NCBI RefSeq assembly: GCF_014195535.1
Contig: NZ_JACIBY010000008.1
Coordinates: 124,001 to 188,000 of the forward strand
Direction: 5' to 3'
DNA length: 64,000 nucleotides
Source of the DNA: Runella defluvii
GTDB lineage: Bacteria; Bacteroidota; Bacteroidia; Cytophagales; Spirosomataceae
Part shown: positions 1 through 64,000 of the stretch, piece by piece
Layout: every line of letters starts with the position of its first letter
Position numbering within the stretch: position 1 is the first letter of the stretch
Notes under the pieces: generated by a model
Database searches by the model: none
What the model was told of the DNA's origin: nothing
Seen by the model: the letters and a program-made list of their open reading frames with translations, nothing else
Program-made: the position numbers and the translations under genes

Positions 1-387
1 GAGGGCTTGTAACTCAAACAAAGACCAACACGCGATTTTTTCCCAAGTCCCCGTTGCTTGGCGTTGCCAAAACGGAACCATCAAGTCTAGGGTGTCTAGC
101 GTTGGGTGCTTTTTTTCAAACACCTGAAAACAGTATTGCTGTTGTTCATAAAAGTAAACTTGATTTTCTGCTTGCGAAAATTCTCCTGAAAGAACGGCAG
201 GAAGAGGCGCTGGTAAAGTGCCAGCTGAAGCAATCGAAACGGATTCAATGGGACAAATACTAACAAGTTGCGATAACCATTGAGACCATGTTTGGGGGGA
301 AGAAATAGGCAATTGAGCATAACCCGATAAAAACGGAAGGCTGCCCAAGGAAGTACCTAATAGCTTTATAAACGGCCGTCTTTGCAT
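1..387 (-). CDS. N-terminal part of a Tat-exported protein of unknown function (cut by window edge)
   Basis: The frame is open for 129 codons from an ATG at 387 down to base 1 with no stop, so the gene continues outside the window. The N-terminus is a twin-arginine type signal: RRPFIKLLG followed by a short hydrophobic stretch and a likely cleavage near SGYAQ. This points to export of a folded, possibly cofactor-bearing, protein. The visible mature part is rich in Gln, Trp and Ser (for example TWSQWLSQLV) and I do not recognise its family. It is transcribed divergently from the giant adhesin gene; an exact TAnnTTTG box for this strand lies at 486-493. Existence of the gene is well supported by the open frame, the signal peptide and the promoter; its function is unknown. 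Confidence 0.75.
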   Translation of the reverse strand, partial: MQRRPFIKLLGTSLGSLPFLSGYAQLPISSPQTWSQWLSQLVSICPIESVSIASAGTLPAPLPAVLSGEFSQAENQVYFYEQQQYCFQVFEKKHPTLDTLDLMVPFWQRQATGTWEKIACWSLFELQAL

Positions 388-485
388 AACTGAGTAAAGA
401 ATAGAGTTTTCTAACGTTGAAGGAGAAACGTAAAAACTATTTACCAAGTGTGTATTATTAGTATAGTATTTTGCAGCTCCAAGAA

Positions 486-493
486 CAAAGATA
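486..493 (-). promoter_or_regulatory. Putative -7 box for the leftward Tat-signal gene
   Basis: On the minus strand the bases read TATCTTTG, an exact match to the Bacteroidota -7 consensus TAnnTTTG. Transcription would start near 479 and leave a leader of about 90 nt before the ATG at 387. No clear TTG -33 box is seen at the right spacing, so this is moderate evidence only. Confidence 0.4.
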
Positions 494-538
494 TAGAAAA
501 AAGTATATTGAAATTATTTTTATTGATTTTTTTTTGGT

Positions 539-546
539 TACTTTTG
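539..546 (+). promoter_or_regulatory. Putative -7 box for the giant adhesin gene
   Basis: TACTTTTG matches TAnnTTTG exactly and lies 48 bases before the ATG at 594, giving an expected leader of about 40 nt. The upstream stretch is T-rich, with no good TTG at 19-21 bp. Together with the box at 486-493 it makes 388-593 a divergent promoter region. Confidence 0.45.
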
Positions 547-593
547 AATAATTTATTGTACTATTTTACTCAGTTCTGAAAAACTACTACGTT

Positions 594-3500
594 ATGAAAA
601 TCTCTACTCCCATCGCGGTGAGCTTAGTGCTCAGTGTACTGATTCAACTTTTCTCCCTTCCAGAAGACAATTATCAGCTAAAACCTGTTGTGTCTCCCAA
701 TGAAAAATTGGACAAAGGAAACCCAGTTGCGAATGCCAATGCAAAGCGAAAGGTGTTGCCACTCAGTCCTTTGGCGCCACCGCCGAATGAGACCAACCTA
801 GCTACCCAAGTGAAAACGTGGTGGTTGGCACCTTCTGTTTCTGCTTTAAAAACGGTAGCCCAAGTAGGAACCGACAACGGCACTTCGGGGCCAACGCCAG
901 GCGATGTGCTAGAATATACCATTACTATTACCAATTCATCTACAGTAGATGATGCCACGGGCGTAAAATTTACCGATACCATTGACCCCAATACAACATT
1001 GGTTCCTGGTTCGCTTAAAACAGCGCCTATTGCCGTGAATGATGCCTATTCTACCGTAGGGAACGTATCTATCGACGTGCCCGTAGGAAGCGGTCTCTTA
1101 GCGAATGACGTAAACCTTGACGGTGATGCCATTACAGTCAGCGGAGTTGATGTAACAGGCACCGAAGGAACCGTAACTTTTAATCCTAACGGCAGTTTTA
1201 CCTTTAATCCCAACCCAGGATATGAGGGCACTACTACCTTCAAATATACAGTAACGGATGGCACATTTAGTTCAACGGGTACGGTACGAATAACCGTAAC
1301 GGGAATGATTTGGTTTATAAATTCAAGTGCAGGTAGCGGAGGCGATGGACGTCTTGGTACGCCTTTTAATAATATGAACTCCTTCAATGGCACGTCATTG
1401 GATGGAGTGGGCGATAATATCTTTGTTTACTCGGGTTCTTATAATAACACTACCAGTACTCTACTGTTGGGACAACAAAAGTTGATTGGGCAAGGGGCAA
1501 CAACTGGTACGCTGGCCACCTTAGCTGGGGTCACTTTTTCGGTTCATCCGCCAGTTGGCAATCCTATCCCTTCAACTGGAGGTGCGCGTCCAACAATCGT
1601 ACAGAATGCTAACACCGTGAATATGCAGTCGCAGAACCAAGTGCGAGGAGTAAACATCATTAATACAGGTAGCACGTCATTGCAAGGTAATGCTTTTGGC
1701 ACTGCTTTGGTACGCGATGTGAGCATCACCAATTCGGGAGGCCCTGGGGTTAGTTTTAACAATGGGTCGCTTGATGTTATCCTTGAGAGTGTGTCGGCCT
1801 CTAATGCGTCCAACGGTATTTTCTTACAAAGTACAACGGGGAGTTTTCAGATTACAGGTACGAGCACAACAGATGCCTCAGGGGGGACTTTAACCAATAT
1901 TTCTGGGCGTGGGATTGAAATACGTAACGCAACAAACATCACGTTAAAAAACATGAGTCTTCCTTCTGCTAACACTACAAGTGATGGAGGATTTAGCGGA
2001 CAATGCGATGAAGACAATGTAAATGCCTGTTTTGCTGCTCTTTATATGAATGTGGCATCGACGGTAAGCCTTGAAAATATTGATATTGGGGGAACTGAAG
2101 AACATGGTATCGTGGGTATTTCAGTGTCCAATCTTACCATTAATAATTGTACTGCGATAAATAATGGTAATTCGGATGAAGAAAATGCCTTGAAATTCCG
2201 AAACTTATCGGGGACTTGTTCCATCACAAATTCGACATTTCAGAATTCAGCGTGCCGTATTTGTCACATCAAAAACACAACAGGTAATTTGAATTTAACT
2301 GTTAATAACTGTACACTCAATAACACGGCGTCATCTCCAGTAGGAGCAGACTGCTTTGAAATGCGTACTCAAAGCTCGGCCACAGCGACAGTTGCGTTGA
2401 CCAATAGTAGCTTCCAAAGGGCCAGAAGTAAAGGCGTGCAAGTATTTGCCGAAGGCAACTCTACCATGAACTTTAATATAACAGGGTGTAGTGTGCAGCG
2501 TTTTGGCGGGGCTATGGCGGGTATTGAAGTAGGTTCAAATGGAGCGGCGGCAATAATGAACTACAATATCAACAACAATTCGGTTATTGAATCTAGTGGT
2601 GAAGTATCGGTGTTATCATCTACATTTCTAGGTTCAGATTTGAATGGACGTACTAACAATAACACAAGCATTACTAATAATAGCTCCACTGCTAACATAT
2701 TTTCCACACTTCGGGTTTTACATGAAAATAATGGCCAAGCCATTGTCGAGTTTAAAAATAATCCTAATGTTGTTTCATCTAATACGGATATTCCTGTTGA
2801 TTTGATAGCTGCGAGTGGAACGAATGCAAATGCTCGTTTGGATGTAACCTTGGACAATAATGCAATCACTAATTCAATTAATACAGTTGCAGGGTTAGAG
2901 GGAATTGTACTGAGAGCTGGAGATACTCCTTCAGGACCAGATATAAATACACTTTGTGCCCATGTCTTGAATAATACGTTGAATTTACCAGCTGGTTATG
3001 AACGTGCATTTCGCGTGCGGCATTTAGATGCGACTTTTATGAATCTTCAAGGGTCAGGGCCTACTACAACGGCTACTTGGTCCAGTAAAGGAAATACCAC
3101 TAACAATGGTACTACGAATAGTTATGGACCTAATACAGGCATCACATTTACAAGTGTTTGCCTTACCCCATCTCACTCACCTGCCCGCATCGCCGCGGAA
3201 ATACTTGCAAAAGAGGAACCCAAACAGGAGGTTGTCGAAGTAGCCCAAGTGGTAGAAGCACCAAAACAAGAAATTGATAACCAAGCTACGGCTGCCACGG
3301 CCGAAAATATCCAAGCAGCCCTCGACGAAGCAGCACGCAAGGGGGTGGTTTTGGCGGGTGAAACCGTGACCGTTGGTGATCCAAGTGGTTTTTTACTTCC
3401 TGCGGATCGGGTGTTTACCATTAAGTTTCAGGTCTCCATCAATGCGTCACTTCCTGCAGGCGTTTGCCAAATATCAAACCAAGGAACGGTGACGGGAAGT

Positions 3501-6500
3501 AATATCAGCAATGTACTCACCGATGATGTGGCTGGAGGAGCGATTAATCCTACCGTAATCCAGTTGATGAAACATTCGTTGGGAAATTTGGTGTTTAGAG
3601 ATAACAACAAAAATGGTGTTTTTAATGGAGGCACCGATGCAGGAATTGATGGTGTATTGGTAAACCTGTACCGCGATAATGGTAATGGCACTTTAGATGC
3701 GGGGGATACCTTTGTCATTAACACAACCACCGCAGGAGGAGGTTTATACTTATTCAGTAATTTGTGTTCGGGAGATTACATCGTTCAAATTCCCTCTACT
3801 GAATTTGGCACGGGTAAACCACTCAATGGTCTAATTTCTAGCCCAGGTGGGACTGCCCCTAATCCTAACTTAGATGCAGACAATGACGACAATGGCCAAG
3901 ATGCCATCAATGGTTCAATCGCCAGTCAAGCCATTACCTTGGCGTATGATGTTAGTGACGTAGAAAACAATACCACGCTTGATTTTGGCTTTAGAACCCC
4001 GACGCTTGTTTCAATCAATGATATAATGCCCAATGAAGGCAACGGCGGTGGCACCACTACGTTCACTTTTACCGTAACGAGGGACAATACTGATGAAGCC
4101 TTTAGCTTGGCCGTAAATACTAACAATGTGACGGCCAACAATAGTGACCTTACTCCCATTTCGGGCGGAACAGTGAACTTTACCACGGGTGGAAGCTTCA
4201 CTGCTACGGTTTCGGTTACTGTGAATGCGGATGATATTGTAGAATTGAATGAAACCTTTGAGGTTGTGCTTTCGGGCGCACCTTATGGAATAATACTTAC
4301 TAAAGCCACTGGGCTAGGAACAATTACCAACGACGACCAAGCGGTACTGAGTATTAATAGTGTCTCAAATTCTGAAGGAAATTCGGGTACGCAAATCTAT
4401 TCTTTCACCATTACTTCCGATAAGGCCGTAGATGTACCCTTCACGGTCAATGCTGCAACGGCAAATGTTACAGCCTTAGCGGGTTCGGACTATGTTTCAA
4501 ATAGTGGGGTTATCAGCTTCACTGGTATCGCTGGAGAAACTCATACTTTCAATGTCACAGTTAATGGCGATGTGTTGGTGGAGACTACCGAAGCCTTTAA
4601 TGTATCTTTAAGCGGAGTAAATGTAAATTCCCGTAATGTCATCGTTTCGGGTTCATCGGGTACAGGAACTGGTACCATCACCAACGATGATAACTCCCAG
4701 ATGATCATCAACGATGTATCAGTCAATGAAGGAAATGTTGGGAATACCAATTTAGTGTTTACGGTTACATTGGACAATCCCGTGAGTACTACCGTTTCTG
4801 CCAATTATGCTACCGCCCCACAAACAGCCACTGCTGGAACAGACTATACCACTACCAGCGGTACTGTTACGTTTAATGCAGGTGAAACTTCTAAAACGAT
4901 TACTGTTCCTGTCATTGGGGATGTCATTGGCGAAGCGAACGAAACCTTCTTTGTGAACCTTACAAACTTGGTCGTAAGTGGCGGGTTATCAAGTTCAGTA
5001 AGCATTACGGATGCCCAAGGACTTGGTACTATTCTGGACGACGACCTTCAGTTTTCTATTAATGACGTGACTGTAAATGAGGGCAATACGGGTTTAACAA
5101 ACTTTACCTTTACGGTTTCTCGAACCAGTACAGCCACGGCCGAAACGATTAACTACGCAACGGCGGACAATACTGCAACTACTGCCGATAATGACTACAC
5201 AAGTACAAGTGGTACATTGAGTTTTGCCATTGGAGAATCCGAAAAGACAATTACGGTGACGGTCAACGGAGATACTAAAGTGGAAGGTAATGAAACATTC
5301 TTTGTCAATCTTACAGCGCCAAGCAATGGGGCTATTTCTGATGGGCAAGGACTGGGAACGATTACAAACGATGATTTTGCTTCTTTGACGTTAAGTAGCC
5401 CTGCTGCCCAAAACGAAGGAACTGCGGGTACGGTGTCTTATCTTTTCAATGTGACGTTAGATAAAAACATGGCTTCAGGTTTTACCGTTAACTACTCGAC
5501 CAACAATGTTACGGCCACTACTGCTGATAATGACTATGATGATAATGATGGTACATTAACATTTACTGGAACTGCGGGAGAAACGCGTACAATTACTGTG
5601 CTCGCCAGAGGAGACACGAAAGTAGAATTGGATGAGACATTTACGGTAACTATCAATTCGGTTACGGGGCCATTGTCTTCTTCTATCAATGTACCTAGTC
5701 CATCTCAAACGGCTACCATTCTCAACGACGATCAGGCCACGGTATCACTGGCAGGAAACGTAAGCCAAAGCGAGGCAACTACGCCGCAAACATTTACTGT
5801 GAACTTGAGTAATCCTGTGGATGTGGCTGTTACGTTAAATTTTGCGACAACGGATGGGACAGCAACAACAGGTGACTATACGTCAGTCAATCAAACGGTA
5901 ACATTCCCAGCGGGTACGACAACGGCCCAAACGGTAGATGTGGCCATTTCAAACGATAACATAGTAGAAATCGATGAGAATTACAACGTTGCCCTGAGTG
6001 CATTATCGGCGTCGGGCCGAGATGTAACGTTTGGTCCTAAAACAACGGGTACGGGAACAATTACTAATAATGACAACACCACGATTACCCTAAGCGGTGG
6101 CATTGCTCAGAATGAAGGAAATACAGGAACAACCTCCTATGTATTTACGGTATCATCAACCAATGCTGTACAAGGAGGTTTTAGCGTCAACTACACTACC
6201 AATGATGGTACAGCCACCCTTGCCGATAATGATTATACAGACAATGATGGGGTATTGATTTTTACGGGAACTGCGGGGGAAAGCCATCAATTTACGGTAC
6301 TGGTGAATGGAGATCTAAAAGTCGAAAACAATGAAGAATTCACTGCTACTATTAACTTCGTTATAGCCACTCCAATTTCTTCTAGTGCGTTTGTGTTGAC
6401 AGGCAGTCCTCAAACGGGTACGATCAACAACGATGAATTGGATTGGGGTGATGCACCTACCGCCGCTCAAAGTGGCTTCGCAAGTTCGTACCCAACTACC

Positions 6501-9500
6501 CTTGCTAACAGCGGCGCACGCCACAAGTTGGCACCGGGAGGCGTATTTTTAGGTGCAACCGTAAGTGCAGATTTGGACGGGCAACCCACATTGACGGCCA
6601 ATGGCGATGCTACTGGAGACGATGGCGTCATTTTACCAAGTGCCTTTATTATCAATACCACAGGAAGTGTGACCGTGACGGCATCGGCAGTTTCTAAATT
6701 AGACGCGTGGATTGACTTCAACCGTGATGGTGATTGGGATGATGCGAATGAGAAAGTGGCTAATGGGTTTGACTTGGTAGTGGGCAATAACACTGTCCCT
6801 GTCATTGTACCAGCCGCTAGTTTAGGGACATCCTACGCTCGTTTCCGTGTGAGTACCTCAGGTGGTTTGTCGCCCACGGGAGAGGCTACCGACGGAGAAG
6901 TAGAAGATTACCAAGTAACTATCTTGAACAACCAGTTTGCCATCACGAGCCCTTCCGTGACGGAAGGAAATACTGGTACGACCAACTTAACGTACACCAT
7001 TAGCCGAACCACCAACTCAACAGCATCTTCAGTAGCTTATGAGATTACTGGCGGAACGGCCACGTCAGGCAGTGACTATGTAGCCCTTGCTTTAGGAACG
7101 GTTAATTTTCTAGCTGGAGGGGCACTTACGCAAGACATCACTGTGGTGGTGAACGGGGATGTGATAGTGGAAAACAATGAGACTGTCATTGTTACGCTTT
7201 CAAACCCTACCAATGGAGCCATCAGCACGGGCACTGGAACGGGCACCATCAATAACGACGACGCCGCGACGCTTACGTTGTCAGGGGGAGTGGCTAAAAA
7301 CGAAGGAAACAGCGGCAACACGGCATATACCTTTACAGCTACCTTGTCGGCAGCCGTTCAAGGAGGTTTCCAAGTAGCCTATGCCACAGGAAATGGTACC
7401 GCAACAGTGGGAACAGATTATACTGACAATGATGGTAGCTTGACGTTTACTGGAACCGCTGGCGAAACTCAGACATGGACGGTAAATGTGCTAGGAGATA
7501 ATTTGGTAGAAGCCAACGAAACGTTTGAAGCCTCTTTAGGGGCAATTACGTTGACCAGTGCTATCCAATTAGCCGCTATTATGCCAGGTGGTAGCCCTCA
7601 AACGGCCACCATCACCAACGACGATCAGGCTATAGTATCGTTGGCAGGAAACGTAAGCCAAAGCGAAGCAACCACGCCACAAACATTTACGGTAACTATG
7701 AGTAATCCTGTGGATATAGATGTAACCGTAAATTTTGCAACCTCGAATGGCGCTGCAACCACTGCCGACAATGACTACACCGCGGTGAACCAAACGGTGA
7801 CCTTCCTCGCGGGTACTACCACGGCACAAACCGTGGACGTAGCCATTACGAATGATAATAAAGTAGAAGCCAACGAGGTTTACAACGTGACATTGAGCAG
7901 TTTGTCGGCGCCAAGTCGAAATGTGATTTTGGGTACTGCAACGGGGACAGGTACCATTAGCAATGATGATGCTTCAACGGTAACGTTGACAGGAACAATC
8001 GCAAAAGCAGAAGGAAATACAGGAACGGTAGATTATACCTTTACGGCTACATTAACAAACCCAGTTCAAGGAGGTTTTACGGTGGCTTATACGACCAGCG
8101 ATGGCACAGCGACGATTGCTGATAATGACTATACTGACAACGATGGTAGTTTAACATTTACGGGCACGGCAAACGAGACTAAAACTATCACGGTTCAAGC
8201 CAAAGGTGATTTGAAAATTGAAGATAATGAACTCTTCACGGTCGCATTGGGAACGATTTCAGGCGCACCAGCGGGTGTTACCGTAGGAGGTACTGCGCAA
8301 ACGGGTACTATAGAAAACGATGAATTGGATTGGGGCGATGCACCTGATACGTACAAAACGTTGTCGGCCAGCAATGGCCCGCGCCACGCCAACGCCCCAG
8401 GAGGAATTCATTTGGGATTGACGGTAGATGCGGATTTAGATGGACAACCCAACGCAACCGCAACAGGCGATGGCACTGACGATGATGGCGTTACGTTGCC
8501 TTCCGTATTGGTATTGAATACCACTGCGAGCGTGACGGTCAAAGCTTCAGCCGCAGGAAAGCTGGATGCTTGGGTTGATTTTGATAACAATGGCACGTTT
8601 GATAGTGGCGAAAAAGTGTTTGACAATATTGCCGTGAATTCGGGAGATAACCTCTTGACCTTCCCCGTACCTTCAGGAGCTACGCCAAGCAATAGCTTTG
8701 CCCGTTTCCGTATCAGCTCCACGGGTGGCCTAAGTCCCGAAGGTTTGGCCACCGACGGAGAAGTAGAAGATTATGCCATTCAAATTGTAAATACCCAATT
8801 CTCAATCAATGACGTAACCATCACAGAAGGAAACAGTGGTACGACAAACCTGACGTTTACCATAACTCGTACGGTCAATGCCAATGCGTGTTCCGTGAAA
8901 TATGGTATTACGGGAGGTACTGCTGCATCAGGTACAGACTATCAAATGTTTGCGGATGGTACGGCTTCCTTTACGGCAGGTGGTGCATTTTCGCAAACCA
9001 TCACGGTGGTCTTGAACGGAGACAACACGGTTGAGCTAGATGAAACAATCTTAATGACGTTAAGTGACCCCATAAATGCAGCGATTTTGGATGGCTCGGG
9101 CACGGGTACCATTACCAATGATGATGCCAGTGTATTGACTGTTTCAAGTCCATCGGTATTTGAAGGAAGTACAGGAACAACGACTATGACGTTTAACTTG
9201 AACCTTTCTAATCCTTCCGATGCGGCAGCCGTTGTAAATTATGCAACAGTGGACGGCACGGCCACCATAGCCGACAATGATTACGTAAGTACGTCAGGCA
9301 CGCTAACATTTGCGGCTGGTGAAACCTCGAAAACAGTAACGGTAACGATAAACGGAGATTGTAAAGACGAAGTTAACGAAACCCTTTTGCTACGTTTGAG
9401 CAGTCTCGCTGCCAACGGCCGCAACGTAAGTTTGAGCGGCGGCGGAGCTACTTTAGACGGTACAGGCACCATCGTAAATACACCTTTGCCAACGGCGACG

Positions 9501-11693
9501 ATCGCGGGGACAACGACGGTATGTCTCACGGGAACAGCGCCAATGGTGACTTTTACGGGGGCAAATGGTACATCGCCTTATACCTTCAATTACCAAATCA
9601 ACGGCACACCTCAAACGGCATTGGTTTCAACGGGGAATACTTCAACGACGACAGCTCCAACGAGCGTTCCTGGCATTTACACCTACACATTGGTGAGTGT
9701 GAGTGACGCCAACGGATGTAGTTCGACTATTGGAAGTTCGGTGACGGTAACGGTACAGGGGAAACCAGAAATTGCCCTCAATGCCCAACAACAAACACTC
9801 AATGAAGGAAATACGCGTACGCTTTGCGACATTGACAGTAACCCAGTGAATGCTTTACAGTTCAATGTTACGGGCCTGTGTGTCGTTGGGAATCCCGTTT
9901 GGCGGGTGCAAGTGGGGAATGGCACATGGGGCGCGTGGTCGAGCAGTGCACCCACTTCTCAGCCGTCTGATAACCAATTCTACCGCTATCAAGCGGCTTG
10001 CGATGCGAGTTGCCCAACAACCTATACAGGAATTATTACATTGACAATCAATTACCGAGCATCGATTCCACAAAATGTGTCTTTGGTATCCGATGGCGTT
10101 ACAGTGGCGGCGGGTGAATCGAAAGTACTCTGTGACTTGCCTGGAACAACTATTACCTTCAATGCCACTTGTGCTGCTGGAGAAATCATTTTGTATTCGG
10201 TTGATGGAGGCGATTATTCAACAATTGCACCGAGTCAGTTGGTCGATGGTCTTGTTCATAATTACCGCGTTCGTTGTCGTAAAGCCGACGGAACGCCGTC
10301 GTGTATTGAAACGGAATCGGCTCCGATGAGTTTGAGAACTGTAACAACCTTAGCAACGCCTGTTGTGAGCCTAAATCCAACCAGTAGCTGCGGTGGTTCT
10401 GTACCGATGACGAGCATATCAAGCTGTGTTGGAACCACAACAATATGGTTCAATGCAACGACCAACGCGGCTTTGGGAAGTTTGCCTGCGATGAGCCCTA
10501 CAACAACGACATCTTATTATGCGCGTTGTCAGACAGATGCAGGTTGTTTGAGTGAGAAGAGCAATGTCGTGACATTCACAGTAGCGCCAGTGAACACAGC
10601 CCCAGCGGTGTCGGTTTCAAACACCATCGTTTGTACGGGTACGTCTGTGACGGTTTCGGCCAATTGTCCAGCAGGTAGTAAAGCATTCTGGAATACTGGA
10701 GTGAACGAAAATAGTTTCCAAGTGGCGTTTAGTAATGCAACACAGCAAAGCTACTGGGCAAAGTGTATTTTTACCGACGGTTGCCAAAGTGCCGAAAGTG
10801 TTCGTATGACGGTGATTTGGAAAGCTTTTGAGTTAACCCTCATTAATATTGGCCAAACTAAATCGGGCATAAAAGCCGCCAACGACAAGTCACTTTGGAC
10901 GAGTCAATTTATCACCCGTGATGGTGGCCCAGAGTTGGAATTTAGCACCCAAACCAACCCAACGCTGTACCACGTAGAAAATGTAAACAAGACTGCACCA
11001 CGTTTCTGGACCATCCACGCAGACGTATGTGATTTGGGAACTGAAGGCTCGTTGACGTTCGACATGTTGGCTACTCCTGAGGTAGGCGTGCCACGTTCGT
11101 TCAATACCCACGAAAACAATGCGCCTTATTTCATGTACGCCAACCGTGAAGGTTGGACGGAGTTGTACGCCCAAAACCACCCTGCCTACGGTTTCTACGA
11201 AGACAATGGCGCTGGAGGCAATACGTACGATACAGGCTTACCAAAAGGGTTGTATAAGTTGGGGGTTCGCTATTGGGACCAAAAAGGCTGGGGTAGTATT
11301 TATCCTTCAACCCGCAAACCTCAAGGTAATGTACTTACTTACCAAGAGTACTGGTTCAGAATCCAATCGAGAGATGGAGTAGGTGTAGGAGGAGTGAGGA
11401 CGGCTGGTTCGGACAACGGACCACAGATAACCGATAACGCCTCTTTTGCAACGGTTATGCCAAACCCAGTTTCAAAAATCCTCCGTCTCAAAGTAGCCAA
11501 TAGCAAAGGCAAAGAGGTGAAAGCGACGTTGATGGATGGCACTGGCCGTACGGTACAAAACCGATTGTTTGTGGCAGAAACCAATGCACATCAAGAGGAG
11601 TTTGACGTAAATGACTTGCCAAGCGGAATGTACCTTTTGAAAGTAGCAACTTCGGAAAAACAAGCTACCTTGAAAGTGGTAAAAGTAGAATAA
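594..11693 (+). CDS. Giant T9SS-secreted Calx-beta/GEVED surface adhesin (3699 aa)
   Basis: Predicted very large cell-surface protein, probably an adhesin or matrix protein exported by Sec and then the type IX system. Domains in order (approximate residues): signal peptide 1-25; a cadherin-like/VCBS-type domain 147-240 (AVNDAYST, LLANDVNLDGD); a right-handed beta-helix with many Asn/Thr-rich turns 240-870; a charged Lys/Glu/Gln linker 870-940; an SdrD B-like domain 996-1135 (GNLVFRDNNKNGVFN); 13 Calx-beta repeats ending in GTGTITNDD-type motifs, in groups of 7, 4 and 2, separated by two GEVED modules (LDWGDAP ... GEVEDY) near 1948-2110 and 2577-2730; Ig-like Cys-containing modules 2960-3400; a C-terminal region shared with the glucanase at 14984; and a T9SS type A sorting domain in the last ~75 residues (NPVSK ... 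SGMYLLKV ... KVVKVE). The Calx-beta family usually binds calcium. A ~1.89-kb block is duplicated in tandem inside the gene. The start is set by the signal peptide. Specific ligand unknown. Confidence 0.92.
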   Translation: MKISTPIAVSLVLSVLIQLFSLPEDNYQLKPVVSPNEKLDKGNPVANANAKRKVLPLSPLAPPPNETNLATQVKTWWLAPSVSALKTVAQVGTDNGTSGPTPGDVLEYTITITNSSTVDDATGVKFTDTIDPNTTLVPGSLKTAPIAVNDAYSTVGNVSIDVPVGSGLLANDVNLDGDAITVSGVDVTGTEGTVTFNPNGSFTFNPNPGYEGTTTFKYTVTDGTFSSTGTVRITVTGMIWFINSSAGSGGDGRLGTPFNNMNSFNGTSLDGVGDNIFVYSGSYNNTTSTLLLGQQKLIGQGATTGTLATLAGVTFSVHPPVGNPIPSTGGARPTIVQNANTVNMQSQNQVRGVNIINTGSTSLQGNAFGTALVRDVSITNSGGPGVSFNNGSLDVILESVSASNASNGIFLQSTTGSFQITGTSTTDASGGTLTNISGRGIEIRNATNITLKNMSLPSANTTSDGGFSGQCDEDNVNACFAALYMNVASTVSLENIDIGGTEEHGIVGISVSNLTINNCTAINNGNSDEENALKFRNLSGTCSITNSTFQNSACRICHIKNTTGNLNLTVNNCTLNNTASSPVGADCFEMRTQSSATATVALTNSSFQRARSKGVQVFAEGNSTMNFNITGCSVQRFGGAMAGIEVGSNGAAAIMNYNINNNSVIESSGEVSVLSSTFLGSDLNGRTNNNTSITNNSSTANIFSTLRVLHENNGQAIVEFKNNPNVVSSNTDIPVDLIAASGTNANARLDVTLDNNAITNSINTVAGLEGIVLRAGDTPSGPDINTLCAHVLNNTLNLPAGYERAFRVRHLDATFMNLQGSGPTTTATWSSKGNTTNNGTTNSYGPNTGITFTSVCLTPSHSPARIAAEILAKEEPKQEVVEVAQVVEAPKQEIDNQATAATAENIQAALDEAARKGVVLAGETVTVGDPSGFLLPADRVFTIKFQVSINASLPAGVCQISNQGTVTGSNISNVLTDDVAGGAINPTVIQLMKHSLGNLVFRDNNKNGVFNGGTDAGIDGVLVNLYRDNGNGTLDAGDTFVINTTTAGGGLYLFSNLCSGDYIVQIPSTEFGTGKPLNGLISSPGGTAPNPNLDADNDDNGQDAINGSIASQAITLAYDVSDVENNTTLDFGFRTPTLVSINDIMPNEGNGGGTTTFTFTVTRDNTDEAFSLAVNTNNVTANNSDLTPISGGTVNFTTGGSFTATVSVTVNADDIVELNETFEVVLSGAPYGIILTKATGLGTITNDDQAVLSINSVSNSEGNSGTQIYSFTITSDKAVDVPFTVNAATANVTALAGSDYVSNSGVISFTGIAGETHTFNVTVNGDVLVETTEAFNVSLSGVNVNSRNVIVSGSSGTGTGTITNDDNSQMIINDVSVNEGNVGNTNLVFTVTLDNPVSTTVSANYATAPQTATAGTDYTTTSGTVTFNAGETSKTITVPVIGDVIGEANETFFVNLTNLVVSGGLSSSVSITDAQGLGTILDDDLQFSINDVTVNEGNTGLTNFTFTVSRTSTATAETINYATADNTATTADNDYTSTSGTLSFAIGESEKTITVTVNGDTKVEGNETFFVNLTAPSNGAISDGQGLGTITNDDFASLTLSSPAAQNEGTAGTVSYLFNVTLDKNMASGFTVNYSTNNVTATTADNDYDDNDGTLTFTGTAGETRTITVLARGDTKVELDETFTVTINSVTGPLSSSINVPSPSQTATILNDDQATVSLAGNVSQSEATTPQTFTVNLSNPVDVAVTLNFATTDGTATTGDYTSVNQTVTFPAGTTTAQTVDVAISNDNIVEIDENYNVALSALSASGRDVTFGPKTTGTGTITNNDNTTITLSGGIAQNEGNTGTTSYVFTVSSTNAVQGGFSVNYTTNDGTATLADNDYTDNDGVLIFTGTAGESHQFTVLVNGDLKVENNEEFTATINFVIATPISSSAFVLTGSPQTGTINNDELDWGDAPTAAQSGFASSYPTTLANSGARHKLAPGGVFLGATVSADLDGQPTLTANGDATGDDGVILPSAFIINTTGSVTVTASAVSKLDAWIDFNRDGDWDDANEKVANGFDLVVGNNTVPVIVPAASLGTSYARFRVSTSGGLSPTGEATDGEVEDYQVTILNNQFAITSPSVTEGNTGTTNLTYTISRTTNSTASSVAYEITGGTATSGSDYVALALGTVNFLAGGALTQDITVVVNGDVIVENNETVIVTLSNPTNGAISTGTGTGTINNDDAATLTLSGGVAKNEGNSGNTAYTFTATLSAAVQGGFQVAYATGNGTATVGTDYTDNDGSLTFTGTAGETQTWTVNVLGDNLVEANETFEASLGAITLTSAIQLAAIMPGGSPQTATITNDDQAIVSLAGNVSQSEATTPQTFTVTMSNPVDIDVTVNFATSNGAATTADNDYTAVNQTVTFLAGTTTAQTVDVAITNDNKVEANEVYNVTLSSLSAPSRNVILGTATGTGTISNDDASTVTLTGTIAKAEGNTGTVDYTFTATLTNPVQGGFTVAYTTSDGTATIADNDYTDNDGSLTFTGTANETKTITVQAKGDLKIEDNELFTVALGTISGAPAGVTVGGTAQTGTIENDELDWGDAPDTYKTLSASNGPRHANAPGGIHLGLTVDADLDGQPNATATGDGTDDDGVTLPSVLVLNTTASVTVKASAAGKLDAWVDFDNNGTFDSGEKVFDNIAVNSGDNLLTFPVPSGATPSNSFARFRISSTGGLSPEGLATDGEVEDYAIQIVNTQFSINDVTITEGNSGTTNLTFTITRTVNANACSVKYGITGGTAASGTDYQMFADGTASFTAGGAFSQTITVVLNGDNTVELDETILMTLSDPINAAILDGSGTGTITNDDASVLTVSSPSVFEGSTGTTTMTFNLNLSNPSDAAAVVNYATVDGTATIADNDYVSTSGTLTFAAGETSKTVTVTINGDCKDEVNETLLLRLSSLAANGRNVSLSGGGATLDGTGTIVNTPLPTATIAGTTTVCLTGTAPMVTFTGANGTSPYTFNYQINGTPQTALVSTGNTSTTTAPTSVPGIYTYTLVSVSDANGCSSTIGSSVTVTVQGKPEIALNAQQQTLNEGNTRTLCDIDSNPVNALQFNVTGLCVVGNPVWRVQVGNGTWGAWSSSAPTSQPSDNQFYRYQAACDASCPTTYTGIITLTINYRASIPQNVSLVSDGVTVAAGESKVLCDLPGTTITFNATCAAGEIILYSVDGGDYSTIAPSQLVDGLVHNYRVRCRKADGTPSCIETESAPMSLRTVTTLATPVVSLNPTSSCGGSVPMTSISSCVGTTTIWFNATTNAALGSLPAMSPTTTTSYYARCQTDAGCLSEKSNVVTFTVAPVNTAPAVSVSNTIVCTGTSVTVSANCPAGSKAFWNTGVNENSFQVAFSNATQQSYWAKCIFTDGCQSAESVRMTVIWKAFELTLINIGQTKSGIKAANDKSLWTSQFITRDGGPELEFSTQTNPTLYHVENVNKTAPRFWTIHADVCDLGTEGSLTFDMLATPEVGVPRSFNTHENNAPYFMYANREGWTELYAQNHPAYGFYEDNGAGGNTYDTGLPKGLYKLGVRYWDQKGWGSIYPSTRKPQGNVLTYQEYWFRIQSRDGVGVGGVRTAGSDNGPQITDNASFATVMPNPVSKILRLKVANSKGKEVKATLMDGTGRTVQNRLFVAETNAHQEEFDVNDLPSGMYLLKVATSEKQATLKVVKVE
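5391..9126 (+). repeat. Intragenic tandem duplication (~1.89-kb unit, two copies) in the adhesin gene
   Basis: Copy 1 (about 5391-7260) encodes Calx-beta 5, 6, 7, GEVED 1 and Calx-beta 8; copy 2 (about 7265-9126) encodes Calx-beta 9, 10, 11, GEVED 2 and Calx-beta 12 in the same order. Matching landmarks lie at constant distance: the GCAGGAAACGTAAGCCAAAG stretch at 5751 and 7644 (1893 apart), and GAATTGGATTGGGG at 6435 and 8322 (1887 apart). Boundaries are approximate and the copies have diverged. Confidence 0.8.
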
Positions 11694-11714
11694 TCGCATT
11701 GAAACAATTTTTTC

Positions 11715-11750
11715 AAAAGGCTGTTTCCATTTCGGAGGCAGCCTTTTGTC
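11715..11750 (+). terminator. Hairpin terminator after the adhesin gene
   Basis: AAAAGGCTG (11715-11723) pairs with CAGCCTTTT (11739-11747), with GGA/TCC-type pairing possible further into the 15-nt centre. It starts 22 bases after the stop codon. The T-run is short, so it may be a weak intrinsic terminator. Confidence 0.6.
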
Positions 11751-11776
11751 GTTTACGGATGTTCGTAGTACCTTTC
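11746..11776 (+). promoter_or_regulatory. Putative promoter of the propeller-HTH regulator
   Basis: TTG (11746-11748), a 20-bp spacer, then TACCTTTC (11769-11776), one mismatch from TAnnTTTG. The start point would be near 11783, 13 nt before the chosen ATG at 11796. The -33 element overlaps the end of the preceding terminator stem. Confidence 0.4.
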
Positions 11777-11795
11777 GCTTTTGATTCTTGACCCA

Positions 11796-14700
11796 ATGCT
11801 CCGAAGTTCAATCTTTCTTTTATTGGTAGGTTTTCTGCAAACGGCGTTAGCGCAATCAAACTTTGAACAGTTCGATTACCTGACCATCACTGAGGGATTG
11901 CCACACAATACCGTATTTTGTCTAACCCAAGACCAGCAGGGTTTTATTTGGGCGGGGACCAAAGATGGGTTGGTGCGGTTCGATGGGTATGAGTGTCGGG
12001 TTTTTCGGCAGTCGGGGAGTGGTATGTCTTCGTTTCAAGGAAAAAGTGTTCATGCGATTCTGGAAGACTCCAAGGGAAATCTCTGGGTAGGGACGCAAAC
12101 GGAAGGGCTTAATTTACGGGAAGTCAACACGGGTGAGTTCAGAAATTTGAGCAATGAGTTGCCATTTAAACCTTTGGCAAAAAAGTGGATTAAGCACCTG
12201 TTTGAAGACCGACAAGGCCGCATTTGGATTGGCACAATTGGGGCGGGCGTATGGTGCTATGAGCCTAAAATAAAGAAAATGAGGCATTTTGATGCGTCAA
12301 ATTCGCCGCTTGCCTTCAATGAAGTAGCAAACATTAGCCAAGATAGCCAAGGCCGCATTTGGATAGCTACTAGCGGAAAAGGTATCTACTATTTTGACGA
12401 AAAACGGATTCACCCACTCCATGCTAATGGAAAAAATGATACCGATTTTGAGAGTTTTGGAAAAGTGTTTTTCAACGATAAACAGGGTAATTTGTGGGTA
12501 GGAACGCAGGGGTCTGGTTTGTATAAAATTGCCAAAGCGACCTTAGAGATTCGTCGATACGCTATGCCCGAGGGGCTTTCTTCTAACAATGTCATGGGTA
12601 TTGCTCAGGCTACCAACGGCGAACTGCTTTTGGCGACGGATGGTGGGGGATTAAATATTTTTGACCCTAAAACCGAGACGTTTTCGTCGGTTCAGTACGG
12701 AAAAACGCAAGGAAAATTAAACTCAAACGCTTTGCTGAATATCCTCGTTGACCGCGATGCAAACGTATGGATTGGGACGTTTAATGGGGGAATCAACGTC
12801 TATAAAGCGCACAAAACGCGTTTTGAAACGCTTACGCAAACGGGTAGTAGAAAGGGAGAACTGAGCCATCGCTCGGTTTTGAGTATTTGCGAGGCTAAAA
12901 ATGGCCAGATATACATCGGTACCGACGGAGGTGGGCTCAATAGGTTTGATAATCGTTTGAAGACTTTTTCTCCCATTCCTAACCAGCCCGTTGGCTACGG
13001 AAGCGTGGTAAAAACTATTTTTGAAGACTCCCGTCAACGTTTATGGTTGGGGTATTTTGAGAATGGTTTGAGCTACTTTGAACCCAAAACGCAACGTTTT
13101 AAACATTTTCGGTTTAACCCAGCTGACCGCACTACCATCGGAGGAAATAACGTATGGACAATGACGGAAGACCGTTCGGGGAAGTTGTGGGTGGGGGTTT
13201 TGGGAGGAGGTTTGGCTAGATTGGATGATATTGAACAGGGGAAGTTTACCCGTTTCAACCATCACCCTAAAGACACTCATAGCCTTTCGAGTGATGATAT
13301 CATGGTGATTTTTGCGGATAAAAATGACCAAATTTGGGTAGGGACTGATACCAAAGGGCTAAATATTTTTGACACAAAAACGGCGAAATGCCAACGGTTT
13401 CAGTACGAAAGAGAGAACCCTAAAAGCGTATCTGCCAACGATATTCGGTGTATTTTTCAGGATTCTAAAGGACGGCTTTGGATTGGTACCGAAAGCGGTG
13501 GATTAAATCTTTGGCTTGGCAATGGGCAATTTCGACATTTTACGGAGCAACAAGGCTTGATTTCTAATGCCGTCATGGGCATTGTGGAAGACAAAGAGGG
13601 GTATTTATGGGTAAGTACGTTTCGGGGTGTCAGTCGTTTTGAGGTTGACTCGAACCAATGGCTTAACTTTGACTTTACCAAAAACTCTTACCTGACTTCT
13701 AATCAATTTAACCAAGCAACGGGTTTACGAAGCGACAATGGAGTACTTTATTTTGGAGGTATCAACGGACTGACATTGATTCGCCCCGAAGAAGTGCGGT
13801 ATTTGAAAAAAACGCCTGAATTGGTCTTGACGGACTTTAAACTTTTTAACCAATCCGTTCCAACAGGAAAGCTACCAGATGGTCGCATCGTTTTGAATAA
13901 ATCGTTAGAGCACGCCTCCAATGTAGAGTTGTCGTATGCCGATAACGTATTTTCGATTGGGTTCGCCGCCCTAGATTTTACCGACCCACTCAAAAATCAG
14001 TATGCTTTTCAAATGGTGGGTTTTGACCGTGAGTGGCGAATGACGAACAGCGACCAACGACTCGTTACCTATACAAACTTAGAGCCTGATACCTACGTGT
14101 TTAGGGTGAAAGGAGCCAATAATAATGGCGTTTGGAGCAAGGAAAAAACGCTGACCATTGTCATTACTCCTCCTTTTTGGCAAACGTGGTGGTTTAAGCT
14201 AGTCATGGGGTTGCTGACGTTGGCCTTGGCTAGGTTGATTTTACAAATTTATACCTCGCGCCGCGAAATGGCATTAAAACAAAAAGTGCTGGAATCGGAT
14301 CGTGCCATTTTAACCCTGACCAACGAAAATTTAGCGGCCGAACAGGCCATTTTGTACTTGCAAAACGAAAAATTAGAAACCGAAATACAGTCAAAAAATA
14401 CGGAGCTAATGGCAACGGCGGTGCAAATGGCGCATAAAAATGAAATCCTTATCAGCATCGTTGAGCAACTGGAAGATATTCGGAACATCGAAGAAACAGA
14501 AAAAATCAAACGCCTCAAGAGTCTTAAAAAGACGATTGAAACCGAAATTGAAGGAGAGCGAAGTTGGGAGCAGTTTACCTTGTATTTCGATGAAGTCAAT
14601 CAAAATTTTACCACCGAACTTCTAAAAAAACACCCATCGCTTACCCAGAATGACCTCCGAATGTGCGCACTTACGCGCCTAAATATGACCAATAAGGAAT

Positions 14701-14816
14701 TGGCCGCTATCCTAAATATATCGGTAACTGGGGTGGAAAAAAGTCGTTACCGACTTAAAAAACGGTTAGACTTAACTCCGAAAGACGACCTAGCAGCTTA
14801 TTTGAGAGGGTTCTAA
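11796..14816 (+). CDS. Periplasmic-propeller sensor / LuxR-type regulator in one membrane protein (1006 aa)
   Basis: Predicted inner-membrane transcription regulator that senses a periplasmic signal. The frame begins at TTG 11781, but ATG 11796 starts a good signal peptide (MLRSSIFLLLVGFLQTALAQ) and is preferred. About fourteen two-component-regulator propeller repeats fill residues 25-700 (recurring WIGT, LWVGT, GGLN, FEDSRGR-like motifs). A Y_Y_Y domain follows (about 715-795), then one transmembrane segment (WWFKLVMGLLTLALARLIL), a long coiled coil (about 820-930), and a C-terminal LuxR/GerE-like helix-turn-helix (TNKELAAILNISVTGVEKSRYRLKKRL). No histidine-kinase or receiver domain is present, so it cannot act by the standard hybrid phosphorelay; it resembles the triple-tyrosine-motif regulators of Bacteroidota. 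It sits between the adhesin gene and the GH16 gene on the same strand; control of one or both is inferred from position only. Confidence 0.88.
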   Translation: MLRSSIFLLLVGFLQTALAQSNFEQFDYLTITEGLPHNTVFCLTQDQQGFIWAGTKDGLVRFDGYECRVFRQSGSGMSSFQGKSVHAILEDSKGNLWVGTQTEGLNLREVNTGEFRNLSNELPFKPLAKKWIKHLFEDRQGRIWIGTIGAGVWCYEPKIKKMRHFDASNSPLAFNEVANISQDSQGRIWIATSGKGIYYFDEKRIHPLHANGKNDTDFESFGKVFFNDKQGNLWVGTQGSGLYKIAKATLEIRRYAMPEGLSSNNVMGIAQATNGELLLATDGGGLNIFDPKTETFSSVQYGKTQGKLNSNALLNILVDRDANVWIGTFNGGINVYKAHKTRFETLTQTGSRKGELSHRSVLSICEAKNGQIYIGTDGGGLNRFDNRLKTFSPIPNQPVGYGSVVKTIFEDSRQRLWLGYFENGLSYFEPKTQRFKHFRFNPADRTTIGGNNVWTMTEDRSGKLWVGVLGGGLARLDDIEQGKFTRFNHHPKDTHSLSSDDIMVIFADKNDQIWVGTDTKGLNIFDTKTAKCQRFQYERENPKSVSANDIRCIFQDSKGRLWIGTESGGLNLWLGNGQFRHFTEQQGLISNAVMGIVEDKEGYLWVSTFRGVSRFEVDSNQWLNFDFTKNSYLTSNQFNQATGLRSDNGVLYFGGINGLTLIRPEEVRYLKKTPELVLTDFKLFNQSVPTGKLPDGRIVLNKSLEHASNVELSYADNVFSIGFAALDFTDPLKNQYAFQMVGFDREWRMTNSDQRLVTYTNLEPDTYVFRVKGANNNGVWSKEKTLTIVITPPFWQTWWFKLVMGLLTLALARLILQIYTSRREMALKQKVLESDRAILTLTNENLAAEQAILYLQNEKLETEIQSKNTELMATAVQMAHKNEILISIVEQLEDIRNIEETEKIKRLKSLKKTIETEIEGERSWEQFTLYFDEVNQNFTTELLKKHPSLTQNDLRMCALTRLNMTNKELAAILNISVTGVEKSRYRLKKRLDLTPKDDLAAYLRGF

Positions 14817-14983
14817 CAACCCAAAAACTGGTTTTTAAACCCAATTTTTGCCCTGTCCAGTTAATGTCCAAGTGATTTTTGGTAATAAAATGAGAAAAAA
14901 TTGAATGTTTGCGAGCAATTAGCGACGCGTCTCGCATTTAACCTATGATTTCTGATTTTCTTACCTTAACTGTTACTTGTAAA

Positions 14984-17900
14984 ATGAAAAACAATGTACG
15001 CCATGTTTTTTGTCTCAGTGCAATGCTCATTGGGATGCTAGTGTGTTTTTCGACGGGCAGGGCTTGGGGGCAAGCGCCTCCTGGCTACCGATTGATTTGG
15101 AGCGACGAATTTAACGGAGCTACCATCGACCCTGCCAACTGGGGTTTCGATATTGGTGGTTCGGGTTGGGGAAACAACGAATTGCAGTACTACACCAATC
15201 GGCCCGAAAACGCTTTTTTGAACAACGGAAATCTTGTCATCGAAGCCAGAAAAGAAAGTTACGAGGGCCGCGATTATACCTCCGCTCGATTGTTGACCAA
15301 AGGCAAACGCGATTTTCTGTTTGGCCGCATTGACATTCGGGCAAAACTACCCAAAGGGCAGGGGATTTGGCCTGCACTTTGGTCGCTTGGAAAAAACATC
15401 GACCAAGTGAGCTGGCCTGCTTGTGGTGAAATGGACATTATGGAGCTATTGGGACATGAACCAAACAAAATGTACAGCACCGTTCACTGGGCACCTCCAG
15501 GGGGTGGGTCAACCAACCTCCCCGCAAATTATGTACTGCCATCGGGTGATTTTTCGCAAGATTTTCACGTCTTTTCAATGGTTTGGGAAAGAGACATCAT
15601 CAAATTTTACGTAGATGAACACCTGATTACCACGGTGACAAAGGCAAACATCACGGGAAATTATCCCTTCAATGATCCATTTTTTCTCATTTTTAACGTT
15701 GCAGTAGGGGGGAATTGGCCTGGTAACCCAGATGGAACTACCACTTTTCCCCAACGGATGTACGTGGACTATGTGAGGGTATTCCAACAAGAAACCAGTT
15801 TGGCTGGGCCAACGGTGGCGGCTCCTACGCCAATTGAACCTGCTTCTCGCGTGATTTCGTTGTTCAGTAATGCTTACACCAACGTTGCGGTGGATACGTG
15901 GTCGGCATCTTGGGATGTGGCCGATGTAGAAGATGTAGCAGTGGCGGGTAATGCAACAAAAAAATACACCAATCTTACCTACGCTGGTGTGGAGTTTCAT
16001 ACCCCTGGGCCAGTGATTGATGCCAGTTCGATGGAGCGCTTTCATGCCGATATTTGGACGCCAGACGCCAGTACTTTTAAGCTTAAATTGGTCGATTTTG
16101 GAGCCAATGGCGCTTATGGTGGGGGTGATGATACCGAACATGAATTGACCTTTACGCCCACATTAGGCAACTGGTATTCGATTGATGTGCCTCTTAGCAA
16201 TTTTACAGGCTTGACTTCGCGAGCTCACTTGTCACAGTTAATCATTGTGGGTGATGGCGGAAATAAATCGGTATGGGTTGACAACGTTTACCTTTATAAA
16301 TTACCTCCGACCCAGCCAATGGTGGCAGCCCCAACGCCTACCCAGCCGTCGGCCAATGTAAAATCGTTATTTAGTAATGCTTATACCAATTCGCCCGTAG
16401 ATACCTGGTCGGCTTCGTGGGATCAGGCAGATGTGGAAGATGTGATGATTGAGGGCAATACCACCAAAAAATATTCAAACTTAAATTACGCAGGCGTCGA
16501 ATTTCATACCCCAGGCCCCGTGGTAGATGCCAGTATCATGGAGCGTTTTCACTTGGATGTTTGGACAGCCAATGCCAGTACTTTTAAGGTGAAATTGGTG
16601 GATTTCGGCGCGGATGGTGCCTTTGGTGGTGGCGATGACACCGAACACGAGTTATCGTTTTCGCCTACGTTGGGAGAATGGTTTGCCATCGACGTACCAT
16701 TAACTGCTTTTGCCAATATGACTTCTCGTTCACACCTTGCTCAGTTAATTTTTGTGGGTGGGGGAGACAAGACCGTCTGGCTAGATAATATATATTTTTA
16801 CCGAACAAGTGAAGCTCCAACCGAACCAATGGTCGCCGCTCCAACACCGACGCAGCCGTCGTCGAACGTAATTTCATTGTTCAGCAATGCTTATACCAAC
16901 GTCGCCGTGGATACATGGTCGGCACCGTGGGACATGGCGGATGTAACAGAGGTGATGGTGGCAGGAAATGCCACGAAAAAATACAGCAACTTGACCTTTG
17001 CAGGCGTGGAGTTCCACACCCCAGGCCCCGTAGTGAATGCCACCACAATGGAGCGGTTTCACGCGGATGTGTGGACGGCCAATGCGAGTACAGTCAAGGT
17101 AAAATTGGTGGATTTTGGTGCCAATGGTACGTTTGGAGGTGGCGATGATACCGAGCACGAGTTATCCTTCACGCCAACCCTTAATTCATGGTTTGCCATC
17201 GACGTGCCGTTGAGTAGTTTTACAGGCATGACTTCAAAAGCCCACGTAGCTCAGTTGATTTTGGTGGGTGAAGGTGGTGGTAAAACCGTATGGGTGGACA
17301 ACATCTATTTTTACAAAACAACGCCCATCGCTACTGAGCCCACTGAAGCTGCTCCTACGCCCACGCAGCCATCGTCGAACGTAATCTCGCTCTTTAGTAA
17401 TGCTTACACCAATACCCCCGTGGATACTTGGTCAGCCTCGTGGGACATGGCAGATGTGTCGGATGTGATGGTGGCAGGAAATGCGACCAAGAAATACAAC
17501 AATTTGACCTTTGCAGGGGTGGAGTTTCATACGCCAGGCCCCGTGGTGAATGCTACAACGATGGAACGTTTCCATGTTGATGTGTGGACGGCTACAGCAA
17601 GAACATTTAAAGTAAAACTGGTGGATTTTGGAGCCAATGGTGCTTTTGGCGGTGGCGATGATACCGAGCACGAGTTGTCGTTTACGCCGACGCTTGGCAC
17701 TTGGTTTTCGATTGATGTACCGTTGAGTAATTTCACGGGAATGACATCTCGTTCGCACGTAGCCCAATTACTTTTTGTTGCGGATGGTAAAACAGCGTGG
17801 ATTGACAACGTCTATTTTTACAAATTACCTCCAGTAGAACCAATGGTGGCTGCCCCAATGCCTACCCAACCGTCGTCAAACGTGATTTCGTTGTTCAGCA

Positions 17901-19720
17901 ACGCTTATACCAATGTCGCCGTGGATACGTGGTCAGCCCCGTGGGACATGGCGGATGTGTCGGACGTGATGATTGCGGGAGATGCGACGAAGAAGTACAG
18001 CAACCTGACATTTGCAGGAGTGGAGTTTCACAGCCCAGGCCCAGTCGTGAATGCCACTTCGATGGAACGCTTCCACGCGGATGTGTGGACGGCCAATGCG
18101 AGCACGTTCAAGGTGAAATTGGTAGATTTTGGCGCCAATGGTACGTTTGGCGGTGGTGATGATACCGAGCACGAGTTGACATTTAGCCCGACCTTGAACT
18201 CATGGTTCTCCATTGATGTGCCTTTAAGCAACTTCACAGGGATGACTTCAAAAGCCCACATAGCACAGTTGATAGTTGTAGGTGAAGGTGGAGGTAAAAC
18301 CGTGTGGATTGACAACGTTTATTTTTACCGAAACACCGCCCCTGCCCCAATTGTGAGCCTTTCGCCGATGGGCAATTGCGGAACTCCTGTTGATTTTTCA
18401 GGTACGGCCAATTGCGGAAGTTCTTCGGTGGTGTGGTACAATGCCACGACCAACGAAGCATTGCCTAACTTACCCGCAAAAACTCCTACAGCCACTACTT
18501 CTTACTACGCTCGTTGTAAGTCGGCCGACGATAAGTTAAGCGATAAGAGTGAGGTGGTTACCTTTACCGTTGTATCACAAGTTATGACGCCAACAATTAC
18601 AGTTTCACAAGCAACTGTTTGTACAGGAACAACCGTGACGGTTTCGGCCAATTGCCCTGCGGGTAGTAAAGCCTTCTGGAATACGGGTGTTAATGAAAAC
18701 AGTTTCCAAGTAGCTTTCAACAACGTAACCCAACAGACCTTTAAAGCAAAATGTGTATTTGCAGGAGGCTGCGAAAGTGGGGAAAGTGCTGCTAAAATGG
18801 TGAGATGGAAAGCGTTTGATTTGACATTTATCAATATTGGTCAAAGTAAATCGGCAGTTAAAACGTCCAATAGCCGTAGTGAGTGGGAAAGTCAATTTAT
18901 CACGTCAGATGGTGGGCCGTCTTTGGAGGAAAGTACCCAGCAAAACCCAACCTTGTATTTTGCTGAAAATGTGAACAAAATGGCACCACGGTACTGGACT
19001 ATTCATGCTGATGCCTGTGCCCTCGGTACAAATGGTTCATTAACGTTTGATATGAGAGCTACCCCAGAGACAGGCGTGGTGCGTTCGTACAATACCCACG
19101 AAAACAATGCTCCTTACTTTATGTACGGTAATCGCGATGGTTTTACGGAATTGTACGCCCAAAACCACCCCGCGTATGGTTTTTACGAAGACAATGGTGC
19201 AGGAGCGAATGTGTATGACGCGGGCTTACCCAAAGGATTGTACAAACTGAGCGTTCGCTATTGGGATCAAAAAGGCTGGGGAAGTGTCTATCCTGCCACC
19301 CGTAAGCCTCAAGGAAACGTGTTGGTGTACCAAGAATATTGGTTCCGTATCCAGTCAAAAGACGGGGTTGGAGTAGGCGCAGCGCGGGAAATGGCAATGG
19401 GCGAAGGGCAAGAGGCAAATGGCAAAGGGCAAGGGTCGGATGACGGAAAACAGATAACCGATAACGGGTCTTTCGCTACAATTCTCCCTAACCCCGTCAC
19501 CAACCTCCTCCGCTTGAAAGTGCAAGATAGCAAGGGGCAAATGGTACAAACTTCCTTAACGGACGCATCGGGTCGGAAAATTTTGCACCGACAATTTACG
19601 CCCGAAACCAACACCCACCACGAAGAGTTTGAAGTTGGAAATCTTGCCAGCGGAATGTACTTTTTGCAGGTGACAACCCCTGAAAAACAAGCAACCCTGA
19701 AAGTAGTAAAAGTAGATTAA
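14984..19720 (+). CDS. Secreted GH16 family beta-glucanase with five repeat modules and T9SS tail (1578 aa)
   Basis: Predicted endo-beta-glucanase (laminarinase/lichenase type), secreted or surface-bound. ATG 14984 is preferred over ATG 14945 because it opens directly into a signal peptide (MKNNVRHVFCLSAMLIGML). The GH16 domain covers about residues 30-275 and has the family's catalytic box in the form CGEMDIMELLG, with Glu149 (nucleophile), Asp151 and Glu154 (acid/base). It is followed by five tandem ~170-residue modules (see repeat entry), a Cys-containing Ig-like part, a ~240-residue region nearly the same as in the adhesin at 594, and a T9SS sorting domain ending ATLKVVKVD. A Gly/Glu/Gln-rich insert of ~20 residues lies before the sorting domain and is absent from the adhesin. 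No promoter box could be assigned in the 167 bases upstream. Enzyme class is secure; exact substrate (beta-1,3 or mixed-linked glucan) is not. Confidence 0.9.
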   Translation: MKNNVRHVFCLSAMLIGMLVCFSTGRAWGQAPPGYRLIWSDEFNGATIDPANWGFDIGGSGWGNNELQYYTNRPENAFLNNGNLVIEARKESYEGRDYTSARLLTKGKRDFLFGRIDIRAKLPKGQGIWPALWSLGKNIDQVSWPACGEMDIMELLGHEPNKMYSTVHWAPPGGGSTNLPANYVLPSGDFSQDFHVFSMVWERDIIKFYVDEHLITTVTKANITGNYPFNDPFFLIFNVAVGGNWPGNPDGTTTFPQRMYVDYVRVFQQETSLAGPTVAAPTPIEPASRVISLFSNAYTNVAVDTWSASWDVADVEDVAVAGNATKKYTNLTYAGVEFHTPGPVIDASSMERFHADIWTPDASTFKLKLVDFGANGAYGGGDDTEHELTFTPTLGNWYSIDVPLSNFTGLTSRAHLSQLIIVGDGGNKSVWVDNVYLYKLPPTQPMVAAPTPTQPSANVKSLFSNAYTNSPVDTWSASWDQADVEDVMIEGNTTKKYSNLNYAGVEFHTPGPVVDASIMERFHLDVWTANASTFKVKLVDFGADGAFGGGDDTEHELSFSPTLGEWFAIDVPLTAFANMTSRSHLAQLIFVGGGDKTVWLDNIYFYRTSEAPTEPMVAAPTPTQPSSNVISLFSNAYTNVAVDTWSAPWDMADVTEVMVAGNATKKYSNLTFAGVEFHTPGPVVNATTMERFHADVWTANASTVKVKLVDFGANGTFGGGDDTEHELSFTPTLNSWFAIDVPLSSFTGMTSKAHVAQLILVGEGGGKTVWVDNIYFYKTTPIATEPTEAAPTPTQPSSNVISLFSNAYTNTPVDTWSASWDMADVSDVMVAGNATKKYNNLTFAGVEFHTPGPVVNATTMERFHVDVWTATARTFKVKLVDFGANGAFGGGDDTEHELSFTPTLGTWFSIDVPLSNFTGMTSRSHVAQLLFVADGKTAWIDNVYFYKLPPVEPMVAAPMPTQPSSNVISLFSNAYTNVAVDTWSAPWDMADVSDVMIAGDATKKYSNLTFAGVEFHSPGPVVNATSMERFHADVWTANASTFKVKLVDFGANGTFGGGDDTEHELTFSPTLNSWFSIDVPLSNFTGMTSKAHIAQLIVVGEGGGKTVWIDNVYFYRNTAPAPIVSLSPMGNCGTPVDFSGTANCGSSSVVWYNATTNEALPNLPAKTPTATTSYYARCKSADDKLSDKSEVVTFTVVSQVMTPTITVSQATVCTGTTVTVSANCPAGSKAFWNTGVNENSFQVAFNNVTQQTFKAKCVFAGGCESGESAAKMVRWKAFDLTFINIGQSKSAVKTSNSRSEWESQFITSDGGPSLEESTQQNPTLYFAENVNKMAPRYWTIHADACALGTNGSLTFDMRATPETGVVRSYNTHENNAPYFMYGNRDGFTELYAQNHPAYGFYEDNGAGANVYDAGLPKGLYKLSVRYWDQKGWGSVYPATRKPQGNVLVYQEYWFRIQSKDGVGVGAAREMAMGEGQEANGKGQGSDDGKQITDNGSFATILPNPVTNLLRLKVQDSKGQMVQTSLTDASGRKILHRQFTPETNTHHEEFEVGNLASGMYFLQVTTPEKQATLKVVKVD
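15850..18330 (+). repeat. Five tandem ~510-bp repeats in the GH16 gene
   Basis: The codon for Phe in the SLFSNAYTN motif recurs at 15863, 16370, 16880, 17393 and 17894, i.e. spacings of 507, 510, 513 and 501 bp. Each unit encodes VDTWSAxWD, AGVEFHTPGP, MERFHxD, KLVDFGAxG, GGGDDTEHEL and a VW(V/L/I)DN(V/I)Y motif, then a Pro-rich linker (AAPTPTQPS). The fold looks like an all-beta, carbohydrate-binding-type module, but no CBM family is assigned here. Confidence 0.85.
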
Positions 19721-19740
19721 TAACCGTTTGCATCAATGAC

Positions 19741-19770
19741 AATGGGCTGTTTCGGAAGAAACAGCCCATT
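19741..19770. terminator. Bidirectional hairpin terminator between GH16 and phosphorylase genes
   Basis: AATGGGCTGTTTC, loop GGAA, GAAACAGCCCATT: a perfect 13-bp stem with a 4-nt loop, 20 bases after the GH16 stop and about 50 bases from the stop of the convergent gene. It can serve both strands. Confidence 0.8.
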
Positions 19771-19820
19771 TGTTGTTTAGAGAGTCAGAAAATTCGTCAT
19801 TCTAAACTCGTAATTCCCAA

Positions 19821-21467
19821 TTATTTATAAACCTTCTCATAATACTCCGCCACCATGCGGTCAGAGTTAAAGAAGTCGCCTACTTCATTCATGCTTGTCA
19901 GGACGGTCTTGTACCAGTCTTTGGGGCGTTGGTAATAAAGCGGCAAAATCTCGTTTTCGAGCATGTCAAGCATGTTGGAAATATCTTCTCCGTCGCGGTT
20001 GTGGTCAGATGCTACGGGAACGATAAATGAGTTTTCGCCGTGGCGAGAAAATTCACACACCCAGCCGTCGTAGGTTGAAAAGTTGAGACTGGCGTTCATC
20101 GCCGCCGTCATTCCACTGGTACCCGAAGCTTCGCGCGTCACCACGGGCGTATTGAGCCATACATCCGAGCCTTCTTTGAGCTGCTTCGACAAGGCCAATT
20201 CGTAGCCCGTCAGCACCGCCATGTTGGGGTAGAGGTGACTGAGGTAATACAAATGATTAAATGTCTGAATGGCGCCCTCGTCTTTGGGATAAGGCTTCCC
20301 TGCCCAGATAAACTGAATCGGGAGGTCTTTATTACGCATAATTCGGTCAAAGCGTTCTTGGTCGCGGGTAAGTAAGTCAGGGCGTTTGTAACCTGCAAAA
20401 CGTCTCGCCCAAACGATGGTAAGCACATTCGGGTCAAAAAGTTTCCCCGCTTGGTCGGCTACGGTTTTAAACAATTGCCCTTTTAGCGCTTTTTTACGCT
20501 TTTCGAGGGCTTTTAAATCGCCTTTTTCGCGGGCTTTTTCTAAGTCGGCATCCGCCCAAGAGGCTTTGTGTTGGGAGTTGGTTACGTGGGTAATGTCACA
20601 AATATCCTTGGCCCATCCCCACATCTGCCGCGACACTTCCCCGTGAAGTTTTGACACGGCATTGGCTTGGTGGCTCAGCCGAAGTGCGGCCAACGAGTGA
20701 TTAAATACATTATCGGAAATGCCCGTAATCTTGCGAGTCTCGTCCAATTTAAGACCCGCAAAAAAGCTCAGGTCGTTCAAAAAGTGAATGTCATGTTTTT
20801 CATTACCTGCTTCTTCGGGCGTGTGCGTAGTGAACACAAACTTCTTCTGAACGGCTTCTTTTTTACCCAACTTTTGGTACATATAGAAAACCGACGACAC
20901 CGCATGGGCTTCGTTGAGGTGGTAAATGTCGGGGTCGTAGCCAAGTTCATCCAAAAATTTTGCTCCTCCAATGCCTAAGACCATGCACTGCATCACTTTG
21001 ATGGCAGGGTCGGAGTCGTACAACCGATACGAAATTTGACGCGCCCAGGTGTCGTTGCCGTCGGTATCAGTGGTCAAGAAAAACATCGGAACCGTCCCAA
21101 AAGTCGTTGGGTCGAGAAAATAGGCCGCTACCCACACGGGCTTATTGGCAATCGTAATTTGGAAGCGGATGCCCGTATCTTTCAGAAAACTGTACATTTT
21201 TTCCCGAAACTGAGGCATCATGCTATTGTCAGCATTGCGCATTTGGTCGTAGTACCCAAATTTCCACAACATCCCGACTCCAATAAGATTTTGTTTTAAA
21301 TCGTGCGCACTTTTCATGTGAGAACCCGCCAAAAATCCCAAGCCACCCGAATAGGTTTTTAGGGCTTGGTCAATGGCAAATTCCATTGAAAAATAGACCG
21401 CAGATTTTTTAAAGCGAGTATCGAACGCATACGGATGTGCGTAGGCCGCAGGAAGTTTTTTTGCCAT
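19821..21467 (-). CDS. glgP: Alpha-glucan phosphorylase family protein (548 aa) with Thr at the PLP-lysine position
   Basis: Homologue of the GlgP/alpha-glucan phosphorylase family (GT35), which removes glucose from glycogen or maltodextrin as glucose 1-phosphate using pyridoxal phosphate. Family marks are YFSMEFAIDQALKTYSGGLG near the N-terminus, HLNEAHA, RFAGYKRPDL, IWAGKPYPKDEGA and EASGTSGMTAAMNASLN. The last motif is the PLP site; in active members the residue after GM or NM is the Schiff-base lysine, here it is Thr454 (codon ACG, 20106-20108). At 548 residues it is shorter than the ~850-residue members because the usual N-terminal extension is missing. The gene is single, convergent to the GH16 gene. 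It may be a subgroup with altered chemistry, or a non-catalytic paralogue; glycogen metabolism is the likely context. Confidence 0.82.
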   Translation of the reverse strand: MAKKLPAAYAHPYAFDTRFKKSAVYFSMEFAIDQALKTYSGGLGFLAGSHMKSAHDLKQNLIGVGMLWKFGYYDQMRNADNSMMPQFREKMYSFLKDTGIRFQITIANKPVWVAAYFLDPTTFGTVPMFFLTTDTDGNDTWARQISYRLYDSDPAIKVMQCMVLGIGGAKFLDELGYDPDIYHLNEAHAVSSVFYMYQKLGKKEAVQKKFVFTTHTPEEAGNEKHDIHFLNDLSFFAGLKLDETRKITGISDNVFNHSLAALRLSHQANAVSKLHGEVSRQMWGWAKDICDITHVTNSQHKASWADADLEKAREKGDLKALEKRKKALKGQLFKTVADQAGKLFDPNVLTIVWARRFAGYKRPDLLTRDQERFDRIMRNKDLPIQFIWAGKPYPKDEGAIQTFNHLYYLSHLYPNMAVLTGYELALSKQLKEGSDVWLNTPVVTREASGTSGMTAAMNASLNFSTYDGWVCEFSRHGENSFIVPVASDHNRDGEDISNMLDMLENEILPLYYQRPKDWYKTVLTSMNEVGDFFNSDRMVAEYYEKVYK

Positions 21468-21521
21468 AAAAGTAAATCATCATAGGTTTAAGGCTGCTAA
21501 GCTAAGAAAAAATACCTAATC

Positions 21522-21640
21522 GTGCAGCAGGTTTCTCATTGGTGTGCAGCAGGTTTCTCAAAACCTGCTGAATTCGTCGAAAAATGTGTGGTGGTTTTGA
21601 GAAAACACTTGCACGGGTAGGGTGGTTTTGAGAAACCACC
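21522..21640. repeat. Cluster of short direct and inverted repeats (REP-like)
   Basis: GTGCAGCAGGTTTCTCA occurs at 21522-21538 and again at 21544-21560. CAGCAGGTTT-CTCA-AAACCTGCTG (21547-21570) is a perfect 10-bp hairpin, and GGTGGTTT-TGAG-AAACCACC (21621-21640) a perfect 8-bp hairpin; a related GTGGTTTTGAGAAAAC copy lies between them. All share a GGTTT(N)TGAGAAACC core. This fills the 258-bp gap between the divergent phosphorylase and rhamnosidase genes together with a short AT-rich stretch. Confidence 0.75.
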
Positions 21641-21725
21641 TCACACGGGCACGGGGCACACGGGTATAAAACCCATTTTTTACCTTTTTATGTTAGCAAT
21701 AACTTGCCCATTGATGCGTGATTTT

Positions 21726-23951
21726 ATGAAAAAACTACCCCTTTTATTGTGTTTATTGGTGGAAACAACGGCCATTTTAGCCCAAAACAACGCCCCCAAC
21801 CATACCCGTGTTCAGCAAGGAAGTGTGTCACCAACGGGCTTGACCGTAGAGTACATCCGAGAACCAACACAAGTAGCCATTAAAGATGGACAACCCGAAT
21901 TTGGCTGGTTGGTACCCACTTCAGCCGTTACACAAACAGGTTTTCAAGTACTTGTGGCTTCTTCCAAAGCACTTATTGACAAAAACGAAGGGGATGTATG
22001 GAACAGCGGCCCAGTCTATAAAAATGGTTCAACCAACGTAACCTACCAAGGAACAACCCTGCAAACGGGAAAAACCTACCATTGGAAAGTACGCATTTGG
22101 GGTGCAGCGGGGCGTCCGAGTCAGTATTCAAAAGCGCAGGTGTTTACCGTGGGAAAAAGCGATGGAGAACTAACAACGGGCAATCGTTTCCAAACTGACC
22201 GCATAAAGCCACGCGTTTTTACCAAAAAGGCCAATAATTCGTACTTTGTTGATTTTGGTAAAGATGCTTTTGCCAATTTGGAAATCAACTACGCAACCAA
22301 TACACCCGATACGTTGATTTTTCATTTGGGGGAACAGTTGGAAAATGGACAAATCAACCGCAAACCCACGGGGACGATTCGCTACCAAGAGGTGCGATTA
22401 GGTGTGTCGCCCAACCAAACAAAATATACCCTTCGATTAAAACCTGACCAACGAAACACGGGGCCGAAGGCGGTGGTTTTGCCCGATTCTTTTCCCGTAT
22501 TGTTGCCTTTTCGTTACTGCGAAATCGAAAAAGCCAGCAGTCCGCTGCAAGCCAAAGACTTGACGCAAGTGGTTTATTACAATTATTGGGAAAATAACCA
22601 AAGCTACTTCAACAGTTCGGATTCGGTGTTGAACGCCATTTGGGACATGTGCAAATATTCTATCAAAGCCACCACGTTTGCGGGCTTGTACGTGGACGGG
22701 GATCGTGAGCGGATTCCGTACGAAGCGGATGCGTATTTGAACCAATTGAGCCACTACACCACCGACCGCGAATACGCCATTGCGCGCCGTACGATTGAGT
22801 ATTTTATGCAACATCCTACATGGCCGACGGAATGGCAACTGCACGTGGCGATGATGTTTTATGCCGATTACATGTACACGGGGAACACGGAATTGATTGA
22901 AAAATACTACGAACCGTTGAAGCACAAAACGCTCATGGAACTCGACCGTGAGGATGGACTTATTAGTTCGCAGTCGCCCAAAAATACCCCTGAGTTTATG
23001 AAGAAACTGGGCTTCACCGACCCGAAAGAAAAATTGAGCGACATCACCGACTGGCCCCCCGCGCAAAAAGACACGGGCTGGAAATTGGCGACGGCCGAAG
23101 GGGAACGCGACGGGTTTGTGTTTCGCCCAATTAATACCATGATCAACAGTTTTTACTACAAAAACATGGTAATTATGGCCGAATTTGCCAAGATTTTAGG
23201 AAAAACAAGCGACGAACTTGATTTTCAACTCAGGGCAGCGAAAGTCAAAACGGCGCTTAACGAGAAGTTGTTTGATAAAATCAAAGGCCATTACGTGGAC
23301 GGCGAAGGCACTGACCATGCGTCGGTTCATGCCAATATGACGGCCTTGGCGTTTGGGGTTGTACCAGAGGTTTACAAAAAATCAGTGGCTCAGTTTATTC
23401 AATCGCGCGGGATGGCGTGCAGCGTCTATGGGGCGCAGTACCTGATGGAAGCGCTTTACGAAGCGGGCGCGCAAGACTACGCGTTGCAATTGTTGACCGA
23501 CCAAAGCGACCGTAGCTGGTACAACATGATTCGGATTGGCGCAACGATTACCCTCGAAGCGTGGGACATGAAATACAAACCCAATTCTGACTGGAACCAC
23601 GCTTGGGGAGCGGTGCCTGCCAACATCATTCCGCGTCAGTTGTGGGGGATTCAGCCCAAAACGGCGGGCGGAAGTGTGGTATCTATCAAACCACAATTAG
23701 GGAAATTAGCGTCGAGTGAAATCAAGGTGCCTTTTATGATGGGCAACGTAAGCGCAAGTTACCAGCGAACGAGCGACGGCATCAAGCGTTTTACTTTTGA
23801 CGTTCCCGCCAACATGGCCGCTGAGGTAGAAATAAAATCTAAGGCGGAGGACAAAGTAGTGGTGAACGGAAAGCAGGTAGCTTCGGCGTTTAAAACCCTA
23901 CAACTAGGCCCAGGCAAACACGAAATAACGTTGAAAGAAGCCGTTCGCTAA
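21726..23951 (+). CDS. Alpha-L-rhamnosidase, GH78-type (741 aa), exported
   Basis: Predicted periplasmic or secreted enzyme that removes terminal alpha-L-rhamnose from glycans. The frame opens at ATG 21690, but the ATG at 21726 starts the signal peptide (MKKLPLLLCLLVETTAILAQ) and is preferred. An N-terminal fibronectin-like domain (VRIWGAAGRPSQYS) precedes beta-sandwich and (alpha/alpha)6 domains. GH78-type features are the acidic loop DGDRERIPYEADAYLNQL (catalytic-acid region), PTEWQLHVAMMFYADYMYTG, and WNHAWGAVPANIIPRQLWG ahead of a C-terminal beta-sandwich (GPGKHEITL). The loop differs from the classical CPQRDER form of GH78, so it belongs to a divergent branch. It stands alone, with no transporter or SusC/SusD next to it. 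A TACCTTTT stretch at 21681 is a weak promoter candidate. Confidence 0.85.
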   Translation: MKKLPLLLCLLVETTAILAQNNAPNHTRVQQGSVSPTGLTVEYIREPTQVAIKDGQPEFGWLVPTSAVTQTGFQVLVASSKALIDKNEGDVWNSGPVYKNGSTNVTYQGTTLQTGKTYHWKVRIWGAAGRPSQYSKAQVFTVGKSDGELTTGNRFQTDRIKPRVFTKKANNSYFVDFGKDAFANLEINYATNTPDTLIFHLGEQLENGQINRKPTGTIRYQEVRLGVSPNQTKYTLRLKPDQRNTGPKAVVLPDSFPVLLPFRYCEIEKASSPLQAKDLTQVVYYNYWENNQSYFNSSDSVLNAIWDMCKYSIKATTFAGLYVDGDRERIPYEADAYLNQLSHYTTDREYAIARRTIEYFMQHPTWPTEWQLHVAMMFYADYMYTGNTELIEKYYEPLKHKTLMELDREDGLISSQSPKNTPEFMKKLGFTDPKEKLSDITDWPPAQKDTGWKLATAEGERDGFVFRPINTMINSFYYKNMVIMAEFAKILGKTSDELDFQLRAAKVKTALNEKLFDKIKGHYVDGEGTDHASVHANMTALAFGVVPEVYKKSVAQFIQSRGMACSVYGAQYLMEALYEAGAQDYALQLLTDQSDRSWYNMIRIGATITLEAWDMKYKPNSDWNHAWGAVPANIIPRQLWGIQPKTAGGSVVSIKPQLGKLASSEIKVPFMMGNVSASYQRTSDGIKRFTFDVPANMAAEVEIKSKAEDKVVVNGKQVASAFKTLQLGPGKHEITLKEAVR

Positions 23952-23978
23952 AACGCAGGCAGGAAAAAGGCCAGTTGC

Positions 23979-24009
23979 TTGCGAATGTAAAGTTCATTTT
24001 CTACTTTTG
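23979..24009 (+). promoter_or_regulatory. Promoter of the split tRNA gene
   Basis: TTG (23979-23981), a 20-bp spacer and TACTTTTG (24002-24009) fit the Bacteroidota consensus exactly. The expected start point near 24015 lies 25 nt before the tRNA. Confidence 0.7.
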
Positions 24010-24039
24010 CACCCACAAAATATCGAAGAGGTATTTTTA

Positions 24040-24382
24040 GGGCCCATAGCTCAGTCGGTTAGAGCATCTGACTCATCAACAACTGTTAAAAGCAGTTAAC
24101 GGTGCCGCTAGCAAGAGATTGTTAGATGGAATAGGGGTTAATTCAGGGAAGCCTTAACGGGTAGCGCCGATGGTAATCCTGAGCCAAGCCAAGTGAACGG
24201 TTTAAAAGTAACTTGGAAGGTGCAGAGACTAAGAAGTGAGGAAACCAACCAATAAGCTTCTACTAACGCCCCTCACCCGACTCCTAAATTAATTTGGGAA
24301 GGGTGGTGAGATAGTCCTACTACTTTGGGAAACCAGAGGAAAGTGAATCAGGTGGTCGCAGGTTCGAGCCCTGCTGGGCCCA
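24040..24382 (+). tRNA. tRNA with CAU anticodon, interrupted by a group I intron
   Basis: Exon 1 (24040-24076) and exon 2 (24346-24382) join into a complete 74-nt cloverleaf: acceptor GGGCCCA/TGGGCCC, D arm GCTC...GAGC, anticodon stem TCTGA/TCAGG (one U-G pair), loop CTCATAA with anticodon CAU at 24074-24076, T arm GCAGG-TTCGAGC-CCTGC, discriminator A. CCA is not encoded. It is not the initiator: position 1-72 is a G-C pair and the anticodon stem lacks the GGG/CCC signature. Elongator Met and lysidine-modified Ile(CAU) both remain possible; I cannot decide from sequence. All functional elements are intact, so the gene should be active if the intron splices. Confidence 0.9.
24077..24345 (+). 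ncRNA. Group I self-splicing intron (269 nt) in the tRNA anticodon loop
   Basis: Inserted after the third anticodon base. Exon 1 ends in T and the intron ends in G (24345), as group I splicing needs. Core elements: AATTCAGGGAAGCCTTAACG (P/J3-4 region, from about 24140), AATCCTGAGCCAAGCC (Q, about 24175-24190), GGTGCAGAGACTA (R, 24219-24231) and AGATAGTCC (S, 24309-24317), with AGACTA/TAGTC(C) forming P7. GTG at 24102-24104 can pair with exon CAT as the internal guide (U-G at the splice site). CTAGCAA-GAGA-TTGTTAG (24108-24125) is a P2 hairpin with a GNRA loop; CTTTGG-GAAA-CCAGAG (24323-24338) is P9. AACTG...CAGTT (24081-24097) is an extra hairpin in the P1 loop. No ORF inside. The layout resembles the small tRNA introns of the Azoarcus tRNA-Ile(CAU) type. 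Confidence 0.92.
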
Positions 24383-24383
24383 C

Positions 24384-24423
24384 AAAAAAGCACTTACGAG
24401 CAAAACTTGTGAGTGCTTTTTTT
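24384..24423 (+). terminator. Intrinsic terminator after the split tRNA
   Basis: AAAAAAGCACTTAC (24384-24397) pairs with GTGAGTGCTTTTTT (24409-24422) with one G-T pair, followed by a T-run. It begins two bases after the tRNA end and closes the tRNA transcript before the convergent hsdR stop. Confidence 0.85.
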
Positions 24424-24458
24424 ATACCCCAAACGCCCAGAATTACGTTCTCTCTTTG

Positions 24459-27400
24459 TTAGGCGGCTTCGGCATTGTGGTTGATGGTTTCTAGTAAATT
24501 GATAATTTTGGTAGCTACAGCATTATCAAACAAACCACCAATCCCGTTTGAATTAATATCCGTAAAAGGTGACTCGAAAAGCATAGCGGGTTCAACCATT
24601 CCCTTCACGGTCAGGAAGTTGATAATGGTGTCTATGAACTTGATTTGCTGGGCATTGAAGGTTTGATGGCTCAGTATTTCGGCAAAAGCCAACTTGGCCG
24701 CTTGTATGTCTAACCCAACGATGCTGCGGATAAATTTCCCCAACGGTTGCTTACCATAGGCTTTCGTAAACTCCTCTTTGGTGCCTAAGTTGCCTTGTTC
24801 AAACAATAGTTGGTCGAGACTTTCTAATTCCGCTTGGGTGATAGGGAGGTTGTTGCGGAGTTTGTGGATAACAAAATGGGTGCTTTGTTCTTTCAGGTAC
24901 TGCTCTACCTTGCGTTTGTAGGCATCCAAGTCGTTAAAATGATACACCAATTGATGTTCGTGCGCTTTACCCGTAAACTCATCTTCAAACATCGTAAAAT
25001 AGATGAGGGTATTTTCCGAATCCAAAAATTGAATGATGTCACGCAGCTCAATACGGACTTTTTCAATTCCCAAAATCGTGCTTCCTTCCCAAAATACTTT
25101 CTGCTGCACTTGGTGGAGGGTGTCCATTTTTTTGGCTACGGCTGGTAGGCTGGCTTTCTTGCTGAGCTTACCTGCGGTGGCCACTACTTTTTGAATCAGC
25201 GTAGCTTGCTTTTTTTCTCCATTCAACACACTCAACTGGAGGTCGAGCATGAGGGCATCAAAGCGTTTGGCCAGTTCGTCTTGCTCGGCTTCCAACATCA
25301 AGGGTGCGATGTGGTCGCGGAGTTCTTTGTGGTCCAAATCGCTGAGGGCGTTCCAAGCATTGGGGTCGCGGTACTTCTCGACAAATGCCCAGTGCTGACG
25401 CACCACGAAACTGTCGCCGTTTAAGGCTTGGGTCTGCTTGATTAATTGGCCGAGGAGGGTTTGGCCGTATTCCTTCAGTTCGGGTTCTTCCTGACCCAAC
25501 AGTACCAATGCCAAGCGCAAGCGCAGTTCAAACAATCGCTGGCTCAACGATTTACTATTTGTCCCTTCTTTGCCTTTGGGATGGGCGTTGAAAAACTCGA
25601 AGTTTTCGCAAAAATCGAAAATTACAAACTCTTTTTTGTCTTGGCCTGTCCCAAACAAGTCTTTGCACAAGCGGGTGCCTCGGCCTATCATTTGCCAAAA
25701 CTTGGCGCTGCTGCGTACGGGTTTGAAAAATACCAAATTGCAGACTTCGGGCACATCAATGCCCGTGTCGAGCATATCTACCGACGCGGCTATTTGGGGC
25801 ATTTTGGCTTTGTCCTTAAACTTGTTGAGCAAGTCGTCACGTTTTTCTTCCTGATAGTCAATCACTTTTAAAAACTCACCTTTGTAGGCGGGGTATTGTT
25901 TGTTGAAGCGTTCTTCAATAAACTTGGCATGGGTGTGCGAACGGGCAAACACGATGGTTTTGGCCAGCTTATCGCCTCCTTCTACTTTGAGGCCGTGTTT
26001 CATCAAATGCCCGATTACTTTGTCCACCGTGTCGGTATTAAACAGCCATTTGTTTAAAGCGGCGGCGTCTATTTCGTCGGGAAAGGCACCCGTAACAGGG
26101 TCGGAGAATTGTTCTTCGTAGGCGCGTTTTTCTTCTTCGTTGAGGTCGGCATATTTGATGCCGCTTCGCTGAAATTTAATAGGGACTGAAATGGCTTTGG
26201 GTGGCACCAGAAAGCCATCGTTGACGGCCTGCTCCAACTCGTAGGCAAAAGTGGGGTTGTTGGGTTCCATGTCAAACAACCCATAGGTGTCGCGGTCAGT
26301 TTCTGATTTGGGCGTGGCGGTGAGGCCAATGCGAATGCCGTCGAAATACTTGAAAATATGCTTGTAGCGGTTATAGACGCTGCGGTGGATTTCATCGAAA
26401 ATAATGACGTCGAAGTGCCCTACGCCGTAAAAACGATTGTTGCCGTCGGCCTCGCCATCTATCATGTGGATGATGGTTTGGTAGGTCGAAAACACAAGTC
26501 GGCTGCTTTCGTCTTCTTTCTCTTTGGTCAAATCTACGGCGGGCAGGTGGGGCAAATACTGGTTCAGGTTGATTTTGGCCTGATGAATCAAGGCGTTTCT
26601 GTCGGCCAAAAACAAGACGCGTTTTGCCCAGTTGGCTTTGCTCAGTAAGTCCACGATGGAGGCCGCAACCCTGGTTTTGCCCGTGCCAGTGGCCATGATG
26701 AGCAGGGCTTCGCGGTGTTTGCCATCCAAGGCTTCGGCTACCCGCCGAATGGCTTCGTGCTGGTAGGGGCGGTCGGTGATGGCGTTGTTGATGGGTTGGG
26801 TGGCCAGTGTTTTTTGGGAGCTGCGCCTTTGCACCATTAGCTGCAATTCGTCTTTGGTATAAAACCCAAACACCTCGCGGGGGGGATAGTTGACATCGTC
26901 CCACAGGAAAGTACGGAAACCATTGGAATAAAAAATAACGGGACGTTGATTATATTCCTTTTCCAAGCAGTCGGCATACAGTTTGGCTTGGTGCTGCCCT
27001 ACGCGGGGGTCGCGTTGGGTGCGTTTGGCTTCTACGACGGCCAGAGGTTTGCCATCGTCGCCCCACAGTACGTAGTCGGCAAAGCCGTTGCCGTTGGCAT
27101 CGCCGTGGCCTTGGGGCATTCCTTTGACGGGGTATTCGGGGACATTGAACCCATGCGGGTCCCAGCCTGCTTCGCGCAGCAGGGTATCAATGTAGAGTTT
27201 GCGGGTAAGGGCCTCGTCGGGGTCGGTGGGAGGTACCACAAAGGCTTGGTTCTGCGCTTTGATGGCCTTGATGCTTGCCAGCTCGGCTTCCAATTTGGCG
27301 AGTTTGCTCTGCGACTCGTGGTAGTTGCGTTCTAATACTTGAAGGTCGTGCTTGTATAAATCCTTTTCTTTGTTTTTGGGGAGGAGGCTTTCGTCAAATC

Positions 27401-27794
27401 GGGGAACGGAAACGCGCTCTTCGTGGTAGAGCTGCACCGCCCAACCAATAAATCCGTGCAACAATTTCAGCGCGTACAGGGCTTCTTGGGGGTTGATTTT
27501 GGCTGTGGTATGCACGGCGGTATTGCCGAGCTTACGGATGAGGTTGATTTGGTTGAACTGTATGGGTGCTACCAAGTTTTTGAAACCTTGGGCGTGCATG
27601 AGCGAACTCAGTGATGTGTCGTGCGGCAATTCCAAATCGGCGTCGCGCTCGTACATCCAGCGTACCCACTCTTCCAAGCTTTTGCGGCAGAGAAAAGCCG
27701 CCACCAAAGGCGCATTCAATACTTGCCGTTCGGCTTCTTGTGGCGATTGGGCCAAATCAGCCCATGGAGTGGGTATGAAGGAGAAGTTACTCAT
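24459..27794 (-). CDS. hsdR: Type I restriction enzyme, endonuclease/translocase subunit HsdR (1111 aa)
   Basis: Motor and nuclease subunit of a type I restriction-modification system; it translocates and cleaves DNA unmodified at the target site. N-terminal DUF4145-like part (about 15-125) and a coiled coil (about 145-180) are followed by the PD-(D/E)xK nuclease: Asp240 (GFADYVLWGDD) and Glu255-Ala-Lys257. SF2 helicase motifs follow: Walker A ATGTGKT (368-374), DEIH box (467-470), FSTYQT, GLTATP, and MIGRGTRLCKD in the second RecA domain. The C-terminal part is the EcoEI-type HsdR tail. Length is normal and all key residues are present. Its ATG lies inside the end of the DUF1016 gene (8-bp overlap), so translation is probably coupled. 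Last gene of the leftward hsd operon. Confidence 0.95.
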   Translation of the reverse strand: MSNFSFIPTPWADLAQSPQEAERQVLNAPLVAAFLCRKSLEEWVRWMYERDADLELPHDTSLSSLMHAQGFKNLVAPIQFNQINLIRKLGNTAVHTTAKINPQEALYALKLLHGFIGWAVQLYHEERVSVPRFDESLLPKNKEKDLYKHDLQVLERNYHESQSKLAKLEAELASIKAIKAQNQAFVVPPTDPDEALTRKLYIDTLLREAGWDPHGFNVPEYPVKGMPQGHGDANGNGFADYVLWGDDGKPLAVVEAKRTQRDPRVGQHQAKLYADCLEKEYNQRPVIFYSNGFRTFLWDDVNYPPREVFGFYTKDELQLMVQRRSSQKTLATQPINNAITDRPYQHEAIRRVAEALDGKHREALLIMATGTGKTRVAASIVDLLSKANWAKRVLFLADRNALIHQAKINLNQYLPHLPAVDLTKEKEDESSRLVFSTYQTIIHMIDGEADGNNRFYGVGHFDVIIFDEIHRSVYNRYKHIFKYFDGIRIGLTATPKSETDRDTYGLFDMEPNNPTFAYELEQAVNDGFLVPPKAISVPIKFQRSGIKYADLNEEEKRAYEEQFSDPVTGAFPDEIDAAALNKWLFNTDTVDKVIGHLMKHGLKVEGGDKLAKTIVFARSHTHAKFIEERFNKQYPAYKGEFLKVIDYQEEKRDDLLNKFKDKAKMPQIAASVDMLDTGIDVPEVCNLVFFKPVRSSAKFWQMIGRGTRLCKDLFGTGQDKKEFVIFDFCENFEFFNAHPKGKEGTNSKSLSQRLFELRLRLALVLLGQEEPELKEYGQTLLGQLIKQTQALNGDSFVVRQHWAFVEKYRDPNAWNALSDLDHKELRDHIAPLMLEAEQDELAKRFDALMLDLQLSVLNGEKKQATLIQKVVATAGKLSKKASLPAVAKKMDTLHQVQQKVFWEGSTILGIEKVRIELRDIIQFLDSENTLIYFTMFEDEFTGKAHEHQLVYHFNDLDAYKRKVEQYLKEQSTHFVIHKLRNNLPITQAELESLDQLLFEQGNLGTKEEFTKAYGKQPLGKFIRSIVGLDIQAAKLAFAEILSHQTFNAQQIKFIDTIINFLTVKGMVEPAMLFESPFTDINSNGIGGLFDNAVATKIINLLETINHNAEAA

Positions 27795-28797
27795 TGCCTT
27801 TTAGTTCGTTTTCAATTTCTTCGATGGTGGGGAGGCTGCTTTTAAATTCTTCGGGAAACAGCTTGGTGAGCTGATATTCTGAAATGCCTATGGGCTGGTT
27901 GATATTTTTTAGCGCATAGTCGGCAATGACGTTGTTTTTGTTTTTACAAATCAGTAGCCCGATGGTGGGATTATCTGTTGGATGCCGAAGTAAATCATTG
28001 GCTGCCGAAAGATAAAAACTCAATTTACCCGCGTATTCGGGGATAAAATCGGTGGCTTTTAGTTCGATAACCACGTACGCCCGTAGTTTTAGATGATAAA
28101 ACAAAAGGTCAATAAAAAACTCACCCCCACCTACTTGCATTGGCACTTGTTTGCCCACATACGCAAAACCACTGCCCAGTTCCAGTAAAAACTTCGTAAT
28201 ATTTTCTACCAACGCGTTTTCCAGTTCGCGCTCGCGGTAATTCTCGGTAAGCGTCAGAAAATCAAATTGATAAGGGTCTTTGAGTAATTGGTTTGCCAAA
28301 TCGGAAGTAACATCGGGCAAGGTATGGTTGAAATTGGTAATGGCTTTGCCTTGGCGTTGGTAAAGTTTGGATTCTATTTGCAGCTCCAAAATAGCTCTGC
28401 TCCACCCATTTTCGATGGTTTTTTGGATGTAAAATAAAGCTTCTTGCTGGTCTTTTGATTGGGTGAAAATTTCTACGTGATGCCTCCAAGGAATTTTTCC
28501 ACCAAGCTGGTGGAAAAAGTTTGCCCCTTGATAAAATTGGTAAAACCGCCTGATATTGTACAAGTTGGTTTTTGAAAACCCCTCCATATCGGGAAAGTCT
28601 TTCCGCAAATCAACCGATAATTGACCGAGCCAGTTTTTCCCCCACTGACTATCTTTGGACTTATCGGAAAGCATTTTTCCAAGTTCAAAATAAAAAAACA
28701 CCAACTCACTATTGGCTGCCAACGCTACCTTTATGCGGGCTTCACGGATGTGTTGTTTCACTTCTTGAAGCCAATTTTTATATTCAGAATTGACCAT
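27787..28797 (-). CDS. DUF1016/YhcG-type PD-(D/E)xK nuclease protein (336 aa)
   Basis: Member of the YhcG/DUF1016 family: an N-terminal helical domain (about 10-160; WLQEVKQHIREARIKVALAAN, LYNIRRFYQFY) and a C-terminal PD-(D/E)xK nuclease-like fold (about 180-320). Candidate active-site residues are Asp230 (GEFFIDLLFYH) and Glu245-Leu-Lys247 (VVIELKATDF). The family is often encoded near type I restriction systems and mobile DNA; its biochemical role is not settled. Here it lies between hsdS and hsdR in the same operon, overlapping hsdR by 8 bp and 57 bp after hsdS, so it is made together with the restriction complex. A defence accessory role is inference. Confidence 0.88.
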   Translation of the reverse strand: MVNSEYKNWLQEVKQHIREARIKVALAANSELVFFYFELGKMLSDKSKDSQWGKNWLGQLSVDLRKDFPDMEGFSKTNLYNIRRFYQFYQGANFFHQLGGKIPWRHHVEIFTQSKDQQEALFYIQKTIENGWSRAILELQIESKLYQRQGKAITNFNHTLPDVTSDLANQLLKDPYQFDFLTLTENYRERELENALVENITKFLLELGSGFAYVGKQVPMQVGGGEFFIDLLFYHLKLRAYVVIELKATDFIPEYAGKLSFYLSAANDLLRHPTDNPTIGLLICKNKNNVIADYALKNINQPIGISEYQLTKLFPEEFKSSLPTIEEIENELKGNE

Positions 28798-28854
28798 GTG
28801 TATGATGCTATTTTAGGGTTTACTTTTTGCTACTGAACTTGAATAACTGTCCTT

Positions 28855-30090
28855 CTACTCCGCCACCAACTCCCCCTTGAAGGCTTTTTGAAGCAGGGTT
28901 TGGAAGAGGGAGTATGAATAGTCAAGCCCTAATATTGCATTTAATTTAGCCTTTTCAACCTCTAAACAAAGGTTCTCGTATTTCATTTGCTTGTTGATTG
29001 GAGGAATAAAAACAGGAAAAGATTTTAATTGACTGGAATTTATTGTTGCTATACCTGTTGTTTGTTTGGCTGCTTTTAAAAAGTATTTTTTGCCATGTTT
29101 ACTGCCAATTAGTTTCGCGAGAAAAAAGGGCTTGACAGAATCATTTTTAACTCTAATTCTAAAAAGATGATTTTGAAATATACAGCCAGGAATTTCTTCA
29201 TTCCAAGTTGTACCTCTGCCTAATTTATCAGGGTCTCCTCCCTCTGTGAGTAATATGTCAGATTTTAGTAATTGATACTTCTGGTAATCAGAGGATTTAA
29301 CTTTAATAGATTTGATTTCAGATAAATCTAAATAGCCATCTTGGACATTTGCCACCCTCAAATAAGGTGCATCAACCATCTCCGAATATTCAAGTTTCTC
29401 ATTTTTTGTTACACCGTTTGTAATTTCAGAAACCTCTGAAAGTAAGCATTTAGAGGTTTCTTTGCCTGAGAAATCGCCAAACATATCAATAAAAATAGCT
29501 TGGGCGAGTTCGTCGTATTTTTTGAGGAGTTCTTGGTCTTTGCGGCGCAGGGCATCGGCAGCATCCAGTATCTCCGCAATCCGCTTTTGAACGGAGAGAG
29601 GTGGGAGAGGGATTTGGATTTGTTTTAAATGAGATGGCCCAAAATTAGGCTGGGCAGAGCCAGTTATTATCCTTTTAATTTGACTTGTAAAATCTATTGA
29701 CTTTATAAAAAACCATAAATACCTTTTATAAAGTAGATTATTTTTGGGCTTTATTTTGATTATACTGGTATTTAAACACAAAGGAAGATGTTCGTTGCTA
29801 ACTTCTGCTATTTTTCCCCAAGTTACTCCAGATGATGCCATAACATAATCACCTTCTTCCAACAAAAAATGTTTATATTTTAATTCAACCTCATTATATG
29901 AAAGATGATTAATAGTGTTCGTTAAATCAATTTTGTCATCAACAAGATTTCTGATATTTATAAGTTTTATACCATTATCTTGAAACTGCCAATTTCGAAC
30001 ACCTGGTCCCTCAAGAAATTCAACAATATCTACGAAATTATAAATTTCCCACTTCACACCACTATTATTTTTTATTGTTTCTATTTCCAT
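28855..30090 (-). CDS. hsdS: Type I restriction system specificity subunit HsdS (411 aa)
   Basis: DNA-recognition subunit that sets the target of the methylase and nuclease. Two target-recognition domains are seen: residues 1-160 and about 215-370, each followed by a conserved helical spacer. The central spacer has IPLPPLSVQKRIAEILDAADAL and a long helix ending FIDMFGDF; the C-terminal one ends SLFQTLLQKAFKGELV. Length is normal for a two-half HsdS. Base composition is clearly more AT-rich than hsdM, hsdR and the flanks, typical of TRDs swapped by recombination. The ATG overlaps the stop of the 46-codon ORF upstream. No inverted second hsdS copy is present in the window. Confidence 0.93.
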   Translation of the reverse strand: MEIETIKNNSGVKWEIYNFVDIVEFLEGPGVRNWQFQDNGIKLINIRNLVDDKIDLTNTINHLSYNEVELKYKHFLLEEGDYVMASSGVTWGKIAEVSNEHLPLCLNTSIIKIKPKNNLLYKRYLWFFIKSIDFTSQIKRIITGSAQPNFGPSHLKQIQIPLPPLSVQKRIAEILDAADALRRKDQELLKKYDELAQAIFIDMFGDFSGKETSKCLLSEVSEITNGVTKNEKLEYSEMVDAPYLRVANVQDGYLDLSEIKSIKVKSSDYQKYQLLKSDILLTEGGDPDKLGRGTTWNEEIPGCIFQNHLFRIRVKNDSVKPFFLAKLIGSKHGKKYFLKAAKQTTGIATINSSQLKSFPVFIPPINKQMKYENLCLEVEKAKLNAILGLDYSYSLFQTLLQKAFKGELVAE

Positions 30091-30221
30091 GCTTTGAGTT
30101 CATTTAAGATAAATGCTTCGAGTTGTTCTTTTTTGGGTAGTTCGAGCACTCTTGTTATTATTGAATTGATTTTGTCAGTAAATTCGTCGGATGGCGTCCG
30201 ACGAATTCCATTTTTTTTCAC
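30081..30221 (-). CDS. Small ORF (46 aa) overlapping the start of hsdS
   Basis: Reading from GTG 30221 to TAG 30081-30083 gives a 46-residue charged, helical peptide (ITRVLELPKKEQLEAFILNE, ending LKAWK). The stop lies within the first four codons of hsdS (ATGGAAATAG), as in translationally coupled genes. An in-frame TAA sits 24 codon-lengths or less upstream, so no long gene is hidden. Its first part is formed by the palindrome at 30181-30207, so the ORF may be the surviving 3' end of a larger gene into which the repeat was inserted, or a real micro-protein. The amino-acid composition looks protein-like; the start codon is uncertain. Confidence 0.45.
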   Translation of the reverse strand: MKKNGIRRTPSDEFTDKINSIITRVLELPKKEQLEAFILNELKAWK

Positions 30222-30261
30222 AATCAGGTGTTTGAGATTCGTCAGTTAACGACTGACGAAT
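30181..30261. repeat. Two related palindromes between hsdM and hsdS
   Basis: AATTCGTCGGA-TGGCG-TCCGACGAATT (30181-30207; 11-bp stem) and ATTCGTCAGT-TAACG-ACTGACGAAT (30237-30261; 10-bp stem). Both share the ATTCGTC...GACGAAT arms, differ at the tip with paired compensating changes, and have 5-nt loops, so they look like two copies of one mobile palindromic unit. Confidence 0.75.
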
Positions 30262-30295
30262 TAAGGCTCTTTGATGATTTTACAGACAAAGTTCA

Positions 30296-30387
30296 ACCTC
30301 ACCCCACCCTCTCCTTTCTGGAGAGGGCTTAAACCCCCTTCTCCAGAAAAGACGGAACCGCCCGAGCGGAAGGGTTAGGGGAGGTGC
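30296..30387. repeat. MITE-like GC-rich inverted repeat in the hsdM-hsdS gap
   Basis: The ends are imperfectly complementary (ACCTCACCCCACCC versus GGGTTAGGGGAGGT). Inside, CCCTCTCC-TTTCT-GGAGAGGG forms a hairpin and TTTCTGGAGA / TCTCCAGAAA a second inverted pair. It looks like the non-coding dispersed repeats common in Bacteroidota intergenic DNA. The rest of the 30262-30513 gap holds no ORF or box that I can support. Confidence 0.55.
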
Positions 30388-30513
30388 GCCGCTGCGCTGA
30401 GGTTTAGTTTCCAAATTGCAAGTAACTTCATAAAATACCCAAATTGAATATGGCAATGCTCTTCTTTGTTATAGCTGCTCACTTCAAAGCGACGCGAGCG
30501 ACTGCCGTGCAGA

Positions 30514-31977
30514 TTAGGCTAACATCGCTTTTAATTGGTTCAACAACTCGGCACGTTCGGCATCCAAGGCTTCGATTTGCCCAATAATCACGCTGGGTTT
30601 TTCGTAGGTTTTTTCTTCATAGACCACTTCCTTGTAGCGGTTGATGCTCAGGTCGTACTTGTTGTCCTGTATTTCTTTGAGCGGCACCATAAAACTCTTG
30701 TCGGTGCGGCGGCGGGTGCTTTCGGCTGGGAGGTGGTGGTAGCGGTTTACAATATCGGCAATGTCGTTGGCCTCTACGGGCTGGCGTTTGTCGTCGAGGC
30801 TAAAACCATCGGCCTGCATGTCATAAAACCACACTTGGTCGGTGCCGCCGCTGTTGGTTTTGGTAAACACCAACACGGCCGTACTTACTCCCGCGTAAGG
30901 CTTAAACACCCCACTGGGCATCGAAATAACGGCTTGGAGTTTCTGGCGGTCAATGAGTTCTTGGCGGATTTGGAGGTGGGCTTTGCTACTGCCAAACAGC
31001 ACGCCGTCGGGTACAATCACGGCACAGCGGCCACCGAGTTTGAGCCCCTTCAAAATCAAGGCCAAAAACAACAATTCGGTTTTTTTGCTGTCCACCACCG
31101 CAAGTATTTTCCCATCTACGGCCTCGCGGTCGAGGCTACCTTTGAAGGGAGGATTGGCCAGTACGAGGGTGGCTTTGTCGGCAAAACCCGTATTGGCTTC
31201 GCTGAGGGCGTCCACGTCCATCAGTTGCGGGTTTTCGATGCCGTGCAGCATGAGGTTCATGCCACCGATGCGAATCATGGTCGGGTCAAACTCCATGCCC
31301 ATAAACATCTTCTGCTGAAAATGCGCTTTGACGCTGTCGGTGTATAAGTCTTTTTCAAAATGCTCGCGGATGTACTCGCCCGCCACGGTGAGGAAGCCCG
31401 CCGTGCCACAACTGGGGTCGCAAATGACGTCTTCGAGGGTAGGCTGCACCATGTCCACCATCATACGGATGATGTGCCGGGGCGTGCGAAACTGCCCGTT
31501 TTGGCCTGCGGAGGCAATTTTGCTCAGGAGGTACTCATAGACATCGCCCTTGGTGTCGCGGTCGCTCATGTTGATGTTGGAAATCATTTCCACCACCTGC
31601 GCCAGCAACCTCGGCGTAGGGATCATAAACGTAGCGCCCTTCATAAATTTGCTAAAAGCTGCGCTTTTGTTGCCCACGTTGCGCAGGAAGTCAAAGACGC
31701 CTTGGTCTTTGGTAAAAAGGCGGTACATCACCTCGGGGTCCATATTTTTGAAATGACTCCAACGCAGTTCGGCCTCATCGGCGGTATAAATGGGGTCTTC
31801 AATGGGCTTTTTGAGCAAATTGGCTTTCGACTCTTTTTGGGTTTGCAGCTCGTCGAGGCGGCGGATAAAAAGCAAATAGGTCATCTGCTCAATAACGGTG
31901 ATGGGGTTAGAGAGGCCACCCGTCCAAAATGCTTCCCATACTTTGTCTATTTGCGATTTTAGGTCTCCAGTAATCAT
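30514..31977 (-). CDS. hsdM: Type I restriction system N6-adenine methylase subunit HsdM (487 aa)
   Basis: Methylates adenine at the HsdS-chosen site and protects host DNA. An N-terminal helical HsdM_N domain (about 1-135; LKSQIDKVWEAFW) is followed by the N6-methylase fold. The SAM-binding motif I is DPSCGTAGFL (187-196) and the catalytic motif IV is NPPF (275-278); YDLSINRY and a C-terminal coil finish the protein. Full length. First gene of the hsd operon, with its own consensus promoter upstream, and 423 bp away from hsdS because of inserted repeats. Confidence 0.95.
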   Translation of the reverse strand: MITGDLKSQIDKVWEAFWTGGLSNPITVIEQMTYLLFIRRLDELQTQKESKANLLKKPIEDPIYTADEAELRWSHFKNMDPEVMYRLFTKDQGVFDFLRNVGNKSAAFSKFMKGATFMIPTPRLLAQVVEMISNINMSDRDTKGDVYEYLLSKIASAGQNGQFRTPRHIIRMMVDMVQPTLEDVICDPSCGTAGFLTVAGEYIREHFEKDLYTDSVKAHFQQKMFMGMEFDPTMIRIGGMNLMLHGIENPQLMDVDALSEANTGFADKATLVLANPPFKGSLDREAVDGKILAVVDSKKTELLFLALILKGLKLGGRCAVIVPDGVLFGSSKAHLQIRQELIDRQKLQAVISMPSGVFKPYAGVSTAVLVFTKTNSGGTDQVWFYDMQADGFSLDDKRQPVEANDIADIVNRYHHLPAESTRRRTDKSFMVPLKEIQDNKYDLSINRYKEVVYEEKTYEKPSVIIGQIEALDAERAELLNQLKAMLA

Positions 31978-31999
31978 AGTTTTTTTAATAGTAAACTTA

Positions 32000-32030
32000 C
32001 AAAGTTATCAAATCCCCCCCCTTCTACCAA
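32000..32030 (-). promoter_or_regulatory. Promoter of the hsdM-hsdS-DUF1016-hsdR operon
   Basis: On the minus strand: TTG (32028-32030), a 20-bp spacer and TAACTTTG (32000-32007), an exact TAnnTTTG match. The start point would be near 31993, 16 nt before the hsdM ATG. The -33 box lies within the last codons of the DUF4249 gene. Confidence 0.65.
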
Positions 32031-33166
32031 TACGCAGGTCGCTTGTTCGTGCCGCCTTGGGTGCGGCAGTCGCTGCACGGGATGCTGCCGATGGTGTAAA
32101 AAGCAATGGGGGAACCTGGCACGGGGTGCTCGATAAGGACCAAAAACGACGCATTGGTCGATTTACGGATGATTTCGGGCTCGGGAAGGGTGTCGAGGGG
32201 CTCGCAGAGTTGGTCTTGCACCGTAAATCTGCCTAAGTATTCGGTGATGAATAACCGCTTGAATTGGGGCGTTGAAGCACTGAAAAACCCAAATACAGGT
32301 TCTTCGGGTGAGGTGACGGAGCTGATATTGCCCGTTATTTGCGAGGGTTGTCCATCAAAGAGGCTGCCCGTGATTTCGTTGGTTTTGGAAAGTGCCGCCC
32401 AATAATCAAACTCTTCCCGCGATAGCCCGTATTGACGTACCAAAATGCTGTACCTTCTGGCTAATTTCCCGCTGATGGACAACACCGTCGTGAGGGGTAC
32501 ATCTTGAACAACATCTTGGCTTAGGCGTAAGGTGTTTGCCAACGTAATTTGGGCCGATTTTTGGTTGCCCCAGCAGGTGTTGATGTCTTCGGTACGTGGT
32601 CTAACTTTCCCCGCCACGACCTCATAACCCGAATACAAGGGTGCTTGATACTCCCACGTTTCTTCAAAGTTCCAACGGTAAAAACGAGTTTTGTTCAGCG
32701 GGTCATGGGTATTGACGAATATTTGCACGTTGGTACGCGCTTGATTGACACGGTAAGTGACGCTATCAATGGCAGGCGTTTGGATGAGTGGGACGTAGGT
32801 CGAAAGGTATTCTTTGCCGCCAATGGTTTGAATGTGTAGCCGAAACTTTTCACTTTCGGTAGCCGAAAACGCTTTTAAAGTATAAACGCCAGGCTGGGTT
32901 TCAACGAGGTTATAGGTATTGCCTCGGTCGCTTTCGACTTTCACTTGGGCGCGTTGTTCAAGCAACGTAGCCCCCGTTTGTTTGACTTTTTGGGTACGAC
33001 TCAAGCGTATTTCACTGGTAATAGAGGGGTTGAGTGTCCCTTCCACCACTAGGTAATTTTGTGCCTGATTCACCTCAGGTGGCGAATAAGATTCGATACA
33101 GCCATCGCTCAGATAGCAAATAACTACGAAAAGTAATAGAGATGAAAGTCGAGATAGATAGGTCAT
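32024..33166 (-). CDS. DUF4249 family lipoprotein (380 aa)
   Basis: Predicted outer-membrane-associated lipoprotein: a signal peptide with a lipobox-like end (LSDGC, Cys23), then beta-rich DUF4249 repeats (NYLVVEGTLNPS, EIRLSRTQ, VKVESDRGNTYNL). In Bacteroidota the family normally sits beside a TonB-dependent receptor, but here no receptor is adjacent; the gene follows the AraC regulator with a 41-bp gap on the same strand. Eight or more Cys occur late in the protein (for example CWGNQ, IPCSDCRT). Role unknown. Confidence 0.85.
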   Translation of the reverse strand: MTYLSRLSSLLLFVVICYLSDGCIESYSPPEVNQAQNYLVVEGTLNPSITSEIRLSRTQKVKQTGATLLEQRAQVKVESDRGNTYNLVETQPGVYTLKAFSATESEKFRLHIQTIGGKEYLSTYVPLIQTPAIDSVTYRVNQARTNVQIFVNTHDPLNKTRFYRWNFEETWEYQAPLYSGYEVVAGKVRPRTEDINTCWGNQKSAQITLANTLRLSQDVVQDVPLTTVLSISGKLARRYSILVRQYGLSREEFDYWAALSKTNEITGSLFDGQPSQITGNISSVTSPEEPVFGFFSASTPQFKRLFITEYLGRFTVQDQLCEPLDTLPEPEIIRKSTNASFLVLIEHPVPGSPIAFYTIGSIPCSDCRTQGGTNKRPAYW

Positions 33167-33207
33167 GGCGCGTGGAATTAGTTAAAAAAGAACCACACAC
33201 CCAAAAA

Positions 33208-34074
33208 CTACCTAAGGGGGTTCGTTTTTCGAAAGGCCAAGGGGGACTGACCCATTTGCCGCCTGAAAGTTTGGTGAAAATTAGACAAGTTATGAAACCC
33301 ACATTCGAGCCCAATCTGGGCTACACTCAGCTCGGAGGTAGTCAGAAGTTTGCAAGCATGGTTGATTTTGAGGTGATTAAGGTATTCGATGTACGTTTTT
33401 TTTGTCCGTTTTTTGAAGTAACGACAAAAGGCAGGCACCGTCAAATGGGCGACATCGGCGATGGTTTCGAGCGAAATTTCCTCTTGAAAATGGGCCAACG
33501 TAAATTCTAAAATACGTTTCATCCGTTCGGTTTCTGAGTCGTCGATGGTAAGGCGATACGTAGGGCTTGCCAGCGACCGAAAGGGGGTTTGAGTGGCAAG
33601 CTGCAATAAAATGTCGAGCAAAGCCACCAACCGAAAGCCTTCCGTAAGGGTAGGAAGTTGGAGGAGTTTTTGGTGAAGGGTGGGGGAGATGGCGCTAAAA
33701 ACAAGGCCACTTTCTGATTTTAGAAGCAAAGAACGAATGGATTTAAAATCAGGGACTTTGTTGATAAAGTCGTTGACCCACTGCGGCGGAAATTGAACAA
33801 CGACGGCTTGGGCGGTCAGCTTAGAATTCTGTTGGTAAAATTCGACGGAGTTGCGCCAAAAATGCGGAACGTGGGCGCCTAACAGTACTAAATCGCCTGC
33901 GTCGAAAGCCTCGATGCTATCGGCTACGAAACGCTGTCCAGCGCCCTGAATGATGTAAGTAAGTTCAAATTCGGGGTGATAATGCCAGGGCGCGTCGAAA
34001 TAGGGACGCTCAAACGCCCTAACGAGAAAAGAGGAGGTATGTTCAAACGTCAGTTGTTCAAGCAGCGGTCGCAT
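33208..34074 (-). CDS. AraC-family transcription regulator with cupin sensor domain (288 aa)
   Basis: Predicted one-component regulator. The N-terminal cupin (about 10-130) has the HYHPEFELTYI motif, as in small-molecule-sensing AraC proteins; the C-terminal AraC domain has two helix-turn-helix units (about 185-285; ISLETIADVAHLTVPAFCRYFKKRTKKTYIEYL, then VAQIGLECGFHNLSNFHQTFRRQMGQSP), both given as typical positions. It is divergent from the PhyH-type dioxygenase gene 143 bp away, the usual arrangement for an AraC regulator and its target, so that gene is the likely target (inference). Confidence 0.92.
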   Translation of the reverse strand: MRPLLEQLTFEHTSSFLVRAFERPYFDAPWHYHPEFELTYIIQGAGQRFVADSIEAFDAGDLVLLGAHVPHFWRNSVEFYQQNSKLTAQAVVVQFPPQWVNDFINKVPDFKSIRSLLLKSESGLVFSAISPTLHQKLLQLPTLTEGFRLVALLDILLQLATQTPFRSLASPTYRLTIDDSETERMKRILEFTLAHFQEEISLETIADVAHLTVPAFCRYFKKRTKKTYIEYLNHLKINHACKLLTTSELSVAQIGLECGFHNLSNFHQTFRRQMGQSPLAFRKTNPLR

Positions 34075-34161
34075 ATAAAATGTAGAATATTGCTTTTTTA
34101 TTTTAAAATAAGCAACAATAAGAGTTAAAATACTACATTAATTGGCTAAAAAACAGAATTT

Positions 34162-34188
34162 TTGAAATTCAACGAATACGGTACTTTG
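34162..34188 (+). promoter_or_regulatory. Possible promoter of the PhyH-type gene
   Basis: TTG (34162-34164) and TACTTTG (34182-34188), 17 bp apart; the -7 box is one T short of TAnnTTTG. It lies 30 bases before the ATG at 34218, in the AraC/PhyH divergent region. Weak match. Confidence 0.35.
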
Positions 34189-34217
34189 CATCATCAAACA
34201 ACGCAATCGAAACGTAT

Positions 34218-35036
34218 ATGCAAAAGTCAGCCTTACTCGAAGAATTATCAACTCCCTATGCTGTACCTGCCGAAGCAGTGGCATTTTACCGCGAAAATGG
34301 TTACGTAAAGCTTAAAAATGTGCTCAGCGCCGAGGCGATTGCGTATTACGGGGAAATCATTACGGATTTGGTTTTTAAGCTCAACAAACTCACCAAACCC
34401 ATGGAAGAGCGAACTACCTACGAAAAAGCTTTTCTACAGATTATGAACCTTTGGCGGGAAGATGAAACCGCGAAAGAATTTGTGTTTTCAAAGCGTTTGG
34501 CGCAAATCGCCGCCGATTTGATGGAAGTAGAGGGGGTGCGTTTGTACCACGACCAAGCCCTTTATAAAGAGCCAAGTGGCGGCATCACTCCTTGGCACGC
34601 TGATCAGTTTTACTGGCCTTTGGCTTCGCCCAAAACTGTCACGGTTTGGATACCGCTGCAAGCGACGCCCTTGGAAATGGGGCCGTTGGCATTTGCCGAA
34701 AAAAGTCAGTTGGTCGAAATCGGGCGGGACGTGGAAATCAGCGATGAAAGCGAAGCCCTGATGCAACAATCGCTTACGCAGTTTTCGCTCCATGAAACGC
34801 CGTTTGATTTGGGCGAAGTAAGCTACCACGCGGGTTGGTTGTTTCACCGTGCGGGTGCCAACGTCTCTGGCAAAGCCCGTAAAGTGATGACGATGATTTA
34901 TATGGATAAAGACCAGCAAATAATGGCGCCAAAGAACAGTTATCAAAAAGCAGATTGGGAAACGTGGTTGGCGTCGGCACCCGTTGGTAGTAAACCTGAA
35001 AGCTACTTAAATCCAATTTTGTTTAGTCATTCATAA
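34218..35036 (+). CDS. Phytanoyl-CoA dioxygenase (PhyH) family protein (272 aa)
   Basis: Predicted Fe(II)/2-oxoglutarate-dependent oxygenase. The iron site is visible: His127-x-Asp129 in WHADQFYW and the distal His210 in WLFHRAG; Arg222 or a near residue would bind 2-oxoglutarate. The length fits the family and no signal peptide is present, so it is cytoplasmic. The substrate cannot be told. It is divergent from the AraC regulator, which likely controls it. Confidence 0.88.
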   Translation: MQKSALLEELSTPYAVPAEAVAFYRENGYVKLKNVLSAEAIAYYGEIITDLVFKLNKLTKPMEERTTYEKAFLQIMNLWREDETAKEFVFSKRLAQIAADLMEVEGVRLYHDQALYKEPSGGITPWHADQFYWPLASPKTVTVWIPLQATPLEMGPLAFAEKSQLVEIGRDVEISDESEALMQQSLTQFSLHETPFDLGEVSYHAGWLFHRAGANVSGKARKVMTMIYMDKDQQIMAPKNSYQKADWETWLASAPVGSKPESYLNPILFSHS

Positions 35037-35064
35037 AGTAACGTCAGAGACGTTAGGCCGTGTG

Positions 35065-35087
35065 CGTCCCGACTTCAAGTCGGGACG
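35065..35087. repeat. Palindrome between PhyH-type and ComF-type genes
   Basis: CGTCCCGAC-TTCAA-GTCGGGACG is a perfect 9-bp hairpin; the complementarity extends through the loop almost fully. It is framed by AAAGTAACG (from about 35036) and CGTAACTTT (about 35091-35099), nearly complementary with one mismatch. It may terminate the PhyH transcript, or be another dispersed palindromic unit. Confidence 0.55.
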
Positions 35088-35137
35088 AGCCGTAACTTTC
35101 AGGCTGGTTTGAAGTCAAAAAGAAAAGACATGAAACC

Positions 35138-35836
35138 ATGAACGTACTTCTTCGCCTCTGGAACGATTTACTTGATTTATTTTACCCCAATACCTGCTGC
35201 GCTTGCACCACGCCGTTGGTCGGAAACGAAGCATGTCTTTGTACTTCATGCCGCCTGACATTGCCTCGCTCACAGTCACACACCCTCTTCACGCCTGAAC
35301 TGGCCAACAAATTTGCGGGAAAAGTGGCGGTTTCTTTCGTTTATACTTTCTTGAAATTTGAAAAAGGAGGCAAAGTTCAGCGTTTGCTGCACCAGTTGAA
35401 GTACAAAAATCGTCCTGAAGTGGGGCAGGTGATAGGACGGCTTTACGGCGAGGAACTTCGGGCGGGAGACGTCCAAAAGCAAATTGATTTGTTGTTGCCC
35501 GTTCCCCTTCACCCCCGTAAAAAAGCACAACGAGGCTACAACCAAAGTGATATGTTTGCCGAAGGACTGTCGGAAACCTTGGGTGTTCCGTGGTCGGCGG
35601 AGGTGCTGGCGAGGGCGCAATTTACCTCCACCCAAACCCGAAAAACCCGCTTAGAACGCTTTGAAAACGTATCGGGGATTTTTGAGGTAGTTCGTCCTGC
35701 GGAAGTACTAGGAAAACGAATTGCGATTGTGGACGATGTCGTTACCACGGGTTCTACACTCGAATCGGCCGTGGCGACTTTGCTTGAGAACGGTGCTAAT
35801 GAGGTTTCGGTGATTACGATAGCGGCGGCGTATTAA
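35138..35836 (+). CDS. ComF-type phosphoribosyltransferase-like protein (232 aa)
   Basis: Member of the ComF/GntX family, linked to DNA uptake (natural competence) in other bacteria. An N-terminal Cys-rich zinc-binding part (CCACTTPLVG...CLCTSC) is followed by a phosphoribosyltransferase fold with LLPVPLHPRKKAQRGYNQ and the PRPP loop IAIVDDVVTTGSTL. Full length. The final codons overlap the end of the convergent reductase gene by 4 bp. Function in this organism is inferred from the family. Confidence 0.9.
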   Translation: MNVLLRLWNDLLDLFYPNTCCACTTPLVGNEACLCTSCRLTLPRSQSHTLFTPELANKFAGKVAVSFVYTFLKFEKGGKVQRLLHQLKYKNRPEVGQVIGRLYGEELRAGDVQKQIDLLLPVPLHPRKKAQRGYNQSDMFAEGLSETLGVPWSAEVLARAQFTSTQTRKTRLERFENVSGIFEVVRPAEVLGKRIAIVDDVVTTGSTLESAVATLLENGANEVSVITIAAAY

Positions 35837-36456
35837 GGTTTTTTTGCCAGTTTGTATTTTATATGGGTTGTTAGATGGGAGGGTATTACTTCTTGGATGT
35901 GAAGGTCATATTTGTCTTTATCAATACCATCAAAAAGGCGAATCCCACTGCCTAGAAAAACGGGTGCAATATGAATAAAGAATTCATCCACAAGTCCAGC
36001 ATTTAGAAATTGTTGAATCGTGTTTGCACCGCCTTGTATTCTTATGTCTTTTCCTTTTGCTGATTGTTTTGCTTTTTCCAGCGCACTTTCTATGCCATCA
36101 TTTATAAAGTAAAAAGAGGTTGTCCCTTCTTGAATCCAAGGGGGGCGTTTTTCGTTTGTTAACACATAAACGTCCGCTTTATACAGGTCATTGGGCCAAC
36201 TAGCTTCTCCTTCCTCAAACATACGTTTACCCATTATAAATGCACCCGTTCGTTCAATAGTTTCTCTTATAAACTTTCCGTCAAGGCCATCTTCTTTCCC
36301 TCCCTCAAACCCTAGGTACTCCCAAAAAGCTTTTTGATTAAACATCCACGAATGAATTTGTCCCGAAACCCCACCCATAGGATTTTTAGGGCTTCTGTTA
36401 TCTCCTGCGAAAAATCCATCAAGAGATATTCCGCTATCGAAAATTATTTTGCTCAT
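35833..36456 (-). CDS. Dihydrofolate reductase / RibD C-terminal family protein (207 aa)
   Basis: Predicted NADPH-dependent reductase of the DHFR/RibD-C fold (KIIFDSGISLDGFFAG, GAFIMGKRMFEEGEASW, IRIQGGANTIQQFLNAGLVDEFFIHIAPVFLGSG are its family motifs, quoted separately). The frame extends upstream to 36504, but ATG 36456 begins the conserved strand and is preferred; it also fits the promoter. Such stand-alone proteins are common and their substrates are mostly unknown. The gene is monocistronic, with a consensus promoter and a perfect operator-like inverted repeat at 36496-36543. Confidence 0.85.
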   Translation of the reverse strand: MSKIIFDSGISLDGFFAGDNRSPKNPMGGVSGQIHSWMFNQKAFWEYLGFEGGKEDGLDGKFIRETIERTGAFIMGKRMFEEGEASWPNDLYKADVYVLTNEKRPPWIQEGTTSFYFINDGIESALEKAKQSAKGKDIRIQGGANTIQQFLNAGLVDEFFIHIAPVFLGSGIRLFDGIDKDKYDLHIQEVIPSHLTTHIKYKLAKKP

Positions 36457-36495
36457 GTTTTTTCTTGGTTTAGATGGTTGTTCGCAGTTAAAATA

Positions 36496-36543
36496 CGAAA
36501 CCAATTAATTGCAAATGTATGTGCAGCTAATTGGTTTCGCAAA
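36496..36543 (-). promoter_or_regulatory. Promoter plus operator-like inverted repeat of the DHFR-like gene
   Basis: Minus strand: TTTG (36540-36543), a 20-bp spacer, TACATTTG (36512-36519), both exact to consensus; start point near 36505. A perfect 12-bp inverted repeat, CGAAACCAATTA (36496-36507) and TAATTGGTTTCG (36528-36539), 20 bp apart, brackets the -7 box and covers the start point and half the spacer: the position expected of a repressor operator. Confidence 0.7.
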
Positions 36544-36667
36544 TTTGTTGGTGTTTTTTTAGGGGGAATTGCTAATAAATGGTTGTATTGACGGAGTAGC
36601 CTGCATCGCAGTTTATTGGGTCAATACTTGTTAGACTGAGTGAAATACGCGCAATGAATTACCCTAT

Positions 36668-38269
36668 TTATTCTTTCCCACCACGCTTTCTATCTGCTTC
36701 AACAAAACGTATCAACTCCTCCGCAATGGAGCGCTGTGCATCGGTGGAGAGATGCACGCCATCGGTTGTTTTGGCCTCAAACCCTACCGAAAGCGAAGAA
36801 AAAGTATCCAAAATAAGCAAGTGGCGTTCGGTGGCCAATTGCCGTAAAAACTGATTCAAGCGTCGCACACACTCATTGCCACCTTCGTACTTAGCAATCG
36901 CCTTGGTATGATCAATGGGCGGCGGAGTCATTAAAATAAGACGTGTTTTGTGAGGGGCGTACAATTTACTGCTCTGAAGTTTGTCCAATAAGGCTTGGTA
37001 GTTCTTCTTTACTACTTCAAAATCAGCGGCAAAAATGGCTTTACAGTCGTTGGTGCCCAGCGCAATCGTAATATAGTCGAAAGGCTCTTGGTAGTTTTTA
37101 GCCGAAGCCATCTGTACCAATGAATCCAAGTTGCGCAAAGTGTTGAGCTTGGGGTTATCAAGGTTATTAAATCCAACCGTATTGCCCGAAATCGAGTAGT
37201 TGACGATGTTACTAAACGGAAGTGTCCCCACCAACTGATTTACCCAGCTATTGGGCGGTTGTTCATTGGAAGCTCCAATCGCTAGCAACCGCATCGAGGT
37301 TGGGTTTGCTTTTTGTCCTTGCACGGGGATAAGCCCCAACGCTACTTGGGTCAATTGCTCGTGGGTACCATCAAAAATTCTGAGGCCGACATTGCCCGAT
37401 TTTTTCTGTACATACAGCTTTCGACCTTCCAAAAATGGCCCCGATACGTGGGATAACTGTCGCTGACTTAGGAGGGTAATGATCTCTTTGTCAGTGACTT
37501 TGTCTTTGTTGCGTTTGGCAAGTTTATTGTAAAACTGAATGGATTGAGTAATGGGAACTGAGCCCGTGTACCCGTCGTTGACACCCGTGTAAATAAACAA
37601 CTCGCTAGGGCGGTTTTTGATGGTATCAAACAGCGGAGAGCGGCTGCGCATTTCGGTAACAGTAGGCGTTCCGTTGTCGGATGTACTTTTCAAGATTTGT
37701 CCCGCATAGGCTAGGTTACGGCGAGACGTTTCGTGGTACCAACTCTCAAGGTCGGAAATAGGTACCCAAGCCGAAAATGATTTAACAGGCAACTTTAAAC
37801 GACTGTAACACAGTAAAGTAGCGTATCCACCCCCCGACACCCCAACGATATGCACTTCGCTGGGGTCGATGCGTTCGGTCTTGAGTAAATGTTGGATGAT
37901 GTCCTCAATATCGCTGATAACCAGCTTACTGCCAGTGGCTTCTTTGCGGTTGTTTGGCCCTCTAAAATCGGGATGGACATAATAATAACCCTTTTCAACT
38001 ACCTTAAAAACCAAAGGGTCAAGCTGGGTATAGTCGCCGCTCCACGTATGTAGGCTGACGATTAAAGGCCGCTTTTCGGACGGGTTGGTGGGCGCAAAAA
38101 AGAGAGCTTTTTGTTCGGCTCCGTCAACGCTACTTTTTACCGAAATCTCTTTGACTCCTTCGGGCCATTTTTTCTTTTGCGTGTCATCCCAAGCTGTTTG
38201 AGCCATTCCGTTCAAGCAAAACGCCAATAAAAGAAGAGGAGAAAAAAGCGAATTTAATAAAAGCTTCAT
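36668..38269 (-). CDS. Exported alpha/beta-hydrolase - SGNH hydrolase fusion (533 aa)
   Basis: A signal peptide (about 1-23, ending GMAQ) precedes two esterase-type domains. The first (about 30-305) is a prolyl-oligopeptidase-like alpha/beta hydrolase with Ser145 in GVSGGG, Asp232 in GVNDGYTG and His303 in DGTHEQ as likely triad. The second (about 325-530) is an SGNH/GDSL hydrolase: Ser334 in IGASNE, Gly in SISGNT, Asn in LGTND (405-408), and Asp503/His506 in DGVHLS. Both look complete. Such proteins usually act as deacetylases or esterases of glycans or other surface compounds. Last gene of operon 1, 32 bp after the cyanophycinase-like gene. Substrate unknown. Confidence 0.85.
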   Translation of the reverse strand: MKLLLNSLFSPLLLLAFCLNGMAQTAWDDTQKKKWPEGVKEISVKSSVDGAEQKALFFAPTNPSEKRPLIVSLHTWSGDYTQLDPLVFKVVEKGYYYVHPDFRGPNNRKEATGSKLVISDIEDIIQHLLKTERIDPSEVHIVGVSGGGYATLLCYSRLKLPVKSFSAWVPISDLESWYHETSRRNLAYAGQILKSTSDNGTPTVTEMRSRSPLFDTIKNRPSELFIYTGVNDGYTGSVPITQSIQFYNKLAKRNKDKVTDKEIITLLSQRQLSHVSGPFLEGRKLYVQKKSGNVGLRIFDGTHEQLTQVALGLIPVQGQKANPTSMRLLAIGASNEQPPNSWVNQLVGTLPFSNIVNYSISGNTVGFNNLDNPKLNTLRNLDSLVQMASAKNYQEPFDYITIALGTNDCKAIFAADFEVVKKNYQALLDKLQSSKLYAPHKTRLILMTPPPIDHTKAIAKYEGGNECVRRLNQFLRQLATERHLLILDTFSSLSVGFEAKTTDGVHLSTDAQRSIAEELIRFVEADRKRGGKE

Positions 38270-38301
38270 TGCGGTGGGTGAGTGTCGTGTAAAGTTAGTG
38301 C

Positions 38302-39222
38302 TTAACGATTGGGAGCGGTAGTGTTTCTTCTATTTTCTTGAATAACTTTTCGTTGTTGTAAATCATACTTTTGGCCGCTGCTCAACAAAATAAAAGGCCC
38401 ATTGGAAGCGGTGTGGTCTTCGTTATTGTTGACCACGTGAGAAGCACCTTTACCGATTATCGTTTGGTAATCATAGACGGCCACGTACGTTTTTCCAACG
38501 ACTTCGAAGGTATCTTTTTGTACCAAAACGGCAGTGGATTCGTCCAAGCCAAGACCAATCAAATCGGGCGATTGACGAATAAAATCCACCAAATCAAACT
38601 GGCGGTTTCGACGAAGTAAGTGCTGGTCGATGGCCGAATTTTTGAGAAAACCCAGTCCTTGGGTATGGTCTCCAACCAAGATATGAGGGCCTTTGGTGTC
38701 GCCGCGCCACAAAAACGACCCTTGAATACTCGCCCCCGCTGACGTACCCGCAATGACCCCGCCGCGCTCCAATACCTCGTTGAAAGCTTGGTGCGTAAGC
38801 GTATTGAGGTAGGAATCTGCAATGCGCCACTGACGTCCACCCACAAAAAAAACGCCCGTCGCCTGACGGAGCGACGCGACAAACGCCTCACTGTTGGCCT
38901 CTTTGAGGTTTTTGGTGTGGAGTAATGTCACTTGCGAAGCGCCCGTTTGTCTTTTTACCAGTTCTACGTGCGACGGACTCAAGGCCGCCGAATCTCCCGC
39001 TGCCGCAGTTACTACCACTAACTTTGCTTTCTCTTTTCCACCTGCCAATTCAATGAATTTTGCCCAAATTTCGGGGGGAATCGTGCCGCCGCCAATGATG
39101 AGCAACGCGCCTTTTTCGGGGCCGTGGCGCGTGATAGTTTTTTCGTTGATGGTAATGGGCGTTTGGGCAATGAGGGTAAACGGCAGAAAAAATACCAAAA
39201 GGATGCGTAATAGGTGTTTCAT
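38302..39222 (-). CDS. Exported cyanophycinase-like peptidase, S51 family (306 aa)
   Basis: Homologue of cyanophycinase, a serine peptidase that releases beta-Asp-Arg from multi-Arg-poly-Asp. A signal peptide (about 1-20) shows that this one is exported. Family marks are IIGGG, VVVTAAAGDSA, GVFFVGGRQWR and the nucleophile box GTSAGA with Ser161; GLGLDESTAVLV follows. The start codon overlaps the stop of the FAD oxidoreductase (ATGA). The operon's SusC/SusD pair, amidohydrolase and amino-acid permease would fit use of a peptide or amide polymer, but S51 members also have other substrates. Confidence 0.87.
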   Translation of the reverse strand: MKHLLRILLVFFLPFTLIAQTPITINEKTITRHGPEKGALLIIGGGTIPPEIWAKFIELAGGKEKAKLVVVTAAAGDSAALSPSHVELVKRQTGASQVTLLHTKNLKEANSEAFVASLRQATGVFFVGGRQWRIADSYLNTLTHQAFNEVLERGGVIAGTSAGASIQGSFLWRGDTKGPHILVGDHTQGLGFLKNSAIDQHLLRRNRQFDLVDFIRQSPDLIGLGLDESTAVLVQKDTFEVVGKTYVAVYDYQTIIGKGASHVVNNNEDHTASNGPFILLSSGQKYDLQQRKVIQENRRNTTAPNR

Positions 39223-40658
39223 TGGGGAGTGGTTAGGTTAAAAATGTCTTTAAGGACTTGTTTGGCGGCGTGGTATCCGCTCATTCCGTGAACGCCTCCG
39301 CCTGGTGGGGTAGAGGCAGAACAAAGATACAAACCTTTGGTGGAGGTACGATAAGGTGACCAACGTAAAGCGGGGCGCGTAAAAAGTTGGTCAAACGTGA
39401 CGGCCCCCCCGTTGATGTCTCCCCCGATGTAATTGGCGTTATATTCTTCCAATTGGGCGGTATGGAAGGTGTTTTTTGCCAAAATTCGCTCTCGAAACCC
39501 TGGCGCAAACCGTTCAATTTGGTTCTCAATTGCCTCGGTCATGTCTTTGGTCGAACCGTTCGGGACGTGGCAATACCCCCAAAGCGTATGTTTCCCCTCG
39601 GGTGCGCGTGTTGTGTCGAACAAACTTTGTTGGGCTAGTAACACAAAAGGTTTTTCGGGGTGTTCTCCTTTCCAAGTGGCTCGTTCAGAAGCGGTTATTT
39701 CTTGGATGGTATTTCCCAAATGAAGTGTTCCTGCCAATCGCGCATCCCTCGACGTAAACGGCACAGGCCCATCCAATGCCCAATCTACTTTGAAAACCCC
39801 CATACCGTAGCGGTATTTTTCGAGCTGCCAACGGTAGATGGAAGAAAAGGTATGCCCAGCGATTTGGAGGAGCTGACGCGGAGTAATATCAAATAAAACC
39901 GCTTTTGACGAGGGTAATTGCGACAAAGAGGTCACCTGAAAGTTTCTCTCTACTTTTCCGCCCAACGCTTCAAAATAATCCCCCAACGAATTGGCAATTT
40001 GTTGGCTCCCTCCCTTGGGAATGGGCCACCCGCCGAGGTGCGCGGCGGTCATCAGCACCAAACCAATGGCCGAAGTAGTAGGTTGTTCAAGCGGCAAAAT
40101 TGAATGAGCGGCCATACCTGACCAGAGGGCTTGAGCCGAGGGTGTCTTAAATTTTTTGGCCAGCCAAGTAGCGGGTTGCAGGGCCGAAAGCCCAAATTGA
40201 GCCAATTCGATGGGTTTTTCGGGAAACCGTAAAGGCCCCAAAATAGCGGGTATCAACGTGTCCCACTGCTGTTTGAGGGGTTTGATTAACGTTTTGTACG
40301 TCGTTTCATCACTCCCCAGCAGCGCGGCTGTTTCTTCCAAATGCCGAGTAAGCACGGCCGACGTACCATTGTCGAACGGATGAGCGGCGGCAATGGGAGC
40401 GTGCACAAATTCAAGCCCGTGGTTTTGCAGTGGCAACGACTTAAAAAAAGGCGAAGCCAATGCCATCGGATGAATGGCCGAGCAGATGTCGTGGTGAAAG
40501 CCTGGTAAGGTAAGTTCGGCGGTGCGCATTCCTCCTCCAAGGGTACTTTTGGCCTCGACCAACAGTACCGAAAGCCCTGCTCGTTGGAGGGTAATGGCGG
40601 CCGCAAGCCCGTTGGGCCCCGAACCTACTACGATGGCGTCAAAGTCTGTATGAGGCAT
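39219..40658 (-). CDS. FAD-dependent oxidoreductase, phytoene-dehydrogenase/PYROXD2-like (479 aa)
   Basis: Predicted cytoplasmic flavoprotein. The start at ATG 40658 is chosen because the dinucleotide fold follows at once (DAIVVGSGPNGLAAAITLQRAG, quoted in full only by ends: DAIVVGSG to TLQRAG) and the longer frame would run into the permease gene. The C-terminal FAD region is LYLCSASTPPGGGVHGMSG. This branch is annotated as phytoene-dehydrogenase-related, but no carotenoid gene is nearby, so a role in the operon's catabolic route is more likely than pigment synthesis. Spacing: 13 bp after the permease gene, 4-bp overlap with the cyanophycinase-like gene. Confidence 0.85.
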   Translation of the reverse strand: MPHTDFDAIVVGSGPNGLAAAITLQRAGLSVLLVEAKSTLGGGMRTAELTLPGFHHDICSAIHPMALASPFFKSLPLQNHGLEFVHAPIAAAHPFDNGTSAVLTRHLEETAALLGSDETTYKTLIKPLKQQWDTLIPAILGPLRFPEKPIELAQFGLSALQPATWLAKKFKTPSAQALWSGMAAHSILPLEQPTTSAIGLVLMTAAHLGGWPIPKGGSQQIANSLGDYFEALGGKVERNFQVTSLSQLPSSKAVLFDITPRQLLQIAGHTFSSIYRWQLEKYRYGMGVFKVDWALDGPVPFTSRDARLAGTLHLGNTIQEITASERATWKGEHPEKPFVLLAQQSLFDTTRAPEGKHTLWGYCHVPNGSTKDMTEAIENQIERFAPGFRERILAKNTFHTAQLEEYNANYIGGDINGGAVTFDQLFTRPALRWSPYRTSTKGLYLCSASTPPGGGVHGMSGYHAAKQVLKDIFNLTTPQ

Positions 40659-40671
40659 GGTTCTGAACTTT

Positions 40672-42078
40672 TTACTTTTTAACCCAATAATAAACAGGAA
40701 CGCCCAACCCCGCAATGATAAGCCCGGGCCACGTGTAGGTGGGTTTGTAAATGATTAACAAGGTACAAAACGCCAGTCCCATTAAAATGTAAATAGCAGG
40801 CAAAATAGGGTAACCCCAAGCTTTGTAGGGGCGGTCGAGGGTGGGTTCTTTTTTGCGTAGAACGTAGATAGCGGCTATCGTCAATACGTAAAAAATGACA
40901 ACCACAAACGAAATCATGTCGAGCAAATCGCCGTAGCGACCGCTCAGGCTCAGCGCTACCGCCACCAAAAACTGCAACCAAAGAGCATATTCGGGTACGG
41001 CATTTTTGTTGAGTTCGCCCGTTTTGTTGAAAAAGAGGCCATCTTGCGCCATGCTGTAATACACCCTTGCCCCCGCTAAAATCATTCCGTTGGCACAACC
41101 AAAGGAAGAAATCAGGATTAAAATCGCAATAACGGCCGTGCCACTTGCCCCAAAAATAGCCTGTGCGGCCACGATTCCAACGCGGTCTTTTTCGGGCGTA
41201 CCTAGGGCCTCGATGGGCAACACTGCCGTGAACATGAGGTTGATGGAAACGTAAATGAACGTAACCACGGCGGTTCCTATCAGTAAACTCAACCCAATGT
41301 TTCGTTTGGGGTTTTTGATTTCGCCCGCCACAAAGGTTACGTTGTTCCAAGCGTCGTAACTAATCACCGTTCCGACCAACGCCGCCGCAATGGCTCCCCA
41401 CAGCGCGGGCGTATCGGCATATTGCTCAAAGTTTCCTGCTTTGGTAAGTTGCTGTAAGTGAAAAGGTTCACTCCAGTTTGACTGCCAGATGTCGGGTTTG
41501 AGATAAATAAAACCGAACAGCGTAAGCCCCAATAAACTCAAGAGTTTGGTGCTGGTAAAAATACTTTGAACGATTTTTCCCAGTTTTACTCCTTTGGTAT
41601 TGAGGTACGTCAACAAAAAAAGTAAAACGATGGAAGAGAGCTGAGCAGGTGACACTTTAAAGGAATCACCTAGCTGAAAAGCCACTAAATCTTCGCTGAA
41701 AATAGGAAAAAAATAGGCCAAAAACTTGAAAAATGACACGCAAACGGCTGCAATTGTGCCCGTTTGGATGACGGTAAAAAGACTCCAACCGTAGAGGAAC
41801 GCCACCAAACGGCCGTACGCTTCTTTCAAATACACGTATTGCCCCCCTGCTTTGGGGTACATTCCGCTGAGTTCGCCGTAACTTACGGCTGCCGTTAGGG
41901 TCATAAAACCGCCAATGAGCCAGACGATAATGAGCCAACCCGCCGAGCCGACGTTTCGGGTTACGTCGGCGCTGACGATGAATATCCCCGAGCCAATCAT
42001 GCCGCTCGCAGCGAGCAAAGCCGCATCGACGAGTCCTAGTTCGCGTTTAAATTCAACTTTTTCTTCTTGTTGAGACAT
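40672..42078 (-). CDS. APC-family amino-acid permease (468 aa)
   Basis: Predicted inner-membrane secondary transporter of the amino acid-polyamine-organocation superfamily, about 12 transmembrane helices. TM1 has GMIGSGIFIVSAD, the substrate-binding glycine-rich break; YGELSGMYPKAGGQYVYLKEAYG is the typical loop after TM2 (given by its ends YGELSG and LKEAYG). It starts 4 bp after the monooxygenase gene. In this operon it would import the amino acid or amine freed outside or in the periplasm. Confidence 0.92.
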   Translation of the reverse strand: MSQQEEKVEFKRELGLVDAALLAASGMIGSGIFIVSADVTRNVGSAGWLIIVWLIGGFMTLTAAVSYGELSGMYPKAGGQYVYLKEAYGRLVAFLYGWSLFTVIQTGTIAAVCVSFFKFLAYFFPIFSEDLVAFQLGDSFKVSPAQLSSIVLLFLLTYLNTKGVKLGKIVQSIFTSTKLLSLLGLTLFGFIYLKPDIWQSNWSEPFHLQQLTKAGNFEQYADTPALWGAIAAALVGTVISYDAWNNVTFVAGEIKNPKRNIGLSLLIGTAVVTFIYVSINLMFTAVLPIEALGTPEKDRVGIVAAQAIFGASGTAVIAILILISSFGCANGMILAGARVYYSMAQDGLFFNKTGELNKNAVPEYALWLQFLVAVALSLSGRYGDLLDMISFVVVIFYVLTIAAIYVLRKKEPTLDRPYKAWGYPILPAIYILMGLAFCTLLIIYKPTYTWPGLIIAGLGVPVYYWVKK

Positions 42079-42082
42079 AGGC

Positions 42083-43246
42083 TTACACCAGTTCGGCGGT
42101 GGTTAGGGGAGTGGCAGGTATTTCGGTCGGGATTTTATCGTAAAGCCTCGGCAACGAAACATTAGGCAAATGAGGTAAAACCAGTTCTGCAAAGTGATTG
42201 GCTTCTTCAATCAGCGGAAAACCCGAAAAGATGAAAGCTCGGAAACCCATGTCCATGTAACGATTGAGTTTCGTCACAATCTGTTCGGCACTTCCTACCA
42301 GCCCACTACCGCAGCCCGAAAAGACTTTTCCAATGTGGGTCCAGAGAATTTCTTCCGTGTAGCCCTCGTCGTCGGCCGTTTTACGGAACTCGTCTTGTCG
42401 AATAACGCCTAACGAACGAGAGTCTTCGCCCCGCGCTCGGATTTCGGCGGCGCGTTTTTCATCAAATTTGGAAATCAGCTTTTTGGCATAAGTCCGTGCT
42501 TCTTCTTGCGTTTCGCGGGCTACTACGTGAATTCGGAGGCCAAAATCTATTTTTCGACCGTATTTTGCCGCTCTTGCAGTCATGTCTTGCATGGTTGCGT
42601 ACATGGCTTCTTCTGACTCTGGCCACATCAAAAACACGTCGCAGTATTTGGCGCATACTTCTCTCGAACCCTCAGACGTTCCGCCAAAATAGAGCAGCGG
42701 GCCGCCGTTTTGGTAAGGTTTCACGGGGTCGGCGGGCATATCGAAGTTATAAATTTCACCTTTAAATTGGATGCGTTCCTGCGTCCAGGCTTGTTTCAGA
42801 ATTTCGATGACTTCGGTACAGCGTTGGTACCTAAAATCGGCATTTTCGCGCGTGCCTGGAAGGTCAGAGTTAATAATGTTTAAGATAAGGCGTCCCTTCA
42901 GTTGGTGGTCGAGCGAAGCCAACGCTCTTGCCAACATCGGTGGGTGGATTTCGCCCGTCCGAATGGCCGCCAAAAAAGTGATTTGGCTTGTTTCTTGGGC
43001 CAATGCCGACGTAACCGTCAACACGTCTTGGCCTACGGTATAAGCCGTTGGGTACAAAATACTGCTATACCCTAAGCGTTCGGCCTCCAACGTGATGTCT
43101 CGGCAATGGTCAAAACTGCTCCTTCGGGTGCTGTCTAGTATGCCTAAGTACTCGGTATCACCGCCGATGATGTCATTAAACCATGATATTTCGGCGACTC
43201 TTTGGGTGGTTCGGATGTCGGCCGTTGTTATTTTTGAAAGTGTCAT
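42083..43246 (-). CDS. SsuD-like LLM-class flavin-dependent monooxygenase (387 aa)
   Basis: Predicted FMNH2-dependent monooxygenase of the luciferase-like family, closest by eye to alkanesulfonate monooxygenase SsuD. Matching parts are AERLGYSSILYPTAY, SQITFLAAIRTGEIHPPMLA, PLLYFGGTSEGSREVCA, YGRKIDFGLRIHVVARET and LVGSAEQIVTKLNRY with FIFSGFPLIEEA. SsuD cleaves the C-S bond of sulfonates, giving an aldehyde and sulfite. No partner flavin reductase (SsuE) or ABC importer is in the window; the SusC/SusD pair may supply uptake over the outer membrane. The start codon overlaps the amidohydrolase stop (TAATG), so translation is coupled. NtaA/other LLM substrates cannot be excluded. Confidence 0.85.
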   Translation of the reverse strand: MTLSKITTADIRTTQRVAEISWFNDIIGGDTEYLGILDSTRRSSFDHCRDITLEAERLGYSSILYPTAYTVGQDVLTVTSALAQETSQITFLAAIRTGEIHPPMLARALASLDHQLKGRLILNIINSDLPGTRENADFRYQRCTEVIEILKQAWTQERIQFKGEIYNFDMPADPVKPYQNGGPLLYFGGTSEGSREVCAKYCDVFLMWPESEEAMYATMQDMTARAAKYGRKIDFGLRIHVVARETQEEARTYAKKLISKFDEKRAAEIRARGEDSRSLGVIRQDEFRKTADDEGYTEEILWTHIGKVFSGCGSGLVGSAEQIVTKLNRYMDMGFRAFIFSGFPLIEEANHFAELVLPHLPNVSLPRLYDKIPTEIPATPLTTAELV

Positions 43247-44952
43247 TACTTTTTCTTGAATACTGTTTTTCCCTCTTTGATGGTTTCGAGAACGACTACG
43301 TCTTTGATTTTTGACGGTTCAATCGTCAAAATGTCGTCCGAAAGCACGACTAAGTCGGCCAATTTTCCTTTTTCAATCGAACCTTTGGTATTTTCTTCAA
43401 AGTACTCGTAGGCTCCATTGATGGTAATGGCGCGCAGCCCTTCAAGCGGCGTAAGGCGTTCTTCGGGGCCAATGACCTTTCCCGAACGAGATTTTCGTTC
43501 GACGGACGTCCACAACAAAAACAATTGATTGATGGGTGTCACGCCAAAGTCGGTGTGATTGGTCGCAATGATTCCTTTGGTTTGGGCGGTTTTCAACGGA
43601 CTCAAGAATTTCGCTCGGTCGTAGCCTAAGTTGGTCTCGTGCACATCGCCCCAGAAGAAGGCGTGGTTGCTAAAAAGCGAAGGTAAAAAACCGAGTTGTT
43701 TGTATTTGTCGAGCTGGTCGAGGCGCACAAACTGCGAGTGAATCACGACGGGGCGGCGGCCGAGGCTGGTTAAGCCCAGCACCTTATTGGCATTTTCTAC
43801 GGCTGTGATGTACATGTCAATTGCCGCATCGCCATTGCAGTGCACGTAAGGCTGAATGTTGTTGGCAAAAGCTTTGATAATCGCATCGTTGAACTGTTCC
43901 TGCGTTACTACTGGAAATCCCCGACACTCGGCATGGTCGCAGCCAGGTACTTTGGTCAAATAAGCTTTGCCAAAAAAAGCGGTTTTCCCTTGGGGTGAAC
44001 CGTCTGAGAAGAACTTAAATCCGTTGATTTTGAAGTGGTTTTTCAGCACGCCGTATTGGTAATTGGGATTATTGATGACTTTGTCAACAATGGGATACGA
44101 TGGCAAAGCCTCAATATCAATCACTAATTCGCCCCGTTTTGAAGCTTCGCGGAGCAGCTCCAACGACTCAAAACTACTGCTGCCGTCTTGGGCGGTAGTG
44201 ACGCCAAAGCTGGCGTAGTATTCCTGTTGCTCTTTGAGTTGGGCCAACCGCTCTTCTATAGTGCCCTTGCTCGAACCGCTCAGATTGACCCGCACCAATC
44301 CTTGGGCTTTTTCTTGAAGCAGCCCCGTTGGTTCTTTGGAGTTTTCTTTGCGTTCAATGACGCCCCCCGCAGGGTCAGGTGTTTCTGAGGTGACGCTTCC
44401 CGCTTTCAGTGCAGCCGAGTTGGCGACCGACATGTGCCCAGATACGTGCGTAATCACGACAGGGTTGTTGGGAAAAGCGGCGTCAAAATCTTCTTTGCGC
44501 GGGTGTCGTTTTTCTTCCAGTTGGTCAACGTCGTAGCCAAACCCACTAATCCAATCGCCTTCTTTGAGTCCCTTTTGGGCTTTAAACTTCTGTAATTCAG
44601 CGACGATGTCGGCAATTTTACGGATGTTTCCAACGGGTGGTGGGTTGAGGTTGGCCAAGTTAGCCCTGCCAAAACTCATGAAGTGGCTGTGGCCATCAAT
44701 AAGGCCTGGCGTGACCGTTTTTCCACCCAAATCCACTACTTGGGTGTTTTTTCCTTTCAGTTTTTCAATGTCTTTGGTGGTGCCAACCGCTAAAATTTTG
44801 CCATCTTGGACGGCCACGGCTTGGGCAATGGAATTTTGGTTGTCCACCGTTATGATTTTACCGTTAATAAAAATCTTATCGGCGGAAGTTTTCTGAGCAA
44901 ACACCGCCGTGCTTGCCCAGAAAAGTGAGATACTAAGAATGACTTTTTTCAT
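43246..44952 (-). CDS. Exported amidohydrolase, YtcJ-like (568 aa)
   Basis: Metal-dependent hydrolase of the amidohydrolase superfamily with an N-terminal signal peptide (about 1-19, ending VFAQ). Metal site motifs are LIDGHSHF (His-x-His), PYVHCNGDAAID and NHTDFG. YtcJ-like proteins hydrolyse amide or related bonds in small molecules; substrates are mostly unknown. The gene lies 31 bp after SusD and overlaps the SsuD-like gene, so the enzyme likely trims the imported compound in the periplasm before it crosses the inner membrane. Confidence 0.9.
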   Translation of the reverse strand: MKKVILSISLFWASTAVFAQKTSADKIFINGKIITVDNQNSIAQAVAVQDGKILAVGTTKDIEKLKGKNTQVVDLGGKTVTPGLIDGHSHFMSFGRANLANLNPPPVGNIRKIADIVAELQKFKAQKGLKEGDWISGFGYDVDQLEEKRHPRKEDFDAAFPNNPVVITHVSGHMSVANSAALKAGSVTSETPDPAGGVIERKENSKEPTGLLQEKAQGLVRVNLSGSSKGTIEERLAQLKEQQEYYASFGVTTAQDGSSSFESLELLREASKRGELVIDIEALPSYPIVDKVINNPNYQYGVLKNHFKINGFKFFSDGSPQGKTAFFGKAYLTKVPGCDHAECRGFPVVTQEQFNDAIIKAFANNIQPYVHCNGDAAIDMYITAVENANKVLGLTSLGRRPVVIHSQFVRLDQLDKYKQLGFLPSLFSNHAFFWGDVHETNLGYDRAKFLSPLKTAQTKGIIATNHTDFGVTPINQLFLLWTSVERKSRSGKVIGPEERLTPLEGLRAITINGAYEYFEENTKGSIEKGKLADLVVLSDDILTIEPSKIKDVVVLETIKEGKTVFKKK

Positions 44953-44983
44953 CGAATGGTCAATTGAAATTTGGGAGTAGGTT

Positions 44984-46453
44984 TTATCTTGGGGCTAATT
45001 TGTTGTAAGCCAGTTCATTGCTCGGGACAGCCCATACGTAGTTGGCTGCCGTCGGCAATACTTCGGGCGCAACGCCTGCATTACCGACTTTGGCGGGAAG
45101 TTTTTGGACTCTTCTCAACAAATCAGGCGTTCGGAAACCTTCTCCCAACAATTCAATCCGACGTTCGTTAAGAATCGTTTCGATTAATTCTTCCTTGGTT
45201 GAGATGCCTTTGGTAAAGGTGTAACTCGCATCCGAACGGTTCCGAACCGCTTTTAGCAAGGCCGTGGCCGTGGGCAAGTCACCTGCTTGAGCAGCGGCTT
45301 CGGCATAGTTAAGCAATACTTCAGCATAGCGAATGAGCGGAACGTAGTCGGAAAAAGGAGCCGAGTTTTTAGGAAATTTTCTCAACAGCTTTTGTCCCGT
45401 CGCATTGGTGGAAATCAATCCTTTACGGGCATCCGTAGAAGTGGCAGAGGCAAACACAGGATCTGCTACAATCCCTGCCGTATTTAGGTAAATGACGGGC
45501 GTTAAGTAATTGGCCGACAACGCACTTTGTAAGCCTGGCGCTTCAGTTGGGTTAATGTACGGAATGGTCAAAAGTACTTCATTGCCAACGTACGAACCCC
45601 CGAAAACAGTGGCGATGTTGGCTTCTAATTTATGCGTCAACGTGCCCGAAACGTACTGGTAAGGTGCGGCATCCGAAACGAGTTTTTTAGCGTCGGTAAC
45701 CACGGCAGCATAGTCGCCTTTGACCAAATTAACGCGTGTTTTCAGGGCAATCGCCGTTGCTTTGTGGGCTCTCGAAGCGACCAACAACGACGTAGAGTAC
45801 GTCACGGGCAAATCAGCTTCCGCCTCGTTGAGGTCTTTCAAAATTTGGGTATATACTTCGGCGACGGTACTAAACGCAAAGTCGTTGTTTCCGCCCGAGG
45901 TTTCAGCTTTTAAGCGAAGGGGCAGGGCCGCCGCTGTACTGCTTTGGAGGTAAGGTTTGGCGTAGGTTTGTACCAAACTGAAATAGGCAAACGCTCGTAA
46001 AAACTTAGCTTCTGCAATGTAATTTTTTCGTAAATCATCGGTCAATACCGTGGACGTACTCAGGTTTTCAATCAAAATGTTGGCCGAGTTGATAGTCGTG
46101 TAGGCCGAACTCCAAACGGCATTCACGAAATCTCCTGAAGACGTAATCGACTGGTTCCAGACGTTGGCGCCCGTGGAGTTGTTGCCGTCGTTTTGGCTAA
46201 ATTCGTCCCCTCGTTGTTCATTAAAGACCACATGACGACCTCCAAAGTAGGATTGACTCCCAAAGAGTGAATACAAGCCGTTGACTTGGGCCAAAATTTT
46301 GGCAGGCGTGCTGTAAGCGGCGTCCGTCGAAATGCTCGTGACGGGGACGGGATTTAAGAGGTTTTCGCGGCAGCCTGAGAGCGAGCCGATTAGGGCCGCA
46401 GCAACTAGAAATGAGCGACCAACATTGATTGTATAGAAAGATTGTCTTTTCAT
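44984..46453 (-). CDS. SusD/RagB family outer-membrane lipoprotein, operon 1 (489 aa)
   Basis: Surface lipoprotein that caps the SusC channel and binds the substrate. Lipobox GSLSGC with Cys28. N-terminal helical TPR-like part (PAKILAQVNGLYSLFGS, FLRAFAYFSLVQTYAKPYL) and the C-terminal signature YAEVLLNYAEAAAQAGD ... NERRIELLGEGFRTPDLLR are typical SusD. About 46% of its pattern recurs in the second SusD at 56297 by eye (shared motifs only; not computed). It lies 77 bp after its SusC partner. Confidence 0.95.
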   Translation of the reverse strand: MKRQSFYTINVGRSFLVAAALIGSLSGCRENLLNPVPVTSISTDAAYSTPAKILAQVNGLYSLFGSQSYFGGRHVVFNEQRGDEFSQNDGNNSTGANVWNQSITSSGDFVNAVWSSAYTTINSANILIENLSTSTVLTDDLRKNYIAEAKFLRAFAYFSLVQTYAKPYLQSSTAAALPLRLKAETSGGNNDFAFSTVAEVYTQILKDLNEAEADLPVTYSTSLLVASRAHKATAIALKTRVNLVKGDYAAVVTDAKKLVSDAAPYQYVSGTLTHKLEANIATVFGGSYVGNEVLLTIPYINPTEAPGLQSALSANYLTPVIYLNTAGIVADPVFASATSTDARKGLISTNATGQKLLRKFPKNSAPFSDYVPLIRYAEVLLNYAEAAAQAGDLPTATALLKAVRNRSDASYTFTKGISTKEELIETILNERRIELLGEGFRTPDLLRRVQKLPAKVGNAGVAPEVLPTAANYVWAVPSNELAYNKLAPR

Positions 46454-46530
46454 TTTTCAAAAAATTTGGAGCAGTGATAAGAAAACACTCAAAAGGTTCT
46501 TAGCACTAACTGATTTTAAACGACTAACAA

Positions 46531-49500
46531 TTAGAAACCAACGTTTAAGCCCAACGTGATGACCGACGCATTGACAGGTACATTTTGGTCTTTTCCAGAG
46601 TTAACGGAGTTTCCATTGATTGAAATTTCAGGGTCGGAGCCAGTGTATTTCGTGAAAGTGAGGATGTTGGAAGCCTGAACGTACGTTTTGATGGACGATA
46701 CGTACTTCGAAAACGAGCCATTTTGGAGCGGTATATTGTAGCTGAGGGCGATGTTTTTCAGTTTCAGAAACGAGCCGTCTTCAACAAAAGCAGAGTTGGT
46801 CGAAGAGAAACCGCCGCTGAAGCTGTCGCCCCACACGAGCTTAGGCACATCGGTGACTTGGCCTGGGGTAGTCCAACGGTCTTTGATCCACGTACCGTTG
46901 TTGAAATAGCGTTGGTCAGAAAGTGTTCCTTTGGTTCCGTTGTAGAGTTTATTTCCTCCCGAGAAAATCAGACCGATGGCCAAATCGAAGTTGCCGTATG
47001 TCAAGGTATTGTTGAATCCGCCGTAGTAAGTTGGTAACGACGGCCCCTGAATACGCCCGTCTTTGTAGTTGTCAATGGCCGCAACAGTCGTTCCTTCAAG
47101 CGTAGTAAAGGTACGTTTGAGGGCATCGTACTGAACTTGTTGATCGTTGGCATTGAGGTAGATACGGTTACCATTGGCAGGGTTGATGCCCAGCGAAGGA
47201 ACGGCAAAAATTGAACCTGCCGAATAACCCACGCGGGTGATGTTTTGAATCCCAAACGTGCTAATGACAGTCGGGTAAATGTCGCCTCCCGTGCCTAAGG
47301 CCGTCACGCGGTTTTTGAGGGTAGCAATGTTAAAATTGGCATTCCACTGAAATTTCTTTCCGTTGATGATGCTACCGTTGATGGCAAATTCAAACCCTTC
47401 GTTGTACAACGAGCCTACGTTGGCCGCGATGGAGTTGCCAGGGATTCCTTGCGAAAGCGACTGCGGCGCACTCAAAATTAGGTCGTCGATGGTGTTTTTG
47501 TAATAGTCGGCTTCCAACGTAAATCGGTTGTTCAAAATACCGAGACTCAGACCAATGTCGGTTTTCTTGCTCGATTCCCACCGTAAATTGGCGTTTCCTG
47601 CTTGCCCAAAAAACAACGTTGGTACGCCTGCGTAGGTACTCGAACTATACTGGGAAAGGGAAGCATAGTCGCTCAAGCTGCTGTTGCCGACAACGCCATA
47701 ACTTGCCCTGATTTTGAAGGAGTTGATGTAGTTTTTGAGCGGCGAGTTTTGGTAAAAGCTTTCTTCCGATACGTTCCACCCAACCGAGCCCCCTCCGAAA
47801 TTACCCCATTTGTTTCCCGCTGCCAAGGCCGATAGCCCATCCCGACGGAAGTTGAGGCTTACTAAGTATTTGCGGTTGTAATCGTAGTTGACGCTGCTGA
47901 AGAATGACAACAAACCGTTTTCTGACTGAATGGTAGAAGAAGGAGTGATGTTGGTAAAACCGCCTTGGTACGAGGTAAAGAAAGGGTCGGAAAGCCCCGT
48001 GCGCGTTGCTCCCCAACCATCGACTCTGCGGTAGATTTCTTCGTGTCCGAGCAATACTTTTAGATTATGAACATTCGCGAAAGTGGTATTGTAGGTAAGG
48101 GTGTTGGTCCAGTTGGAACGGAAAAAAGTCGTGTTGGAGTTTGATGCGGTGCCTCGCGTGGCAAAACCATCGCCACTTTGTAAGTTACGAAACTCTTTGT
48201 TTTCAATCACCAAATTATTGATCCCGTACACGGTCTTGAATTTGAGGTCTTTGAGAAGTTCCACCTCTGCAAAAATGCTCCCCAACAACGTGTTATTTTC
48301 CGAAGAGTTTTTATCAAGGTCGAGAATGGCCTGCAAGTTGTAAGCATTAAATACGCCCAAAGCGGTGCTGTTGGGGCCGTAACCGATGTTGCCGTTGGCC
48401 GTGTTGATATTGTAGGTTCCGTCGGCGTTATAAACGGGTACGTTTGGTGGCAAAATGTACGTCATACGAGCCAACGGCTGTAAGCCAATGTACTGGGTAT
48501 TCACGCTGTTACCCGACGAACTTGCCACGGAGTTGGGGCCAATTCCTCCTGAGTTAGGACCTGCGTTGACAGAATTAGTGAAAGAGAAATTGGTACCAAT
48601 CGTAATGTTTTTGTTCAGTTTGTGGTCTAAGTTTACCCGTGCCGTTTTGCGGTCAAACGTATTGGTTTTTAGAATCCCGTTTTGTTTGGTGTAATTGACC
48701 GACACAAAATAGCTGGTTGCGTCGTTGGCACCCGATACATTCAAGGTGTGGTTTTGCGAAACGCCTGTTTGGTAGGCAACATCGTACCAGTTGGTTTCGG
48801 TGGTAGAGCCGTCGGCGTTTTTGCCCAACACAAACCCAGGCGTCAGACCTGCATTGGTACGGGCTTCGTTTTTGATGGTTACGTAGTCTTCGGCGTTGAG
48901 TAATTGGGGCAAATTAAAAGGCTTGCTCCAGCTTACCCATGTATCGTAGTTGACTTTTGTTTTGCCTTTTTTTCCTTTTTTGGTGGTAATGACCACGACA
49001 CCATTGGCCGCACGCGAACCGTAAATGGCCGCCGACGAAGCGTCTTTAAGGACATCAATGGACTCAATGTCATTGGGGTTAATGTCGGCCAACGGGTTGT
49101 TTCCGACCGAACCTCCCGCCGAACCCGTAAATACGGTTACGCCGTCAACAATGATCAGTGGATAAACCGACGAGGTGATGGAGTTGATACCACGGATGCG
49201 GAAAACGGGCGTGCTGTTCAAGGCGCCACTCGGCTGGACGATGTTGACCCCCGCCGCTTGCCCTCCTAATAACTGGTCGAGACTTTGAGCTGGTCGATTT
49301 TCTAACTGCGCCGCCGACACTTTCACGGCTGAGCCCGTAAATGCCTTTTTGCTTTCACTACCGTAGCCCGTTACGACCACTTCCGAAAGCTGCTTGGCGT
49401 CTTCTTCGAGGTCAATGACAATGGGGCTTGATTCTACTTTTACTTCTTTGGATTTGTAACCGATAAAACTAACCACGAGCGTAAACGGAAATTTCTGCCC

Positions 49501-49725
49501 CGTTTGCAGGTGAAAAGCCCCTTCTTGGTTGGTAGAAGCACCGTTGGTTGTCCCTTTGATTTGAATGGTTGCACCGATGACGGGCTCATTGGTACGTTGG
49601 TCAAATATGCGCCCGTTTAATTTGGCGTTGATGGTTGGCTCGCTGTTTTGGGCGTGGAGGGTGTACGTTCCCAAGAATGCCAACGCCAAGAGAAGTATGG
49701 AGACTGTTTTTCTCATTTTTGTCAA
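46531..49725 (-). CDS. SusC/RagA family TonB-dependent receptor, operon 1 (1064 aa)
   Basis: Outer-membrane active transporter paired with the SusD downstream. A signal peptide (about 1-26), a carboxypeptidase-regulatory-like domain (about 35-110; GATIQIKGTTNGAST), the plug (about 115-230) with SEVVVTGYGS and the family's SusC signature DVLKDASSAAIYGSRAANG, then a 22-strand beta-barrel ending in a Phe (LGLNVGF). First gene of an eight-gene leftward operon with no glycoside hydrolase, so the ligand is probably not a polysaccharide. Confidence 0.95.
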   Translation of the reverse strand: MTKMRKTVSILLLALAFLGTYTLHAQNSEPTINAKLNGRIFDQRTNEPVIGATIQIKGTTNGASTNQEGAFHLQTGQKFPFTLVVSFIGYKSKEVKVESSPIVIDLEEDAKQLSEVVVTGYGSESKKAFTGSAVKVSAAQLENRPAQSLDQLLGGQAAGVNIVQPSGALNSTPVFRIRGINSITSSVYPLIIVDGVTVFTGSAGGSVGNNPLADINPNDIESIDVLKDASSAAIYGSRAANGVVVITTKKGKKGKTKVNYDTWVSWSKPFNLPQLLNAEDYVTIKNEARTNAGLTPGFVLGKNADGSTTETNWYDVAYQTGVSQNHTLNVSGANDATSYFVSVNYTKQNGILKTNTFDRKTARVNLDHKLNKNITIGTNFSFTNSVNAGPNSGGIGPNSVASSSGNSVNTQYIGLQPLARMTYILPPNVPVYNADGTYNINTANGNIGYGPNSTALGVFNAYNLQAILDLDKNSSENNTLLGSIFAEVELLKDLKFKTVYGINNLVIENKEFRNLQSGDGFATRGTASNSNTTFFRSNWTNTLTYNTTFANVHNLKVLLGHEEIYRRVDGWGATRTGLSDPFFTSYQGGFTNITPSSTIQSENGLLSFFSSVNYDYNRKYLVSLNFRRDGLSALAAGNKWGNFGGGSVGWNVSEESFYQNSPLKNYINSFKIRASYGVVGNSSLSDYASLSQYSSSTYAGVPTLFFGQAGNANLRWESSKKTDIGLSLGILNNRFTLEADYYKNTIDDLILSAPQSLSQGIPGNSIAANVGSLYNEGFEFAINGSIINGKKFQWNANFNIATLKNRVTALGTGGDIYPTVISTFGIQNITRVGYSAGSIFAVPSLGINPANGNRIYLNANDQQVQYDALKRTFTTLEGTTVAAIDNYKDGRIQGPSLPTYYGGFNNTLTYGNFDLAIGLIFSGGNKLYNGTKGTLSDQRYFNNGTWIKDRWTTPGQVTDVPKLVWGDSFSGGFSSTNSAFVEDGSFLKLKNIALSYNIPLQNGSFSKYVSSIKTYVQASNILTFTKYTGSDPEISINGNSVNSGKDQNVPVNASVITLGLNVGF

Positions 49726-50096
49726 AATGTTAGGTGAGTTAAAACGAAACTGGCAATTAAAATATTTAGACTATATATTTTATATATAAACAAAAAACGG
49801 TACAGACTTATTCTCCTTCTCAGGGGTTTTCCCTTAGAAGTATCACGTTCGACTCATTAAATAAGGATTGTTAAATGCCTATAATGTAGTCTTTGCACAA
49901 ATAAACTCACATCATTGCGCTCTTTAGCCTACTTTCTTTATCTAGGTAGAAGAGACGTGCAAATGTGAGCTTATTTGAAACAAAAAACAAAAAATAAATA
50001 TGATTTTTTTTAGTAAAACAACCCTTTTCTCTATCTGTTTATAGTACTAAAAATAGTACGTCTGATAGGTAGAGTTTTTCTAAGAAAACGGTTGAT
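49726..50096. other. 371-bp intergenic region upstream of operon 1, with a 15-bp inverted repeat
   Basis: AT-rich, no ORF. CAAATAAACTCACAT (49898-49912) and ATGTGAGCTTATTTG (49963-49977) are inverted copies with one mismatch, 50 bp apart. The region must hold the operon 1 promoter, but no exact TAnnTTTG box was found on the minus strand. No clear terminator for operon 2 (which ends at 50097, on the same strand) is seen on its downstream side within this gap. Confidence 0.5.
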
Positions 50097-50969
50097 TTAC
50101 CCTTTTTCAATGTGCAATGATGTCATGGAAAGGCTCCCCGAAAGAATATCATCGTTGAAAAAACGTACATTTTCGTCTTCTTCCTGTAACCCTAATACGT
50201 AAAGCAAAGGGAAGAAATGATCGGGGGTAGGGATGGCGTTGTTGGCATACTCACCCAGGGATTGGTATTTTAGCAGAGGAGTATGATTTTTATCGGCTAT
50301 CAACTTGTTGAATTTTTCCTTTGCTTCAATGGCCCAGTCAAACGGCTTGGCATTGTTAGAAGTCGTGTAGAGGTTATGAATAATATTGCCACTACCCAAA
50401 ATCAGCACCCCTTTTCGGCGGAGCGAAGCCAGTTGCTTACCAAGTTGATAATGGTACTCAGCGGGTTTGGTATAATCGACACTTAGCTGAATCACAGGAA
50501 TGTTAGCGTTTGGATAAAGTCTCCGAATGACCGTCCAAGCGCCATGGTCTAACCCCCAGTCATGGCTGAATTCCACCTGAGTTGTTTTGATTAATTCACG
50601 TGTTTCTTGGGCCAATGACAAGTTCCCTTTGGGCGTATATTTAACATCGAAAAGTTCTTTTGGGAAATTACTGAACGAGTGAATGGTGCGTTGCTCTTCC
50701 AAGGCCGTTACGAACGTGCCTTTGGTAAGCCAATGAGCCGAAATGCACAGGATAGCTTTAGGTGGTTCCAGTTTTTGTCCGAGCTCTTTCCATGCGTTGC
50801 TGTAGGCGTTATCGGTAATACCATTCATGGGACTTCCGTGCCCAATAAACAACAAAGGGGTTCGGTTGGACGATGGATTGTGGTTGAGGAGTTTCAACAC
50901 ATTGGCGTTCGCAGTGTAACCAGCTAGTGGTAAAAGCGATAAGGTTTGGAGAAATTCTTTCCTTTTCAT
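50097..50969 (-). CDS. LigB/DODA-type extradiol dioxygenase family protein (290 aa)
   Basis: Member of the class III extradiol ring-cleavage dioxygenase superfamily, close to 4,5-DOPA dioxygenase (YgiD). ATG 50969 is chosen: it starts a hydrophobic export-like segment (MKRKEFLQTLSLLPLAG) and avoids overlap with the M19-like gene. Metal-site histidines lie in FIGHGSPMNG, CISAHW and GSGNIIHNL; the LDHGAW motif is also typical. Exported members are less usual for this family. Last gene of operon 2, 13 bp after the M19-like gene. Substrate unknown. Confidence 0.87.
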   Translation of the reverse strand: MKRKEFLQTLSLLPLAGYTANANVLKLLNHNPSSNRTPLLFIGHGSPMNGITDNAYSNAWKELGQKLEPPKAILCISAHWLTKGTFVTALEEQRTIHSFSNFPKELFDVKYTPKGNLSLAQETRELIKTTQVEFSHDWGLDHGAWTVIRRLYPNANIPVIQLSVDYTKPAEYHYQLGKQLASLRRKGVLILGSGNIIHNLYTTSNNAKPFDWAIEAKEKFNKLIADKNHTPLLKYQSLGEYANNAIPTPDHFFPLLYVLGLQEEDENVRFFNDDILSGSLSMTSLHIEKG

Positions 50970-50982
50970 CGTTGATTTGGTT

Positions 50983-52185
50983 TTATTTTGATACACCCCA
51001 AGGGCTATTTTTTGAATCTCTTTCAATTTTATCGAACAGAAAAAAGAAGCTTCTGCCCCATAATTTTCGGATGTCAGCTTCCGAATACCCTCTTTTTAAT
51101 AGCTCACGTGTGATATTTTCGGCTTCTCCTACGTTGGCGTAGCCCGTTACTCCGCCTCCGTGGTTGAAATCGGAACTTATCCCAACGTGATCAATGCCGA
51201 TGCGTTGCACGGCATAATCTACCGAATCCAGGTAGTCGTTGAGTGTCGCAAACTGCCAACCGTTTCGAGAAAATTTCAGGTAGGCTACCTGAAACTTGGC
51301 ATAATCGGCTTTGCTTAATTTGTCGGCGGGGTTTCCGTCGCTAGGTTTTAGACCAAAAGGAGCATAAACTTGCTTGATATATTCTTCTTGATGTTTGGGG
51401 TTGCTGGCCACATAGCTCGAATACGCCACAATGTGCACGATGCCCCCCTTGTTGGCAATGGCCTTCAATTCTTCATCGCTCAAATTTCGAGTATTGTCTA
51501 TCTTGCCTTGTACGCCTGAGTTGGAAGCGATTACGGGATGTTTACTGGCTTCAACGATTTGTAGCGTGGCTTTTCGGGAAGCTTGTGAAACGTCGATGAT
51601 GACGCCCAATTCATTGAGTTTTTTCACGGCTTCGTAGCCCAATGGCGTTAGTCCCGAATTTTCGGTATCCCCGTAGGCTGCCACGGGGCGCGACGAGCCC
51701 GAAAAAGCATTGTTGCCGACGTGATTGAACGAAAAAATCCGTACTCCTTCGGCGTAAAGTTGGTCGATAACGTTCAAATCGTTGAACCAAAAAGCATTCT
51801 GGAATCCTAAGATAATACCGTGCTTTTTGCTGAATCCTAGCCGTTCATAATCGGGCGAGTTATAAACAAATTCCAATTTTTCGGGGTTAGCTTTTACCCA
51901 TTTTTGGATAGCTCTTAATTTTTGGTAAACGATTTTTTGAGCTTCTTCAAAATTGGCTTTTGTGGGGGCGGAAGTGCGAGCAGCTACTGTCAGGTTCACA
52001 ATATCTAACTTTCCTCGCTCCAGTTTGGGCAAATCAACTTGGTCGTTTGTCTCCAAGTTGGGGTTGGTAGCTGGACTATTAAAGTCATCTCGTACATCGG
52101 CATGAGCGTCAAAAGTGATGACCACCTCATGGAGCGTTTTATAGTCAAGCTCTGAAGGCTTTGTTTCTAAATAATTTGTTTGCAT
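50983..52185 (-). CDS. M19 membrane-dipeptidase-like protein with altered metal ligands (400 aa)
   Basis: Homologue of peptidase M19 (renal dipeptidase family, TIM-barrel zinc enzymes). The first metal motif is kept (His28-x-Asp30 in FDAHAD), but three other ligand positions seem changed: the bridging Glu is Gln129 (GFQNAF), the His of the DLSH motif is Gln201 (DVSQAS) and the His of the SHS motif is Asn222 (ASNSGV). The final barrel motif is IDHVGISSDFNHGGG. No signal peptide is seen. It may belong to a known divergent M19 branch with one metal or other chemistry. It is in operon 2, between the porin and the LigB-type gene. Confidence 0.85.
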   Translation of the reverse strand: MQTNYLETKPSELDYKTLHEVVITFDAHADVRDDFNSPATNPNLETNDQVDLPKLERGKLDIVNLTVAARTSAPTKANFEEAQKIVYQKLRAIQKWVKANPEKLEFVYNSPDYERLGFSKKHGIILGFQNAFWFNDLNVIDQLYAEGVRIFSFNHVGNNAFSGSSRPVAAYGDTENSGLTPLGYEAVKKLNELGVIIDVSQASRKATLQIVEASKHPVIASNSGVQGKIDNTRNLSDEELKAIANKGGIVHIVAYSSYVASNPKHQEEYIKQVYAPFGLKPSDGNPADKLSKADYAKFQVAYLKFSRNGWQFATLNDYLDSVDYAVQRIGIDHVGISSDFNHGGGVTGYANVGEAENITRELLKRGYSEADIRKLWGRSFFFLFDKIERDSKNSPWGVSK

Positions 52186-52252
52186 AGTAAATAAGGTTTA
52201 TATATAGTTTATATAGAATAAATAAGAGCACGTTGCCTTATGTCTTCATTGC

Positions 52253-53500
52253 CTATTTCTTTCGAGAAAAAAGCGTTGGATTGAACGAAACCATCAAATA
52301 ACTCCAGACGGGCGTCGCGGTGGTGTTCCGTATTTTTTTCAGTAGCAACGTACTGGACGTGGGGTCGTAAAACGATAGCCCGTAGTTGAGGTCAATGTAG
52401 TTGGTTGGTTTATAATTGACGGAGAAATCGGTTTCGTATCCGAGGTATTTTTGAGCTTGGGTTGCCAAGGCGTATTGGCTGTAAAACAAGTGGTTGTCGA
52501 GGCGCAACTGTAGTTTTTTGGTGAGGCGGTAAAACAAAAAAAGATAGGGATTAAACAAGCCTTTGTTGGCTACGTCGGTGGGAAACTTTGCGTAAAAGTT
52601 CATGTTACCCATAAATTTCCATGCAACCCCGTAGGCGATTTCGTACGAATTGGAATAGCCACTTTTAACATCGGCTGGATTACCGCTAAGCAGTTCAGCT
52701 CCCACCCTCAACGTAAATTTTTTAAGCGTAGCGCTGACCTCGGGTTGAATATAATAGGCCCTCACGCGTTGATTTTGTTGGTTTCGTCCGTATTGGTAAA
52801 AAGCACTGAGCGTGGTATAAATGCCTTTTAGGTTGTATTCCAATCGGCCACCCGTCGCGTAACGTTTGGCATTAAAATAGGTTTTGTCAAAGAGCTCTGC
52901 CGAATTGATGAGGGTATAAGTGAGCTGCTGGTGGGTTCCCTTTAGTTGATGTACCAACAAATACTGGTACTTATGCGAAGCCACGGGCGAATAACTAGCC
53001 TCGAAGCGGTTGCCGTAATTTCGCGTGAAAAAGGCAGCAAAATCGGTTCTCAACGAACGGGTAACGTACTGAAGCCGAATGCCTTCGTGCGAACGATGTT
53101 GCTGCGACCATGGAGCGGCCGAAAACATCCGTCCGTTGTCTAACTGAAAATTTTGCCGACCAATAAGGGCCGAAAAATGCTTGCCTATTTTTGGTTCGAT
53201 GTATAATTCATTGAAATTGAGACTCCCTACCTGCGAGCTAACGCCATCTTTTAAGAATAAATGAATTTCCTGAAAAGACACACGGAGGTTAAAGTTTTTG
53301 CGTAGATTGTTGATATTAAGCCTGTTACGCTGACTGATGAAGGTCGTTGGGTCAAACGTTTCTTCCGAAGAAAGCCGATAGTTTTCTTTAAATTCTAAGC
53401 GCGGACGTATTTCTACGCTGACCGAAAGGTCGTTTTTGACCGAATCTTCTGCGGGTTTTTGAGCAATTAGTAAAGCAGTAACAAGCGCAAGAAAAGACAT
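52253..53500 (-). CDS. Alginate-export-family outer-membrane beta-barrel (415 aa)
   Basis: A short signal peptide (MSFLALVTALLIAQ) precedes a protein rich in alternating polar/hydrophobic beta-strands, of the alginate_export / porin type: VSVEIRPRLEFKENY at the start, IGRQNFQLDNGR, WSQQHRSHEG and a barrel to the C-terminus. In Bacteroidota such proteins are mostly predicted channels of unknown solute, not alginate exporters. It lies 23 bp after the SoxC-like gene in operon 2 and may serve product exit or solute entry. Confidence 0.8.
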   Translation of the reverse strand: MSFLALVTALLIAQKPAEDSVKNDLSVSVEIRPRLEFKENYRLSSEETFDPTTFISQRNRLNINNLRKNFNLRVSFQEIHLFLKDGVSSQVGSLNFNELYIEPKIGKHFSALIGRQNFQLDNGRMFSAAPWSQQHRSHEGIRLQYVTRSLRTDFAAFFTRNYGNRFEASYSPVASHKYQYLLVHQLKGTHQQLTYTLINSAELFDKTYFNAKRYATGGRLEYNLKGIYTTLSAFYQYGRNQQNQRVRAYYIQPEVSATLKKFTLRVGAELLSGNPADVKSGYSNSYEIAYGVAWKFMGNMNFYAKFPTDVANKGLFNPYLFLFYRLTKKLQLRLDNHLFYSQYALATQAQKYLGYETDFSVNYKPTNYIDLNYGLSFYDPTSSTLLLKKIRNTTATPVWSYLMVSFNPTLFSRKK

Positions 53501-53523
53501 GATGAAAATTTACGATAGTACGG

Positions 53524-54762
53524 TTATTTCTCTGGTTTATGCAGGACAGCGCCGTCGGGTTTGATTTGCCACGACGCAATGGCGTTGAAATGGTAGCCTC
53601 CGTCCGCACCTCGGGCAGCAATGAGCTGCTGGTACGTAGGTTGAACGTAGCCCGTTTCGTCCGTTACGCGACTCATAATTTCGGTGGATTCTCCTTTCCA
53701 CTCCCACAAGTACCGAAACTGCACGTGGGCTTTGTCCAAAATCGGTTCTTGCAGTCGGGCCAGTTGCCACGATTTTCCTGCGTTGGTGCTAACCTCTACT
53801 TGGACTACTTTGCCGCGTCCACTCCACGCCAAACCTCTGATTTCAACCCAGCCTTTTTCGATGCGTTGGGGATAGGAAGGGTAGGTTATAATGGAACGCG
53901 CATCAATGTCAAAGCTGAATTGTCGGATTTTTCCGTTGACACTTTCGGTATATTTAGACGTTTCTTCGCGGGTCATAAAGGGCGCGTCCGACAGTTCGAG
54001 GCGGCGTAACCATTTTACACTGGTGTTGCCTTCCCAACCTGGCAAAAATAACCGAACGGGGTAGCCTTGTTCGGGACGAAGGGCTTCGCCGTTTTGGGCG
54101 TAGGCAATAATGGCGTCGTCCCAGCCTTTTTTGACGGGAATACTGCGGGTCATCACGGCGGCATCGCCTCCTTCGGCCAAAAACCACGACGCGTTGGGCT
54201 TGACGCCAACTTCCCGAAAAAGCGTCGAAAGTTTGACCCCTGTCCACTCACTTTGACTGGTGAGCCCGCAAATTTCTTGGGGCGAGAGCGTTTCTTTGCC
54301 CGTGCGGTAGTTGCCCGAACATTCCAAAAAAGCAATGCGGGATACCGAAGGAAAACGTTTGAGGTCAGACAGTTTGAAAACCAACGGTTTTTCGACCAAT
54401 CCGTGAATCAGTAACTCGTGTTTGTTGGGGTCAATGGTAGGCACCCCCGCGTGGTGACGCTCAAAGTGCAAATCGGAGGGGGTAATCATTCCGTAAAAAT
54501 CCTGCAAAGGAGAGCGCGACGAAATATCGGAAGGCTTTTTAACCAATTTTTCAAACGAAGAACGGGTACCTACTTCGCCCGCCAGCGTACCTACTACTTT
54601 GGTGGGGTCGTCGGGCAAATCGCCGACTGTAATGGCTTGTTGAAGGTTTTTGCCTTGGGCCGTTTGTACGATGGCTACGGCGGCGGTAGCGGCACCACCT
54701 AATAATTTTCGTCGGCTAAATTTGGGGGCAATCTGCCCAATCTCAATGAGTTTGTTTTTCAT
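53524..54762 (-). CDS. SoxC-like molybdopterin sulfite dehydrogenase/oxidase subunit (412 aa)
   Basis: Predicted periplasmic molybdenum enzyme oxidising sulfite (or sulfane sulfur) to sulfate. A Tat signal (SRRKLLGG, Arg17-Arg18) matches a cofactor-bearing exported enzyme. The Moco domain (about 95-280) carries the molybdenum-ligand Cys148 in FLECSGN; the C-terminal Mo-co dimerisation domain (about 290-410) has RGLAWSGRGKVVQVEVSTN (given as ends RGLAW and EVSTN) and YLWEWKG. It follows the cytochrome c gene by 2 bp, the standard SoxC-SoxD pair but in reverse order. No other sox gene (soxXYZAB) is present, so stand-alone sulfite oxidation is likeliest. Confidence 0.88.
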   Translation of the reverse strand: MKNKLIEIGQIAPKFSRRKLLGGAATAAVAIVQTAQGKNLQQAITVGDLPDDPTKVVGTLAGEVGTRSSFEKLVKKPSDISSRSPLQDFYGMITPSDLHFERHHAGVPTIDPNKHELLIHGLVEKPLVFKLSDLKRFPSVSRIAFLECSGNYRTGKETLSPQEICGLTSQSEWTGVKLSTLFREVGVKPNASWFLAEGGDAAVMTRSIPVKKGWDDAIIAYAQNGEALRPEQGYPVRLFLPGWEGNTSVKWLRRLELSDAPFMTREETSKYTESVNGKIRQFSFDIDARSIITYPSYPQRIEKGWVEIRGLAWSGRGKVVQVEVSTNAGKSWQLARLQEPILDKAHVQFRYLWEWKGESTEIMSRVTDETGYVQPTYQQLIAARGADGGYHFNAIASWQIKPDGAVLHKPEK

Positions 54763-54764
54763 CG

Positions 54765-55373
54765 TTATTTGATTTCGGGGCCACCTTTGCGGTTGTCGGG
54801 AATGAATAGTTGATGGGCAGGCATTACAACCTTGGGCAGACTTTTGGCATCAATCACCGTCGTTTCGTCGATGATTTTGTTGGCATGAAGCAAGTACGCC
54901 GTTAGGTGATACACTTCCTCGTCGGTCAACGAGCCAGGGGCGTTGAAAGGCATTGCGCGGCGCACGTAGTCAAAAACCGTGGTAGCGTACGGCCAATAAT
55001 TGCCAATGGTACGTTCGGGGCGTTTGCCCGCAGCAGGCACCGAAGAGACCAGCGAGCCGTTGGGGCCACCCACGCCGCCTATCCCGTGACAGGGAGCGCA
55101 TTTGAGCTCAAAAATGGATTTTCCTTTGGCCGAAATGCCCGAACCAATGGGCAATCCTTTGCCGTCGGGGCGGACATCAATGTCTAGTTTTTTGATTTCT
55201 ACTTGGGTCGCCACTCTGCCAAGTCCGAAAGAACGGGGAAAATGAGCGGTATCCGAAGCAATGTTTTGGGAAGGGGTTTGGGGAGGGTTTTCTGCGTGAA
55301 AAACTCCCAAAGTTGGAATCAACAATGGGAGTAATACAACGGTCAAGAGTACCCTGCTTAGAGTTTTGGGCAT
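54765..55373 (-). CDS. SoxD-like cytochrome c (202 aa)
   Basis: Predicted periplasmic electron acceptor of the adjacent molybdoenzyme. Signal peptide about 1-24. The haem-binding motif is CAPCH (92-96) and the likely distal ligand Met141 in RRAMPFN. The C-terminal part (HLTAYLLHANKIIDE ... DAKSLPKVVMP) is typical of the cytochrome subunit of sulfite dehydrogenases (SoxD/SorB-like). Single haem; full length. 11 bp after the DUF1684 gene. Confidence 0.9.
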   Translation of the reverse strand: MPKTLSRVLLTVVLLPLLIPTLGVFHAENPPQTPSQNIASDTAHFPRSFGLGRVATQVEIKKLDIDVRPDGKGLPIGSGISAKGKSIFELKCAPCHGIGGVGGPNGSLVSSVPAAGKRPERTIGNYWPYATTVFDYVRRAMPFNAPGSLTDEEVYHLTAYLLHANKIIDETTVIDAKSLPKVVMPAHQLFIPDNRKGGPEIK

Positions 55374-55384
55374 TTTTTTAATGT

Positions 55385-56266
55385 TTAGTGGTCTCCGTGG
55401 TACTTTTCACCCGCTTTGATGGCTACCTGCAACCGATTTTCTTTGGTAGGCAACGGGCAAGTAGCATACGGGGTAAAAGCACAGGGAGGGTTGTAAGCTT
55501 TGTTAAAATCAATGTACGTATATCCCTCAGCGTCGGGGGCAGGCGCGTCCAAGAAACGTCCGCCACCGTAAGTATCGTGTTTGTTGGTCAAATCTCCAAA
55601 CACAAAGTGAGGACGTTCTTTCGATCCTACTGACTCAAGGCTATATTCTTTGCCATCAATCGTAAATACAAATTTACCAGGAGATGCCTGTTCGTACGAC
55701 CGTCCAGTGATGTCCAAAATGGTAAGTTTTTTACCTTCCGTCGGAATAAATTTCGCCTTCACTTTCCAGTCTGTCGTAATCGGAAAAGTTTCGATGCCTT
55801 TGAATGCCTTTACGTAGGTACCTTCCAAGTCGCGCAAGCGAATGGCAAATTTATCACCCCGTTGGATAATAAACCAGCGCAACGTTTTGTGTTTCAAAAC
55901 CGTGGGTTTGCCTTGATAGGGGAAAAGTTCGGCGTTGGCGACTGCCTGTTCGCCCAACTGCACCGCTGCTTGGGGTGCTGCTTCAAACGTTACTTTACCA
56001 TCCTTTAAAATAACTTTTCCCAAAAACGCGTCGCTGTGTTCCGCTGGAAAAACGATGCTATTTTTTTCGTTTCCGCCAATGGTATTTTCGCCTTCTTTGA
56101 GCCAAAAAAGCCCCGCCAAGTTGAGCCATCCCTCTTCGGCTTTCAGGCTTTCGATGCGTTTTTGATGCCACGATTTAATCTCGGCTTCGTGCGGGTTATC
56201 ACTACGAAAAGCCAACAGGCTCACGCCCAACAGGAGAGCGCCTACGAAAGTTACGGGTGTTTTCAT
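55385..56266 (-). CDS. DUF1684 family exported protein (293 aa)
   Basis: Signal peptide about 1-20 (LLLGVSLLAF), then the DUF1684 fold: WLNLAGLFWLKEGENTIG near the N-terminus, RLRDLEGTY and the C-terminal YIDFNKAYNPPCAFTPYATCPLP (ends quoted: YIDFNKAYNPP, ATCPLP), with two conserved Cys. No biochemical role is known to me. It lies between SusD and the cytochrome gene of operon 2, so it is made with the uptake and sulfite-oxidation proteins and is probably periplasmic. Confidence 0.85.
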   Translation of the reverse strand: MKTPVTFVGALLLGVSLLAFRSDNPHEAEIKSWHQKRIESLKAEEGWLNLAGLFWLKEGENTIGGNEKNSIVFPAEHSDAFLGKVILKDGKVTFEAAPQAAVQLGEQAVANAELFPYQGKPTVLKHKTLRWFIIQRGDKFAIRLRDLEGTYVKAFKGIETFPITTDWKVKAKFIPTEGKKLTILDITGRSYEQASPGKFVFTIDGKEYSLESVGSKERPHFVFGDLTNKHDTYGGGRFLDAPAPDAEGYTYIDFNKAYNPPCAFTPYATCPLPTKENRLQVAIKAGEKYHGDH

Positions 56267-56296
56267 TTTTTTTGTTTTGATGTTAGTGGTACGGTA

Positions 56297-57757
56297 TTAA
56301 TCCAACAAAAGCTTGTTTGTCACAATCTCCACGTTGGGGAGTGGGAATGTGTAATTAGAATCGGTCGGTTTGACCTCGGGAGCGCTCAACGCACTGCTTG
56401 ACTTGGCAGGGAGTGGCAACAAGTTGCGCAGCAAATCGTTGGAACGAAACCCTTCGCCTAGCAATTCAATGCGGCGCTCTTTTAAAATGGTGTTGACCAA
56501 AGCCGTTTGCGTACCAATCGCGCTCTGAGGGAATACATAGCTGGCATCGGAGCGGTTACGCACGGCTTTCAAAAGTTCAACGGCCTTGGTCAAATCGCCC
56601 GTGCGAGCAGCGGCTTCGGCGTAGTTGAGCAATACTTCCGAATAACGAATAATCGGCATATAATCCAAGAAAGGAGAAGGCTTGCTATACTTGGTAAGAA
56701 ACTGAAGCCCCGATGCCGTCCGCGCAAACGTGCGACGAAGGTCGGCCGTCCGCCATTCGGTTTCTCCCCAAATTCCGTTGGGATTGAGGTTGTATTCCGA
56801 ATTGGCGTTAAAGACGTACGGAAACGACGATTGCCCACCGACATTGTCCAAATCTGTCATCGGCACCGACAGGATAGATTCGGTCGAGGTGTAATTGGTC
56901 GTAAAAATTTCGACGATGTTTTGAAGCTTGTGGTTGACGCCCGAACCTGCCGCGTAGGGAGCGGTTTCAGAGACGATTTTCTTGGCTTCTTCAATCACTT
57001 TGGCGTAGTTACCGCTGTTGAGATAGACCCGCGTTTTGAGGGCAATGGCCGTATTGCGGTGGGCGCGGGTGGTGTTGAGGAGAGCCGTGGCGTGGTTCAA
57101 CGGTAAATCGGCTTCGGCTTCGTTCAAGTCTTTGATAATCTGCGCGTAAACTTCGGCTACGGTGCTGCGTTTGAGGTCGTTGTTGTCCGTTGAAGTTTCG
57201 GCTTGCAAGCGCAATGGCAGTCCTTTTGACGCGCCTTTGTCTTCGTTGAAGGGGCGGGCGTAGAGGGTGACTAAGGCAAAATAACTCAGCGCACGGGCAA
57301 ATTTTGCTTCGGCAATGTACTGTTTGTTGAGTGCGGCGCTTACTTTGGTTGGGTTGTCGTTCAGCCCTTTGATTAGAATATTGGCATTGTTAATGGCCGT
57401 GTACGCCGCCGACCAAAAACCTGCCACGAAGTTTGAGCCCGAATTAAGCGTTTGATTCCAAGCTTCGTAGGCGGTAAAGGTATTGCTAGTACGGTTGATA
57501 AACTCTTCGCCTCGGGCTTCGGTGTAGGTGTAGTAATTGCCCCCGTAGAAGTTGGCGTTTTTGATGGATTTGTAAACGCCATTGACTAACCCCAAAATTC
57601 GATCAGGGGTATCAAAAGCATTGGCGCCGCTGATGGCGGTTTCTGGTTGGGGATTGAGTAGTTCTTGGTCGTTGCACGAGGCCGTTGACAATACCAACCC
57701 CACGCACAATGCGCCAATGATGCCTCTTTTTCCGATGTATTTCTGACTTTTTTTCAT
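56297..57757 (-). CDS. SusD/RagB family outer-membrane lipoprotein, operon 2 (486 aa)
   Basis: Substrate-binding partner of the SusC encoded upstream. ATG 57757 is preferred to the TTG at 57778 because it starts the lipoprotein signal, with lipobox STASC and Cys28. SusD motifs: DTPDRILGLVNGVYKS, FARALSYFALVTLYARPF, YSEVLLNYAEAAARTGD and KERRIELLGEGFRSNDLLR. The gap to the susC stop is 254 bp and holds three tandem repeats, longer than usual for a susC-susD pair. Confidence 0.95.
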   Translation of the reverse strand: MKKSQKYIGKRGIIGALCVGLVLSTASCNDQELLNPQPETAISGANAFDTPDRILGLVNGVYKSIKNANFYGGNYYTYTEARGEEFINRTSNTFTAYEAWNQTLNSGSNFVAGFWSAAYTAINNANILIKGLNDNPTKVSAALNKQYIAEAKFARALSYFALVTLYARPFNEDKGASKGLPLRLQAETSTDNNDLKRSTVAEVYAQIIKDLNEAEADLPLNHATALLNTTRAHRNTAIALKTRVYLNSGNYAKVIEEAKKIVSETAPYAAGSGVNHKLQNIVEIFTTNYTSTESILSVPMTDLDNVGGQSSFPYVFNANSEYNLNPNGIWGETEWRTADLRRTFARTASGLQFLTKYSKPSPFLDYMPIIRYSEVLLNYAEAAARTGDLTKAVELLKAVRNRSDASYVFPQSAIGTQTALVNTILKERRIELLGEGFRSNDLLRNLLPLPAKSSSALSAPEVKPTDSNYTFPLPNVEIVTNKLLLD

Positions 57758-57776
57758 TTTCAATTGATTTAGCGAC

Positions 57777-57940
57777 AAATGTTACGCCTCTACCGAGGCT
57801 ACTTTGGATTCTTCAAAACCTTTGATTTTCTACAAACGTTGCGCCTCTCCGAGGCTGGTTTGGATTCTTCAAAACCTTTGATTTTTCTACAAATGTTGCG
57901 CCTCTACCGAGGCTACTTTGGATTCTTCAAAACCTTTGAT
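57777..57940. repeat. Three tandem 57-bp repeats between susC and susD of operon 2
   Basis: Copies start at 57777, 57834 and 57891 (period 57 bp; the third is cut after about 50 bp). Each holds GCCTCTACCGAGGC, itself a small palindrome (the middle copy GCCTCTCCGAGGC), then TTTGGATTCTTCAAAACCTT. Beyond it (57949-58005) is a further imperfect repeat of TAACGG(A/T)TAAC-type units. The block lies inside the operon transcript, on the susD leader side. Confidence 0.9.
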
Positions 57941-58011
57941 AATGAAAGTTTTAGCGGTAAACGATTAACGGATAACGGTTAACAATTAACAGATAACGGC
58001 TAACGCCCCCC

Positions 58012-61000
58012 CTAAAAACTCACATTTAAGCCAAAGGTGAAGGTTCTTGCTTGACCCACCGAGTTCTTTTCGATGCCTGGCGTCACGTTTGAGTTTCCGT
58101 TGACCGACGATTCTGGGTCGGTGCCCGTGTATTTGGTCAACAAAAACAAATTAGAGCCTTGGGCATAGACCCGAACCGTGCTAAGTCCGAGCTTCGTGAA
58201 CACAGGATTGGCAGGAATGCGGTACCCAAGTGATGCGTTTTGCAAACGGAGAAAATCTCCTTTTTCGGCGTTGGTTGATACGGGAAACGACGAACCGCTC
58301 GAAAGTTGGTCGTTGTACACCAAGCGCGGGATGTCGGTGATGTCACCTGGTTTTTGCCAACGGTTCAAGATTTCGGTAGAGTTGTTGTAGGCGCGTTGGT
58401 CGAGAAGGGTAGCGCGGGTACCGTTCATGATGTAGTTACCTCCCGCAAACGACAAACTCACAGCCGCATCGAAGTTCTTGTATTTGAAGGTGTTGGTCAA
58501 GCCACCGTACCATTTGGGAAGTGCGTTGCCAATGAGGTAGTAATCTGCTCCCGTAATGGCAGGTGCTTTTGTGCCGTCCAAGTACGTCCACTGGCTTTGC
58601 CCTGGCAATACCACTTGGCTGTACTGCACTTTTTCCCCTTTGGCATTGATAAAAATACGCTGTCCGTTGTCGGGATTGACGCCTGCGGTTTTGGCGCCGT
58701 ACAAACTTCCTACCGAATAACCCACGCGTGTGATGTTGGTGGTTTCGTACGACACGTGCGTGGTTCCCACGATGTCCGTATTGCCTTGGGCCAACGCCGT
58801 TACTTGGTTTTCTAACGAGGTGATATTGAACGAGGTATTCCACGAAAAGTCTCCTTTACGAAGTACAGTGGCGTTGATACCCAACTCAAGCCCACGGTTG
58901 TACATCGAACCTACGTTACCCAAAATAGCATTGCCAGGAATCCCTTTGGAAACCGCTTGCGGAGCGCTCAAAATTAGACCGTTGACGTCGTTGTTGAAAT
59001 ACGTGACTTCCACTTGAACGCGGTCGTTCCACAAGCCCAAATCTGCTCCGATGTTGGTTTGATTGCTGGTTTCCCAACCCAAATTGGAGTTGCCTGCTTG
59101 CGAAATTCCCCAAGTTGGAACGCTGCCGTAAAGCGAGCCACTGTAGAGTTCGAGCGAACTGTAGGCGTCGTTGAGGTTTCCGTTGCCTACGCGTCCCCAG
59201 CTGGCGCGGAGTTTGACGTTGCTTAGCACGTTAGAAAGGGGCAAGTTTTTGTAAAATGGTTCTTCTGACAAGGCCCAGCCACCCGATACACCACCAAAGT
59301 TTCCGTATTTTTTACCCGCTCCCAACGCCGAGTTACCGTCGCGGCGGAAGTTGAAGGTAACGAAGTATTTTTTGTTGAAGTCGTAGTTCAAACGGGAAAA
59401 GAACGAAAGGAAAGCGCGTTCGCTAATTTCATTTCCAGTCGCCGAGATGGCTCCCCAGTTTCCTTGGTAATTTTCAAAGAATGGGTCGGAGGTTTGCGTG
59501 CGCGATGCTCCCCATGCGGTATAGTCAAACTTCTGAATATCATACCCTACCAATGCCGAAGCTGAGTGCTTTCCACCAAAACCAAGGTTGTATGAAAGTG
59601 TGTTAGTCCAGTTCCACGTATCCCTGATTCCAGTGGTGTTGGTAGCGTTCCCGCGCGTTGAAAAACCATTTCCTTGGATGGCGCTGTCAAAGCTTACGTT
59701 GTCCGTACGGAGGCGGTCAATCGAATAAGAAGAGGTAAAATCGAGGTTTTTAGCGAGATTAGCTACGGCTGAAAGGGTACCAATAATGCGGTCGTTTTCG
59801 GACGTGTAGCGGTTTTCTCTCAACAACGCCACGGGGTTTCCCCAGTTGCTTACCACTTGGTTGTTGCCCATGCCGATGGTATTGAGGGCAGAAGGGTTGA
59901 TGTTGTACGAACCGTCGGCGTTAAAGGCAGGAATGTTGGGCGATAGTGCCGTTGCCAAGCGGGCTGCTCCTACCAAGAAGAAGTTGGAGTTGGGCAATGA
60001 ACCCGCGTATGGTGATTTGTTGTAACTACTGTTGTACGAAACGCTTCCTTTTAATTTCAACCAAGACGTAATTTCTTGGTCAATGTTGAAACGAATCGCT
60101 TTGCGTTTAAACTCGTTGGCGACCAAAAAGCCATTTTGGTTGGTATAGTTAGCCGAAAAGTAGTACGACGTAGTGGGTGTACCGCCCGAAATATTGATGT
60201 TATGACTTTGAGATGTCCCCGTGCGGTAAATGTAATCGTACCAGCGCGTGTCAATCGGGTTTTTGTTTTCGTCATAGTTAGGGAAAAATAAAGCCGAAGC
60301 GACTCTGTCGTTGTTGGCATTTCCTCCCAAAATTTTGGCATTTAATACTGCTTCGTTTTTGATGGCGATGTACTGTTCGGCGTTCAATAACTCAGGCAAA
60401 CGCACGACGTTGGATACGCCCGCCCAGGTTTCATACGTAATGCGAGGCTTGCCTGCTTTTCCGCGCTTGGTCGTAATGAGCAATACCCCCGCCGCTGCCC
60501 GCGAACCGTAAATAGACGTAGAGGCGGCGTCTTTCAATACGTCAATGGATTCAATATCAGCGGGATTGATGTCGCCAAGGGGGTTGTTAGGAACGGCCGT
60601 ACTGGTCGAAACGTTGCCCGTGTTGATGGGAATCCCATCGACGACAATCAGCGGATACGAGCTCAACGAAATGGAGTTGACGCCCCGAATCCGAATCACG
60701 GGCGGGTTGTTCAAAACCCCGTTGGGTTGACCAATACTCACCCCAGGTGCACGGCCTTGAAGGGCTTGGTCAAAGCTCTGCACGGGCTGTTCTTTGATGG
60801 CTTCGCCCGAAACCCGCACAGCTGAACCCGTAAATTCGGCTTTGGTTTGCGTACCATAGCCAACTACCCGAACTTCACTGAGTTGTTTGGTGTCAGATGT
60901 TAATTCGATAGAAAAAGTAGATTGATTAGCGACGGCTTTTTCAATGGAAGTATATCCAATAAAAGAAAAAATGAGGGTAGAATTATCGTTAACAGACAGT

Positions 61001-61185
61001 TTGAAAGCGCCTTGTTGGTCGGAAATGGTTCCCGTTTGCATGCCTTTGACAATGACCGAGACGCCTGGTAGCGCCTCGCCCGTTTCTTTGTCTTTGATGG
61101 TTCCTGATACGGACTTTTGGGCCAAAGCAGTAATGGCCGAACTCACTATCAGCAGTAAAATGAATCGTAGTTCTCTGATTTTCAT
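58012..61185 (-). CDS. SusC/RagA family TonB-dependent receptor, operon 2 (1057 aa)
   Basis: Outer-membrane active transporter paired with the SusD at 56297. Signal peptide about 1-22; carboxypeptidase-regulatory-like domain about 24-100 (GVSVIVKGMQTGT); plug about 105-220 with SEVRVVGYGTQTKAEFTGSA (ends quoted SEVRVVGYG, EFTGSA) and DVLKDAASTSIYGSRAAAG; barrel ending FGLNVSF. It is very like the SusC of operon 1 in order and motifs, so the two systems are paralogous. A MITE-like repeat lies directly upstream. Confidence 0.95.
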   Translation of the reverse strand: MKIRELRFILLLIVSSAITALAQKSVSGTIKDKETGEALPGVSVIVKGMQTGTISDQQGAFKLSVNDNSTLIFSFIGYTSIEKAVANQSTFSIELTSDTKQLSEVRVVGYGTQTKAEFTGSAVRVSGEAIKEQPVQSFDQALQGRAPGVSIGQPNGVLNNPPVIRIRGVNSISLSSYPLIVVDGIPINTGNVSTSTAVPNNPLGDINPADIESIDVLKDAASTSIYGSRAAAGVLLITTKRGKAGKPRITYETWAGVSNVVRLPELLNAEQYIAIKNEAVLNAKILGGNANNDRVASALFFPNYDENKNPIDTRWYDYIYRTGTSQSHNINISGGTPTTSYYFSANYTNQNGFLVANEFKRKAIRFNIDQEITSWLKLKGSVSYNSSYNKSPYAGSLPNSNFFLVGAARLATALSPNIPAFNADGSYNINPSALNTIGMGNNQVVSNWGNPVALLRENRYTSENDRIIGTLSAVANLAKNLDFTSSYSIDRLRTDNVSFDSAIQGNGFSTRGNATNTTGIRDTWNWTNTLSYNLGFGGKHSASALVGYDIQKFDYTAWGASRTQTSDPFFENYQGNWGAISATGNEISERAFLSFFSRLNYDFNKKYFVTFNFRRDGNSALGAGKKYGNFGGVSGGWALSEEPFYKNLPLSNVLSNVKLRASWGRVGNGNLNDAYSSLELYSGSLYGSVPTWGISQAGNSNLGWETSNQTNIGADLGLWNDRVQVEVTYFNNDVNGLILSAPQAVSKGIPGNAILGNVGSMYNRGLELGINATVLRKGDFSWNTSFNITSLENQVTALAQGNTDIVGTTHVSYETTNITRVGYSVGSLYGAKTAGVNPDNGQRIFINAKGEKVQYSQVVLPGQSQWTYLDGTKAPAITGADYYLIGNALPKWYGGLTNTFKYKNFDAAVSLSFAGGNYIMNGTRATLLDQRAYNNSTEILNRWQKPGDITDIPRLVYNDQLSSGSSFPVSTNAEKGDFLRLQNASLGYRIPANPVFTKLGLSTVRVYAQGSNLFLLTKYTGTDPESSVNGNSNVTPGIEKNSVGQARTFTFGLNVSF

Positions 61186-61230
61186 AAAAATAATGGTTAG
61201 TACATTGTTAGATAAGTTGTTTTAAATTTT

Positions 61231-61344
61231 ACCCGCGGATTGGCGCAGATTTAATGCCGCAGATATTCGCCGATGAGACTAGCTTCATTGAGTTCTTTAT
61301 CAGCGAAAATCTGCGTTTGTATTATTCAGCGGGTTTCTGCGGGT
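61231..61344. repeat. MITE-like imperfect inverted repeat upstream of susC, operon 2
   Basis: The left arm begins ACCCGCGGATTGG, the right arm ends TTTCTGCGGGT; the ~46-bp arms are imperfectly complementary (GCGCAGATTT / AAAATCTGCG, TTCGCCGATGA / TTATCAGCGAA). No coding potential. It resembles the short ATCTGCG-rich dispersed repeats of Bacteroidota. It fills most of the 208-bp gap between the DoxX-like and susC genes, where the susC promoter would be expected. Confidence 0.65.
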
Positions 61345-61393
61345 AAGAAATGAAATTGTTTACTTGACAATGTAGTTAGTTAAAAATGAGTTT

Positions 61394-63082
61394 TTAATTG
61401 TACTTTCCAGCCTCTAGCGTACTGCGTGACAAAGCATATTTTTTCTCGTAGCGGTCGAGTACGACTCGGATAGAATCTTTGTGTTCGTCAATTCCCGTCA
61501 ACACCACCCGATTGCCACCGTTCTGAACGTCATACTTTAGAATCATGCGGTTGCGTTTGCCAGGACGAGATTCGGCCTCAATGCCTTTGACGCGGCGAGT
61601 TGAATACGCAATGGGTTCAATCTTAGGGGCTTCGGGGCCAATGATGGCCAAAGCTTCTTTAGGAATCCAGTTGTCTTCTTTTTTCTTTTCGTTCTTCTTT
61701 TTGCCTGGGGCATTGGTGCGTCCGTCGCCGCCAAAATCGGTTCGATTTCCTAAGAATTCACGCCCTTCTTGGCGTTGCCCACGGTTTTTGTCTTGCAAAT
61801 ACAGCACGCGGTGAACGGTGTCGGCTTCGTAGTAAAACACACGTTGGCCACCCGCTACACCCGTCAATTCAAACGTACGGTTGATGTCGCGCATGGGAGC
61901 GCCGCCGCCGTTGGATAAATCCAAATCCACAGGTTTGTTGACTTTGAAGGTAAGCGTGGTCCATTTTTCAAACGTGGCTTGCTGCCAGCGCAAAGTATCC
62001 AGCGGCGAAAAAGGAATCACTTGGCCTTTGTGACGAAACTCCGTGACGTGGTAATTTCCCCGCAACTGTGGGATGCCTTTGAGGGCAGGTTGTTTGTAAG
62101 GGTCGTACAAAAAGTTGATGACCGACAAGTACGTAAAAACGGGTAAAAACAAAATGAGCGTGCCTGTTTTGAGCGAAATGCGCGTAATACGCTGCCAAGC
62201 TTCGGAAAAAGTAGGGTAGTAGGTGGTAGGAATAGTCGGCTTCTCCAAAATGAGCAGGTTGTAGAGTTTTGGAATGTAGTCAACTAATAAAAAGGCCGAA
62301 AACAACACAAAGTAAGAGCTGTAAACGTGTACGCCGCCGTCGTAGGAAAAGTTGACATAGACGATGTCGGCCAGTGCGCCAAACAGTAAAATGGCACCCC
62401 AAAAGGTAGTGGCTCTAAAAAACAATAACGCTCCCGCTGCTACTTCAACTACGCCCGTAAATACTTCGTACCAAGGCACAATCCCAATCGAAAGCCAGTA
62501 GATTTTTTGGAGGGTCAAATCCCCAAAATTGGTATTCAATACCCCCCAAGACGGGTAAGGAAGTTGCGTAGGTGTGAGCTTGGTGAAGCCAAATCCAATG
62601 ATGCCAATGCCTGCGCGGTAGCGCACAATCACGCGAAGCCAGTAGTAAAGCAAGTTGTATTCCTTACGGTCTTTTTTGGTGACGGTGGCAATGCCCGTCC
62701 ATGCCAATCCTACAACGATAGCAAACAGGAAGGTAATGACCCAAACGGCGTACCCGTTGAGGGTGCTGCCAAAGATGCGGTTGCCAAAGAAGTTTAAACC
62801 AGAACCAAAACGCGCCACGTCGTACAGGTCGCGGTAGTGCAGGTGGAGCCAATCAAACGTCGCCACTTCTTTGTACCAGTCGAGGTTGTTGGGCAACGAC
62901 ATGGCCACAAAAAAGACAAACGCAATGCGGAACGCAATTTTTTTCCACAGCGGCCATGCAGTACCCGACGCCTGTGCTGGTTCTTTGTGTTGCGGAAATG
63001 GCTCCGTTACCGATTGTATGTTTAGAGCGGAAGCCGCTCCTAAATCGACCCTTTCCGAAGTGATTTTTAGTGTCTTTGACAT
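61394..63082 (-). CDS. DoxX-like membrane protein with C-terminal periplasmic-type domain (562 aa)
   Basis: About nine hydrophobic segments between residues 45 and 330 (IAFRIAFVFFVAMSL, YAVWVITFLFAIVVGLAW, WYEVFTGVVEVAAGALLFF among them) resemble the DoxX/HTTM membrane fold. A soluble beta-rich part follows (about 350-560; GNYHVTEFRHKGQ, FEKWTTLTFKVNKPV, FELTGVAGGQRVFYYEAD), broken by a Lys-rich linker (GKKKNEKKKED). A paralogue lies directly upstream, 19 bp away. DoxX-family proteins occur in thiosulfate:quinone oxidoreductase and in redox defence, which would fit the SoxCD-like genes nearby, but the exact function is unknown. Confidence 0.8.
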   Translation of the reverse strand: MSKTLKITSERVDLGAASALNIQSVTEPFPQHKEPAQASGTAWPLWKKIAFRIAFVFFVAMSLPNNLDWYKEVATFDWLHLHYRDLYDVARFGSGLNFFGNRIFGSTLNGYAVWVITFLFAIVVGLAWTGIATVTKKDRKEYNLLYYWLRVIVRYRAGIGIIGFGFTKLTPTQLPYPSWGVLNTNFGDLTLQKIYWLSIGIVPWYEVFTGVVEVAAGALLFFRATTFWGAILLFGALADIVYVNFSYDGGVHVYSSYFVLFSAFLLVDYIPKLYNLLILEKPTIPTTYYPTFSEAWQRITRISLKTGTLILFLPVFTYLSVINFLYDPYKQPALKGIPQLRGNYHVTEFRHKGQVIPFSPLDTLRWQQATFEKWTTLTFKVNKPVDLDLSNGGGAPMRDINRTFELTGVAGGQRVFYYEADTVHRVLYLQDKNRGQRQEGREFLGNRTDFGGDGRTNAPGKKKNEKKKEDNWIPKEALAIIGPEAPKIEPIAYSTRRVKGIEAESRPGKRNRMILKYDVQNGGNRVVLTGIDEHKDSIRVVLDRYEKKYALSRSTLEAGKYN

Positions 63083-63101
63083 AGCAGTAAAGCGTTTGAG
63101 T

Positions 63102-64000
63102 TTAGAGTTTTAAGCCGCTCCGACGTCCTGTTTTTTGCGCTTCGAACGTGAGGTATTTTTTGTTGATTTTGTGCAGTACAGCATACACCGAATCCCGCCG
63201 TTCGTTGATTCCCGAGAGGACAATCGTTGAGTCATTGGGTTGAGAATAATGCAATTCAAGGGCTTCGTTCGCGTAGTGCTTGTTACGGTTTTTGAGGTGC
63301 AAAACGTGTTGTTTTTCATCCACTTCGTAACTGTAATAATGACGCCCCTGCGAACCTGCCAATTCATAAGTGCGGTCGTCGTCGTTGGTGTGAATCTCTT
63401 CAGTGTTGGTCAAATCCAATTTTACCGAACGATTTGATTTAATACTGAGTGTATTCCATTTTTCAAATACCACATCTTGCCAGCGCGTTGAGTCTGTTTT
63501 TGAGTAGGGCAGGGGTGTGGAATTGACCTTAAATTCGCTGACGTTGTAAATCCCTTCTGAATGCGGTAAGCCTTGCTTGGCGGGGAATTGGTACGGCCCT
63601 TTTTTGTAGGCTGCGTAGGTTTCTGCGCCATACACCACCACAAACAAAAGAATATAAACGGCTTTCAACGCCCAACGAGCTTTTTGCCAATTGGCCTGAA
63701 AAACAGGTTGATACTTGTTGGGAAGCGTAGGTTTTTCGAGCGATACCAACGTAAACAAGCGGAGGGCGTCGTACGAAAACAAAAAGAGGGCTAACGTAAT
63801 GAGGTAAAAACTATAGATGTATTCGCCGCCTTCGTAGGCGATGTTGGAGACAAAGACGTTGCCCGTAAAAGGCAAAATAATGAGCGTACCAATGGTGGCA
63901 GTTTTGCGGTGGAGCAACAGAAGCCCACCCACAATTTCGACCAAACCCAAGAACGATTGGTAATTAGGGACGACGCCCAAGCCCAACGAAAATAGTTTCC
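63102..64000 (-). CDS. C-terminal part of a second DoxX-like membrane protein (cut by window edge)
   Basis: The frame runs open through the window end (codons KLFSLGLGVVP upstream of the first possible start), so the 5' part is outside. The visible 299 residues hold about four hydrophobic segments (FLGLVEIVGGLLLLH, IYSFYLITLALFLFSYDAL, KAVYILLFVVVYGA) and then the same beta-rich domain as its neighbour (GIYNVSEFKVNS, VFEKWNTLSIKSNRSVKLDL, YELAGSQGRHYYSYEVDE, IVLSGINERRDSV). It lacks the Lys-rich linker. It forms, with the gene at 61394, a tandem paralogue pair at the head of operon 2 as far as visible. Confidence 0.8.
   Translation of the reverse strand, partial: KLFSLGLGVVPNYQSFLGLVEIVGGLLLLHRKTATIGTLIILPFTGNVFVSNIAYEGGEYIYSFYLITLALFLFSYDALRLFTLVSLEKPTLPNKYQPVFQANWQKARWALKAVYILLFVVVYGAETYAAYKKGPYQFPAKQGLPHSEGIYNVSEFKVNSTPLPYSKTDSTRWQDVVFEKWNTLSIKSNRSVKLDLTNTEEIHTNDDDRTYELAGSQGRHYYSYEVDEKQHVLHLKNRNKHYANEALELHYSQPNDSTIVLSGINERRDSVYAVLHKINKKYLTFEAQKTGRRSGLKL

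Follow-up and report, generated by a model that had tools for sequence, protein, structure and literature searches.

Accounts of group I introns in bacterial tRNA genes usually center on cyanobacteria and Proteobacteria. The intron of the Azoarcus tRNA-Ile gene is known by its sequence and by its insertion site directly behind CAU, and introns of subgroup IC3 carry no extension between P7 and P3. The available portions of PMC4498298 assign the Azoarcus pre-tRNA-Ile(CAU) intron to group IC3, describe T4 td as similar to the IC3 ribozymes of Azoarcus and Synechococcus apart from the P7-P3 extension, and place P7.1 and P7.2 between P7 and P3 in group IA introns. In the accessible part of the tRNAscan-SE 2.0 paper (PMC8450103), tRNA-Ile2 group I introns of Acidovorax and Burkholderia are noted, as are 36 genomes in which the fMet or Ile2 tRNA went uncalled owing to group I introns; a 2014 review's table of bacterial tRNA introns, as far as available, lists cyanobacteria and alpha- and beta-proteobacteria. 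No tRNA group I intron of Bacteroidota was found in the literature searched, subscription papers being mostly outside the scope of that search.

In the window, that is the whole stretch of 64,000 nucleotides of Runella defluvii (Bacteroidota) analyzed here, a CAU-anticodon tRNA gene at 24040-24382 carries a group I intron of 269 nt (24077-24345) directly behind U36, with 37 bases of the tRNA on either side. A search with the Rfam models (cmscan), as the first-pass annotation had advised, gave RF00028 as the single match of the whole window, at 24087-24339 of the plus strand with 75.5 bits (gathering cut-off 50 bits; E 2.4e-17) and spanning model positions 1-253 of 253. The intron proposed in that annotation is thereby borne out, with exact coordinates. 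ARAGORN called zero tRNA genes in the window as given and, with introns allowed, misplaced the junction and typed the gene as Gln(CTG); after removal of 24077-24345 it called a canonical CAU cloverleaf, as had been predicted for the joined exons. Since standard annotation (ARAGORN without introns) misses the split gene, the genome seems to lack an AUA-reading tRNA. In 74 of 74 bases the joined exons agree with uninterrupted tRNA genes from G059 and G028, genomes that belong to two other genera of this family. The gene and its surroundings comprise the following elements, the tRNA being named according to the assignment given further below.

24002..24009, plus strand: TACTTTTG, resembling the Bacteroidota -7 box TAnnTTTG (sequence; likewise upstream of several Runella tRNA-Ile2 genes)
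24040..24076, plus strand: 5' exon of the putative tRNA-Ile2(CAU), ending with the anticodon CAU (sequence, ARAGORN on the joined exons, match to the uninterrupted genes of the two other genera)
24077..24345, plus strand: group I intron of 269 nt without a long ORF (Rfam RF00028, ARAGORN on the joined exons, ORF check)
24346..24382, plus strand: 3' exon of the putative tRNA-Ile2(CAU), CCA not encoded (sequence, ARAGORN, uninterrupted genes)
24384..24422, plus strand: terminator-like hairpin of -21.2 kcal/mol with a T run at its end (fold)

A promoter scan of the sigma-70 type found none at the split tRNA gene, and a consensus scan listed no terminator there. Directly upstream of the tRNA lies a leader hairpin (24017-24037) that seemingly recurs with altered stem letters at other Runella tRNA-Ile2 loci.

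The P, Q, R and S motifs, the P7 pairing, the GAAA loop of P9 and the U·G splice-site pair, all reported in the first-pass annotation, are seen in the sequence and its fold, where they are arranged as follows.

24074..24077, plus strand: P1 5' strand CAU/C, with the U of the splice-site U·G pair at 24076 (sequence)
24081..24097, plus strand: P1 extension hairpin AACTG/CAGTT, site of the HNH gene in relatives (fold, HNH ORF positions)
24101..24104, plus strand: P1 3' strand, internal guide sequence GGUG (alignment, fold)
24108..24125, plus strand: P2 with GAGA loop (covariation, fold)
24133..24138, plus strand: P3 5' strand (covariation, fold)
24143..24182, plus strand: P4-P5 with the P and Q motifs (Rfam, covariation, fold)
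24183..24221, plus strand: P6 and P6a (covariation, fold)
24227..24231, plus strand: P7 5' strand, R motif GACTA (Rfam, covariation, fold)
24232..24261, plus strand: P7.1-like hairpin AGAAG/CTTCT between P7 and P3 (covariation; an insertion relative to the Rfam consensus)
24268..24273, plus strand: P3 3' strand (covariation, fold)
24274..24305, plus strand: P8 (covariation, fold)
24312..24316, plus strand: P7 3' strand, S motif TAGTC (Rfam, covariation, fold)
24323..24338, plus strand: P9 with GAAA loop (covariation, fold)

The hairpin that had been noticed earlier in the P1 loop is real and pairs 24081-24085 with 24093-24097. U24076 is positioned opposite G24101 of the guide sequence, and G24345 is the final intron base. 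The unconstrained minimum-energy fold of 24040-24382 recovers the P1 extension, P2, P3, P4, P5, P6, P6a, P7.1, P8 and P9, while P7 is missing because it is a pseudoknot and cannot appear in such a fold.

Covariation was analyzed on the cores of 21 introns at the CAU/AA site, 20 of them in tRNA-Ile2 and one (L109) in an elongator-Met-like tRNA, a set hand-picked from rough host-typing tables and not exhaustive. The final intron base is G in all 21, the guide reads GGTG in 20 and TGTG in one (one row has an extra leading T), and the L2 loop is a GNRA tetraloop throughout (GAAA in 10, GTAA in 5, GAGA and GGAA in 3 each). Both sides change in 33 of 54 pairs compared with 17.4 in shuffles, and 95.3% of the cells are paired compared with 82.1%, observed values that none of 500 shuffles reached; in a control that shifted the partners by 1-3 columns, no more than 17 pairs changed on both sides and no more than 49.3% of the cells were paired. 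Such changes are found in four of the five pairs of the P7.1-like hairpin and in three of the six pairs of P3, which is 99.2% paired. P4, P6 and P7 are nearly invariant across the 21 introns and hence less informative, P7 being uninformative for covariation because it is 100% paired yet never varies. The insert thus combines a group I core by covariance model, a P3/P7 pseudoknot kept across relatives, and the U·G pair with a terminal intron G.

The window intron is very probably the ORF-less form of a mobile intron with a P7.1-like brace, spliced from pre-tRNA-Ile2 and with HNH-bearing relatives. The gene would be transcribed as pre-tRNA-Ile2, in which the intron would adopt the group I ribozyme fold including the P7.1-like brace. 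The guide GGUG would pair with the CAU at the end of exon 1 to form P1, a bound guanosine would attack after U24076, and the freed U would attack after G24345. The ligated exons would form tRNA-Ile2(CAU), which would read AUA after conversion by TilS. In the relatives, the P1 loop would encode an HNH homing endonuclease. The intron looks intact and is probably self-splicing, and its tRNA gene is probably essential.

Within the genus, the tRNA-Ile2 intron is present in 9 of 13 Runella genomes, three with an apparently intact HNH gene, one with a broken one and five, the window's among them, without an ORF; the remaining four genomes possess the uninterrupted gene, in five copies. The P1-loop hairpin is a variable spot in which relatives carry the HNH gene. 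Such an ORF is found in 10 of the 21 CAU-site introns, from several families, and begins about 20-70 nt into the intron. Seven of the 21 relatives harbor an apparently intact ORF (L034, L035, L039, L086, L095, L106, L113), three a broken one (L033, L085, L120), and the window copy none. The Ile2-intron ORF matches PHROG HNH endonuclease families at 1e-19 and gives no match to Pfam HNH at E 0.1. Key Cys/His/Asn positions are common to the intact ORFs; of 21 pairs, the 9 with unsaturated dS, for which dN/dS could be computed, give values of 0.06-0.18. In L034 and L035 the stop codon lies in the P2 loop; in L039, L086, L106 and L113 the ORF continues through the guide sequence, P2 and P3 into P4/P5 before it stops. 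In these four relatives the same DNA would thus encode the last part of the enzyme and the core of the ribozyme, the reading frame of the HNH gene traversing guide, P2, P3 and P4.

One genome (G005) has an HNH-bearing intron at the very locus of the window, with flanks matching the window's by 93.1% over 1054 nt upstream and 97.5% over 1457 nt downstream, and this intron is the nearest to the window intron in the tree. The allele states look like a homing cycle inside one genus, and tree, synteny and states are consistent with a homing gene that was acquired, decayed and was lost. The HNH protein would have moved the intron by DNA cleavage, and the window copy would have lost the gene. No HNH remnant is recognized by eye in P1 of the window intron. 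It is also possible, though we do not favor it, that the window copy never bore an HNH gene and that introns of other strains acquired theirs at a later time: the ORF is missing from five of the nine Runella Ile2 introns, and the viral HNH relatives are free-standing near tRNA genes. This would have to be reconciled with the spread of the gene over 10 of the 21 introns in several families, with its three broken copies, with the HNH-bearing syntenic neighbor in G005 and with L111, which by eye retains a stretch resembling the final part of the HNH gene.

In Runella, the uninterrupted tRNA-Ile2 genes (L055, L056, L057, L058 and L068, in G004, G009, G006 and G003) have the odd T-loop ATCGTGC in place of TTCGAGC. 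This and other changes in their 3' halves do not occur in ten further uninterrupted genes from the family with which they were compared, and are perhaps linked to intron resistance.

HNH relatives are encoded at 43 viral-contig loci, several of which are near-copies. A tRNA gene lies at most 300 nt away in 38 of them, whereas in the controls, taken from the far ends of other viral contigs, any tRNA is found within 3 kb in 3 of 63 pieces. The two closest relatives (54% and 52% identity) have a CAU tRNA, not clearly Ile2, at distances of 10 and 64 nt, and no RF00028 match at cut-off was found in the 20 of the 43 loci that were scanned. The HNH family appears to be tied to tRNA genes outside introns too and, since the viral relatives are free-standing genes near tRNA genes, is able to exist apart from the intron. 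Among 80 viral contigs with an intron pattern, three have a CAU-type 5' exon by pattern: L386 and L443 carry short, Azoarcus-like introns behind it, and the tRNA of L391 is uninterrupted. No CAU intron of the window's P7.1 type occurs among the 80. A more daring proposal, which we regard as doubtful, is that a P7.1-type ribozyme and an HNH gene of a phage family residing in tRNA gene arrays were joined at the tRNA-Ile2 of Bacteroidota and run through a complete homing cycle within one genus in an indispensable tRNA gene. If so, empty, armed, decayed and disarmed alleles would coexist in one genus. The Runella genomes form a closely related set for studying how a homing endonuclease is acquired, decays and is lost at one probably essential site.

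With the Azoarcus intron the window intron has in common the tRNA, the insertion site behind CAU, the U·G splice-site pair and the small size. The comparison with Azoarcus drawn in the first-pass annotation therefore stands for gene and site but probably not for the ribozyme, which groups with P7.1-bearing introns. Proteobacterial tRNA-Ile2 introns were taken from a pattern scan of named genomes (at least 118 stretches, 80 loci listed). Among the loci listed, they are by eye of two builds, namely six short, Azoarcus-like introns (L180, L217, L220, L226, L237, L254) and thirteen long ones in which R is followed by an additional hairpin (L181, L182, L188, L191, L193, L208, L213, L218, L229, L232, L242, L248, L253). 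The P7.1 hairpin of the window intron is absent from the six short introns, and the R-to-S distance is 57-93 in 20 Bacteroidota Ile2 introns compared with 40-51 in the short ones.

A tree was calculated from 122 introns (L242 and L247 absent) and 162 columns, sparsely filled columns including P7.1 being left out; its bootstrap had not settled (0.959), and several rows are long branches. The window intron belongs to a group of 46 rows (support 96/94), in which the Bacteroidota Ile2 introns are joined by 12 long introns from proteobacterial tRNA-Ile2, by L109, by two introns of tmRNA and by others. The long form is found in all 46 rows, compared with 3 of the 76 rows outside. The six short introns cluster separately, with Bacteroidota tRNA-Arg, fMet and Leu introns. 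AU tests reject the placement of all Ile2 introns in a single clade (p 0.029); at the 0.05 level they reject neither a clade of Bacteroidota and short Ile2 introns (p 0.106, lnL -36) nor one of Bacteroidota and P7.1-bearing proteobacterial Ile2 introns (p 0.248).

That the window intron is a close IC3 relative of the Azoarcus intron, passed on from Proteobacteria, would agree with the identical tRNA and CAU/AA site and with the p value of 0.106 for the joint clade. Given the P7.1-like hairpin in all 21 Bacteroidota CAU-site introns, the longer R-to-S distance, the uniformly long-form tree group and the rejected single Ile2 clade, we consider this descent improbable. Instead, the intron probably represents another ribozyme lineage at the Azoarcus insertion site, and two ribozyme lineages likely occupy one site, CAU/AA of tRNA-Ile2. 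With p 0.106, separation from the short proteobacterial introns is likely but not proven. The covarying hairpin at 24232-24261 is an extension between P7 and P3 of the kind that subgroup IC3 lacks; of the subgroup IA features, this one hairpin is present and a second is not seen. At three Burkholderiales loci of this analysis (L191, L193, L242), the intron has a P7.1 hairpin whose loop reads similarly to that of the window intron (TGAGGA..CCAA.C..ATAAG). The Acidovorax and Burkholderia tRNA-Ile2 introns differ in their proteobacterial host, and Bacteroidota and proteobacterial introns do not form one clade in the tree.

In blastn, positions 99-192 of the query match Staphylococcus phages with 73.7% identity (E 4e-6; 25 phage records match), at places that are presumably introns; no match of the intron region to plasmids was found. 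Phage group IA2 introns such as T4 td and Twort, according to the available portions of PMC4498298 and PMC1995217, share the P7-P3 extension with the window intron, which differs from them by a single hairpin in place of P7.1 and P7.2, a short P9 and a tRNA as host gene. Cyanobacterial tRNA-Leu(UAA) and tRNA-fMet introns are likewise group I introns in anticodon loops, but of other tRNAs, and the Bacteroidota introns in tRNA-Leu and tRNA-fMet are found in the other main group of the tree. The window intron is of a known kind; its novelty lies in the host phylum, in a P7.1 build at the insertion site of the Azoarcus intron and in the accompanying HNH genes of relatives.

The first-pass annotation knew of no well-described case in Bacteroidota, which agrees with how little is reported in the literature searched; the introns are, however, not rare. 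Genome surveys with RF00028 at E 0.001, the samples of which overlap, gave matches in 10 of 13 Runella genomes, 43 of 200 genomes of the family (33 above cut-off), 30 of 390 of the order and 30 of 395 of the phylum. About a fifth of the sampled genomes of a Bacteroidota family are thus intron-bearing, in several tRNAs. Host genes include tRNA-fMet, Leu(UAA), Ile2, Arg and tmRNA, as typed roughly by exon alignment and by letter patterns; the patterns labelled 83 of 106 loci and left 23 unlabelled, and at least two of the labels (L100 and L125) are wrong when compared with the exon alignment. In two genomes of the order, introns (L108, L110) lie directly beside or overlap tmRNA matches, close to the 3' end of the tmRNA. 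The CAU-site intron L109, which falls into the tree group of the window intron but is housed in an elongator-Met-like tRNA, suggests an intron jump between CAU tRNAs. Three Runella introns (L040, L041, L042) reside in tRNA-Leu(UAA); the HNH ORF of L040 matches Pfam HNH, and that of L041 is interrupted.

The window genome (G000; 8.0 Mb, 50 contigs, completeness estimated at 99.99%) contains 42 RF00005 matches, of which ARAGORN typed 41 without introns allowed. The further CAU tRNAs that the first-pass annotation wished to see searched for are two, L015, which by eye is initiator-like with an unpaired first position and a G-C-rich anticodon stem, and L024, which by eye is elongator-Met-like. As these look like initiator and elongator Met, the split gene is assigned to tRNA-Ile2(CAU) by elimination. 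Its best E. coli match is the annotated tRNA-Ile with anticodon CAU (81.1%), and its Ile2-like body is distinct from both Met tRNAs. Neither a second tRNA-Ile2 nor a tRNA-Ile(UAU) is present among the 41 typed matches. With its 50 contigs, in which tRNA-Ile(GAU) and tRNA-Ala(UGC) were not found, the assembly probably lacks repeats such as the rRNA operons, so that the sole tRNA-Ile2 is the sole copy found and a second one in missing repeats is possible. The dependence of the cell on splicing, suggested earlier for the case of a sole CAU elongator or Ile2 tRNA, is probable insofar as this is the only Ile2 found. tilS is present (181.3 bits), and AUA makes up 101 of 17945 codons in 24 long window ORFs, 21 of which use it. 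A relic with a decayed intron or a dead tRNA gene, AUA being decoded by another tRNA, is conceivable in an assembly that is not closed but very improbable in view of the unchanged exons, the preserved ribozyme fold and core, the lack of another AUA-reading candidate among the typed matches (the untyped one being Val/GAC-like) and the use of AUA in 21 of the 24 ORFs.

The untyped match L054 (G000:C1:982782-982881) has an anticodon loop of 35 nt; when introns are allowed, ARAGORN reads it as Val(GAC) with an intron of 26 nt. Three 92-nt tRNA-Val(UAC)-like genes (L051, L052, L053; G000:C9:260390-261270) carry an insert in the T-arm region and adjoin two normal tRNA-Val(UAC) genes.
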